In this document: in pieces, positions 1 through 64,000 of the stretch | Position numbering within the stretch: position 1 is the stretch's first letter | Layout of the letters: each line of letters begins with the position of its first letter | Assembly: GCF_008831285.2 (NCBI RefSeq) | Contig: NC_045150.1 | Location: 8,382,001-8,446,000, forward strand | Reading direction: 5' to 3' | Source: Nymphaea colorata | Lineage: Eukaryota > Streptophyta > Magnoliopsida > Nymphaeales > Nymphaeaceae | DNA: 64,000 bases | Translations under genes and position numbers: made by a program | Notes under the pieces: model-generated | Seen by the model: the letters and a program-made list of their open reading frames with translations, nothing else | What the model was told of the DNA's origin: nothing | The model's database searches: none

Positions 1-106
1 TTTTGCTGTATGCAAAAGTTTTTTCTTATCTAGAAAACAAGGTTAGGCAAAACTTTGTCCATACTTGCACAACTTTTGCCTTAAATTTATACCAAACAGC
101 CCCAGA
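1..106. repeat. MITE-like element, one end only
   Basis: The window opens inside an AT-rich stretch containing two related near-inverted phrases built on 'gcaaaagtt' and 'aactttt'. It ends at 'accaaacagccccag', whose complement (CTGGGGCTGTTTGGT) resembles the ends of PIF/Harbinger-like MITEs. The other end lies outside the window, so termini and target duplication cannot be checked. Tentative. Confidence 0.3.
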
Positions 107-1430
107 GAGAATTACTTGTCATTTAAATGATAAAAAAGTTACTTATAGAATATATGGGTGCCTAAAAGAGCAAAAATTACAAAAAATAGTATAGTAGATC
201 TACATGCTTTAATAATAAAAGGCATAAAATACAAAAAGGACGCGCATGAAGTCAGGTAGTTGCCATGATTTTCAGAAGCTCTTTCGCTTATGTCAGTAGT
301 TTGTGCTCTAGACAGCTTACGTCATAGAAATTCGTCAATAATAACCTTTTAATTATTTTTTTGCCTTAATGAAATACACTTGCAGAAGGCTCTGGTTTTC
401 CCCTTTTATGTTCATAGATGCTTTCAGTGAGAGGCTGGTTTCTGAATGATTCCTCCTGCCATGAACATGTTCTCCCTCCTAATGAGTAACTTAAATTGTG
501 TGCAAGAACAGAAGCAGATCTTAGCATGCACTTAATGATATATTTATCATGTACAATCCTATTCTTATAATTTTGGAAGAGAAGGAAAAAAGAATGAGAA
601 AATTCGATCCACACTTTTTCTTTCACGATTCCACGGCACTAGAGGACAGAATTCTCCGAATTTTCTGATATTGTCTTTTGTTACTTTTCTATATTATCCT
701 CCAATGTCTGGGAACAGAAGCATGATCTTGCCGTTATCGTGGAAGATTGCTTACTGAACGTCGTGGAAAAGCAACACTTGTGCTTGACAGCTTAAATGCA
801 TCGCTGCCATTTGTTTTAATCCAAGTGAGATTTGGAATGAGAGGATGAACGATACCGATTGCAAAAATTAATTCCGCTTTTGGCAGAACTCAAATTTCCA
901 ATTTGGAATGATCTTCTTTTTCATCATCAAGATAGAGAAATTGATGACCAAGCTTAATCTGCTGGCGACATTTAATTCACTAATAGCTTGAAAGCTTCTT
1001 ACTGTTCTTTTCTGGAGTCACATGCAGGTTTGACCACAGAGAGTGAAACTTCTTTTGCTCATTATTCTGCTTTCATTTTGTAGGGATTCTCCTTTGGAAG
1101 AAGCTTGACTAAAGAGCCAAACTTTTTACTCTGTTCGCAGAACTAATGTTTTCAAATTTTCTGATATGGTCTTCTCTTTTGCTAGGAACTACTCACGTGA
1201 AAGCCTGTTAGAGATTAAATTACAGAGATGGAAGGCCCAGTTTGAATAATTAAGATTTCTCGGGCAATCAAATGCGTATGAGGCTAAGAGAGCCCTTCTC
1301 ATGCCCCCTCACCTGAATCCTTTCTGCTGAATTTGGTTGAACTGTTGCATGGAGGCATAATATATATATATATTATAACGGGAGAGGTATATATTAATAT
1401 GTGGATATGCTTTTGGGAGGGAGTACAGCA

Positions 1431-1438
1431 GCATATGC
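1431..1438 (+). promoter_or_regulatory. P1BS-like motif GCATATGC, distal
   Basis: GCATATGC is a palindromic match to the PHR1-binding P1BS consensus GNATATNC. A second match, GGATATGC, lies at 1403-1410, 20 bases upstream. Both are about 1.5 kb from the first MIR399 hairpin, so they are only weak candidates. Six fixed bases occur by chance every few kilobases in AT-rich DNA, but two so close together is mildly suggestive. Confidence 0.25.
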
Positions 1439-2191
1439 TAGGGTACAATCCCCACTCCTTGCTTTCTTCTTTTTTGGGGCAGGGAGGTTCGTGGGGGTCG
1501 TTGGCTTCTGTCTACAACTTACTCTGAGGTCTGAATGAATCTATCATGGCTTATGATCAGGCGTCCACATCACATGCACTTTATACTGCAGATCCATCAA
1601 GTGGCCCGGGCGGTTCTAACTTCTACGTCGAACTACTTTTATGTTATTACTATTATTTTTGTTGCTGTTCTTGTAATAAAAGATCTAGTGTTGCGATCAA
1701 TTTCTCTTGATCCACATTATATTTGAAATGCCATGTGGCCTAAAAAAAAGTATGATATATTTCAGGAGGCGAGGCTCTGTACTGATTATGCAAGAGATTT
1801 AATTCGCGTATCCTTACACAATTTCTTATTGTAAATATATTTCAGGTAAGCCAACTTCTTGCCTGAGAGAGAAAAGGTTCTCGCCATATTCGTTTCAGGC
1901 CTCTCGATTGTTCAGACTGGTTAGTTATGCCTGTATTCACGTTTATGCCTGGAGATTAAGCAAAATATTTCTGACCCCGAATTAAGCAGAAATTTCATGA
2001 AAGAAACGAGATAAAATTTCTAGAAGGAAGATCCTGAGAATAGTTCCTTGGCTCCCCATAGAGGCATCCCTAGTTGGTAGTCCTACTCCTGTTAGTATGG
2101 TTCCCGTATGAGCAGCAGACGGCCGGCTGAGAAATGTGTGTTAAGCTTGGAGCCGTATGAAGACGAAATATTAAAAGGTGTTCCTTTCATG

Positions 2192-2229
<38 letters not shown>
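2192..2229. repeat. (TA)n(GA)n microsatellite
   Basis: About nine TA units run directly into about ten GA units. This compound TA/GA form recurs through the window, for example near 6001-6051 and 39700-39747. Confidence 0.9.
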
Positions 2230-2735
2230 TTGCACTCTATGATGAGCTCATCAGTTTTACATGAATGTATATATGCATTCAACCGTGTATAAAGAACTGA
2301 AGCTTTTCATAACGCTCGACCGAGATTGAAATATACACTACCGAAAGCTGGCAGTCAAAGGCCTGAACAGAACAAGCTTTACAATATTATTTTGATGATG
2401 ACTAATGCAGCTGATAAACGAATTTGGCGTGTAGAATATGGCACTGTGATTTTAATAAATTAAGAGCAAACAAGAAAACGTTACGCAATTTCCAAGTCTA
2501 TACAAGTTAGGCAAAATAAAAGTTCACCAATCTCCAAACTCCCACGAAATCTCTCATAAAAATGCATATCTTTGATGATATTAGATAAAGTAGCTGGTCA
2601 AAAAGGGGTTTGGTTGTGACAGAAGGAACACAAAGAAGGTAAAAATGAAAGGAGGTTATGAGACTGAGGAATAAAGGCAAAAGCGAGCAAAAAACAAATT
2701 AATGGTGTAAGACAGCAGTCAGGAATTGTACTGCA

Positions 2736-2743
2736 GAATATGC
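2736..2743 (+). promoter_or_regulatory. P1BS-like motif GAATATGC, proximal to MIR399
   Basis: GAATATGC fits the PHR1 consensus GNATATNC and sits about 150 bases before the first MIR399 hairpin, inside the likely core promoter or start of the primary transcript. MIR399 genes in other plants are direct PHR1 targets under phosphate starvation. The match is seen; its function here is inferred. Confidence 0.4.
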
Positions 2744-2890
2744 CTTCTATCCCATTGGGGCCGCCGCCAAACAACAAAGTGAACCTGCAACCCTAGCTGC
2801 CTGTATAAAGAGTTGCAGAGACTTACCGACTGTTTGTGAGGGAGAAGGTGCAGACATGGCGAAAGAAATGAAGTGATGGGTTGTGCTTGA

Positions 2891-3027
2891 CAAGAATTGC
2901 AGGGCAATTCTTTCTTGGCAGTCACAACCCTCATTGTCCATGACTGATGAGCAGTTTCAGACAATTGACATGAGTCATGCTTGACCGGAGGGCCGACTGC
3001 CAAAGGAGAATTGCCCGGTGATTCTTG
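2891..3027 (+). ncRNA. MIR399: MIR399 precursor hairpin, copy 1
   Basis: The 3' arm contains, at 2998-3018, a 21-base sequence starting TGCCAAAGGAGAATTGCCC, which is the mature miR399 sequence with a final GG. The 5' arm (2891-2923) pairs with the 3' arm (2995-3027) along all 33 positions apart from a few wobbles and mismatches. The miR399* strand reads GGGCAATTCTTTCTTGGCA from 2902. The loop is about 70 bases and can form a small stem of its own. miR399 targets the PHO2/UBC24 transcript and so raises phosphate uptake and root-to-shoot transport when phosphate is short. A P1BS motif lies at 2736. A related hairpin follows at 7298 on the same strand, as in the tandem MIR399 arrays of other plants. 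The strand is set by the mature sequence on the 3' arm. Confidence 0.9.
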
Positions 3028-5989
3028 CGCACAGAAAGGGAATCGCGTTTCAGACTAAGTTCTCAAGAACGTCTTGTTTGAGTTCTACAGATGGTTTTGT
3101 TTTCTAGCTTAATTTCCCTCATCAAGCATCGATGCTGGCATTGGCACTATGCCCGTGTGTGTGTTAATGTGTTTGATGCTTTCCTTTCGCTGTTGTTTGT
3201 GCCCCCTTTCTTTCACTATTGAAAAACGCTTAATTTGGAGAGTGAGCTACGCACACCACCTTGTGCATGTGCATGTATGCACCCACAAAAAAAGTAAGCG
3301 AGAGTTGGAGTATTTTAAAAGTATAACAAAAAAATGTTCTTTTTAGACTTTTAAGTTTTTTCGTTACTGTTTTTATCCTTATAAAGAAAGATTTTATTTT
3401 TATAATCAAGGGTATTCTGATCATTGTATAAGACGGTGCACATTTTTTTTGTGGACAGGATGGTGCATATAACCAGCTTTGCTTAGTTTGTGAGGGCCCC
3501 AATACGCTTTAGGCCCTACCTTTACGCCAGTGGGGTCTTCAGTAGTATGTTATAAGGTGGTCTCATATTGTGTACTCTTCAGAGCCCAGGTTTCTTGTCA
3601 TGGTATGCATTCACTACTTAATAAGCTTCCTTAATTCCTCTAAATCCATACTTAATAGGCAGAAGTTTTTGTAAGGCATTATTGTAATTTCCTATTTTAT
3701 GCTATTAGTTTAATCCCCATTTTTAAGAGGGGTGGTTATCTCTTGCATTCTTTATTCTGAATTAGTAAAGAGCCCTGTGTGGCAGTGGATATAGGAGAAT
3801 TTTGGTTTTCCAACCACATAAAAATCTTTATGTATCATCATCTTCTTCTTCTTCTTCTTTTTCTTCTTCTTCTTCTCTTGAGAGAGAAAGAGAGGGCCTT
3901 GTTCCTAACAGTTTTTTGACATGTTTATGCATTGGATCACCTAACAAGGTGGTTCACCTCAATGTCGCAGTAGTTTTTTGGTTTTTTATTTTAGTCTTTA
4001 CAGAAAAAGGCATTCATTATTAATTTTTTAATTATTATCATTTTTGTTAGGCTTTTTGAAAACACACACTTAGCTTGTATTAATATACTTTCATTTTGCA
4101 TGTGCATGACTGCACCCCTTGCTTCTTGGTGCATGCTGTAGCATCCACTGTTGTTCTTCTTACCATGCACATTGCAGGTGGAGAGAAATAGAGAGGGGCA
4201 CCTAACCACACTGTAAAAATGGGGGTTTCTATCAATTTCATACATGTAAATGGGAGTGCCTCTTTTATTAGTCTACGTAATGAGGCCGCTCACAAATTTG
4301 ATAGATGTAAAGCAACCGCTCAAAAGTTGGACAGCGGTTTAGTTTGTTTCAGTAAAGAAATTAAGCAGGATATATATGAGTTGCCGTTCTCTGAATGGGC
4401 CCAACCTGAGTACTCCAGAACCAGATTTGGTAAAAAATAAAATAAAATAAATAGATCTTAACTTGGTGTTCTTACTTTTGAATAAAATAAATAAAAAAAT
4501 AAATAAATAGTCTCTACCATTTGCATTCTTACTTTTCAATGAGCAATATTCTCTGTGACAGGAGTGCATCCAAGTGCCCATGTTTAGCAGTGATTGCATT
4601 CCACGCACCTTATGCGTTTAATTAGATTAATTCAAGGATCGATTATTATGTTTTGAGCCATATAATCGCATAATGACTAAGGTTGGAATTCAGTTGAACT
4701 CTTGAACATTAATTGATTAGTGAAATGTAATTACACATGCTATTTCTCACTACAGCAGATTTTAAGATCACTGTTGCTGCTCATAGATTATTTCAGAGAC
4801 CTCTGTGATCTCTATTTCTGCAACGGCATGGCTGCAGCGCCAATCATGGACGTGGCTGCGCTCCTCTTCGTCAGCCAGCGATGCCAACTCGTCGGTGGTG
4901 TTTGACAATCACTGATGCCATAGCGACAGCAGTGTCGGAGTTTTGGGGTTTTGTTGTAGTGTCTTTTCGCAGTGAAGCTGTAACGATCCATGCTCCTAAA
5001 TTTACCTATAAATATATTAATGTTGTGCAAATGATCATACTGCATACATAATATGCATGGCGTCTTACATTATTGACACGATATCACCAAGCCCTTTTTC
5101 GAGTATCAACTACAATTAGTGCCGTGGGATATTAGATTTATCTTATAACTCTTCGTTGGCCTCACTAACAATTTCTCTCTTTTGAGTCAATGTACAACAA
5201 TGAGCTAATGAGAGAGATGAAAAAGAGTTGTTCCCGTTGCTTTACTTCAAACTAAGCCAGCCACATAGTTTCTTACTCATCAATACAATACAATAGAAAC
5301 AATTTAGGGAAAGGTTGCATCGGATCCAAATTTGATCCGACTCTTATTTTTAAGAGTTTACAACCTCAACTTTTAAATAGATTCTGCGTATATATATCAC
5401 CGTCTAATCAAGACACAATTGTTCTCTTGAGTGGCATCCATGTCAAGTGAAGGGAATCAGGTCCAAATAACCTTGGACGTTCTTTTCTTACAAAATGCAC
5501 CCATTTGGAATAATTCTAATATTCCCTTTAGAAATGTTGAAGTCTATAGAGAGAGAGTGAGAGAGAGAGTTTGTAAAATAGAAAAAAAAAACATAAGAAT
5601 GTTGCGGTGGATTTGCATCTGCAGTTTGGTAGTGCGAACAACTTCATATGGCTTTACTAATAGTATGGTAGTTCATTTCTTAGTTTTAGTTTGGTGTTCT
5701 CTCTCTCTCTCTCTGTATATATATATATATATGCTTTTAAGTGGCAATGGTTTTGGAAGAGCTGCCAGAAAAAAAAAAGCCCAGTACTTTTTTTTATGAC
5801 CAAGAAAATATGTTCAGACAGTCTGATAAGTTTAGTAAATTAATTGGTTTATCATTGAAAATGGATGTGAAAGAGTCAACATGGGAGGATATGAATTAGT
5901 CCTAAAGTGATACTGAGGGTGGCTAAATGTGAACTTAATTATCACATGTTAAGAAATTCTCAGTAATCTAACCCTATATATATGTGTAC

Positions 5990-6006
5990 GGGTGTGTGTG
6001 TGTGTG

Positions 6007-6038
<32 letters not shown>

Positions 6039-6051
6039 AAGAGAGAGAGAG
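5990..6051. repeat. (TG)n(TA)n(GA)n compound microsatellite
   Basis: TG units, then an interrupted TA run, then GA units. A related (TA)n(CA)n tract lies at 6308-6350, in roughly inverse composition. Confidence 0.9.
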
Positions 6052-6308
6052 TCTGGTAGGTACTAGACACTTAAACGTTAGATGGATAAGTAACAACATT
6101 AGTACTTGATCCTATCCACATCATTGGTTGAGTGGAAAACAATGAAAAAAATATCAAACGATTTTGTCTTCTAGTATTGGTTTACACATTCTTTCTTCTT
6201 ATTTTTCTCCCAACCGTTGATATGGAAAAAATCAAGGGTGCCTAAGATTGTTCTTTACCTGTTTAGCATTTAAGTGTCAAATACCTATTAATTTCTCTCT
6301 TGATCTTT

Positions 6309-6350
<42 letters not shown>

Positions 6351-7167
6351 TGTTAGACCTCTAAGGAATCATCAAGACCCTTAAAGTTTTTATGCATGGG
6401 CAGTTGGAGAAACAGTTGCAAATTAATGTTAGATGACCAAAATAAGTAACTACCAAGCCCTCAGATTGAGACTGTGATGTGAATCATCAATTTCAGTGAG
6501 ATCAAACAATGAAGATTAAGTTGAAAATATAAAAGTCAAAACTGGTTTTTTCTAGAACCCAATTACTCCTCGAATGGGAGTTGGAGCTTCGTTTAAGAAA
6601 GCTCATCTGTTTCTGTCTTTTACATACTGTCTCTTTTGATCATTCAGAGGGTACTTCAGACTCTTGAAAAAAATAAGTTATCTGTTATATTTGCATTTTA
6701 ATTTCTGCTGTTTGTTCTCATTGGGTTCCACAGCCTAGTTGGTTCCCACTAAATCTTGTATATGAGGGTCTGAAAGCTATCTGTTTTCGTATATACAAAA
6801 GTCCGATATAGTCAGCAGATAGATCTAATAACATTCACTTTAACTTGCTAATAAAGATTACAAAATCTAATCACAACCATAATCGTAGAAGGATATATGG
6901 AATCTCAAAGGATGTGTTACTAGAAAGTTGTATGTACTAGCTAGTTTTCAAAAGATTGGGCTGACTAAGTGCGAAAAAGCTAAATGCAACAGTATAGTGG
7001 ACGTTTACAAAAAATATGTGTGGAATAAAGCTATTACGAGGGTGCCAAACAAGGCTATCCAGATTTTATTCTTAAAAAAAAAAAAATAAAGAAGAAGGAA
7101 AAACTAAAAGGAAAAGTTAAGTTGGGCAAGATGGTATAGCATATGAATATGAAGGGATGGTGCCCTC

Positions 7168-7175
7168 GCATATAC
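7168..7175 (+). promoter_or_regulatory. P1BS-like motif GCATATAC upstream of MIR399 copy 2
   Basis: GCATATAC fits the PHR1 consensus GNATATNC and lies about 120 bases before the second hairpin. Another match, GTATATAC, is at 6789-6796. The proximal spacing is similar to that of copy 1 (GAATATGC about 150 bases upstream), which makes chance a little less likely. Regulatory role inferred. Confidence 0.4.
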
Positions 7176-7297
7176 TCCGTGGCTAATCTGGCATATTGAA
7201 CATCTTCTATTAATGGCTAGGGCCTGATCGTCGGCCTTTACTCCGACCTAACCAGAAATCGAGAATTCATGCGTTGTAGGTTTATCACAGTGCAAGC

Positions 7298-7403
7298 AAG
7301 GAATCGCAGGGTAGTTCTTCTTTGACGATCTGCCATCTCTTTATGTATTTCATAAATTTGTTAGGCTGGTTGTCAAAGGAGAATTGCCCGGTGATTCGTG
7401 ACC
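7298..7403 (+). ncRNA. MIR399: MIR399 precursor hairpin, copy 2 (variant mature sequence)
   Basis: The 3' arm has at 7371-7391 a miR399-like 21-mer beginning TGTCAAAGGAGAATTGCCC and ending GG. It is identical to copy 1 except for T instead of C at position 3. The 5' arm (about 7298-7334) pairs with it: GGGTAGTTCTTCTTTGAC faces the mature strand with G:U wobbles. The loop is only about 30 bases, much shorter than in copy 1. The bases after the mature sequence (GTGATTC) are also shared with copy 1, so the two are paralogues by duplication. Pairing of the changed base is kept (GAC on the star arm against GTC), so the stem looks selected rather than decayed. The expected target is PHO2/UBC24; the changed third base could alter target choice. 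Confidence 0.85.
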
Positions 7404-7599
7404 AGGCACTTAAGTCTTAAGAAATTGCATCCGTTTTTCCGGTGGCCGGAGATTGGAGAGCTGGCTTCGTTTGTTTTCACAGGTGTCCTGTTTTAGCAAC
7501 GGCTCTGATGTTTCAGGTGGAATCTGCGACTCACTGCTCTTGACGGAATCTCTCAGTCTCAGGTTAGTCTGACCATCTTGATCTAATCTACATTTATCA

Positions 7600-8870
7600 T
7601 GTGCCCTTCTTTGGCTCCAATAATTTCATCATTTTTATGGTTAAACTTTGGCGTCTACAGACGGCGTTGGCTGGCAGTCTCCAAACCTTCGCACTTTCTC
7701 CAGCTTACCAAGTGCGAACCAGAGCTGAATCGCATTCAAGGGCCCCTTTCGTCCTCAGTGCCTCTTAATGACCATCAACTGGAGGAGCTTTGTGTTCAAC
7801 ATGTTTCTCCAGCAAATAACCTCAGGCTATGTAATGAAAATTATTGGAAGCAGTGGCTTTTTAAGATTCGTTGGTTGAAGCTGAGAGATGCGAACACTCG
7901 CTGTTTTCATCAAATGGCTTCTCAAAACTTCCGCCGTAATAAATTACAAAATTTGGTAGTTGATGGAGATTGCCTTTCAGGGATGAGATATTCTTACGGC
8001 AGCCTCTTTCTACTTCAGAAAGCTATGTTCTTCCAATAATGAGTCTTCACAAGCCCTTGATTGGTGGTTTAGATTTTCGTGCTCTCTCTCATTTGGTGGC
8101 TACTAACCTGCAAGCTCCTTTCTTGTTGTCTGAGCTCCATACTGTCTCATCTGCCATCTTGTGTTCGCCGTTCGATTATTTCTCTTGTGCCTAAGCATGA
8201 GGATGCTTCAGACATATATCTCCAGATTTAGGCCTATCTTTTTGCTTGGTCTTTTGAGGAGATTGATAGCAAAGATTCTAGCCAACAGACTAAAGACCGT
8301 CAATTCTGTGTTGATTGCGGAGTCGTAGTATGCGTTCATCTCGAGAAGATCTCTTTCAGATGGCAATTTTTTTGTTGCTTCTGAAATGGTTCATTCCATG
8401 TCTGCAACCTTCCTCCATGCTCAAACTAGACTTGCATACACCCTTTCTTGGCCTTTCCTTTTTGAAGTGATGCAACATATGGGTTTCAGATATAGATGGA
8501 TGTGTTGCACGGAGGAGCTTGTGGTGATGGTGTGGGATTAATGGTGTCTGTGGACATCCATTGCCCACCCAACGGGGTGTTCGTCAAGGGTGCCCATTAT
8601 CTCCGCTGTTCTTCAATAAGATCAACTGAGGGTCTTGTAGTTCACGGGCTACTGATAGCTCATTTTCTATCCACGCCAACAATAGGCTCTTTTAAATGTC
8701 AGATGGTTCAATATGCTGATGATATTATGATTTTTGGTCAGGCAACCACACAGCAAATGGCTCGAACCTTATTTCTGCTACAGACTTTTTCCATGCTATC
8801 GGGTCTTCACATCAATGACACAAAGTGTGCGGTTACTCTGTTTAGCACGGGGAATTTTCAAACCCCTTTT
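7600..8870 (+). pseudogene. LINE (non-LTR retrotransposon) ORF2 remnant
   Basis: Fragments of a plant L1-type ORF2 follow each other in different frames. They are the endonuclease-RT linker (NYWKQWLFKIRWLKLRDANT with CFHQMAS, 7830-7920), the RT start (LIAKILANRLKTV after a degraded RPISLL block, about 8229-8300), YAFISRRSLSDGNFFVASE (from about 8329), GVRQGCPLSPLFF (8576-8614) and the catalytic QYADDIMIF (8709-8735, YADD at 8712-8723). A TAG interrupts the frame near 8326, and the GVRQ and YADD blocks are in different frames, so the element is dead. The endonuclease, the 3' part and a poly(A) tail are not visible. A (TA)n tract at 8892 follows the end of the recognisable sequence. Confidence 0.85.
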
Positions 8871-8892
8871 TCTTTTCTTTCTTTTATTCGTT

Positions 8893-8934
<42 letters not shown>

Positions 8935-11775
8935 ATGTGAACTTCTTTAGACAAGTATTTGGTAAATCTGTTGTTCATCTTAATTTTAAAGGATTCATTA
9001 GTGTTAAGCTAGTAGTTCTTCATTCATATGTTTTGTAATTTAGCATGTATGCTCACTTCGTTTTATGTCATTACATGTTGTTGATGTAGTTTTTATTACA
9101 TATTTTTAGCTCAAATTCATTAGTAGTTTAATTATTTTATCTTATTATGGGTGCCATTTCTAGTTTATATTTCTTACTCTTGACATTGCCAATGCCTTAG
9201 TATTAATGGCGGTCGACTTATCTTTGGGATTCAATCTCCTAAGTGGACTAGCCTTATTGCATCCAAAGGTCCATGGTTTGGAAGTACTGGATTAAATTTG
9301 CTACTAATCAAAATATCCTTAGGAATATGGCTGATTTATTATAATTATAATTATAATTATTGTTATTTAGATGTCGAGACCCAATTAAGACTTAGAATAA
9401 ATGAGGAACTAGAAAATTTTAGCTGCGGAACACTGATGCATAAACAAAAAGAATCTTACAATCTCTGCACCGTGAAATGATCTTGGGATATTAATATACA
9501 ATAAACAAATTGTGCAGGTCCGTGTGGGCAATTGCTTATAGGAGCCAACATTTAGATCCACTGGTGCTGGTTGGTCATAGGTTCAAACTCCACTGTGGCT
9601 TTTGGCAAAGCTAGCTTCTTATGAAAGGTTTTCTGGACATTAATGAGACGTCAGCTTTACCCGGTCTCAATGGCAACTACAGATATGGCAGGTTTAACCA
9701 GTGAGGTCGAGTCTCTCACCTCAAAAGTGGCTTCTCCATTGTCCAAACAACTACTATAGTGTGCATGGATGCATGAACTTTCCACCTTACTGGTAATTAA
9801 AAATAACGAAGATAATGTGTTTGCGTTATGATTCTTAAACTTATGTAGCTTCTTGTCATCTTTCAACAAAATCAGTCTGCCTTATAAAACCAAAAATCAT
9901 AGAAGTGATGGCCTATATTTTGATGCATTCAAACAATTGCTTTTATTTAACCAAGTGACTTCAGGAAGTAAGTATATGTAGGAGAAATGAGGAGGTGCTT
10001 GACAACAGAGTTAAATACTAATATAGGATTTTATGAATCTATTACAAAGATTAAGGCAGATTCATGAAACAATAACAATAGAAACACTAACACAGGGTTC
10101 TATATAAAATTGTCCCAAAGATTAAGTAAAGTATAAAGTTGTATCAGCCTTTTGGATAAATACATATAAATACAGTGTTTAGTGTTCATGTTGCCAAATT
10201 CCCTTCAAATATACAATGGCAAATTAAAATGATCACAGTAGAAATGTTTTGTTTTCAGCTATATGAATGAAGATATACAACTATTCACATAAAAAAAAGT
10301 TGTTGGCAGATCCACTCTCACTTCCATTATAGCTCTTGCTTCCAAGGAGAAGGAAGCTTCATACTTTCATCAATGGGATGCGCAGGTCGGGTTACAGCCC
10401 CAAAAGCTTGACCCGGCCTAGAAGCTTGATAGTCGGACTCAAGTTTAATACAAAAACGACATCGTTTTTTTTTTTCTTTTTTTTTACAAAGCATTTGTGC
10501 TTTTCATGAAATCATTATTTTTAGATATTTCAATAGGTTTGTGTTATAAACATAATTGATTCTAATAAATATGTAGTTGACAATACATAAATTAACTATA
10601 CCTTTAAACTAACGATGGAGACAATTCAAATACTTCTGAGTTCTCTCCTTTGGTGAATGTTCAAGAATCAACAATGAGCACTCATAAGAGAAAGTGATTT
10701 GAGCTGCCTCAAACAGCAGATATTCTTTTATTCTCTCTCTCTCTGTCTCTGTCTCTCTCTCTCTAGATTGCACGGGGAGAATTTTGCAATAAGGTACTAA
10801 AAGAAACCGCTGTTTACATGATTAAGAATTTTGCACAAGGCGACAGTATAGCTGATGATCTGAAGTTGAAAAGAGCACACTCACTCTGCCTAAAAGCTCA
10901 CGAAAATTATAGCAAAACGAACAGAAAAGTTCTGCAATCGAGGCAAAATTGTGGAGCTTGTGTACTGTGTTAATCAATAAGCTTGAAACTTGTACATTAT
11001 TATTCAATTCAAGAACTAGACATCCATCCATCCATGAACTGAGGATGCTTTCTTGTGACCGAAATGGCCAGGTTGACACCCTTCCTTCTCCAACCATGTC
11101 AACATCGTTGTAATATAGTGCAAGATGACGGCCTCATGTGAATCCTTGCAGGCATGTGACCGTTGGTCAGGCGTCCGATTCAAAATTCGAGTCACGTGAC
11201 CCGCTGAAGTTGCTGTAAATGCCACCGTTTTCTGTATAAATTACGATAATGCCATTCCTTTGAACTGGATCTGGAATCGTGAATCCAGTCCGATATGATT
11301 ATCTGATCCGGCCGGAGGTCAATCAATCCAATCCGGATACAAGGCACAATCCAACCATTATTTTCTATCTTATCTGGATCAGGGTCTCAATGGAGTTGGA
11401 TCTTACGTTATTGGATATAACACGATCATCTGTGTTTGTAAATGGGTCGGATCTTGTTGGAATATTGTCTCATTATTGAAACCCCATTTGAAACTGCCTT
11501 GTATCCAGCCGTTTCGGATCCGAATCATTTGCATCTGAAAGCGAGGACGTGGTTCAGAATAGTAAGAAAGAAATGGAGGCAAGAGATAAAACCCGATAGT
11601 TTTCAATAGGAGTCTTCTAGAAACAAGGGGGTATTTTTGTCATTGGATTTACAAATGGATGCCAACGGATTTTTGAAAATCTAGTCATGGCTCGCTAGAC
11701 AACGAAGTCGTAGACTCGTAGCCTTCTCCGGCTTTGTCCGCACTCGGCTTCTCGTCTCCCGGCGGGCCACCCTCC
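8871..11775. other. Gene-free spacer before the DUF1685 gene
   Basis: It begins with a (TA)n tract (8892-8934). A tRNA-like B-box phrase GGTTCAAACTCC occurs at 9580-9591. A CT-rich microsatellite lies at 10731-10764. From about 11250 to 11520 the sequence is a dense set of GGATCCGGATC-type phrases in both orientations, a repetitive pattern seen again near 20640 and 48480. No exon recognised. Confidence 0.5.
9540..9610 (+). repeat. Possible tRNA-derived SINE fragment
   Basis: GGTTCAAACTCC at 9580-9591 resembles the tRNA B box, preceded within 30 bases by 'actggtgctggttgg', which could be a decayed A box. No cloverleaf, tail or target duplication could be recognised. Weak. Confidence 0.25.
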
Positions 11776-12363
11776 ATGGATGCAGAGGAGTTCATGGAGC
11801 AGATGGACGGCCTCTGGTTTGTCCACAACATTCTCATGCCTCCTTCTTGCAACTCTGTCTCTGCACCGTTCATGGACGCCGCCACACTCCCAAGAAGCTC
11901 AAGTGAGGAAGAGTCCAAGATCTTGCGTCACCAAACCGAACCTCTTCCATCTCCAGTTGACCAGAGCTACCCCCCTGAATTGCCAGAACCAGAGTCGAAG
12001 CCGACGCCACATCTGGAACATGTCGAAGCGATCACGGCCAGTAGATTGGAGGGGAGGAAGAAGATAAGGAGGAGGAGAAGGGAAGGGATGGTGGGAAGCG
12101 AGAGAGCTGCAGATCTGGAGTTTCAGGAGTTGAAGGGGTTCCTGGACTTGGGCTTCAGCTTTGGTGGAGGGATGGTGGATCAGAGGTTGATATCAATCAT
12201 TCCTGGCTTACAGAGGGAGAGAGGGGCTGAGAGCTCTGTTGGGCTCTATAGACCTTACCTATCCGATGCTTGGTTGTGCAGGATCCCATTTCGTAATGAA
12301 GATGTATCCATGAAGGAGGATCTTAAATCTTGGGCTCATGCTGTTGCATGCAGTGTTAGATAG
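11776..12363 (+). CDS. DUF1685 family protein, single exon
   Basis: The 195-residue protein begins MDAEEFMEQMDGLWF; an in-frame ATG 14 codons earlier (11734) is possible, but the family usually starts near this MDAEE-type sequence. After a Ser/Pro/Glu-rich middle and a basic patch (KKIRRRRREG), the family core follows. It consists of DLEFQELKGFLDLGF, then a glycine turn, DQRLISIIPGLQ and RPYLSDAWL. It ends with DLKSWAHAVACSVR, the usual C terminus, so the gene appears complete without introns. The family is plant-specific and of unknown biochemical function; nothing suggests a signal peptide or membrane segment. It lies tail to tail with the J-domain/ferredoxin gene, 611 bases apart. The same pair sits side by side in Arabidopsis (At2g42760/At2g42750, from memory). 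Confidence 0.85.
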   Translation: MDAEEFMEQMDGLWFVHNILMPPSCNSVSAPFMDAATLPRSSSEEESKILRHQTEPLPSPVDQSYPPELPEPESKPTPHLEHVEAITASRLEGRKKIRRRRREGMVGSERAADLEFQELKGFLDLGFSFGGGMVDQRLISIIPGLQRERGAESSVGLYRPYLSDAWLCRIPFRNEDVSMKEDLKSWAHAVACSVR

Positions 12364-12974
12364 GAAAAGGGTCTCCCTTCACTCTCTAACCTCTCTAACG
12401 ATTCCTTGTCTTTCTTTTTCGTTCTTGCTTTGTTGAGATCATTAGGATTGACCGAATGTGTTCTGAACTGATTCTTTACTAAGTGCTAGTTTCACAAAAT
12501 CTTCTGAATGGACAGCAATTTATAGTCTTAGACACTTGAATAATAAAATTAGGCGTTGTCAACGTTGCAATGTATTTGGGTTCACCGTTTCTCTCCATTA
12601 TATGCAATTTTAAATGACAGTTCGCTCTTGAATGTGGCCTACAAGTATGCCACAGACATACAGTTTGGGTAATTATTCTCAAGATGATGACATAATCATT
12701 TTCTCATTGTTCTTACTTGGTTGTTCTTTAACTACTCCAATCCGGATCCATTAAGCCAAGAGACCGTGGTAGCAGAACATGCCACACAATAGTACGGGTC
12801 AAGTCCACAATATTGAACCGCAAATTTGTTGGCCCACTAAACCAATGAAGAGGGAGAGAGAGATAGTAATCAACTTTATACAATGGTTTTTCTTTTTCAA
12901 CTATACATAAAACAATATGGATTAGTGTACAATATGGACTAGTGTACAATATTTCAACTGCAAATGTTGCCTGC
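12364..12974. other. Convergent spacer between DUF1685 and the J-domain gene
   Basis: It must hold both 3' UTRs. It contains a stretch at 12790-12860 whose complement reads like a decayed tRNA-derived SINE: GGTTTAGTGGGCC followed by GCGGTTCAATATTG. No extra reading frame is convincing. Confidence 0.4.
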
Positions 12975-15900
12975 TCAATCCTTTTTGGACAAGGCTTCTG
13001 GAAGATTGAAAGTTGGCCGCCTATCTGCACCCTTTCTTGAGTACTCTCTCCAACGCCTGGCCGCAGCTGCTGCTCTTTTGGACCTCTCTTGCATCTCTTC
13101 CTCCTCTATTGAAACAAGTCAGCCCGATCAACCACAGAGGATTAGTGACTAACACGGACATTCAATAGCCGGACATCTATTTGCTACCATGATATCAGAC
13201 CAATGCAATGACTAAGACCGGGCCTCGTTCAACATGGTCGTTCCTACTTGCTGATCGAGGGGTGCACTACCACAGTAACCTCTTCCTTCTTTCCTTTTTT
13301 TCTTTCTTTTCGTTTTCTTTTTACAACCATCTTCAATTCCAAGAAATTAATAGGAAGAATTTCGTGAGACCAGTTTCCTCCTTCGACATAAAAGTTTAAA
13401 CTATATGAATCAGACTATATCAGCATCAAGTTTTTTATGGAGTGGAAACACAACTGAGAAGATGACAGAGAACTGCAGCTAGCTCCTTGATTACCAAATA
13501 TATGAGCGCTTCCGCCACCTTTACCTAATATTTTTTTTTTTCGCAATCAAGGAGATAAATGGAGGAGTGCTCTCAGAGTGAAGCAGTGAGAAGACGATAG
13601 AGAAAATGATTCGCAGGGCAGTCTGCTTTTCTAGGTACAAACAATATGCAGCAACTTTTGTTGAAAATTCCCCAGATTAGTTAACGAAGTTTCATCCATG
13701 TGCATAGTTTAAAATGCAACAACTACAAGGTATGATGATAGATATGATGAGACCATGCATAATTTGTAACAAGAAGTATACGAAGAACCACTTCCAAGAA
13801 CTGAAACTTATTATGTCAGAATGGGGTTAGGACTAGGAAGCAATACCTGTATCCTTGTATTTAACAGAATCTTCCCAAAGATTGCTCCAGTACGATTCAG
13901 ACTTGTCAGAAGATTTTTTCTTCATCATTCTGATTTTAGCCTTTTCCTGCAAGTCGAAGATGAAGGTTACAAATTTGGCATTGATAAACCATAAACTAAC
14001 CCATCCTTAGACATATTAGAGTCCCAAAGTCACACTGAAACAGCAGTTCGACTTGCCATAACTTTGTGTTCACTATGTTGATTATCAAATGAAGTCCAGA
14101 ATACTCTAAGATAAAGACCCGTGATTTATTAATTAGGATTCTGCAGGCAACCAGCAAGGTTGGCTGCCTGCGCAGTATCAAACAAACGTGGAGCCTTAGT
14201 TCAGTTATGCTTCCAGAACTTGATTTTCAAATAAGGGATATGATACACATAATATCGCAAGTACATTCCCAGAACCGCCTAATATTTGCTTGCTTTATGT
14301 TAACAATGCATAAGCATCAGCAGGACATAAAATGGAGATGGCCTTCCTTCCTGCTTCTGAATAATTTGATCATGGTTGTCAGCTCCCCAGTTTAAGGACC
14401 AGCATGACATGAAAATTTTAAGTGATTGTGTTCTTTTGCTGCTTATAAATGAGCAGACCATTTTTGCAAGTTCCTTAATTTTCCTTATTCCTCTGGAACT
14501 AGGCAGGCATCAAGACTGATGTGTGTGGCCTGACAGTTTTGCAGTGGCCGAACAAAACTACAAAAAAAGCCAGACACATACCAGGACTTTCATTTGACGC
14601 TTTTCCCACCGGGAACGTGCCTGTCACAGAGATAATCATCATATTAGTCTGCAATAGAAAGATTTCAACACTTGTAGTCATGATATAACCTAAAAACATC
14701 AAAGCTATACTTGTTATGAAAAGCTCTTGTGCAGGAAAATATCAATTTGACTATCTAACCAAAGCTTCTGAAATTATCTAAAGCTTCATGACAATTCTGC
14801 CATCAAGCCCAAGATTCCAGAAAGCCTGATATGCCTCTATGCCAGACAGGTTTCTAATAGGCAGCACATAACAGAATTGGGTTGTCACTGAGCTAATTTT
14901 CGATTGCCTAGGTAGTCAAACACACACCTAGTTGTTCTTGCAGATATTGGATCAAATTGAAGAGAATACCATCTGACTGTTAGGAACCATATTCCTTTTA
15001 TAATGATGTGAAACAAATGCAATAAACTAAGCAACATGAAGATTTAGATTTTGTTAATATGGGTTAAGTATCTGTCATGATCATACCTCATGTCTGGCTA
15101 GCTCCAACTAAAATTCAAAGAACTATTGAACGTCAATAGTGTAGTGGATTGAATATTGTAGATTAATGAGAATTTGATACTCTTCTGCAAACCAAAAAGA
15201 CAATGGCCTAAAATACAATGCAATACTGCAAAAATCCTACCACAAAATGGACAGGCACTCAGCAAGTAATAAAGCTATCATATTACAATGAACCACCAGA
15301 AGCAACAGAAAACCTTAGAGAGGATAAGAAAGCAACCGAAATACTGCAGCTGAGGCAACTGTTATCTATAAGACATTTAGTTCTGGAGGCCAGAATAATG
15401 ATCTTTATTATGGTGTGGATGCCTATTAGGCAGACACATAAGGGTGATAAGAGTGTTAAGCAAAAAGTTACCAAATTCAATGCTTACAACACGGTAATGC
15501 AACCTAGTTAGTTTGCTCATGTACTTAACATATACCAACGGAACAAGGGATCCAACAATGGTTTTAACAGATTCTATAGCCAAACATTAGCGGAAGGATG
15601 AAGATAGTTGCCAGCAGAGAAAAAGTTGGTCATCCACAAGGATAATCATATGATCTTACCATGCCAAAGACATCAAAGGAAGCCCCCATTCCAGAAAGCA
15701 TTAATCCAACCTGTAAATATTAATCGATCACTTCTAGCATCTAGAAAAGCTAGCCAAAAGAAACATCTCAGACTACTATAGCAGTTGCGAAGTTTTCTGG
15801 ACATAATAGGAAACAAAAGTTTCTATGATTATCTGAACTGCCTAATAACAAAAACCAAAAACTTTTGTACAGCATAGCAAAGTAAGCTCAATCACTCCAT

Positions 15901-18900
15901 AATGTCAACCAGCAATACTGTGTCCTATAATTTTTTCAACTTTTCATTTAACTAATGATTTAGATACTGATATAGATCAGTTCTTTGTGATGGATGTTCA
16001 AGACATGGATAAACTTCTACCAATTTATAGACAAGCATTAGTATACATCCTTGATATTTCACCAACAAAAGGATAATCATAGATACAAGTTCCTCAAAAA
16101 TAAAAAGTCAAGGCTCCTATTTCCAATGGCTTTGAAGAATAGTTTGTGTATGTTCATCAAGAACCTCGGATGCTCATAAACATGCACAAACTCAAATACA
16201 TATGTTTTGTATTTCCAACTGTATGTCCATTAAAAATTTGGTTATGAAACTGAAATTAAAAAAACAAAGAAAACATCAGAGAAAAAATTGATGTTCAACA
16301 ATGGATAGGCTTGATACTGGCATGGAGATCTGTGGAAAGATAAAGTGACAATGAATGTTCTGGAACCCTTCAGTGCTTCTTCTTAGTTAAGGATGGAACA
16401 AAAGTCCAAGTGAAAAAGCATAGTCAACATTCTATTCATGAATTTCAAGCTCCTAGTGATAAATGTCAAACAAATTTTGAATGGATAATTGTCCATGGTT
16501 TTACTGTCTGAATTGAATTACGAACATTTCCATTTGAAAATGCCATCCACCACGGACAACGTAAGCACAAAACATGTCAAGGGCTAAATGTGTCAGAAAG
16601 AACACTAGTATTAAAGATATTTTTATCTTACATTTACTCTCTCTGCCCGACGCATCTCATCTTCAAGTAGAGATAGCTGTGCTGCAGAAGTCCAATGAAT
16701 GCAGTCCACTGGGCTGAAAATGCACAAAGAGAAAAAGCTGAATATGGCCCCCACTTCATTTTATCAACTAAATGTTAATTCTTTAATGCACAAGAAGAAA
16801 TACAAATCTAAACCACCAAAGCAGTTTGGCATGTTTATAAGCCAAAATAACAGCATACAATATTGGTAACTTCATAATCCCAGAAGGTTATTTAAAGCAT
16901 GGGTTGAAATATAGTGTTGTCAAATGAGTTCATGGACAAACAATAACAACCATCATAGTATCTTTGGACCCATATCATATGGTGTTAAGTCACTGTTAAT
17001 ATCAATTTATGATATTTTTCATGCCCAAACAGGATATCCACTAACATTAAGCTACCACTACTAATTTGAATAAATGATTTTATCAGTTGTAGACTCATCT
17101 TACATCCAAATACTGCCAAATCCAATTATTCTGATCATTCTACTAATCCAATCAGGTTAGAATTACTTGACTCTTCCACACTTTGTGGCTTGCAGCTTAA
17201 CTCAAAATATGCAAAATAATATCACATCAGGAAAGTGCATAAGTTACAAGCTGAAAGTAAACATATGAAAATTTTATGCATGGATACATTGGATAACGAG
17301 TAAAAGATTTTCTTGGAGAACCATTACAGATGACATGATGTTCTGATATTTGCATGTCTTCATTGAAGAGGCTTTTCAAAATTTTTCAGTGATGCTGAAA
17401 TCTTGAAACTCTAAATTATTGAAGCATCCAACAACAACTTTCCACCTCCAACAGACTTCCTTCATCACCATAAAACCATAAACTTATGTCCAGGTACTGC
17501 TAAATCCAATTATTCTGATCATTCTACTAATCTGATTAGGTTAGAATTACTTGACTCTTCAGACTTTGGGGGTTTCCATTCATCTCAAAATTATGCAAAA
17601 CAAGATATCACATCTGAGTAAGTTACAGGCTCAAAGGAAACATAATAAAAACTTTATGCATGGATAGCATGTAAAAGATTTTCCTGGAGGACCATCTGAA
17701 TCCACTATATATGACATGATGTTCTGAGAGTTGCATGTCTTTGTTCAAGAGGTTCTTCAAATTTTTTACATGATGCTGCTGAGACAATGAAACTCTAACA
17801 TGTTGGAGCATCCAACATCGGCTGCATCTTTCTAAGGACTTCCTTCATCACCAGGAAATTTAGATGGATAAATATTTTTTTTGTGGAAACAATGTCTAGT
17901 AATTTGGTGTTACAATGTCACTGCCACAGGATGTCAAGAGCTTTAATAGAAATTTGTTTTCCTAGATTCTGCATGGCAGGAATCTGCTGGCTCTTTCTAT
18001 TTTGACTAATTTACTGGATATTTAATGCATAAAGTGTCATTTCATGTTAATCACATGCTGTGATTATTGAAGACATATCAACAGGCAATTTAGGTTGCCT
18101 ACAATTGATGTTACAATAAAGATGTTTTAACCACATCAACAAGTTGACCACGTGAAGACTTACCAACTTTCAATAGCTTGTTGGACTAATTCAGTATTCC
18201 CTGATTGAGAGCGAACTCTTGCCCTTCCAAAATCTTCCTCAATCTTGAAAACGTCAGGGGCCAGATTGGCACAATTTTTACAGCCTGTCCAAATCAAAGA
18301 AACGCCCCATGAGAACTTCCTAGCATATTGATCATTCAGAGAATCTACATAAGTGCAAAGCAGGACTAACTAAGATGGCGATTGATCAGGAGAAAGTTTG
18401 GAACTTGACAATATAATTTATTTGTTATGTAGGAGTGTAGGACAAAAGAACAAAATTTGGAGTTGCACATACCTATACAACAGAACTCATCGACAAAAGC
18501 GTGGTCCTTTGGCTTGGAATCATCCAGGAAAGGATTGATTGCCGTTAACGCATACCCATGAATTTCGTCATAAACCATACGTTGCACAGGGTCACTTAGT
18601 ATCTGCCAATTTATTAATAACCAACAAATTTTAAAAGAGAATTTGCACTAAGAAAAATGAGAACAATTATTTCACTTATTAGAACTCACCTCATAAACCT
18701 CATTAATGAACATACAGAAATCGTTTGTCTCAGGATCATTTCCACTCAAGTCAGGATGGCAAGCTTTCATACAATTATAATATGCTTTCTTTATCTCCCC
18801 TGGTGTTGCATCTGGCAACTAATAAGCACAGGCATTGCCATAAAGAGAGGAAATAAAGAATTAGTCTCTCCAGCGCAAGCTAATAATAGATGAAATTCAA

Positions 18901-19920
18901 GGAAGCATATTCAACAATCACCAACAAGAAGGGTATACGTCCCAAGGTAAAAGATCAGATCTTTCTTACAAGATTTTTTGATTTTAAGGTCATGCCCAAA
19001 TTTAACACACATGACTCTGTGACCCCGGGTGAGAGTCGGGAGACAGTTTAGATGGACAAGCCTACAGAACTCAATCAACAAAAATAGCTTCCTATATTGG
19101 CTGTACAGTATAAATGGTTCTCCATCGCTTGGAGAACGCAATAGTTCCATGTTCCTCGCATTGCTTCTACCTTATTTTAAATTGCGTAAAGTAAAAGCAT
19201 CCAGAAAGCATCATCCTACAGTGAGATACTCTTTCAATCGTTTCGCCACTACTGCAGTGGCAAGCTACATGTGAACTTTTGTATGCGCAGTAAACTCATC
19301 ACAAGGCGTCAATGGAAAAAGAAGGAACACAGAGATCTTAAGCCCTTCATTAAAAAAAAAAAAAGGGAAAGATATCTCGATTAGAAACTACCTGTATGTT
19401 TTTTCACTATGCAAGCAAAAGGTACCCATGAAAATTGACGACATGTGAAATCGATTCAAGAAACTTTTCTCTAGGTTCACTCAGGCTGCATGTACAAGTT
19501 TTCCTATTTCTCAAATAATACTGCTCTCACGCAAAATCAATAGAAAATTGCACATAAAGAAAACAAAATACTGCATCGTTAACATTCCCAAGGCCAATTA
19601 TCATTTCCAGATACTACTTTTTACTACAGAACGAATTTCTAAAATCATTTCGTTGTGAAGCATCAGCAATGGAGCAATTGGTCGTACGTAAATAAAAGCA
19701 AACACTGAGCAGAACCTGATTCTGGAGATGACGATCACCGAGTCGAACTGTTGTTCATGAATAAATTGATCATGCAAATGCGTTCTAAGCATTTCAAGTC
19801 AATCAAGTAACTTTTCTATCTATCAATGACCGACTCTACTGTGACTTCACCTAAGCAGCTTAACTCCACTGCGTATTCCACTAGTTCCTCACGGAATCAT
19901 AGGATATATCCATCAACTTC

Positions 19921-19953
<33 letters not shown>

Positions 19954-20171
19954 CATACAACGCCGAGAACGGAGTAATAGTCATCGGCCTCGGGTTCCTC
20001 GGAGACCGAGCTCCCGGTGGCCGCTCTGATGCGCAAGTCCCGGCGACGTCCGTTGGTGATGGGTCGATCTACCGCCGGCCTGAAAAAATTACGGCGAGTT
20101 CCGATGGGAGAAGCGGAACAACTTCTGAATTTGAGGGCGTCCGTGCAGATCGGAGAAAGCAATTGAGCCAT
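12975..20171 (-). CDS. DJC77: Plastid J-domain protein with 4Fe-4S ferredoxin domain (DJC77 type)
   Basis: Nine exons on the minus strand: 19959-20171, 18690-18818, 18473-18602, 18164-18284, 16632-16713, 15660-15710, 14582-14620, 13847-13946 and 12975-13105. All have GT..AG borders and matching phases, giving 331 residues (the Arabidopsis protein is about 340). Residues 1-55 are Ser/Arg-rich without acids, a plastid transit peptide. The J domain runs from about 65 (DDYYSVLGVLPDATPGEIKKAY) with its HPD motif at 92-94, which would stimulate an Hsp70 partner. A bacterial-type ferredoxin domain follows: CIGCKNC, LAPDVFKI, and SCPVDCIHW as the distal cysteine site, presumably binding an iron-sulfur cluster. 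The C terminus is basic and helical (SKRAAAAARRWREYSRKGADRRPTF). In Arabidopsis, J-plus-ferredoxin proteins (DJC76/77/82) are chloroplast proteins. Two G-boxes lie upstream. The splice model is my own manual reading. Confidence 0.88.
17100..17860. repeat. Tandem duplication of about 385 bases inside intron 4 of the J-domain gene
   Basis: Two successive blocks (about 17100-17475 and 17487-17860) share the same order of phrases. These are TACTGC(C/T)AAATCCAATTATTC, a GATCATTCTACTAATC stretch, TTAGAATTACTTGACTCTTC, ATGACATGATGTTCTGA and GACTTCCTTCATCACCA. Many substitutions and small indels separate them, so the duplication is old. It lies within the 1450-base intron and does not touch an exon. 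Confidence 0.8.
19925..19952. repeat. (GA)n microsatellite at the start of intron 1 of the J-domain gene
   Basis: About 14 GA units lie a few bases inside the 5' splice site of intron 1 (exon 1 ends at 19959), reading (CT)n on the transcribed strand. Length change here could affect splicing; this is speculation. Confidence 0.9.
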
Positions 20172-20320
20172 TGGCGGCGATCCCCTCGGCTTCCCCAACA
20201 AAAATTCAATGACAACAAAATCAAAAGCGAGAAAGGTTGCGTTCATGTACAAATATGATCAACGGGGAGGCCTCACCTCCTCCTCCTCCAAAAGCGAGGA
20301 GGCTTCTGGGAGGAACACTC

Positions 20321-20342
20321 TGAAGAGAGAGAGAGAGAGAGA
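20321..20342. repeat. (GA)n microsatellite in the upstream region of the J-domain gene
   Basis: About ten GA units followed by a G run, about 150 bases upstream of the ATG; it reads CT on the gene's strand, typical of plant 5' UTRs. Confidence 0.85.
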
Positions 20343-20554
20343 GGGGGGGGCCACGAAAGACGTTGCGTCAAGCGACCGTTTTCACTGGCAGGCAGGGAAG
20401 GAGGGAACGCAAACGTGTCAGTTACTCCAGGGTGAGATTGCTGACGTGGCGGTCCATTAGCCAGGAGACTCGCAGGAAGAATCTGAGATGTCACTGCCTG
20501 CACCCGGTGGATCCGCCTCCGCAGTGTGTGGAGTCCGTGGACTGGAGAGGACAG

Positions 20555-20593
20555 CACGTGCGGTGCGCGCCGGGGACGCCCCAGTGTCACGTG
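20555..20593. promoter_or_regulatory. Two G-boxes (CACGTG) upstream of the J-domain gene
   Basis: Perfect palindromic CACGTG hexamers lie at 20555-20560 and 20588-20593, in a locally GC-rich island about 400 bases upstream of the start codon. G-boxes bind bZIP and bHLH (PIF, HY5) factors and are common in light-regulated plastid genes. The pair is seen; regulation by light is inferred. Confidence 0.45.
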
Positions 20594-22044
20594 CCGCGGG
20601 AAACTCGAATAAGCGGGTGTATGGTTTTGGTATCAATATTCAAACCCGGACCCGAGTTTCTTTCCGAATCTCCTCCCAATCCGGATGACTTTTTTAGTCT
20701 CTATTTTTTTTCTCTCTTTCTTGTTTTATTAAGGAGTTTTATTCGCAACAGAAAGAAAAAGAGAGGCATGTTGGATCCAACCTATACAATAAACATGAGA
20801 GAAATTTTACCGAAAGTTCGAGCTGAATATCAGGATGTGAATATGTCTGATTTGGATGACATGTTCAAAAGAGTCAGGTATGGAAAAATTTTAATATTTA
20901 ATTAAGAAATTGGGTACAATTCAGATTTAAGAAATAACATTTGATCGAATTGGAATTTGATTTGGATATATATAAATATTTGATCGGACTCTAATTCATA
21001 TGGAATTTAGTTATGAATAAATGTCCTACATTCAATGCTCTTACGTTTTGAAAATTGACATATTCCGTTCAAGATTCGGATTCACCTTCAACACCTTCAA
21101 ATATGAATGCAAAAATTAGATTTGAATCGAATTTAAAGTGTGAGCATCGAAAAAATAGATATAGTTAAGGGTATATCTGATTTGAATTATATGTGAATTA
21201 TAGTTTTTTTCTAAAAGCAGAAAATGTTGTGTCCTGTTCTAGTAAAATCTTTTCCCCCGTGAAAACTTAATAGTTCTAACTCTTTTCCACGTTATCAAAC
21301 ACCTTCCTTTTGGTGCATAATCTTAATTGCAAACGGGTGAAAAGAAATCTGAAGTGCACTGGCAGAGGCACATGTAGGCACAATCCATTTATTTCTACAT
21401 TAATATCTCATGGCAGACTAATTCATAGAATAGTGTCCCTTAACAAGAACTTTCTTGCTCCTTCACTGGCTGTATATCAATTGCATACTGATCTATATAA
21501 CCAAAGAGATACCTTTGCAAATGGTAGTTTTTGTTTTTATTTACTAGATATTTTAGAACATTTATTAGCTAATTTATGAATAAAAAAAGAATATATCTTG
21601 AAAGCAAAGAAATTAACGAGAAGTTTTGAATTCTTTTGCATCCAATCTATCCGAAATTCGTCCATTCATCCAGAAAAGTTCATTAAGAAACACAAAAGGG
21701 TGAGTTAGATTTCAAGGTGCCGGAGGTGAGAAGTTGTCTAGCTAAGCAGGAAAAAGAAGTCACGGAATTGGGTGTGAATCGTTTCATGTTTGATATACGC
21801 ACTCGTTTTGTGGTTTATCTTCTTTAGTTTGTCCCAGGCAGAAGCTCACAAATAAAATTTCTTAATACTAGTACCTGTACTGCCAGGATTTTGGTATTCC
21901 AACATCGTTGGAATCCCATTATTTTTGGAACATAATTTTACGTGGATTTCAATATATATATATATTAAAAATATCATATGGGTTACAACTTTTGTAAGGT
22001 TTTCCGAGCATACTGTAGCTGTGGATGCTATGTTTATGTCTTAA

Positions 22045-22102
22045 GGTGATAGGGCGCAACTTTTAAATTGAAGGGTGATAGGGCGCAACTTTTAAATTGA
22101 AG
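22045..22102. repeat. Perfect 29-base tandem duplication
   Basis: The unit starting GGTGATAGGGCGCAAC and ending AAATTGAAG occurs twice back to back without a mismatch, so it is recent (or an assembly duplication). Confidence 0.9.
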
Positions 22103-23998
22103 GGTGCACTGTTGCTATTCTTGATACCGACACAATTCAGAACCCTGAAGGCATGAAGAATAGAGAGCCTTCGAACCTTGTTTCGAGTGGTGGGATGAAC
22201 CTCTCACTCACCCAAAGGTTTTCCATCTAATATTTTTAATATGAACAAATAAAAATGGGCGTAATTGTGTGCTTATTGAAAAAAAAAAGGACTATGAAGT
22301 GCAAGATTATAAGTTTCATCTCGATACAATTTTTTTTTTTTCACTAAAAATTGTGTGTGCATGCGTGCACGCTATGAAAAGAGTAAAAGTGAGAATATGA
22401 AATTTGTGGCAGATGTGGTGTATCTGTTCAATGAGTGGACCTGCTCTCTTCCAGGAGCCTACAATATCTAAAATAACATGAAGAATATCATTCTTGCATA
22501 GATTGTCCGAGCCTGGGGAGTCATCGATTGACAGTTTCCTTTCACGTATATTATGATGGCGATTGCATTTCTTCTACATTTTCACGGCCAAGAAAAATTT
22601 CTGCTTCCTTTTCTTTTTTCTCCTACAATATTTGTGTGGCAACAATTTCTTTTGGGAGATTCACCGGCGGGCAAGTGGTGGAAAAATCTTGCTGAATAAA
22701 GTGTTCTAATATTTCGTCTCCTCGTCGTTTTCATGCCAAGGATAGTTTTTTCTCTTTTCCCTTTCATTTTCTTTTTCTCTTATAACAAGGATAGTTCTAA
22801 TTTGTTTTTGCGGCGAGAATTCCTTCCCTGGTTTTATCAATGGATGAATGTCACCATGAAACGCTGCCTCCAAATAAATTGATTTTTTTTTTTTATAAAA
22901 ATCTGGTTGCATGGTCGGGAGGTCGCCGTCCTATATGGATAATGCCTTATTTTCTTGAATAAACTTGGATGATTTGTTTAGCAAAGCATTATCAGAATTT
23001 AATTGTTTGGCAAAATATTATCACAATTTAATTTCATACATTAAAATGTCGAAAATGGTTTGAACCAATTAATTATAAATCATTTTAAACGACCAATGTT
23101 TAGCTTTTTTCTATTGGTATCATGCAAACTGTTAGGACCGCTCCCCCTCTGCTCCGTTCCCCCTCTCCCTCTGTGCTCCCGTTCTCCCTCTCCCTCTCTG
23201 CTCTCGTTCCCCTTCTCTCTCTCTCTCTCTCCCTCTACCTCTTTGCTGATATGTTCCCGCTCCCCCTCTCCCTCCTCCTCCGTCTCCATCGGAGCGCGAT
23301 GGGAGAGCGGGGAAAGGGGCCAGGAGGGCGACCCGGCCCAGCCCGATGCCCAGGCCTAAATTTCATGCGTTTTATATAAAAATTTAAAAAAATGATATTT
23401 CGGCTTTTGTCAAAATTTTGAAAACATAACCTCCTTCATGAAAAAAATTTTGACTCCACTCCGATAAAGTTAGAGATTTTATACCAAAGGTGGTTTCCCA
23501 CAAAGTAAACATTAAAAAACAATATGATTGTTGTGTCCATATTACAAATCCATAATGTCATAAAATTTTAAAAGTGTTCTTACGCAAACTTGTAAATAAA
23601 TCTATATTAAGTTGGTTGATAATCAAAAAGTTCACATCCCGTGCAATCCCCCTACTTAAAAGAAAGACAAAATCATAAAAACTAAACCGTGGGTGTAGTA
23701 TGGCTGGTCAGGTTAACCATGTGACAAACCCGAGAAGAGTTAATATATCAATCATTATATATACACTCATATAATTTTGCTGTTTATTACCAGTTCAATA
23801 ATATCGTCTATACTCTACTCGTCTTAAAATTCAGGTTGCTTGATAACTCATGCCATTCTACTTGTTTTAAAAACTAGGCCGCACTAGTCCTAAAAATTAG
23901 TTTGCTTGAGTTTTGTTTTGTATATACACTTGTTCAAACCCACATTAAATGGATGCATGAGAACTCATTTCACTTTTGACTAAAGAACGCCCCTATCA

Positions 23999-24166
23999 GG
24001 TGGGGCGGCAGGCCCTCACTCAGATTTTGAAAATTTATATGTAAATCCAAAAAATAGTTTAACATATATATATATATATATAATTTGAAAATTTTTATTT
24101 CGGCTCTTGTTAAATTTTAAAACTATAGTTTGATTCCTGCCACAAAAAATTGATGGCTTCGCCCCT
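23999..24166. mobile_element. Short non-autonomous element flanked by a near-perfect 9-base repeat
   Basis: The flanks read CCCCTATCA and CCCCTATTA (one mismatch in 9). The element begins 'ggtggggcggcaggccc' and ends 'gatggcttcgcccctg', with an AT-rich body ('tttgaaaatttttatttcggctc'). The same body phrase occurs near 23395 ('atatttcggcttttgtcaaaattt') and 27290 ('ttgaaaatttttagtt', then 'atttcgattttgttt'), so this is one of at least three local copies. Nine-base target duplications are typical of Mutator-like elements. Confidence 0.5.
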
Positions 24167-24379
24167 GCCCCTATTACCAAGCTTTATGAGGACAACAAAA
24201 CAAAAAGTTGGCGCGAGGAAATGACAAGGTCGCGACTTCATTCTTGTTCTCCAGTGTAATTAGCTAGACATCATTCACATTGTCTTTTTATAAACTACCC
24301 ACCGCAGGAAAGAGATTATTCAGTGACTTATATGTACTTTATTCGGAGTTGTCACTCTCAACATATATTTGTCTGGATA

Positions 24380-24830
24380 TTAGGAATTTAGGAGGTTGGA
24401 CTTACCTGCAGAAACCAGTAGGAGGTTGAGCTCGACTCGATCAACTCATGTTTTACTTGTCTTGAACTCGAGTCGAGCTGTACAAGGTCAGCTCAAACTT
24501 GACTCAATAAACCAAGTCACAGCTCAAGCTCATCTCATTTAAGCTCGTTTACCAACTCTTCATTTGTTAGGATCTCTTTCCTTTGTTTTAAGTATGGAAT
24601 TTTTTTTTTTTTTAAAAAAAAGACCTAAAATAGACTAGCTCTCTCAAGTTTAACTGAGTCAATTTCGTATAACTCTAACTCGACTCATTTATAAGCTCTA
24701 GCTTTTAATTAAGCTTGAACTTGATTCACTTATCTCCTTCCTTTGTTAAACGAATCGAGCTTAGCTGGGTGAGTTTGAATCGAGCTGGAGTTGGCTTGGC
24801 TCGACTCGCTGTATAGCCCTAGAAACCAGG
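24380..24830. repeat. GAGCTC/CTCGACTCG-rich dispersed repeat
   Basis: Many overlapping phrases such as 'gagctcgactcg', 'tcgagtcgagct' and 'agctcgactcgctg' fill this stretch. The same vocabulary recurs at 44400-44720 and 49203-49660, so it is a dispersed family, probably non-autonomous hAT-like elements (inference). Confidence 0.5.
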
Positions 24831-26450
24831 TGTGATTCCCAATATATTTATTGCTCTGCAAAAGAGAATCTGGCTACAAGATCCGGTTGCTCCAATTCTC
24901 TCCCTACAGAATCCAATCCAATCCAATCCAGATCCAAATTATCAAATGCATTAAACTGCATGGTCCACTCCCTATTACATTTCTACGCGTAGCTTGATTG
25001 AGATTGTGCAATCAACCAATAATGAAATGTACACACTACCAATCACTTCACTAGTCCAAACAACCACTCACTTTGGACGACAACTTGATTCATAGAAGCA
25101 AACAATTTATGGGTCAAAAGGGAGCGCGGCGCGTATAATAGTTAGCATGTTCACATACAAGAGTAAGCAACTAGGCATTAACCAATTAGTTCTTTTGAGA
25201 GTGTTCTAACCAGTAGTGAAGAAGAAGAAATTCAGGTCAACAAGAGGTGGGCAGAATAGGTTGGCTTTTTCCAATCTGCACAAATATATTTTATCACACT
25301 AGCTAATAGTAATACATTTGTTTGATTAATAAGCAATATAAAAAAACATAAAAAGAGTCAAAAAGGGGTCATCGATATTGAAGCATAGCAGAGGTGTCAT
25401 CTCGAAACATAAAAAATCTTCACGATTAGGGTTTCTAGGAGACCTCACCAAAAAGTCTACAAGTTTTGTTTTATCTTCCTTTCCATTTCTTGGAAGCCCA
25501 GCTGCTTTTCTTGACCCAATAGTGTGTTTGATTCATTGTTTTTTTGGTCCCACATCGAATCCAGGATATATGGAAGTTTATTTTGTTGTCTGGGCTTTGA
25601 ATGCAGACTAGCTTGACCATAGCTACTAAGTTGCAAAATGACCACTGATCTAAGTCGCATGGGTGTGTACCCATGCAAAATGTTTTTGTTAAAAAAATGC
25701 ATGTTGTTTTTTGTGAAATTTTTTAAATATACATTAAACATTTTCTTCTTTTCAACAACATGTCCAAATTTTATGAGATATTACATGTATCATGTCACCA
25801 TACCCACATTTTTTTGTCTGTGCTTATACTAAGTCGTTTGGCAATCAGAACATTTTGTGATTGTTTTATAAATGTACCCCAAAAATTAGAGCACATTCAT
25901 GCACACATAGCTCCGGTGTTCTATGAATTTGTCTTAATCTTTAAATCAGATTCATAAAATACTTATATAATTGTCAAACAATTCATACATGTAATGTTAC
26001 ATGTGACTTTGGCATGAATTAAAAGCGGAGGGCAGAAAATGCATGAGACTCAAAAACTGATAGGAGGTGATCAGATTCGAGATGTCTATAACACAATTAC
26101 ATGAGTAAATTAAAGAGGACAAAACGGTAACGGTAATTAACTAATTAATTAATTAACAGAACGTGAAAATGAGTGACGATTATGATAAAAAGTTAATAAA
26201 AAATGGATTATAATAACAATTTTTTTTATGTACCATTTGTAAGAAACAATATAAATACGGTCGAGAAAAAGCAAAGCGGATAAGGAAACGAAAATAATCA
26301 TTCTATGAAACCAAAATATAATTAAATAGATTATATATTTTCAAATGTTTTTAATTCTAAATAACAAACATCTCCTAGACATAAAAAGGTGTTTCTCCAA
26401 GCCAGTGTTATCTTTGACAAGTACTCGGAAGTTAATTTTAACAATCATAC

Positions 26451-26780
26451 GGATGCATTTGGATGATATCCACGAAAAACTTGGTTTAAAAATCTAAGAA
26501 AACCTGGTGAAAGCAAAGCTTTTAAAAAAACCGGATTGGATGTTTCTATGACAAGATCACAAAAAAATTGAGGAAGAGGTAAAAATCAGTTTTACTAGAA
26601 AAAAAAAAAACCTGGGAGAAGACAGATTTTCCAAGCACTCTATGACAACCAGGTTTTATCAAAATAAGATTTTAGGAAAAGCCAGTTTTGATGTCATTCA
26701 AACATGTCTAAAATGGTGTTTTGGAGCAAAATAGGTTTTTACCTAAAACCTGATTTTGAGATGTCATTCAAATGCCTTCC
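26451..26780. mobile_element. MITE-like element with imperfect terminal inverted repeats
   Basis: The left end GGATGCATTTGGATGATATC and the complement of the right end, GGAAGGCATTTGAATGACATC, match apart from a few bases. The body repeats 'aaaacctg', 'ccagtttt' and 'ttttgatgtcattcaaa' phrases in both orientations, so the transcript could fold back. No coding capacity. Target duplication not clear. Confidence 0.5.
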
Positions 26781-27198
26781 ATAATCTTCTTTAACTTTGT
26801 GTTCATTACCTTAGATCTGAGGCTGCATTAAAAAGGAGTATTTCAGGAGATCTTTTGTTTAAACAAACTGAAAATCATAGATGTTAAAAACTATAGATTT
26901 AAGGTCGAATAGTGGGTGGGGGTCTGATTTTACATTCATAGATTTGAAATCCTAGGGATCTAAGATCACTGCAGATTTGAGATCCGTGATGAAACAATAC
27001 AACCTAATGTTGTGAGAATTGGCAACATGTTAAGCAAATCTAAGGAGTTCATTCCACCGCCCCTAAGAGAGGCTGTTGCCTCCACCATGTGCCCGCCTTC
27101 TTGAGTTTTCACAGAGCATGTTATGAGACCTTTTATTGTCCAGAGGTAAAAGCAAATTTGAAGGGTTATGGGGAAAATGTAAATACGTTGAAACTAGT

Positions 27199-27380
27199 TG
27201 TATGCACCCAGAGGTGGAGGGAGGGGGGCTGCCTAGGCCGTGGCCCCACCTCAGCTAACTGAAAAAAAAAATTACATTAAAAAAATTGAAAATTTTTAGT
27301 TGTTTAATGTATTTTTTGCATTTCGATTTTGTTTCGCCAGCCCCTAAAAAAAATCCTAGCTCCATTCCTGTATGCACCCA
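27199..27380. mobile_element. Short element flanked by identical 12-base repeats
   Basis: TGTATGCACCCA occurs at 27199-27210 and again at 27369-27380. Between them lies a 158-base element starting 'gaggtggaggg' and ending 'cctagctccattcc'. Its ends resemble the 'GGCGGAGCCAGGATTT' termini of a small plant element family. The flanking repeat covers a 9-base Mutator-type target duplication plus extra bases. Confidence 0.6.
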
Positions 27381-28530
27381 TCAATACACAAAAACTTATG
27401 GTAAAAAATGGACTTTTTATAAGGACAAAGAAAAAAGATAATGAAAAAAGTTAAAACTTCAAAAAAATATTTTCTTTTTAAAAATCTATTTAATACCCCA
27501 ACTTCACTTTTATTATTGTGTGCACAATGTTGCACAATCCGAGTGCACCTACGTCACTGTAGATGAAATTAGGTCTGCAGCCTAATGCTCGGGCTTGGCC
27601 TGATATTCGAAATTTGAGCTGAGCTCATGGTTCAACCTGACTCGAATGTTTTGAATACAAAATATATTTTTAATAATAAAATATATATTATTAATAAAAT
27701 AAAAATAATATTGAAAACTTATCAATCCAATTAGGCCCCCATCGAGCGGACCTTTTCGGGCTGAAACCGCAGATGAAACCAGGTGAGCAACCCGAATCGT
27801 AGCTCCATCGTCAAATCTAATCTGATGCATTCAAGTCTGCTTTTGGTTATTTGCATCGTCCTCTGAACCCGAATTTGGTTCTGATTGTATGCCGGCCGGC
27901 CGACACTCGAGTAGAAACTTGATTATATACATGATATTGGTGTATGAAATTTGTTGTGATATAAAAAGATGCCTTGACAGAAAAAAAAAAAAAATACTTT
28001 TTTATAAAAATTGAAAACAATTTTAAAAACAAAAAAAAGGATAAAAACTTTTTTGACAATTACAAAAATACCCTCCCTTTTTTATTTTGGCGTATGCTTG
28101 TTGGGGTGGGTGGGGGGCGGCGCTACGTCTGTGGACGGACAAGCCGGCGTTGGCGTGGCCCACCCTGCCGAAGTGTAGGCAGAAGGCAATCGTTGACGCC
28201 GCTCTGCAGACAAAGCAGTAAAGCCATCCCCGGATAATACAGGATCTAAATCTTGACTTTTGAAGGTGGACGAAGGATTCATTATTCTAAAAGGCCCATC
28301 CGAGCTGGCGCAGTCCGTTAATAATGGCAGATTCTTTCGCAGAAGAAGAAGAATATGCACAAAAAGAGATACCGAGATTGGTGCTGGACTCTAAAAACGA
28401 AGCAGCTCAGAGACAGTACTTTGATAGTGACAGAGCTCGTTTTTCATGTAGTAAATTTTGCAGTGAACTTATATGTTAAACAGCAAGCAAAATTTTCAAG
28501 CTTTGAAGGTGGTGGCGGGGCCGGCGCTGG

Positions 28531-28653
28531 AATTTATATAAAGGGGAGGATGAGCGTCTTCGTAGCACGGCATCATCTCACTACTCAAGAAATCTAGCTA
28601 GCAAGCAGCAGTTTCTTTGAGTAGCTCCCACTTTCTTGCTGGACCCGATCGAG
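28531..28653 (+). promoter_or_regulatory. Core promoter and 5' UTR of the peroxidase gene
   Basis: TTTATATAAA at 28533-28542 is a strong TATA box about 110 bases before the ATG at 28654. A transcript start about 30 bases further on would leave a leader of some 80 bases. Confidence 0.6.
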
Positions 28654-30034
<1,381 letters not shown>

Positions 30035-30741
30035 GAAGGAACTAGCTAGTCGTCTCCAGTTTGTGTGCGGCTAACGTGCGAATATGCATGAGCCAATGTT
30101 TTTCTTCCTTTTTTTCTCTCTCTTTTCTCTACTATGCATGAGCCAATGTCTGTGTTTTTTCCTCTACATGGAAGAAGCCATTTTTGTAATGTCAATCTAA
30201 GTTCAACGTTATTACGGAAGGAAGTAAGCATAATTAGTTTATATGGAAAGCAAAGCATAAAAGCCGTTCAGTTCTTTTAATATTATTAGCTCACAGCCTC
30301 ACAGGTATAGTTTCTTTGTTGCAGCTAGAAGAGTTGGGTGGTCAACTCACTGGCTTAAAGAAGACGATCTACATTAACGTGTTAAGGGTTGGAAATAAGG
30401 CATACCATACTTTCTTTAAGGCATAGCATATTTTCTTTTAGAAAAGTTAGATGGCCATATTCTCTTATTAACCACGTAACTGCAAGTATATACCATAAGA
30501 AATCAAGATTTAAATCTTGTGGTCGCTGTCAATTTTGGCGTGTTATCATTTTGGATTATAAGCAATGGCAAGCATGACACCCAAGTTTGAATTATGTAAT
30601 AATAGAAGTCTATCCAGGCCTTGAATCAAGTCAAAATCTTGAAGGTATACACTAGGTATTAGCGTCGGGGTCTTGTCTTGAACGTGATTTCCCCTAAGTA
30701 TACGTTAATTGTTCACCGATGTGAAAATAACAAGGCGTGGG
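30035..30741. other. Spacer between peroxidase and copia element
   Basis: Holds the peroxidase 3' UTR, including a duplicated phrase 'atgcatgagccaatgt' (near 30085 and 30134). Nothing else recognised. It ends with GTGGG (30737-30741), the target-site copy of the retrotransposon. Confidence 0.5.
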
Positions 30742-30939
30742 TGTGATGTTATGCAAATCTAGTCGATATAGGCAAGTTGAATCTCTCCAAAGATCTCACC
30801 GTTGTAAAATCCCTCTTTTCTTTGCTTTTTTTATGAGGATGAGATAACGCTTGGACGTTATGCTCACTCTTGTATAAATACTCTAATTTGATTACAATAC
30901 AATCAATCAATTAAGTTTTCTTCAGTCCATTGTTTATCA
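30742..30939 (+). repeat. 5' LTR of the copia element
   Basis: Begins TG and ends CA. It contains a TATA-like 'ttgtataaatac' (about 30870-30881) before an 'acaatacaatcaatcaatt' tract shared with the 3' LTR. Relative to the 3' LTR it has an extra dozen bases before the final CA and lacks two bases near its start. Confidence 0.88.
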
Positions 30940-30952
30940 TGGTATCAGAGCC
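30940..30952 (+). other. Primer-binding site of the copia element
   Basis: TGGTATCAGAGCC, complementary to the 3' end of initiator methionine tRNA, directly follows the 5' LTR. It is the classic minus-strand primer site of plant copia elements. Confidence 0.93.
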
Positions 30953-31636
30953 AGGTTGAAGTCGACCAGGGCGAGCACGGGCAGCATCTGCTCGTGCTTC
31001 ATCTTCCACAGCGCCAGAGGATTCCGCAACAAAAGTCTTGCTGGTGTTTCCTTGCAATAGAAACCCTTCTTCCTCTGTTCAACAGAAGTCTTGCGCCCAG
31101 CCCCTGTTCTTCTGTTTATCACCACCGGCGTCGGCAACCGTTCTGGTTCCAACGAGCCCAAGCTCTGGAACCGACGCCTGAGCCGGCCGGAATCTTCAGA
31201 TTTCCGGTCGCCTTCCCTGCAGTGTTATTCTCCTTCACAAACCACTGCCTGCCAACTTCAGAAATTTGCCATTATTTCCAATGACCATCTCTCACCCTAA
31301 GACTGAAAAGGAACCATCGTCTCTGCGTTGCACTTCCAACCGTCCAGTGCTTGACCGATTTCGACACTGGTGCCGACCAGAATCGCAGTTTTTCCGGCCG
31401 CTTGTCCTTTGTTTCCCCTGTTTTTTGGGCGACCCTTGTTTCCCCTGTTTTGGGTGAGCAGTTTTAACGGTTGTTGTTGTGTCCTTGCTTCAGCCGACCT
31501 CGTTACAAAACAACAGAATCGCCTCTACTTCCTCCCTCTCCCCCTCGGTTTTTCTCTCCCATTTTGGGAAAACGCCCAATTTCAGGCGACGAGGGGAAGC
31601 ACGTGAAGTTAAATAAACTTTACGAAATAAACATGA

Positions 31637-33645
31637 ACACATGAAGTCTTTACAAGTCGTGACGTTCATTTTGAAGAACATGAGTTTCCTTTTTCTCGCA
31701 TCCAAGATAGTGATAGTCGGCTTGTGTTGCCTCTCCCTACACGTGAATCTCTTGAATATGAGTACATGGTTCCTAGTCTTGATTCCATATCTCACGAAAC
31801 TACCACCATATTGTCATATGAACACTCTCTGTCAACATCACCAAACAAACCTCCACCACCCACTATGCCACAACCTGACTCCAACGATACCACTGTTAGT
31901 CACCTACCATTAAGGCGTTCTACTCGGCAGTGCATGGTACCATCTCATTTACAAGACTATCGGTGCTTTTACTCTACCTGGCTCAAATCCTCTAATTTGG
32001 GTAATGGTACTAACTCTACAACACCAACACATCACCCAATGCACCATTTTCTTCATCTTGATAATTTCTCCCAATGTCACCAAGCCTTTTTAACTACTAT
32101 TCTCAACAACCGAGAACCGTCTTCTTTCAATGAGGCAATACAGTATCAGGAATGGAGAGATGCTATGGATGCTGAGCTTCAAGCGTTAGAGGCAAACTGT
32201 ACTTGGGAAATCACTTCTCTTCCACCAGGCAAAATACCCATTGGTTGTCGCTGGGTTTACAAAATCAAGTATAAAGCCGATGAATCTGTTAACAGACATA
32301 AGGCGCGACTTGTTGCTAAAGGATATACACAAACCAAAGGTATCGACTACACCGAGACCTTTTCTCCTGTTGCCAAAATTACGACTATTCGATGCCTTCT
32401 ATCCATTGCTGCTATTAAAGGGTGGTCTCTTTACCAAGTCGACGTCAATAATCCCTTTCTTCATGAAGATTTGCAAGAAGAAGTCTATATGTCTCTTCCA
32501 CCTGGTTTTACCCGACAAGGGGAAAACATTGTCTGTCGGCAAAAGAAATCTCTTTATGGGTTGAAACAGTCATCTCGGAATTGGTTTTTTAAACTCACTG
32601 AGTTCCTTCAACACCTTGATTTTTCTCAATCTAAGGCAGATTACTCCTTGTTCTCTAAGGTCAACAAGAATGACAGTATTTTTATTGTGGTATATGTTGA
32701 CGACATTATTATTGTAGGGGATAATCAACAAGTCATTGATCAGTTGAGGTCATCATCAATGATAAATTTTAATTGAAAGATTTAGGAGAACTTAAATATT
32801 TTTTGGGGATTGAAGTTGCAAGATCAAAACGTGGAATTTTTCTTTCTCAAAAGAAATATATAATGGACACTCTCCATGAAGCTGGATATATTGGGGCCAA
32901 ACCAAGTGACACACCAATGGAACAACATCTAAAGACAGATGATGAAAAATGTCAACTGTTAGAAGACCCTACTTTTTTCAAAAAAATTATTGGTCATCTA
33001 GTCTATTTGACCATCACACGACCGGATATTCTTCATAGTGTCCATATTTTAAGTCAGTTCATGGCACACCCAAGAACCACTCACTTCGAAATGGCCTTTC
33101 GCATCTTTCAATATATTAAATCATCTCTTGGACACAGTATTCTTTTATCATCTAATAGCAACATTGTTGTTAAAGGATTTTGTGACTCGGATTGGGTCTC
33201 ATGCCCAATGGCAAGGACATCAACTTCTGGATTCTGCATATTTATGAGAGACAACCCAATATCATGGAAGGTCAAGAAGCAATCCACTGTATCAAGGTCT
33301 CCAGAAGCAGAGTATAGAGCTATGACTCTAGCCACTTGTGAAATGACTTGGATAAAATATATTCTCAAATATTTTGGAATCATTCATGAGCAGCCTATGG
33401 AGTTACATTGTGACAATAATGCAGCAATACATATAGCTGCAAACCCGGTGTTTCATGAAAGAACTAAGCATATAGAGATCGACTGTCATGTTGTTCGCCA
33501 GAAAATCGAAAGTAAAGAAATCTACACCAAACACGTAAACTCTGAAAATCAAGTTGCTGATATCTTTACAAAGCCTTTAGGAAAGGAATCGTTTTTCAAA
33601 TTAAGAGGTATGTTAGCCTTAATTGACTCAGGAGCTCCAACTTAA
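31637..33645 (+). pseudogene. Copia pol remnant: integrase C terminus, reverse transcriptase, RNase H
   Basis: The frame opens at 31637 with the integrase tail (SRDVHFEEHEFPFSRI) and the basic linker (LRRSTRQ). Reverse transcriptase follows: WRDAMDAELQALEANCTWE, GCRWVYKIKYKADESV, ARLVAKGYTQ and the active-site YVDDIIIVGD near 32693. A one-base frameshift with a TGA at about 32774 separates it from the rest, which begins KDLGELKYFLGIEVARS. RNase H follows (CDSDWVSCP, SRSPEAEYRAM, CDNNAAIHIAANPVFHERTKHIEIDCH) and ends at 33645. Gag, protease and the integrase core are deleted; the join lies near 31600, after a GC-rich leader (30953-31600) of unknown content. The product cannot support transposition. 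Confidence 0.92.
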
Positions 33646-33652
33646 AGGGAAG
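33643..33652 (+). other. Polypurine tract of the copia element
   Basis: TAAAGGGAAG directly before the 3' LTR, the expected plus-strand priming site. Confidence 0.75.
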
Positions 33653-33837
33653 TGTTAGACGTTATGTAAATCTAGTCCATATAGGCAAGTTGAATCTCTC
33701 GAAAGATCTCACTTACAAATCCCTTTTTTCTTTCCCTTTTTTACGAGGATGAAATAACGGTTGAACGTTATGCTCACTCTTATATAAATACTTGAATTTG
33801 ATTACAATACAATCAATCAATTAAATTTTCTTCAGCA
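33653..33837 (+). repeat. 3' LTR of the copia element
   Basis: Begins TGTTAGACG and ends TTCTTCAGCA, followed directly by the target duplication GTGGG. It aligns with the 5' LTR over its whole length with scattered substitutions. Confidence 0.88.
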
Positions 33838-34962
33838 GTGGGTCCATGAATGAGTGAACTTGACTTCACTAACACGAAGAAAAAGATGTCTCACTGTAAA
33901 AATCTTTACTTATGCGTCAGGGCCTGACAAGTGATGGAACCTCGACAGCGATGCAGAAATGTAGTCGCGTTAGTGATAGTTGTTAGATTACTAACGCTGT
34001 GGTGCAACAGGAATTACAAAGAAGACGGCTTCAACGGCACACTGCCCTTGTGATAGTGATCTCTTGGCGCTCTCTAAGCAGTCTGTATGTGTTAAAGAAA
34101 ATTAACCAATTATCTTCTGCACGACCAATGCATTAGTAAGGTAAGAGAGAGAGAGAGAAGGGGGAGAGAGAAAGAGGAGATTGCCACAGAAGAAAGCAGG
34201 CATCTCAGAATAACAGAAACAAAAGAGAATAATTAGACTGCAGCAGGCTGTGACAAGGCGAAGAAAGATGTTGAAGACGCCTGCAAAAAACTGATGGGGT
34301 GATGGTTGGCGACACAAGGCTGCGGAGGACTGTGAAGGAGGTTGAGACGGAAAGGCAGGCGTCAGGTACTCAATAAATAGAAAAGTGAGGTCTTGAATCT
34401 GTCTCAGGGAGAACACAGATAGGAACATATATCTGCCCACTTGAGAGAAAAAATCAGTCCACTTAAACTTTTTTGTTAAAAAAAGAGCATACTAATATGC
34501 TTATCAATGCTAATGTAATTTAAAAGCATGCTTTAAGTCAAATTGTTTCTATGAAAATATTGAATTTTCTATTATTAGTATTGGATCTTCTATATAAACC
34601 ACTAATATTTTGGTGAATAAAAATTTAAAAAACATATTTAATCTAGGTAATTGACTGTAATATATGTTTTCATTGCAAAAAGTTATTTTGATTACCCCCT
34701 TACCTCTATACATACAACAGGTAGTATTCACCAAATCACATTTCCAACAGAGATCTAAAATCTCGACCGTCTAATACGATAGATGGATGCCAGCTTGCTA
34801 CTCAACGTTAACGAAGCACTTCCCAATCCCTGAACCTGCTATCCAGAGAATTGCTGACCAGGATCTTAAAGTGCGGATGGCACAGCCTACTACCCTCTAA
34901 AGCCACCTTTCTGAATTCTGCCGCATATCCAGACGATTTCGTTGGTAACGTCGGTTCATGAA
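33838..34962. other. Spacer and promoter of the DOT4-type gene
   Basis: Contains a short (GA)n tract (34144-34158) and AT-rich sequence; no exon recognised. The final 200 bases must include the promoter and 5' UTR of the gene starting at 34963. Confidence 0.45.
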
Positions 34963-37569
34963 ATGGAAACGCTCACCTTCCTACATCTGAATTGCCAAAT
35001 TTCCCCAATAAATGAAGGAAATTGGAAGTACCTAAGCAGGAGCGGTAGAGTCTGCTTCAAACCCAACTCGAAGCTTACATTTTCCTGTTTTTCTGCCAAA
35101 TTTTGTACGCCCATGTTGGAATCTCCATTGCCTGAAAATTTTGGTGATTGCAGAAGGCAAATTGCTAGATTTTGTGAAGCTGGTAGGATAAAAGATGCCA
35201 TGAAAGTATTCAGTGATTGTAGTAATGTACAGTTGGACGTGGATACTTACTGTAGCCTTCTTCAACTCTGTGCTGAACGTCAATCTCTTGATGATGGCAA
35301 GAGAATTGAAGCTAATGTGTGTCACTGTGGCATTGAACGAGATGGTGTCTTGGGAGCGAAGCTGGTTTTTATGTACTTAAAATGTGGGGACTTAAAAGAA
35401 GGAAGAAGGGTGTTTGATGGCATGGTGAAAAGGAGTGTCTTTCTTTGGAATCTGATCATGAATGAGTATGCAAAGGCGGGTGAGTATGAAGAGGCCGTGT
35501 TTCTCTTTGTTGAAATGCAAAGAAATGGAGTAAGGCCTGATTCTTACAGCTTTTCTGGTGTTTTGAAATGTTGTTCTGCGCTTGAGAGCATTAGAGGTGG
35601 TCAGCAGGTTCATGATTTGCTGATAAAATCGGGGTTTCATTCCTATGTCACAGTGGGTAATGCTCTTATTTCCTTTTATTCGAGATGTGGGAGGATAGAG
35701 TGCGCACAGAAAGTGTTTGCCATAATGCCCGAACGGGATGTTATATCATGGAATGCAACAACTGGTGGACTTTTGTTGAATGGTAGGGCCAACGAGGCCA
35801 TTAAATTCTTTAGAGAGATGAAGAGTTGTGGAGTTAAAGCGGATTTGGCAACTATGGTTACAGTCCTTCCAGCTTCTGCAGAGCTCGGCTATAGTTTATA
35901 CGGAAAAGAAATTCATGGGCATGCACTAAGAGTTGGTCTCAAGGAGGAGACTACTTTCTGCAACTGCTTGCTTGATATGTATGCGAAGTGTGGAAAACTG
36001 GAATATGCAATTCGAGTTTTTGACAGAATGCCACAAAAAACTGTTGTGTCTTGGACATCAATGATCTCTGGATATGCACGAGATGGGCAGTTGGAGAAAG
36101 CAATCCAATTGTTCAATGAGATGGAATTGTCAGGCGTTAGACCAGATCTGTTCACTGTTACCAGTGTTCTACATGCTTGTTCTTCTAGTGGCTCTCTTAA
36201 ATATGGGAAAGATATACACGGATATATCAAAAGGAACGGCTTTGAATCTAATTTATTTGTTGCTAATGCACTCATGGACATGTATGCGAAGTGCAGAAGC
36301 ATGGAGGATGCGCAATCAATTTTTGATAGGATGAGTGTTCGGGACATAGTGTCGTGGAACACGGTTATAGGTGGCTATGCGAAGAACCATCTTCCAAATG
36401 AAGCGCTCATCCTGTTCAGCCAAATGCAGAAAGAAGTAAAGACCAATGGAGTAACCATGGCATGCACTCTTCCTGCTTGTGCAAGTCTGTCGTCTCTGGA
36501 CCGAGGGAGGGAAATCCATGGCCACATTGTAAGAAATGGGTATCACTCAGATGGTTTCATTAATAATGCTCTTATCGACATGTATGCCAAATGTGGTGAC
36601 CTTGATGTTGCCAAAGCCCTCTTTGATAGAATGTCAAACCGCGATCTTGTTTCATGGACTGCTATGATCGCTGGCTATGGTATGAATGGCTTTGGCGAGG
36701 AAGCCATTTCCCTCTTCAATCAGATGAAAGAAGCAGGCATAAGGCCTGATGAAGTTTCATTCATACCTCTTCTCTATGCTTGCAGCCACACAGGCTTAGT
36801 TGAAGAGGGGTGGAGACTCTTTGATTCTATGAGAAATGACCATGGCATTGTGCCAAAGCTTGAGCATTATGCTTGTATGGTCGATCTTCTAGGTCGTGCA
36901 GGGCAGTTGAAGAAAGCTTACAAGTTCATCCAAGAAATGCCAGTCAAGCCAGACTCCACAGTGTGGGGTGCACTGCTTTGTGCATGCAGACTTCATCGAG
37001 ATGTCAAACTGGCAGAAAAAGTCGCAGAGGAAGTTTTTGAGCTAGAACCAGAAAATACAGGGTTTTATGTACTTCTATCAAACATATACGCAGAGGCTGA
37101 GAAGTGGGAAGGTGTGAAAAAATTAAGAGCTGAAATCACTAGCCGCAGGCTGAAAAAGAACCCAGGATGCAGTTGGATTGAGATCAAAGGAAAGACCAAC
37201 TTATTCGTTGCTGGGGATAGGTCAAAATTGAACTCCAAAGACATACAGACGCTGTTAAAGAAGGTGAAGGCCAAGATGAAGGAGGAAGGCTATACTCCTA
37301 ACAAGAGATATGCTCTAATCGACTTGGATGATCAAGGGAAAGAAGATGCTCTCTGTGATCACAGTGAGAAGTTGGCAATGGCTTTTGGTCTGCTGAACTC
37401 ACAGCAGGGTAAGCCGATACGGGTGACCAAGAACCTTAGAGTGTGCGGCGACTGCCATGAAGTTGCAAAGTTCATGAGCAAGAGCTATGGGAGAGAAATC
37501 GTCTTGAGAGATTCTAGCAGGTTTCACCATTTCAAGGATGGGAGATGTTCTTGCAGAGGCTACTGGTGA
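34963..37569 (+). CDS. DOT4: DYW-class pentatricopeptide repeat protein, DOT4-like plastid RNA editing factor
   Basis: One uninterrupted exon of 868 residues (Arabidopsis DOT4: 871). The first in-frame ATG is at 34963 (METLTFLHLN). The N terminus (to about 55) is a plausible plastid transit peptide. P-L-S repeat triplets then run to about residue 690, visible as repeated NALIDMYAKCGDL, FDRM, DLVSWTAMI, GYGMNGFGEEAISLFNQM and GIRPDEVSF blocks. E/E+ motifs (GCSWIEIKGK) and a full DYW cytidine-deaminase domain follow. The catalytic HSE is at about 800-802, the zinc cysteines are in CGDCH (828-832), and the HHFKDGRCSC end closes with GYW rather than DYW; Arabidopsis DOT4 ends GFW. PPR repeats bind a specific RNA and the DYW domain converts C to U. 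DOT4 edits plastid rpoC1 and affects leaf and vein patterning. Its neighbour RLP51 is the same as in Arabidopsis, which supports orthology. Confidence 0.93.
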   Translation: METLTFLHLNCQISPINEGNWKYLSRSGRVCFKPNSKLTFSCFSAKFCTPMLESPLPENFGDCRRQIARFCEAGRIKDAMKVFSDCSNVQLDVDTYCSLLQLCAERQSLDDGKRIEANVCHCGIERDGVLGAKLVFMYLKCGDLKEGRRVFDGMVKRSVFLWNLIMNEYAKAGEYEEAVFLFVEMQRNGVRPDSYSFSGVLKCCSALESIRGGQQVHDLLIKSGFHSYVTVGNALISFYSRCGRIECAQKVFAIMPERDVISWNATTGGLLLNGRANEAIKFFREMKSCGVKADLATMVTVLPASAELGYSLYGKEIHGHALRVGLKEETTFCNCLLDMYAKCGKLEYAIRVFDRMPQKTVVSWTSMISGYARDGQLEKAIQLFNEMELSGVRPDLFTVTSVLHACSSSGSLKYGKDIHGYIKRNGFESNLFVANALMDMYAKCRSMEDAQSIFDRMSVRDIVSWNTVIGGYAKNHLPNEALILFSQMQKEVKTNGVTMACTLPACASLSSLDRGREIHGHIVRNGYHSDGFINNALIDMYAKCGDLDVAKALFDRMSNRDLVSWTAMIAGYGMNGFGEEAISLFNQMKEAGIRPDEVSFIPLLYACSHTGLVEEGWRLFDSMRNDHGIVPKLEHYACMVDLLGRAGQLKKAYKFIQEMPVKPDSTVWGALLCACRLHRDVKLAEKVAEEVFELEPENTGFYVLLSNIYAEAEKWEGVKKLRAEITSRRLKKNPGCSWIEIKGKTNLFVAGDRSKLNSKDIQTLLKKVKAKMKEEGYTPNKRYALIDLDDQGKEDALCDHSEKLAMAFGLLNSQQGKPIRVTKNLRVCGDCHEVAKFMSKSYGREIVLRDSSRFHHFKDGRCSCRGYW

Positions 37570-37698
37570 CAGGAAAAGGACAAACCAACTTGGATGGAAG
37601 AACGACTTGTCTGTAATTCCTTGTCCCATGTTCTTTCCCCCTGAAACCAAAATAACCAAAAGAAGATACTCGTCCAAAGACCGATCTTTGCTGAATTT

Positions 37699-37750
37699 TT
37701 TAATGGCCCAGTTCATAATCTTAGTTTAATGGCCCAGTTCATAATCTTAG
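37699..37750. repeat. Perfect 26-base tandem duplication in the DOT4 3' region
   Basis: The unit TTTAATGGCCCAGTTCATAA(+6) occurs twice in a row, about 130 bases after the DOT4 stop, so probably in its 3' UTR. Confidence 0.9.
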
Positions 37751-39693
37751 TGATGCCTCTGTTCTGCAATTGGAGATTAAAAAGAATGTAAATATTCTGC
37801 GCCTAACTCCTTTGTTCACTGCAACTATTTGCCACCAATCACTTTCTCTCTGACCAAATTTTCCAATTTGTCAGAAAACAAATGTTCGTTTTGTTTGTTT
37901 CTATTTGAAAATTTTCGCCATTCTCAAGAATGCAACTGTGAAAAAATGAGGAAAAACGGATAGATGCTCAAGTTGTAGAGGGTCCTTACGTTGTCGTATC
38001 TGACCGCAGCTTTCCTAATATTTTATGGGCGGGTAACGGTCCATTCCAGCACAATTCAGTGTCTTTTTTTAGTTTAAGTAATGGAAATGTATTGACGGCA
38101 GGAATAGCGGTATGAGCGCCATATCGGTTTCCTCACCGAACGCATATCCATCTTACTTTTAGACTTTTTAATTAGACTTTTTAATTTCAAAAAAGTAATT
38201 TGAAAATAAAAAATGAAAACATGTATGGACTTCGTATTGGGATTGAACAATCCGGTTTAGGATTCATGTTCTCGTGGAGCAGATCTTAACCTGCACTTTG
38301 GTTTTAGATAACCAATGAACAGTTTTTTTTTTTTAAGTTTTATAAGTGTCTTCTTAATCTTAAATACAAGACTAAACTTTTTAAAATATAGTATTACAAT
38401 TTTTTTCATAATCTTAAATACCCGACTAAATTTTCAAAATATGATGTTACAATCTGCCTCTTATAAAGCACACATGTTTGCATGTGTATGACTCTCGGTT
38501 CAAATGTTAAACCGACTTTAATACCATTGTAACAACATAGTCTACTCTCATCCCGGGTCCAAGCTTTCAGTCCAGCAGATTCCAACATGACTTCCTAACA
38601 ATGTCAATTATAGCCCACAAAATATTAAAAACCATGTCAACTAATAATTTAACAACTATCTTTATAAGTCCTCTAAGATTCTACAACTTAACAATCCTTT
38701 TTATAATTTCTTTAAGATTCTTCATAATTTTAAATACATGATTAAACTTTCCAAAGTATAACATTACAACTTCATTTACCGACATCATACCTAACCAATA
38801 ACCAACTTAGAGATAGAAGATATATACTGCCAACAATAACTCATACTTTTTTTATAATAATGATCACGACGATCTTAGAAAATTTCTAAATCTTTTTGTG
38901 CTAGAACAATGGACGTGTTCATCATTATTATTTGTTAAGAGATGAGACTCTAACACTGCTTATTCGTCCGAAGATATGACTTTCGGACAGCAAAATGTTT
39001 AGGATATTCCTTTTTTATTGGCAAATTGGTTACCAAATCAACCATGTAAACCAACCTTTATGTACCTACTTCTGCAAAAAAGGTAAGTTATGAATTCATA
39101 AAATGTCAATTACGAAGAAACTGAAATATGCATGTGTGGACATGCATAGTTGCATACATTTACGAGAAAGAGAGTGTTTGTGTGGCCTTTTGAGAGGGCT
39201 AACCTTTCATAGTAAGGTCCAAGTCACCAGACTCTTTTATTTTACTACCGCACCAGAGTCCGCATCAAGTCGAGTGCGCACCGGACATGGCTGCGGCTCC
39301 GACTTACACCCGAGCCCAATTAGAATGTCATATTACTAAATTACTTATATAATATATGTTGTTTTGATATTTTCCTACCAATACAATTATTCAAGTATGT
39401 TATATACATTAATAACTAAATTTTAATAATATGCTTATTCTGTTATATATATAATAAATTAAAAAAATAATAATAATAATAAAATATCCTCACCACACCA
39501 TCGCACCTAAAGTTTTTGAGATGTGCCGCACCGGCCCCCGCACCCCGCACTATGGTGACATAGAGTAACGTATGCATGGTGTACATCATTTCAATAACCG
39601 CAGTTTGGTGACTTTATTAGTTAGATTTGAGTAGGTACTAATAGTTCATATGTATATATAATACTATGAATTGTTATATTGTAGTTATACTCC

Positions 39694-39698
<5 letters not shown>

Positions 39699-39737
<39 letters not shown>

Positions 39738-39747
39738 AGAGAGAGAT
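39699..39747. repeat. (TA)n(GA)n microsatellite
   Basis: About 17 TA units followed by a short GA run, the same compound form as at 2192. Confidence 0.9.
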
Positions 39748-41294
39748 CCTCTCCTCTTTTCTCCCTTGCCTTCTTAAAATGATTAAGTTAGTGTATGTTT
39801 CTCGTCAGAACGCTGCTAAGCATAGTTGGATTGTACAGAAAAATATTTTGATAGTCAATTTTGAAGAATCTTATTTTTGTCATATATATATGCCGGCAGG
39901 TCGGGTACAGACCCATACCGGTCGTATGCGGGCAAAAATTTTTGGCGTACAAAATAATTAAAAATCACCTATACAGTGGGTAGGCACCGACGCATATTGA
40001 CCAAAGCGGACTCTTAGTGAATTTTTTAAGTGCTACTGAAACCAATTTTAATAACATTGACAACTGGATCAACCAGAGCGAAACAAATCATATAGTTTAG
40101 AACGACTAAGTATGTGAATCATATATGGTTTATGGAACATTTGAACTAAATAAATAACTTGAATTGATTATAGACCATTTATAAATTAATTTACGATTTA
40201 AAAGGTCTCACGTGTAAAAGTATTTTTGTAAAAGTATAAACAAGTATTACTTTGTCTTTCAAAAGCAATTTGAAACTTAATATTAATTCGTCAATTGAGC
40301 TGACTGAACAACTGACGATCAATTCAATTATCAAATTAGCTAGTATAATCATTTTTTAAGTTAATTTTTGAAATTCTTATGGCCCGACAAGAGATGTGAC
40401 TACAGCAGTGTATATATATATATTAGAAAACTGCCAAATTATATGGAAGAGTAAAGAAACTTCATAAATAAATTTAAATAAGCATTTGGCGAAATTCGGT
40501 TTATCTTATTTTGCAAAGTTTATTTTATGGATTTTTACTTTTTACGTCTAATAATACATATATGATAAGTACTCATACAATACTCTAATATTTGTGTTCC
40601 ATTATGTTCTCTTGAAACATATTAAGTTAGTTATGAATAAAACCTTGTCAAAACGGCAGAGCATAACTGGTCAGGTTAATATTCTAGTTCAGTTCTTAAA
40701 ACTCTCATTCAAAATTATGGATAATAACATTTTACATCTAAAATTTTCATTATTTCGAATGATTAAAAAATGGTTCTGTTCCTCGTTATTATGATTCCAA
40801 CATTCTCAAGATCTTCAACATTTAGTACTTAGTAATGCAACAAATTACGGACAATCAAAAGGGAGACCTTTAAGATGGAATAAATGCTAACGACGACAAT
40901 TAATTTCATTTTTCCGACAAAGACGTGAGTTATAAGTACTTCTCTTTAGTGAAATAACTAACATATCATTGCTCAAATTTTAAATATAAAACTCCATGTG
41001 CATCGTTTATTAAAATAACCTAAAGGCACTTTATAAAATGGTAAAAGCCAAGGAGAAATAAAATAGTTCATTGTAGATGTCATTTTTAAAACATTGCAAA
41101 GCAACTTTATTAATGCATCTGGCAGTAGTATTTCTAAAAATTTTATAATATATACATATAAATAGACAAACATACCCGCAGTGAGAAATGGGTTCAACTG
41201 AAACTGATTTTCTGTTCTCCAAATGAGTTGTTTCTCACATTTTCACTTTCCAAATTTCAATTTCATAAAAAAAAAATTTGCTAACATCCGTCAA

Positions 41295-41420
41295 CGACCC
41301 ATGTGCAATCCAATCTTCATATGTAAAATATCGAAATCAAAAAGAAGAGATTCTTCGCGACCCATGAGCAATACAATCTTCAGATGTAAAATACCCAAAT
41401 CAAGAAGAAGATCTTTCTCA
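41295..41420. repeat. Imperfect 63-base tandem duplication
   Basis: CGACCCATG(T/A)GCAAT(C/A)CAATCTTCA begins both copies (41295 and 41358), followed by TATGTAAAATA-type and AAATCAA(A/G)AAGAAGA phrases. It lies downstream of RLP51. Confidence 0.75.
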
Positions 41421-42045
41421 TGGAGGTCCGAAGTCACCCTTCATTTCTATCTTAAATGACGAACCACATTATACTTCTGGTCTTTCTAGAGCTCTTCCTC
41501 GTCCTCGTTTATCCAATAAAAAAAGATTCGGAAGAAGAAGACGAAGAAGAAGAAGAAGAAGCTCTTCCTATGCAATGCAGTAATCGACAGAAAATTTTAT
41601 ATATGAGAATGAAGATACAGAGCAGGGGGGACACTACAACAGAAACATACACAGGGATGGGAAACAGCCAAAATGAGAGTGAGACTCCATCTATAATCTC
41701 ACCGAATGATCAGGATAACTATAACCCCCTTCATCACCAAATGAACACCACCACCAATTACATGTTTGACAAGACAAGAAATTAGACAAAGTAGAAAAAA
41801 GAAACAGAAACCTCAGAAGGTGCCAGAACACCCAGGTCTTCGAAATCTCCACCTGAACATGTTGTCTCTGTTCCTAAAAAGAATTTGTCATTTAGAAAGA
41901 ATTGGGGAACAAGAATTGCAGCGCGTATGGTCTTTCTAGACCAAATGATGCGCAGTCAATTCCCCCTTAGTTTGCAGAAATGAACCTCAATCCCTTCCTG
42001 CGAGGTTTCCACAAGCTGCACTATGTTCAAACTAAAACCATCCAA

Positions 42046-43524
42046 TCAAGAACACCACTTTGACAGAAGGATACAGAAGATGATCAGAAAAACTATTGAT
42101 GAGAGCCCAATTGCCACTACAAGGACTACGGTGCTGGGTCCGTGGTGATGACTGCGCTGGCCTCCGTTATCGGCTTCCGCGGTGCTGTCATCGGTTGGCG
42201 CCGCCGCCGGCGAATTCGAGGAAGAATCCGGCAAAATGGGAAGACCATTCTTGTCGCAAGGCGCTATCCCCAGCTTAACCTTTGAAGAAATAAGAGACTT
42301 ATTGTAGCACATATTTGAGTTCCCACCAATCTTGAAGACGGCGAACTTCTTAACGAAGGAAGCATTGAAGGGAAAAACACCATTGAAGTTATTGTTCTCA
42401 AGATTCACATGTGTCAGCCCTTTCATCCGAGTGAGAAACCCAGGGAGACGACCACTTAGCTGGTTGCCGCTCAGATCAAGATGTACCAATGAAGAGATAT
42501 CTGCTAGGGATGCCGGCACCGGCCCCTCCAACGAATTCTGCGCTAGGGAGAGGCTCTGCAGCTTAAGGAGGTCTCCGATTGTAGACGGGATGGATCCAGA
42601 GAACTTGTTTGAGCTCAGATTCAAGGACCTCAACTCGGTGAGTAGAGTGATGGAAATGGGGATGCTCCCATTCAGACCATTGTCGGAGAGGTCAATCTCT
42701 GAGAGTTTTGGCTGCCATTTGTCTGGCAAGACGCCAGTGAGATTAGTTCTGGTAATCTTGACAGATCTCAGATTGGTCATCCTGCTCAGGATGATTGAGG
42801 GTCCACTGGCACTGATCTTTACATCCTCGATGGTCAACTCGGTGAGGTTGGCCAGCCTGCTGAGCCACACACCAGTCAATCTATGGAGGCTGTTTATGCA
42901 GGAGAAGGATCTGAGGTTGGCGGCGAGCTCACCAGGGAACCTAACCGTATTCACCGGGCAGTTCTGGAAGCCTAGCGACTGGAGCGTGTCAAGAGTTTTC
43001 ATGGCGGTCTCAGACATCTGGATGTCATGAGAGCAGTTCCTCAGGTAGAGGGAGACAAGATGCCTGAAGGGCTTCCCAGCGTCGCAGACGGTGGCATTCC
43101 CGGGTGTGCTCGGCGAACAGGGATCAATTTTGGCCGGAAAACCGAGTGACCTCACCGCCATGAGCTGTTTAGGGTCCAGTGAGGAACTTGGAAATGTGAC
43201 AGAGGTAGGTGGTGGTTGTGATGGTGTTTCTGGAGGAGATTTGGATGGAGGAGAAGGAGGAAGCTCCGGAGCAGATACCGGGGAGGCAGCAGTCGGAGCA
43301 TTTTTTGGTGGAGAAGATGGTGGGGTGGCCACACCCTTGTGGGTGGGGGTGGAAACACTGGGGGAAGCAGATGGGGAAGGTGAAGGGGAGACATCAACTG
43401 CTGCTATGGGGCTGGGCTTACTGACTGGAGCTGAGAATGCAGGAGAGACAAAGGGTGAGAGGAGGAAGAAGATCAAGAACAGAGCTTGGGGCGCCATGGA
43501 TGAAGGACCATTTGGTGCATTCAT
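42046..43524 (-). CDS. RLP51: Leucine-rich repeat receptor-like protein, RLP51/SNC2 type
   Basis: Single exon, 492 residues; an alternative start at 43497 ([11 protein letters not shown]) would give 483 and a cleaner signal peptide. Order: signal peptide ending PAFSA; a Ser/Pro/Thr-rich low-complexity segment (about 32-115, cell-wall-protein-like); an LRR N-cap region ([23 protein letters not shown]); and leucine-rich repeats such as [32 protein letters not shown] and [16 protein letters not shown]. These are followed by a conserved [28 protein letters not shown] block, a capping CDK, and one transmembrane helix ([22 protein letters not shown]) with a three- to five-residue cytoplasmic tail KWCS. 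There is no kinase, so it must signal with a partner. Arabidopsis SNC2 is RLP51, an immune receptor-like protein, and lies next to DOT4 there too. The Pro-rich segment looks longer than I remember for Arabidopsis. Plasma membrane. Confidence 0.9.
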
Positions 43525-43660
43525 GGCAGATCTCTCTCTCTCTCTCTCTCTCTCTTTCTGCTAGGGTTTCCAGGAAGTGAGTTGTTTTCCCTTCTTTTCT
43601 AGGAAGTGAGACTCTCTGGTTCAAGGAAGGAACTGCCCACAGTGGTGGTACAGAATTCTT
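43525..43660 (-). promoter_or_regulatory. 5' UTR/promoter of RLP51 with (GA)n tract
   Basis: A (CT)n run on the + strand (43531-43556), GA-rich in the transcript, lies directly before the start codon. AT-rich 'tcttatatatg' at 43657-43667 could serve as TATA box (read as CATATATAAGA on the minus strand). Confidence 0.45.
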
Positions 43661-45407
43661 ATATATGAGGAAAATGAGAGTGGCCTTTGGGTAGATATTC
43701 GGATTTCGGCGCCCAATTGAACAACATCAAAAATGATAGGGACCTTGATGATTTTCTTTTCATTATTTCCTTATTCTGCCTTTGTATCAGGAAGATAAAA
43801 ATTGGTGTTGCAGGGGGGCACTTCTGTAATTGCAACCAGGGGGCCCCACGCGGTGAAAACTTTAAAAAGCGTAGCTTAGGCTTGAATTCTCAATGGAAAA
43901 TGACAGTTTTTTTTTATCTATTTTTATTCCTCCTTCCTTCTGAGAGGAGGAGATGTCCTTCTCATGCATGATTTGAAATGACAAATGTCTGTTAAGAATT
44001 AGCAAGCAAAGTCTTTTAAGATCAATTTCCAGATTGTCAACCATATTGAAGCATCATTACATCATGTATAACTTTTGAAGCCATGCATAAAAGAGGGAAA
44101 AAGTAAAAGAAAAAGCAAAAGTGGGGTATCCATGTAAAGCCATGGAGTTAAAAATGGCTAGACATGAGAAAATGAGATGAATTTCCCAGTGCAGTTCTGT
44201 TCTTTCTGCTTTTAGAAGCAAAACTTAACAAGTCTTGGACTCTAAAACACAAAGAAAAGCAACCAACTTCAATTTGCGTAAGATATAATGTTTCAATGTA
44301 GAGGACTTTCGAGTTTCGATGGATTTTCCAGCTTCCGGCCTCACCATTCTGTCCTTTTCAGCAATAACACTTGATGTTGAAGGCAATTAAGAGGAGCAGT
44401 TGGGGGTAGGCTTGTACGATGAACCAGCCGAGCTCCAGTTGGAGTTCTGCTTGAGTCTTATATTGTTCCGCTTGAGCTCAAAATGATCTTTATGAGGAGA
44501 GCTCCAGCTTTCTGATTCATTCATTTTTTAAAATGAAAAAAATAAAACACAAAAATGGTATTAAAATTCATAAAAAAAAATTACCCATATGCATAAAAGG
44601 GAAGATATGAGTGGATTCGAGTTTTAACTCAAGCTTGAGCTTCAATTCGTCCGTCAAACAAATTGAATTTACATGAGTAAATGAGTAAGTTCGAGTCCAG
44701 CCCGAGTTAGCTGAAGTGATTTTAGATCCTTAATTGAGGATGGATTCTTTTAATTCATTGTTCTCTGTTGCCAACAAAATAACTAAAATCGCAAGCTTTG
44801 GTTGAAGGGCTGCTCGGCATTGTTGAAAAAGTATCTTGTTCATATTGAGTTATCGAAAGGAAACCATCTTGAGAATCGTGTCCACTAAATTTTTGCGTTG
44901 GAAATTGGGACAGTAGAACGATCGGCAGGATAATGGATAATCACACCGTTTCTTTCGCTCCTGGACGATGACTGATTTGCTGGAATTCATGTTCTCGGTT
45001 CAAGGAAAGACAAAAGAAAGAAGAGTAATGTTCTTGAATTTGACAATTGGCAGTTGAAGATTCCTACTGAAGTGCAACTCATTCGATCAGAATATTCTTG
45101 TTAATTCTTTGGACTGTCGATGGATCATGTATTTCTCAACTGCCAAACTCCATTGACGGTGCGTTTGAATGAAGAGAACTTATAAAAAACTTTAGTTTTG
45201 TATTGAAAGCTCACAATTAGTGAGTTGGCGAAAGATTAGTTGTCTTGATTCATAGCTTTTTTTTCTTCTTTTTTTTTTTTGGCAGAAACTGAAGTTATTA
45301 AAAGACAAATTAAGATCCACCAAACCATGCCAAGCAGGAGCTTGTGAGAGTTGATCTACTGGATTCAACAACATCAGAGATTCCCTCTTAAATGATTTGA
45401 TGTAGAT

Positions 45408-45590
45408 CAGTTGACAATGTGAAATGCCACTAGAAACATTCATTTTTTTGTGATGTATCACCTCTCAAATTAATTACGGGCGAAGCTGTCAGGAACTTCA
45501 GTTAACAATGTGAAAATGCCACTAGAACCACTCATTTTTCTGTTGATGTATCACTTCGTAAATTAAATACAGGCGAAACCGCCGGGGGAT
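45408..45590. repeat. Imperfect 91-base tandem duplication
   Basis: Both copies read (A/C)AGTT(G/A)ACAATGTGAAA, then ATGCCACTAGAA, CATTTTT, GATGTATCAC and GGCGAA in the same order. They lie just outside the TIR element that starts at 45665. Confidence 0.7.
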
Positions 45591-45664
45591 TTGACATGTG
45601 TCCTAAACAACTACTAAGATGCAAATCTGAACCCGCTTTAATTGTCATATTAATTAGTTAAACG

Positions 45665-46834
45665 GTGGCGGAGCCAGCGTCGCGTGGGGCAGGTGTGGGA
45701 ATATTTTTCAAGTCTTAGCCTTCTTCCTCCCTCTCACTCTCTTCACTATTTATTAGAAATTCATAAGAATTGAGATCTTAAATCCATAGTGTTATCATAA
45801 AAATGTCATGCATGGCCGGAGAAGTTACCGAAGGTTCTCCTTAGCTTAGTCGATTTCCATGGGGAAAAAGAGGAAATTATCCATGATAAATTTAACGGAG
45901 TGGTGGTACACAAAAAACATTTGTTTCATGCCTCATTTAATAAATCATGAGTTTAAATTAAAAAAGAAAAAGGTGAGAGAAGAAGGCCACGTTCGGAGAC
46001 AGCTAAGAATTTTCTTAAATATTGTAAATTTTTTAAATGGTCTCGCACATCTTCACCCTGTGGAGACGGCTAAGAATTTTCTTAAATATTGTAAAATTTT
46101 TAAATGGTCTCGCACATCTTCAACCTGTGGCCTATTAGAAACATGCATGTTGTCTATAATTTATTTGTCTAAACCACATTGGAAAATTATCAAGAAATGT
46201 CTTAATATTTTAAAATTTTTAATTGTCTCGCACATCTTTACCATATGGCCTACTTAGAAGAAATGCATGACATCTTTTGTCTTACCCCAATTGGAAAATT
46301 ACCTTTTCATGTACAAAATTTTTGTGAGATTCGGATTTCTTGTCGTAGATGATGTCTTACACTCTATCAGGGCAGGTACCAAACCAGTCTCCGGGTTTTG
46401 CTTGTTCTGGCTAGGCTTGCAGAAGTGAGCCACGAGACTTGCAGGAGATTATTCGTAAAACATTTAACACCGATTTTCTAAATTTGCATTTTCAATTAAT
46501 TAAAATCACTTTTTTAATATTCAATAGTATTAATGTGAAAATAAATTTGTAAATCAGGTTACACAAGCCAAATAAAAGGCCAACACTTCCAGGTCATGCT
46601 TAGCATTTTAGCTACTCGATTTAGGCTTTTTAGGCCCTGTTCGGACCATGCCTTTTTTATTGTTTTTTCTTCCTCCCAATAAGAAATTTTAAGTTAGAAG
46701 ACAGTCTCTTAAAAATTCTTTATTTTTAACTAACAATCTTAAATATTTATCCTTATATATATATATAAGTCCCCTCACCAGATTTGAGTATTTTAAATAA
46801 GTGCCCCGCCAGTCAATTTTTCTGGCTCCGCCAC
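45665..46834. mobile_element. Non-autonomous DNA element with perfect 13-base inverted ends
   Basis: GTGGCGGAGCCAG at 45665-45677 is exactly inverted as CTGGCTCCGCCAC at 46822-46834. The flanks share TAGTT at the expected target-duplication position (TAGTTAAAC against TAGTTTCAT, imperfect). The 1.17-kb interior has no transposase; it contains three related blocks of about 70 bases (45994-46062, 46064-46131, 46185-46250) with AAGAATTTTCTTAAATATTG and TCTCGCACATCTT phrases. The GGCGGAGCC terminus links it to the shorter elements at 24 and 27 kb. Probably Mutator-like, but the superfamily is an inference. Confidence 0.65.
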
Positions 46835-47241
46835 TAGTTTCATGGATGACGCCAAGGTGTATATTGCATCTTGTGACCTTTCATCTTAAAAGATTGTTTG
46901 CCTTTAGGGGCGTGGCATGGTTTATTGGTTTGATGGGTCGGTGAAAGTCCAATCATCAGTTTGATTTTTATGGACACTACTCTTAATTATAAATAGTGCA
47001 TATACCGCATTCGAATTCATGAGTTTATCTTCCACCAAAGTTAAATTTCAAGAGCCAGATTAGCCTTAATTTTATTACGCCAGATTATGTATGCAGCTTT
47101 CCCAATCAACATCTTTCATTCAAATGATGATGAGCAAACAAAATAAGATGCTGTTTAATGGATTCGTTGGGTCCGGCCGGCAGGCCCATCAAGTGGTCTT
47201 GTCTTCCAAGATTTGTTAGATAAATAAAATAAAAACTTAAA

Positions 47242-47246
<5 letters not shown>

Positions 47247-47272
<26 letters not shown>
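47247..47272. repeat. (TA)n microsatellite
   Basis: About 13 uninterrupted TA units. Confidence 0.9.
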
Positions 47273-47273
<1 letters not shown>

Positions 47274-47771
47274 ACCAACAACAACAAAATAAAACAAAAG
47301 ATATCCTGTTTACATTGATGTATCGCCTCCAGTTTCTTTCTCCATGGCATCCACCAACTCGTGGGCCTGACAAAGCCTTTGCTCCTAACCTGTGGAGTCT
47401 TGTACTTGAACGCTTCCTAACAGCAGGGCCTTCGAGGAAGAAGACAAAAAAAAAACCACCTAACCAAGCCTCTCAAACGAAATGTGTACTCTCATTTCTC
47501 TCCCTAACAATATATTAAACAGAAATATATGCAGACTCCAAGGCGTTTCTAGTCATATATTTACAGGCTGAGTGCACAAAATTCCTACATCCACAATGCA
47601 TTCTGAACCTAATTTCTTAAACCAACTCTTGTGCTAATCTTTGATCAAGGTTTTCAAATCAGCATGTAAAAGACTCCGATATGATTTTTTGTTCAGGTCC
47701 GCTTTGAGAATTGGGTAGGGAACAGAGCATCTATTAATTAGAGTGTCACGCATCTACCATTTACAATCTAA

Positions 47772-47855
47772 AGGAGCAATGCCTGTAAAAATTGAACTGA
47801 CAACTGGACTTTTACTGGCCCGCTAATCCAACCAGCTACACTACTCTCTTCGAAA
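47772..47855 (-). repeat. tRNA-derived SINE-like fragment, copy 1
   Basis: Read on the minus strand: GTAGCTGGTTGGATTAGCG (A-box-like), CCAGTAAAAG, then GTCAGTTCAATTTTTACAGG (B-box-like). A diverged copy in the same order is at 57038-57112, and a shorter possible one at 12790-12860. Spacing of the two boxes fits a tRNA-related SINE head. Confidence 0.4.
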
Positions 47856-48687
47856 CTGATTGTACTTGGGATCGACTTATATAATGTTTTACAATATATT
47901 CGGTAGTCAACTAAATGTGAAAGTTTGATCAAAGGAGCTTAGTTCCATGAAAACTTGAAGATCAAAACAAGTTCAAACCATTTAGCTATGTTTGTCAAAG
48001 TTACTATGTCACATGCCAAACTCCACTTTTCATATATGAAAAATGAACCGCAAAGCATTCTACCAACTTAGATTAGCTGTACCCATGAGCCAACCACCTG
48101 CCTAAGGGCCCATTTCATTCAACAGAAAGCAAGCTAAGCTGGCCAAAGAGAGAGAGAGAGAGATTGTTTTACGGCGCATGTGCTAGAGGCCGCCATTTCT
48201 TTCGTGCCAAGACAAGGGATTTCATTCCATTGATTCCAATTCTTCAATCACGGTGGACGACAAAAAAATTGTTTTTAGGTTGATTTCTTGCCTAACTTCT
48301 TTCTATTGCATACAGGTGTCTGTAGGGGTATCAACGGTTCCCTATTTTTTTCAGCATCTCGTAGTATCTGATTTATTGGATGTTCACGTATTTGGATCTA
48401 ACTTCAAACGAAGAAAAGTAGATCACCATATCCAACTCTGAATTTGAATTTAATGTGTATCTAACTTTAAAATTCGTAACCGGATCCAAATGTGACTTCA
48501 AATCCACAATTGAATCTAAACGACATGATTGTATATTAACATCCAGTTTTCAAAATGTATGGATATTGGATATAGGACATTTATTTAAAACTAAATCCAA
48601 ATTCAAGTCTGAATCCAATTTAGACATTTATTTAAAGCCGGGCCTTACCGATGTCATTCTCAAAAGATGCGATTTGCTAAACGAATG

Positions 48688-48809
<122 letters not shown>

Positions 48810-49202
48810 GTTTAAAAGAGTTTGATTAGATCCCATTTAAATCTGATCCATTGATATCCCTAAACAACGTGCTTAGCTTATGCCACCTGAAGCACTTGAC
48901 CTTTCCTTTGGAATGGTTCCTCGGTAGGACCATATATGTTTGGCTACTGGCTACACTGCTGTCTGGACTTTGGCTGGCACTTTCAGATCTAAACATTGTG
49001 TTAGTCCCCTAGTTTCCGCGTAACTCGTTGGCCCTTCTTGTTGAGTGGATCCCAAGCACTTATAAAAATCTACCACCTTCTTGTCGAAGGCCATGTGTGC
49101 CGCAAGAGGTGGCGGGCTCCGCGAATTCTTCGCCTTGTGTGGGGAAACACTTTCACCATGTGGGAATTTGCAAGTGCTTGGGGTGATCAATTAACCCAAA
49201 TG

Positions 49203-49660
49203 TAGGGGTGAACAACCAGTCGAGCTGCTCGAACTCGTCTCATTAAAGTTCGGCTCATGAACAAGTTCGAATCATCATTTGCTTAATGAGTCGAGCTCGA
49301 GCCTTAATCGAGTCAATATATTCAAACAAGTTGACGAGTTTGTCGAGCCTTGATTAAGTTGAGCTCGAGCTCAACACGTAACAATGAATATCAATTTTAT
49401 TAAAACGAGTTTGTCAAGCTCGAGCTCAACACATAACGATGAATATCAATTCTATTCAAACTAGTTTGTCGAGCTCAAGCTCAACACATAACTGCCAAGT
49501 TGAGCTCGAGCTGCTTCTATCGAGCTATTATTGAGCTCGAACCGAGTCGAGCTCAAGGTTTCATTAGTCAAGCCGACTGAACTCGGGCTCGACTCAAGCT
49601 TGTGTTCACTGACTGAACTCGGGCTCGACTCGAGTTCACTGATGCAAGTTCTGTCCTCTC
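49203..49660. mobile_element. GAGCTC-rich element with internal minisatellite, hAT-like start
   Basis: Starts TAGGGGTGAACAACCAG, a form common at the ends of plant hAT-type non-autonomous elements. It is then packed with TCGAGCTCGAGCTC phrases. A unit of about 60 bases (GAGCTCGAGCTCAACAC.TAAC.ATGAATATCAATTTTATT) recurs three times, and ACTGAACTCGGGCTCGACTC occurs twice near its end. The far terminus is not certain. Confidence 0.5.
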
Positions 49661-50465
49661 TAATAGGCTATACTTATAGAAGTGTATGATTCACTGCATC
49701 AATGAAACCATGGCTCAGAGATGCAGCCTTGGTTTTTGAATTCTTGACCTCCTACAACTTGAATGTCTTAAGTTTCAAGACCTTAACCAGGTGAATGGAG
49801 CTCACTCCTGTGATAGAATTGCTACATTACCAAAACAAAGATGCTCAAGCAATTAGGAAGGATCAGGTTTGAGCTAAACGTAGCATAAGTAATGACTGGA
49901 TCAAACTTATCAATTACAATGACTGGGCTTCTTCATCACAAGGTCTCTACCCGATACTGCTGTGTTGCTGTCAACAGGCGGAGCTGCACCAAAATTGGTT
50001 AGGTCATGAATAGAGTTGCAAATGTGGTGGATATGGATCGGTTGGATCATAGGTGGTTGAGCTCAAAACATCTCATGATCTCTGACCACCGTAAGGGTGA
50101 GCCAATCCAATAATCCTCTTGGATTACAGGTGGATGCGACTCAGTGTAGTCGACGTTGGAAAACAGCATATACTGCCCTTCACTTTCAAAAGCTGGTTTG
50201 TAGTAGGATTGCAACCCAAAAAAGAGAGAGCATAAGTTTCAACATTTTTCTATATTCTTCTTGATTACCTGATCTAGGATGAATGAGGAAGCGTCACCAA
50301 GGTCATCATTGGCACACAGTGAAACAACTGAAACTAAATGAATACATTCAACATTCAAAGCCTTTTTTGTTCTCTTCTTGCACATATGCAGCTGCCAGAA
50401 AAAATGAAATAGGAAAATTGGCATTTACATATAACATAAACATCACCAGACCGCAAGATGAAATA

Positions 50466-53400
50466 TCAACAATCAATAGAAATACAATTCTTCATAGGCA
50501 CGGAGTCATCCTTGCTCAAGAATGGATCAATCTTGACCCAAAGAAGTGAGAAGACAGATGCCAATAGAACAGACCAGAGAACAACAATGGTTGGTGTCCT
50601 GTTCTGCCTCCCCATCAAGCCTTTCAAGAACGGGTACAGATGAAGGATCACCCATAAGGCAAAGAAGACCTTGCCAAAGAGTGGCCCCCATGCTTCATAG
50701 CCACTATTAAGAGCATCTGAAAAGCCAGCCACAATCCCCACCAAATTGACCACAAGAATGGTGGTTGGTGGGATCAGAAGAGTTGTCCATTTGAAAACAT
50801 ATAGTTCACCAAACTCTGCATCATCAGAAGCTTTTGCAGTAACAGTGAAGTTGGTGTCGAAACCAGCTGTGACCTTCAGAATTCCCTGGAAGACTGCAAA
50901 GAGGTGGGCAGATACGCCACCAATCACCCAGAACTGTTCATTCCTCCACCACTCTTCAATGCCCACACCACTCCATCGAAGCTCAAGCACACTGGTTAAG
51001 ATGATGGAGATGAAGAGGCAGAGGAACAGGACGCTTGCTACGTTGGAGAGCTGGAAAGAAAACGAAAGGAAAATTAGATTATACACACCTAAACAATGGC
51101 AATCCCAAGCATGAAGGTTATTTTAGAAACGATTTTATCAACTGGATTTAGGAACCATAAGTTGTTCGCCAATCTACACAAGCAACAAACTTCAGTTTAG
51201 AAGCTACGAACTTCCACCACATAACTTAATCAAGATTGTTACTGGGGTTTGACAAAAATTAAGTTGAGATTATTAGCCCAGTGCTTCTGCAAAACAAGTT
51301 TTCCTTAAGGAGAAAAACTTAGTGTGTGAAAATGAAAACTAAAATTCTTCCACAGCCTTTTTTTCTGAAGATACCAAAAATATTCCAGAAAAGCATCACT
51401 GAATTTCCATGGATACAGTTTTCGGTAGATTGGATGGAAAATGATACTCTATATTCAGTAAATCAACCACAACTAGATGGCTGGAAGATGTGCACTTACA
51501 GTTGGTATAATGAACTTCCCAGTAAGTAGACAGATAGCTGGAAGTGAGCAATAAGCAATAAGGGGCAACGAAGTGAATGGATATACGATAGTGTTTATAT
51601 ATGCTAATCTTTGGAGCCATTTGAGACGACCACCACCAACTCCATACCAAAGAGGACAATGCCTGCTGAAGAAAATTTCAACAGACCCAAGTGCCCAACG
51701 AAGAACCTGATGGAGTCTATCAGAAAGATTGATGGGTGCAGACCCTTTGAATGCAGGCCGCAGAGGCATGCAATAGATGGATCTCCATCCACGACAGTGC
51801 ATCTTGAAACCAGTCAAAATGTCCTCCGTTACGGAGCCATATATCCACCCAATCTGAAAACAGGGAAAGAAAACATGAAATCATCTGTGTAGGAGAAAAA
51901 CGAAGCAACAAAAATTAGATAATGATGGGTAGTAAGTCTAAAGGGATTATATAATGTTGACATTGCCTTACTATAATACCATAGTAATGAACTTAAAGTA
52001 CATAAAAGAATTTTGGTGGGAAGAAGTGACAATAAGTCGTATATGAAACTTTATTCAATTTCATAATCAATGATTGGTGGTTGTTTTGCTTCTGGAGATG
52101 ACGGATTGAAGCAATTTATTCTAGAGGAATGCCTATTTTTGTATGGTTATTCCGATAAAATGGTGGAACAATAAAAAGATCAAGTCCTTGGCAAAATTAA
52201 AGCAACATAAAACCGAGAAAATGCTGAAGTTCATGCCTGCATCATCAACACTAGTCGCAAGGGTAGGAAAGCTTACCACAATCAGTCTATCCCTATTTTT
52301 TAGCAAAATGAATAGGAAAAGAAAAGAAAGAATAAAAGCAAGATTATTCAACGAGGCACCTAAGCAAGCCAAAAGATGTCATGAGGCGAGCAAAATGTAT
52401 GATTTGGATGAAGAAGAATCACCTCCTTCCCCCACTCTGTTTTCTCCTCATAGCCACAGCTAATAACATGGATTGCTTCCATAATAAGCATTGCTGGATT
52501 TGCAGACTCGGGAACTCCCCCATACTCCATCATGGTAGATTCAATGAATACAGATGACAGGCCAAACGTCTTCTCAAAACTCATTTGAGATATCAACAGT
52601 GATCGTTCATAGTCATCATAATCTGTACAAGGGTAATTCAGTCAGATCCTGAATTAGATAATAATATCCAAATTCAAATGATTAGGCTTACTATCGATCT
52701 CTTGAAGGTTGAAGATAGCAGCATCAAGATCCTCCCTCTTTGATTCCCTGTAGAGCTCCTTCTCATCATCAGTTTTCTTTGAGCCAGAGCAGCAGCAGCA
52801 ACAGCAGCAGCACAAAGAACAAGATGATGAACGTTTACGGACTATAGGCAACGATTGAGGTCCATAACCATAAAGAGCTTGTCTGTTGAAAACACATCCT
52901 GTTCCCACATATACTGGTCCTTGAATACCATCTAATCCTTTCATGTTGACCTGCAACATTTGCAAGATATTACCCACGGTGGTCAAATGCGCACTGTAAT
53001 AGTAGAACAAGCACAAACCATTTTATTTATGTCCGGAACTTACATCAAAGAACACGGTGTTTCGGTTAGCATAACGATCACTTCGATCAATGCCATCAAA
53101 CCTCTGAGGAAACTGAATATAGCAAATGTCTCTACCCATTTGTGGGTCCATCATAAAACACATAGCCTCCCGAACAGCTTTGCTGTTGTTTACATAGTGG
53201 TCGCAGTCAAGGTTCAGAATGTATGGTGCATTTGTGAGAACAGCAGAGACTCGAACCTTTAACAGAATCACATAGAAATTAAATTCAGATCGTTCTCTAA
53301 TGTTGTTCGACATACTGTTTAGGTTTGAAAAGTTTACCAAAGCATTCATTGCTCCAGCCTTTTTGTGGTGTTGGTAACCAGGCCTCTTCTCTCTAGATAC

Positions 53401-56214
53401 ATATACAAGCCGGGGAAGCTCGTTATCTTCTATGTCATGTGCACCATTATGGCCAAGAAAGACCTGCATACATTAATTGCCATACTACTCAAGCACAAGC
53501 CAAACTGTCTGCACTATATTAGGCAGTTTTTCCTTTTCCGACTTACTGAGTATGTTCCATATGCAGTTTGCTTAAGAGGGGCATGATGGAAATGATATGT
53601 AGTAAGAACTTCATGACCAATTGTGGTCCCGAGCATAAAAAGAAATTTAACAAAAAGCTAAAGACTTCCGGAACTGCATTGTGATAGACAAGCACAGAAT
53701 TTATGGTTCGGTCTGCTTTTTCCAGGCTCAGATATGTGCCATCTCCATGTAGAGAAAAATATGCATGAAAAAAAATAATGATCTCAAATCCTTGGCACGA
53801 CAAGTAACTAGTCTACCTGAATCATTCCTGGATGGTCTCTTGGATTATTCCCTGGCCACGGTGTTCCATCCTGCATTATCCAGCCCTCATCAGGGGTTTT
53901 CTGAGCTTTAGCTACCAATGCATTTATTCTGACTTTGTATTCTTCGTACTCGCGCTGGAAAAGAAAAAGGAATCAAATTCAATTAGTTATGGCACGACAG
54001 TGAGCCTTGGAGAAAGACTTTTCTAGCTCATTTGCAATTTTCCCTGTGTAAGCATAAAAAGGGAAATGCTTACTTTCATTGCCCTGCGCTCCTTGACAAA
54101 AGAAGGTTGTACTTTATCCTTTAAATAGTCAATCTTCTGTGAAAAATAAAATTCAGGTGCCCGAGGCTCTATAGAGTACTTTTTACAAAAGGAACCCATT
54201 TTCTTGCAAACTCGGATGTTTCTGAGAGTGTTTCAAATGTCAGCATAGCAGCGCCATCATCTGAAACATAACAAGAGACTTTCTGGACAGGATAGTCAAC
54301 TGCAAGGATTGATAGGACAGTGTTTGCTGTGACCAGTGGTGGTTCTTTTAATGGATCGACAGTACTAACAAAAAAGTCCACAGCTGCAAAATCACAGATT
54401 CCACCTTCTCTTTCATACCTAAAATCAATTAACAACAAACGTATCACTAGTTCAGGTAAATATTTGTCTTCACTTGTAGCTTAAAACAATAACAAAAATA
54501 GTGTGTAGTAATTAGTGTAGGTGTATAACCTTTCATCACCAGCTAGTTGTTTCCTATTTCGTAATGAGCAGCCTAAAAGAACTGATGCTCTGTGCAGATA
54601 CTAACAACACCCACCAATTGAATAATTTACACTTAAATCATTGTGTTCCAAAGACTATATGGAAGCAGATTGCACAGCAACCCATCGTTTAAATACGCTT
54701 CATATATCATCCTGAAATTCATACGTAGATTCGTTTTTGAAGCCGTACCTTAATGATAACCTGTCAATGTATGTGTCTCTCTCAATTGGAGTCCATTTGG
54801 GAAATTGATCCAACACCCAAGAAAAGGCGAACCAGACCTCGCATATAATTGAAGTGAGCCAGAGGCCATAAGCACTATCAACAGGGTTGGTTACTCTATA
54901 TTGGAAGAAGAACGCAAGAACCAACAATCTCATAATAATGACAAATCTGTAAGGCGTAAGCTTGTTCTTAGAAATTGGAACGGTTATTGAAAGTGGTTCT
55001 TGAGCCTCTGAAATCCTGCATATAACATCATAATTTTCTATAAATAATAATCATTTATGCTAATTAATGAAATTAATGGCATTTAAATGGTGAGGATGAT
55101 CAACCTTTGATACTTTCAAACTAGTAAGTCATGCAATGATGCTTTTTTATGATAAGAGGAAAAGAGACCCAAAAACTTTATTTACCGATCATCGTTCATG
55201 CGTTGTTCAGGTGGCAATTGAGCTTCTTTTGGGGCAGTAGGAACCTTTTTCTTCTTGCTTTTGTTGTCCCTCCAGCTCTCAATTCTGTTCTTCCATAACG
55301 GGTTTCCAGAATCACCATTTGATTCTATAAGAGATCACGTAAAGAAATCAGGAAATTTCCATGACACAACGAAGGCAATAAAATTGCACACAAAAAGGAG
55401 GCATCTAGAAGAAAACAGCTACCAGTTTCAATAGCAGATAAATTGCTCATTTGCCTTCGATGGCCTTCTTTGTCCTGTGCATTTACATTTTTCTTAAAAT
55501 AAGGTTGTTGAACAACATATTTCTATGGCAAATAGGTCCAAACATAATCAAACGGAATATAAATCTCATTCCTCATTGCTAATACAAGAACCAGAAGAAC
55601 TAATGGGATTTGCGAGCCGAATACCTGCGGTTCCTGTAGATGAGCTCCTAAATTCAAACCTTTGGCAGAGGCGGCTTTTTCAACCTCTTGCTCAGCATCA
55701 GGGCCCGTCCTTTCTGCAATTTTTTACAATATCCTGTCAGAGGCAGTTCATGGAATGTCTAAAATTGGCAGGTACAGTAGCCGGCGAATCAACTCAAATT
55801 TTTACAGCATTGCACCAAGTACCCGAATTCCAAAACCTGAGAAGAGACCTCATAAACGGCAGACTAATTATATTTTCGCAAACAATTCCATATAGGTGGT
55901 AGCTAACTACATTCATGTCGATAATTCCTTACAATGGTGTTCGTTAAACGCACTGAAAATCTCGAAAAAGTTCACTATGCGGCCATTCCTAACTGCGTTC
56001 TTTTCCAAGATTTCGACCAATGACCTTCGAGGAAGGAGTACGGGGCGCCGCACTGCAAGCATGTTCGTCCTCCATCGGCTTTGGATTCATGGTCGACGCA
56101 GGAGCGGCAGATGGGAAAATTGCACTGCCTGCAGGCGACGAAGACGTTGCCGTCCGGCGAGAAGCCTACGGCCTCGGCACAGACGTTGCAGGAAGGAACC
56201 CTCGACTCCATCAT
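50466..56214 (-). CDS. CESA8: Cellulose synthase catalytic subunit 8 (secondary wall), with two single-base frameshifts
   Basis: Thirteen exons: 56025-56214, 55625-55713, 55423-55474 (or to 55492), 55186-55324, 54749-55015, 54074-54418, 53817-53955, 53338-53463, 53044-53256, 52692-52950, 52423-52622, 51500-51853 and 50466-51050. The net length is 985 residues, as in Arabidopsis CESA8/IRX1. It starts MMESR, shared with that protein. Domains: RING zinc finger with four CxxC pairs (9-57); first membrane helices (exon 5); catalytic SDDG (exon 6), LDCDHY (exon 9), TEDILTG and QVLRW (exon 12); C-terminal helices; end ISIDC. It makes beta-1,4-glucan from UDP-glucose at the plasma membrane with CESA4 and CESA7. 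In exon 6 an A run (54187-54190) is one base short, giving a TAG at 54169-54171; in exon 7 a T run (53940-53942) is one base long. Intron phases confirm both. As it stands, translation stops near residue 328. Real mutations or homopolymer errors cannot be told apart here. Confidence 0.93.
52789..52812 (-). repeat. CAG/TGC trinucleotide repeat encoding eight cysteines in CESA8
   Basis: Eight consecutive codons, seven TGC and one TGT, encode Cys8 in the class-specific (VR2) region, after SSSCSL and before [11 protein letters not shown]. Arabidopsis CESA8 has a shorter CCC here. Cysteines in this region of CESA proteins are S-acylated and needed for membrane delivery of the complex. Confidence 0.9.
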
Positions 56215-56335
56215 CGTCGTCAGGGATCCCCAGTGGGCTACGCGATGAGGACCTCTTCACCGTTTTCGCCCTTAAAGAAGCGTTAGGTGTGGAAATCGGA
56301 AGGTGGGGTTTTGCTTTCATGGCGGATGGTTCTCT

Positions 56336-56383
<48 letters not shown>

Positions 56384-56400
56384 AAATGTTAGTTTGGTGG
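56215..56400 (-). promoter_or_regulatory. CESA8 5' UTR/promoter with (GA)n tract and a MYB46-type motif
   Basis: A (GA)n run of about 20 units (56337-56378; CT on the transcribed strand) lies 120-165 bases upstream of the ATG. GTTTGGTG at 56392-56399 matches the MYB46 element RKTWGGTR, and its complement contains the MYB83/SMRE core ACCAAAC. MYB46/MYB83 activate secondary-wall CESA genes in Arabidopsis, so the site fits the gene, but a single short match is weak evidence. Confidence 0.4.
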
Positions 56401-57037
56401 GAAATCTGTTGCCTCCAATCTCCGCATCTTCTTTTGTCGCGTTTTTCTTGTTAAGAATATGACGTCTTCACTTTCTTATTGCTTCTTTCCTCCGCAACGC
56501 TGACAAGGATGAAGGAGCAGGAGTCATTCCAAAGCATCGTTTCCAAATGAGATAAAGAGATAGGAAGTGTTTTTTCATGCTATCATTGATGAATTGAAAC
56601 CATTCGCACTAAAAAGTTATTGGACTTGACACCATGTTTGAAGAGTGGAGCAAATTGAAGTAGTCATATGTTGCCCCCTTGTTATTGTGTATTGTGCAAA
56701 TGAAAGTGTAGTTTCAAACTCCCTTAAGAAAAATAACCATTCTATTGATGAGTATTTCCAGCAAGCAAAGATGATTTGACATCAACTTGCTGTGATTGCA
56801 AAACCAGTCGCATTATGTGCTCACTCCCTGAATCTTATGCATTTAAACATCAACAGGGTGAAACCCTTGCTCCCTTTTCAGGTGAGTGAGAGGGGAACCT
56901 ATTGTCCGAGTGAGAGGCCGAATCCCCCTTCTTTTCCTTGTCTTGGGGTTCAGAGCTTTGTCAAAACCTAAGTAAGCTTATACTTACTCTTGTTAACCTG
57001 ATAACAGCATCTACTACATTATGAATCTAAAGAAATA

Positions 57038-57112
57038 TAGCCCATAAAATTCAAACTGATGACCAAGTTTTCATTGGTTCGTTAGTCTGACCAGCTATGT
57101 TATTCTCTTAAA
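57038..57112 (-). repeat. tRNA-derived SINE-like fragment, copy 2
   Basis: On the minus strand: ATAGCTGGTCAGACTAACG, CCAATGAAAA, then ATCAGTTTGAATTTTATGGG. The blocks match copy 1 at 47772-47855 in order and spacing with many substitutions. Confidence 0.4.
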
Positions 57113-57304
57113 AACAAAACCCTTACACGTCAAAAGGCAAAGAAAACCATTGGAGTAGAGTATGACCATATTAATGCATTTGTAGAATTTAATATTGTCC
57201 ATTCAAGTTTTGAAAACCAATGTTGAGGAGCGAGATCCTAAATTTAGAACGTTCAGGTCAGTCTTACAATACACCGTTCAATGGATTGGATGGAAAATCC
57301 ACAA

Positions 57305-57308
<4 letters not shown>

Positions 57309-57357
<49 letters not shown>
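57309..57357. repeat. (TA)n microsatellite
   Basis: About 24 uninterrupted TA units; open frames of Ile-Tyr repeats on both strands across it are artefacts. Confidence 0.95.
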
Positions 57358-57360
<3 letters not shown>

Positions 57361-59188
57361 AGCTGGACTTGATCTTGATCTGAAATAATAGTTGCTAGGG
57401 GTTTGAACCTGTCCCTTTTCCTATCTTTTTTATTCATAGTTTCTTTTGTGAACCATCCATCAAATACTATGGTATGCCAATGTTCTATAAACATGACTCT
57501 AATATTGAAGTAAATTTATGAAATACTAAAATAAGTATTTTATGAATCTACATCAACTTTTAAGTCATGATTCATGAAACACTTACAAAATATACTTGTT
57601 ACCAAATTACCATTGCTGTCATGACATGACATCTTATCCTAATGGACATACCAATTTCCTTTATATAAAAAAATATTCCCAATATCATAAAAACAATAAT
57701 CGAGGTTAGGAGAAAATATTTTCAGCACCATCCCATATTTGGCTTTCTAATTTTGAATCTTAGTGCGTGTCTGACAATAGTGACGGTTGCTTACGATCTA
57801 TGAAACAGAGCGCTGCCATTTAAAACTTTGAATTGAATCACTAGTGCCTCTTAATGAGAAATTTTTAACTGGTGCTTATGGTTTGGATATTGGTGTCATG
57901 TTGGTTTTCTCACCAGTTCGATCTCATTCTTCCACACGTGTTGGCCGATACGAGTATTTTTTCTTTTGTATTTGAAAAAAAATAACTGAGTGTGATGTGT
58001 CGTTTTTTATTAAACTTCCTAATACTTATAAGGCTTTTTATTGTCAATTGTTCAAAAGAGTATAATAATAACAATAATTGCCGATTCACAACAAGTTCAG
58101 TCGAATCACTAAAATAATCAGCCGATTCATGGCTTCATTATATTCAAAATCTATTTTTTACAACGTTGGTGTAAATTTGTTTGGCGCTTTAGTTTTATTT
58201 TATTCAAATTCTTTGGCAAGAACATTTTACCACCTCTTCAAATTCAAGTAGGTCCATATTATTATAGTCTCGTGACTAAAAAATTAAATCCAATATCCAA
58301 CTTAAATGTTTACATAAACCAAGGGTAAGCTCTAGGTTAGCTTGTTTTAACTGAATCTTTAGTGAAACCTACTTAATTTGTTAAATATTCTAAGAATTCA
58401 AACAAATGTGTATCTCTCTCTCCTAATCAAATAAGATTAAACATTAAGCTAATGGATGATTAAGCAGTAATTTTTGTCCGTAGTTACCAAAAACATTTTA
58501 ATTATTTTTTTTTACAAGTTAGAGTTATTTTTTATATAATGATCTATATTTTTATTGCAATGATTTTTTTTCAGTCATTTTATTTCTTTTTTCACCCTAA
58601 GATCAATATTTTTGTCTATGGTCCATGCCTATTGTTTACATATTATAGATCAAAAGTACTTCAAAATGAAGACGTGTTTCTAGCGGGCTACTATATAATT
58701 TTCAATTTTTACGGGGGTTAAATCAAAATTCTTGTAAATTTTATACTATAACTTTTTATTTTTTTCAAATATAACCGCCATGTGCCGTTCCTTTTAAGTT
58801 TAAGTTTAATTTTGGAGATGGGCTTCGGCCTCTTTGAGATGTAGCTCCTCTGATTTCACAAAAAATTGCTGCTGGTGCATTTGAGTGCTTTGACTATCCC
58901 TTCTAAATTATACCCTTCGTTCAAAATAGTGTTTGGCAGCCTCTGTAAATGGAAGTGGAATCGGAGGCTGACGTATGATTTTGAGAGAAAACCAATGTTT
59001 GTTAGACTTCAAATTTAGGGTTAAATAGCAAAATTTAGAAACATGATTTGAAAATTTTTTCCCTTTGAAGAACTTAGAACAAGCTCAAGCTAAAGAACTT
59101 AGAACAAGCTCGGGCTTGGCTAGTCAAGATTGAAGCTTTGTTGCTAAGCTCCCGCTCAAGTAGATGTGCCTATGAAAGAAGGCTACGT

Positions 59189-59605
59189 GTTCTTGAGGTG
59201 GTTGATGCAAACAGTTTGAAGTGAAGGTTGGTATGCAGGTAGTTTCAATTTCAAATGCAAGCAATATCAACTTCTTGCGTTGTAAAAGAAGTTAAATGAT
59301 ACATAAAGTTAAAATGAAGCGAGGCCGAACATGTTTCTGAGTCGGTTGATGCAGCAAACAGTTTGAACAATTTTAAATGCAAGTAATATCAATTTCTTGT
59401 GCTGTAAAACGAAGCCGAATTATCCACAAGTTAAAATGTAGTGGGACCGAACATGTTTTTGAGGTGGTTGATGCAAATAATTTGAAATGACGGTTGATAG
59501 TGGTCAGCCTCAAATTCAATTTCGAATGGAAGCAGTAACATTTTCATTGTGCTACTGCTGTAAAAGAAAGTCCAGTGACACGCATGTTAAAATGTAGGAG
59601 GTGAA
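59189..59605. repeat. Three tandem blocks upstream of the Rho_N gene
   Basis: Each block runs in the same order. The phrases are TTCTGAGG-type start, GGTTGATGCAAACAGTTTGA, AATGCAAGCAATATCAA or a variant, TGTAAAAGAAG and GTTAAAATG(A/T)AG, then GGCCGAACATG. Starts are near 59190, 59334 and 59455. The last block ends about 185 bases before the proposed start codon, so the array may lie in the promoter. Confidence 0.75.
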
Positions 59606-59790
59606 ATGAGAGCTTCAACTCTGTGCACCCGGCCGCGGATCCTCATTTACCGGAAAAAGAAGGCGACACGTTAGTCCATTTTGGGACACACAATACGTGG
59701 GACCATTTTGCACCATACATAGGCAGAACCGCTATATCTGGAACCTTCTTGGAAGGCGGTCTGATCTTCCATCTGGGGGCTCTCAAGAAG

Positions 59791-62700
59791 ATGAACGGTC
59801 ATTCCATTCCCTTCCCCGCCACCACCTCCGTTTCCTTCACCAGAAGATGCGGTGTTTCTGAGAAAGGTAGTTTCCAAGACCATGCTTGTTCGCATTCCGC
59901 GTCTTGGGTGTCTTGTTGGAAGTTGTGAACAGTTTTGTGCTGTGATTTCATTATGTGGGTTTTGCTTCAATCTTCACATTGAGGTGAAGAACGAGAAGTA
60001 TTATGTGTAATCTTTAGAGGGTTTTTCTTGGTTTCTGTCTTCCACAGCTTGATGCTTTCCTTGTTGTCCTGCACTCGTTAAGGAAGAGATATTTCTAGCC
60101 GTGAAGTAAGTCAGAAAATGATACGGTTCCTCTGGTGGTTTCCCATCCGGTGCTCCTTTTAGCTGGCTATTATGTGCTAACTGAAGCTCCTTACTGATAG
60201 ATGGTTTTAAAAAATGAATTTCTAACTTACAGCAACATATTGAAGTTCATATAGAAATGGACCAGAAGGTTCCCTTATTTGCACAATGTACAACATTCAC
60301 CTCAGAGGGAAACCCCTGATTGGATTTAGAGCACAGAGAAAAACTTTAATCCTTATTGTAACTGATACAGAGGAACGACTAGTATTTGATAGTTGAAACG
60401 TGAACGAAAAATGGAACACATACACTCAGCAGTCTCGAGATAATCAATTTTATGGCATCCCTTGACGGTGGAGAACTGACTTGGTCTCAAACCCACGGTT
60501 TCTGCCTTCATAGAACAGAGCGGGAGATGAATCCAGCATACGTAAAATCATAAAGGAAAATCACGATCTTAACCAGGGCAAAAACTAAAGGAAGTTTGAA
60601 GGGTAACTAACTTGAGGTGAACTGACCCTCTTGGAGACTTTAAAGTTTTAAACCTTTACTCCAATTGAAAGTGATGCAATGAGAATTTCATTGACTAATA
60701 GTTCGAGGTGAAAAGGCCTAGAAGGATGAAGCCAGTGAGACAAGGGCTATGACTGTACCTTGGTTTGGTGTGTTGCAACCTGAACGGTGCATAAGGTGTC
60801 TAATAAGACTATTTTGGAGTTCATTTTCCTTTTCCTTTTTTAGCTTCTGAAAGCTTATTGCTGGACAGAGTTGCTGTCATCGAAGCCATCTTATCTTCTT
60901 TCTAGCATCAGCAATATTAGACAATTGCTAGACTCTTGAAAGCCACCAAATTCCTGGGAGTGAACTTAAAGCCGGTGGTTCCTCCTTGTGTTCTTAAAGT
61001 TGGTTTCTTTGAGCTCTACGTATGCCTTCTAATCCAGTAAAACTGGTTAACCTGGGAACGGTACATTAAGAGCCTTACTTCAGGCCGTCTGTGTATAGAT
61101 TTTCGCTGCCTTTGGCATGCCCTGCTGTCTGTCAAGGCATAACTGATTATGGCGAACCCATCTACTCCATTAACTTCTCACTCTAGGTTTGTTAAAAAAG
61201 ACATTTTGTTAATAATTGTAGAAAATGTTTTAGTGCCTGTATTTTATCTAAGTAGGGTGTAATTTCTTGGTATGGCCAACTCTCTGATTTTACCAACCCT
61301 CTACAGTGCATGTTTATCTTGGAATGTAGCATATGTATCTGAGTAGATTGTGGGGGCAGTAGCTTTGCCTTTAACGTGTACTGGAAATGATTTCGCCTTG
61401 AACAACTAAAGCTGAAGCAGTTGACAAACAACATGAAATCTTTTCATTTTACAAATTCAGCTGCGAGATTAATCCCTATATGGTAGCTTAAGTGCAGTGA
61501 ATGAACATGTTTGCACTTCGTCATGGTTTTATTACATTGTGCTGCTTTTGTATGACAAGATTTTCAATTTTTTTCAGACTTATTTTTGTCTGAAATATCA
61601 ACAGATTGAATTGGCAATCTTTTGCAATGTTTGTGTGTTGGTTCTTTAAGGCAGATGGTTCTGAATAAATTCTTTATACCATCATAACTGCGTATTTTCC
61701 TTATTTGTGAGGATGGATCTTGTGTTGGATTCCTGGGTTGTGGCTTAGGTTTTTCTCCCTATCTTGGTCTCCACAAATGAAACAAATTTTCTGGATGTCT
61801 ATACTACTTTGTTTTTGGTTGTCAATTGGCAACTAAAAAGACATTTTTGATGCAGCTTATTGAACTTGGCAGAGATTGCAGATGGGAATCTTTCCTTCAG
61901 CCCACTGAGGGACCAAATTCAGTTATCTGTCTCGAGTATAAAATCTGAAGGAAGCAGAAGGGGTTATCCTCGTCGCCGAAATCCAGCTTCTGATGCTAAT
62001 ACAGAGGACAATGATCAGAGGATCCAACATGATTCTGATGGTGAGGTAGCAGATTCATCTAATCAGAAGGAGATCATTGCCTTGTTCAGGCGGATTCAGT
62101 CATCAATTTCTAAAGGTGCATCTGTCAGTACTCCAAAGAGCAAGTCTAGTGCTTCGAGATCACAAGAGTCAGCTGATGCAGTACTGGAAGTACTTCGCCA
62201 ATACCCTGCAACAAAGCCTGGAAGAGGTAACTAATAGGATGAAAATATTCCATCTCCACTTCCCATGTACATCTTCTTTCAAAAAAGAAAAAAAAGAAAG
62301 AAAAGAAACATCCAAGGGAGGGATCAAATACTATAGTATATCAATCTTCTGTAGTATCGACCCCATGGCTGTTAATTCTCGAATGTGTTACTTTTGCATT
62401 TATTGCTGTTTTTACAATCTATGGTTGGATGCCTGCTGCTAATGTTTGACCGGTCTAATTAGCTATTGGCTATTTCACAATTGCGATAACTTTTGGCTCT
62501 GGTTGTGCATTTCAATACTTGCATATGTGCATCCGTTGGCTTAGATTTGGAGATAAGGTTTCACAATTGTATTTATGGGTCTTTGATGTTTCTCGCTTGG
62601 TGGTTTGGTTCAAGGTGCCAGCCAAGGTAGTGGGAAAGTGCTGAATGACAAAAGATCTCCAAGGAGCCAACGGCAAAACAAAGATAAGGAGGCAGAGGAT

Positions 62701-62964
62701 GATTTTTCTAATCAATGGGATTTCAGGTTAAGTAGGCCAGCTTCTAATTTCATTAAGAAGTCGCCTATTCCTTCGCTGAAACCTAATAAAGAAGTTGAAA
62801 ATGTTCTGGATGCGACTGAAGCAAAAGGTGATGCTGAAGAGTTGCAGAAAATTGATGAGATGAAACTTGCAGAACTAAAAGAGCTTGCAAAGTCTAAAGG
62901 AGTTAAAGGATACTCCAAGTTGAAGAAGTCAGAACTGGTGGAGCTGTTAAAGAACTCAATTTGA
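59791..62964 (+). CDS. Plastid Rho_N/SAP-like RNA-binding protein (At4g18740 type)
   Basis: Proposed exons 59791-59866, 61873-62226 and 62615-62964, 259 residues. Exon 1 (MNGHSIPFPATTSVSFTRRC) reads like a plastid transit peptide. Its donor AAAG/GTAGTT and the next acceptor fit in phase, though an acceptor at 61881/61882 fits equally and one at 61855 is in the wrong phase. The middle is charged and low-complexity (RRGYPRRRNPASD, SSNQKEIIALFRRIQSSISKG). The last exon ends in a Rho N-terminal/SAP fold: IDEMKLAELKELAKSKGVKGYSKLKKSELVELLKNSI. This motif in plastid RHON1 and rice BP-73 binds nucleic acid; a role in plastid RNA handling is inferred. The last two exons are secure; exon 1 is less so. 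The gene faces away from CESA8. Confidence 0.82.
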
Positions 62965-64000
62965 TCGTAGTTAGTTCCTTTTAATGCTAATTTGCTGTAT
63001 AATGCGACTTGCAGAACCTGTGGAGAAATTTGTATTACCAGTAGCATTTAAATGGTACGCGAGAAAATTTACTGGCCGTTTACTCTCTTTTGTGTGTGTG
63101 TGTGTTACTGTACTCAATGACAGGCGACGAAAATTTACTTGGCCAACTATCTTAGGTAGTATATTGATGGGATCGATTTTATTTCTTTATGCATGCCTTT
63201 GCCTACATGGGTTGCAAGTAAAATGCAATAGGCCAGTTCTGGAAGAGTTAAATGTATGAGAGACTAGATCCAAAGGGTTTAGCGTAGTGGGCAGGCCATG
63301 GCTGTCATCTACAATTACGTTGTACCCAAGATGTTCTTCTGCTACTCCCAGCACTCTACTGTTTGCTCTGATTCCTCCTGTGAACTTGCTCGGAGAGCCT
63401 CTGCGGCGTACCAAAATATGCAGAAAATGCGCAGAACCGACACATTTTTTGTTCCTTTTGCAGCCGTCTGTGCTCAAGTTTTCTGCAGTCTGATTTGTGT
63501 ACATGAGCAGAGGTGAAAGTAGGCCATGGGGTTCGGCCAGGTTAAGAGATGTGGCCATGCTTGGCCGCAAAACCTGGATCCTGCCATCCATATCTTCTTC
63601 ACAAGGATACACTGTTTTTCTTTATTCTTCACTTCCTCAGTATGGTGTTTGTTGCTGATTTGAATTTTGAAGCCTCCCAATGATTTAAGAATATTGATAA
63701 AACAAAATTTAATGTATGGGTTGCGAATTTAAAACAAAGACCTAGACAGGCAAGTTTGCATGATGCCTCTCAGTTGAGGGAGGCCGATAAGTGCATACCC
63801 ACCTCCAAGCTGTGCATCCTTTGCTACAGAGACGAAGCGTGAAGCCATTGGAAGACTTTCTTGAAGAACAAGGAGAAGGGATTTGGTGGATCCGTCTTAC
63901 GATGCAGTTAATCAAGTCATCGGATGGCGAAAACACGCAGATAGATGGGAAATTCCTAGTAAGGAACTCCAAGCTTTACAAGAGAAGACTGTTCACCATC
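62965..64000. other. Region after the Rho_N gene
   Basis: Begins with its 3' UTR, including a (GT)n run near 63092. The rest has open frames on both strands (longest 63187-63612 on the minus strand, 141 codons) that match nothing I know. The final 130 bases have a frame reading DPSYDAVNQVIGWRKHADRW on the + strand that looks somewhat protein-like, but it cannot be assigned at the window edge. Confidence 0.35.

Follow-up and report, generated by a model that had tools for sequence, protein, structure and literature searches.

A single frame break in the CESA8 gene of Nymphaea colorata is very probably a residual homopolymer error of the assembly

This study was concerned with whether the secondary-wall cellulose synthase CESA8 of the water lily Nymphaea colorata has truly lost its reading frame, or whether the interruption seen in its sequence is a fault of the assembly. 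The window analysed is the whole 64,000 nucleotide stretch of contig NC_045150.1 from 8,382,001 to 8,446,000, and coordinates are positions in this window unless another locus is named. According to the available portion of its published description, the N. colorata assembly comprises 409 Mb in 804 scaffolds and 14 pseudo-chromosomes, and was produced from PacBio RSII reads with Canu, Arrow and Pilon (PMC7015852). No report of a CESA8 break in Nymphaea was seen in the titles and opening lines of abstracts of the literature searched, and the word “cellulose” does not occur in the main texts of PMC7015852 and PMC13254204.

Gene structure, class and copy number

The minus strand from 56214 to 50466 carries a full-length CESA8 orthologue of 13 coding exons, as established by reading the gene exon by exon. 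Exon 1 (56025-56214), delimited by its translation, begins with ATG ATG and encodes the N-terminal cysteine-rich zinc-finger region. Exon 2 (55625-55713) has the least certain border, its start being 55713 in the gene model and 55686 in the alignment with the solved structure 6wlb_A, in the same phase. The gene model and the spliced alignment were both used to place the exons that follow: exon 3 (55423-55474), exon 4 (55186-55324), exon 5 (54749-55015), which by analogy with the family presumably encodes the first two transmembrane helices, and exon 6 (54074-54418), with the first catalytic motif, DDG. Exon 7 (53817-53954) is supported in addition by its match to 6wlb_A. Exon 8 (53338-53463) is followed by exon 9 (53044-53256) with the catalytic DCD motif, exon 10 (52692-52950) with the class-specific region, exon 11 (52423-52622), exon 12 (51500-51853) with the catalytic TED and QVLRW motifs, and exon 13 (50466-51050), which encodes the C-terminal membrane part and ends in CISIDC and a stop; these borders likewise come from the gene model and the spliced alignment. 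All 12 introns are GT-AG. The original prediction described the gene outside its indels as intact, and this was borne out by the introns, by the retention of all four catalytic motifs and by the lack of any further break.

A CESA is defined by a zinc finger, three catalytic aspartates and a QxxRW motif, and each of these features was found in the exon translations. The protein matched residues 1-985 of 6wlb_A at 1830.6 bits and 78.5% identity, and the next solved CESA reached 1520.3 bits. The listing names 6wlb_A only as “Cellulose synthase”; we take it to be poplar CESA8. In an IQ-TREE analysis of 12 CESA rows, the window gene and 6wlb_A formed a clade with support of 100/100, apart from the remaining ten. 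The window gene shares with 6wlb_A the DDG, DCD, TED and QVLRW motifs and the CISIDC C-terminus. Two differences were seen. The class-specific region in exon 10 (minus strand) has a stretch of eight cysteines, longer than that of 6wlb_A, and the frame of the water lily gene, as assembled, is not uninterrupted but is broken by one absent base (-1) in exon 6.

The relatives of the gene were surveyed across 407,766,735 bases in 783 contigs. A whole-genome DNA search with 53800-54700 as the query returned 12 matches: the window matched itself at 100%, and the other eleven were CESA or CslD pieces at 71-79%. The search found no second CESA8 copy and no alternative haplotype contig. A PF03552 search, in which 62 of 109 candidates were scored so that all counts are lower bounds, identified at least nine CESA loci, a pair of CESA-like fragments, and CslD and further Csl genes. 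Among these loci, L014 groups in the 12-row tree with 7d5k, which we take to be cotton CESA7, and L015 stands alone and is presumably CESA4-like, judged by its C-terminal ending. As far as the DNA and family searches reach, CESA8 is apparently single in the assembly. It had been suggested that an intact second CESA8, along with reads that agree with the break, would make the window gene a pseudogene; since the search found no such copy on the genome, the data do not support a pseudogene accompanied by an intact gene.

Other features were observed in passing. L017 (C1:37273000-37280000) and L018 (C5:11962500-11969500) are isolated CESA fragments around the exon of the TED and QxxRW motifs; both are L015-like by eye, with the rest of the gene absent within the 7 kb examined. 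The motif CTTNAAAGCNA, assumed here to be a secondary-wall promoter element, matched three times in the window against 1.33 expected, with no match within 4 kb upstream of CESA8. The plus strand of the window also contains a MIR399 microRNA precursor at 2890-3028 (61.1 bits, gathering score 57) and a Copia-type retrotransposon fragment (RVT_2) at 31637-33642, whose reverse transcriptase changes frame near 32773.

The frame break and the state of the gene

Exon 6 (54418-54074, minus strand) measures 345 nt, and 346 are required by the frame. The sequence and the alignment both place the missing base in CC-TTTT-GT at 54190-54187 (C13:8436187-8436190), where four T's, or four A's on the plus strand, stand in place of the five that the frame needs, a net change of -1. 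Beyond the break, the zero frame runs into a TAG at 54171-54169, for a predicted product of 328 aa with seven exon junctions still downstream. This confirms the original prediction with regard to exon 6, which was said to lack one base of the homopolymer at 54187-54190 and to reach a stop at 54169.

The position of the break does not depend on a single comparison. A spliced, frame-aware alignment gave one -1 step at 54189/54188 and no stops against each of four references that exclude the gene itself: 6wlb_A (972 aligned codons) and the same-genome models L015 (945), L014 (953) and L011 (863). The same break had come out of an earlier spliced alignment, which is circular in that the joined translation of the gene served as its reference. 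The four-reference run agrees with it except at the acceptor of intron 1 and, for the more distant L015 and L014, at some introns before exon 6. In addition, the homologous 30-nt segment is unbroken in all eight other CESA genes of the genome, where it encodes K/R-W-V-P-F-C-K-K.

The original prediction paired the exon 6 deletion with an opposite one-base insertion at 53940-53942 in exon 7. Of this pair only the deletion was recovered, once by each of the four references, and the extra base is absent. Exon 7 is 138 nt long, follows a phase-0 intron, aligns ungapped with 6wlb_A and is in frame for all four references. The coding exons total 2957 nt, or 3n+2, and thus the break is uncompensated. 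For the same reason, the net length that was taken to equal a full CESA8 holds, at 985 aa, only when the absent position is allowed for. The coding sequence contains 37 homopolymer runs of four or more, and the lesion site is therefore an ordinary one for a length error.

The gene was also assessed for signs of decay with the tree and with counts of unusual residues, both based on the 732 columns that have a residue in each of the 12 rows. On its end branch the gene has 0.16 changes per column, compared with 0.19 for 6wlb_A. At columns where the other 11 rows agree, the window gene deviates in 7 of 392; the same measure gives 11 of 396 for 6wlb_A, 13 of 398 for L014, 14 of 399 for L015, and 0 to 6 of 385-391 for the other eight rows. 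The short branch, the few deviations and the lack of a further lesion give no sign of decay or relaxed constraint, although a lesion that arose within the last few hundred thousand years would escape such a test. In contrast, a decayed CslD copy, L041, has six frame breaks in both directions and two internal stops. This copy lies on the minus strand at G000:C12:19973500-19979500, about 20 kb from the open CslD gene L039.

Frame faults elsewhere in the assembly

Several unrelated conserved genes of the assembly contain breaks of a similar kind. For example, an intronless glucan-synthase (callose synthase) gene, L031 (G000:C1:38994500-39004000, minus strand), is open over 1817 aligned codons apart from two -1 breaks, both of which adjoin G runs by eye, and has no internal stop. 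The reference for this alignment was assembled from the open pieces of L031 itself; independent evidence for the second break comes from two PF02364 matches that lie in different frames and overlap on the DNA. These two breaks are likely the same kind of assembly fault as the CESA8 lesion. Another example is L048 (G000:C3:23201495-23204428, minus strand), a DYW-PPR gene that can be read through only by taking six frame steps in succession, each of -1, and whose pieces join without any nonsense change. By eye, five of the six steps amount to one base apparently lost from a homopolymer of two to five bases, and the sixth is unclear.

L048 came from a survey in which 150 DYW hits were scored from 211 candidates, all on C1-C14. 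Open frames of at least 485 aa held 138 of the 150, and the other 12 were in frames of less than 450 aa. Seven of these 12 short-frame hits were examined, picked for their shortness, and they consequently show that breaks occur, not how often. Besides L048, L046 has two breaks, -2 and -1 by eye, and L047 has several of mixed direction. L045, with a larger deletion and a nonsense change by eye, looks like a real pseudogene. L044, L049 and L050 have no adjoining PPR frame and are uninformative on breaks.

The eight other CESA genes contain no breaks over 7492 aligned codons; for three of them the alignment starts inside the reference, at residue 117 for L009 and L011 and at residue 34 for L012. 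For the five CslD genes L036-L040, the aligner returned five breaks, in L036, L038, L039 and L040, at reference residues 311-323 or 610. These were dropped because the joined L040 reference held intron-derived residues there, and the long open pieces support this decision. A further callose synthase set (L032-L035, L042 and L043) consists of six multi-exon genes that were partly covered with a distant reference; breaks appeared only in L033, where two were not counted because of their closeness to predicted splice sites. Within the window, a DYW-PPR gene at 34915-37566 (plus strand) is uninterrupted over 884 codons and an LRR frame over 504 codons.

Taken as a whole, the assembly apparently makes small deletion errors in places. 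If a few per cent of genes were faulty, an assumed rate, one broken gene among nine CESAs would be unsurprising.

Origin of the break

The CESA8 break is very likely a residual homopolymer-deletion error in the assembly. A sequencing or assembly error is favored for several reasons. First, the gene has a single lesion. Secondly, the lesion is a one-base change inside a homopolymer, the T run at 54190-54187. Third, constraint on the gene is undiminished. Lastly, comparable deletions are present in other conserved genes, two frame breaks each in L031 and L046 and six in L048, with the bases concerned judged by eye. Short homopolymer deletions are a usual residual consensus error in PacBio RSII data. 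A single-base deletion in a homopolymer of an otherwise intact gene also resembles the homopolymer-length errors of long-read assemblies, which are said to be the most common kind in long-read-only bacterial assemblies, according to the portion of that report available (PMC8812927). The original prediction offered a truly broken gene and sequencing errors as its two readings; the evidence favors the latter, although the premise of two compensating indels was wrong.

Under such an error, the plant itself would hold an ordinary, functional and apparently single-copy CESA8. The assembly would have lost one base of the T homopolymer in exon 6, the reads would presumably carry the full run, and short-read polishing would have missed the site. 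Several observations stand against this account. Faults of this kind are not everywhere, as all eight other CESAs are unbroken and 138 of 150 scored DYW hits lie in open frames of at least 485 aa, and the DYW-PPR and LRR frames of the window itself are uninterrupted. Short-read polishing, as given in the available portion of the assembly description, should have repaired a unique exon (PMC7015852). Finally, the PPR examples were picked for their short frames, and both they and the broken callose synthase gene may be true pseudogenes.

The strongest alternative is that the lesion is a real and very recent loss-of-function allele of CESA8, either heterozygous and captured when the assembly was collapsed, or fixed in the plant that was sequenced. 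The assembled sequence is indeed broken without compensation, the other eight CESA genes in this assembly contain no break, and, at typical mutation rates, no other trace would be expected of a lesion that arose less than about a million years ago. Such an allele is nevertheless improbable. The gene shows no second lesion and no relaxation of constraint, and similar small deletions are found in unrelated conserved genes of the assembly. Moreover, no second CESA8 was found, so that a fixed null would remove the whole class. The three secondary-wall CESA classes are nonredundant in Arabidopsis, in the available portion of one report (PMC6508838). Were the null allele real, its transcript, with a stop in exon 6 and seven junctions downstream, would be a target of nonsense-mediated decay, and any protein made would end after 328 aa, retaining the zinc finger but, of the catalytic motifs, only DDG. 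A water lily with a null of its only CESA8 on at least one chromosome would then have to build its secondary walls either with only CESA4 and CESA7 or with the product of the remaining allele, which we consider unlikely.

An older loss, in which CESA8 became dispensable in the water lily lineage, for example together with a reduction of the xylem, is far less probable still. It would agree with the frame break in the only CESA8 found. However, the gene has a shorter end branch than 6wlb_A, deviates at only 7 of 392 otherwise uniform columns and has one lesion in 2957 nt, and a truly decayed gene such as L041 looks quite different. The observed constraint nearly excludes an old pseudogene. Least credible of all is a restoration of the frame by programmed ribosomal frameshifting or alternative splicing, with which a single break and nothing further would agree, but inspection by eye shows the site to lack a canonical zero-frame slippery heptamer, skipping exon 6 would lose DDG and, from the exon phases, still break the frame, and the segment is plainly coded in the eight other CESAs.

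The CESA8 break is thus, in all likelihood, not a real feature of the plant. Taken at face value, it would lead comparative studies to record that an early-branching flowering plant has lost a secondary-wall cellulose synthase. Attributing the break to one homopolymer position, in a gene otherwise under constraint and an assembly with similar faults in other genes, guards against such a false claim of gene loss and flags those genes for equal caution.
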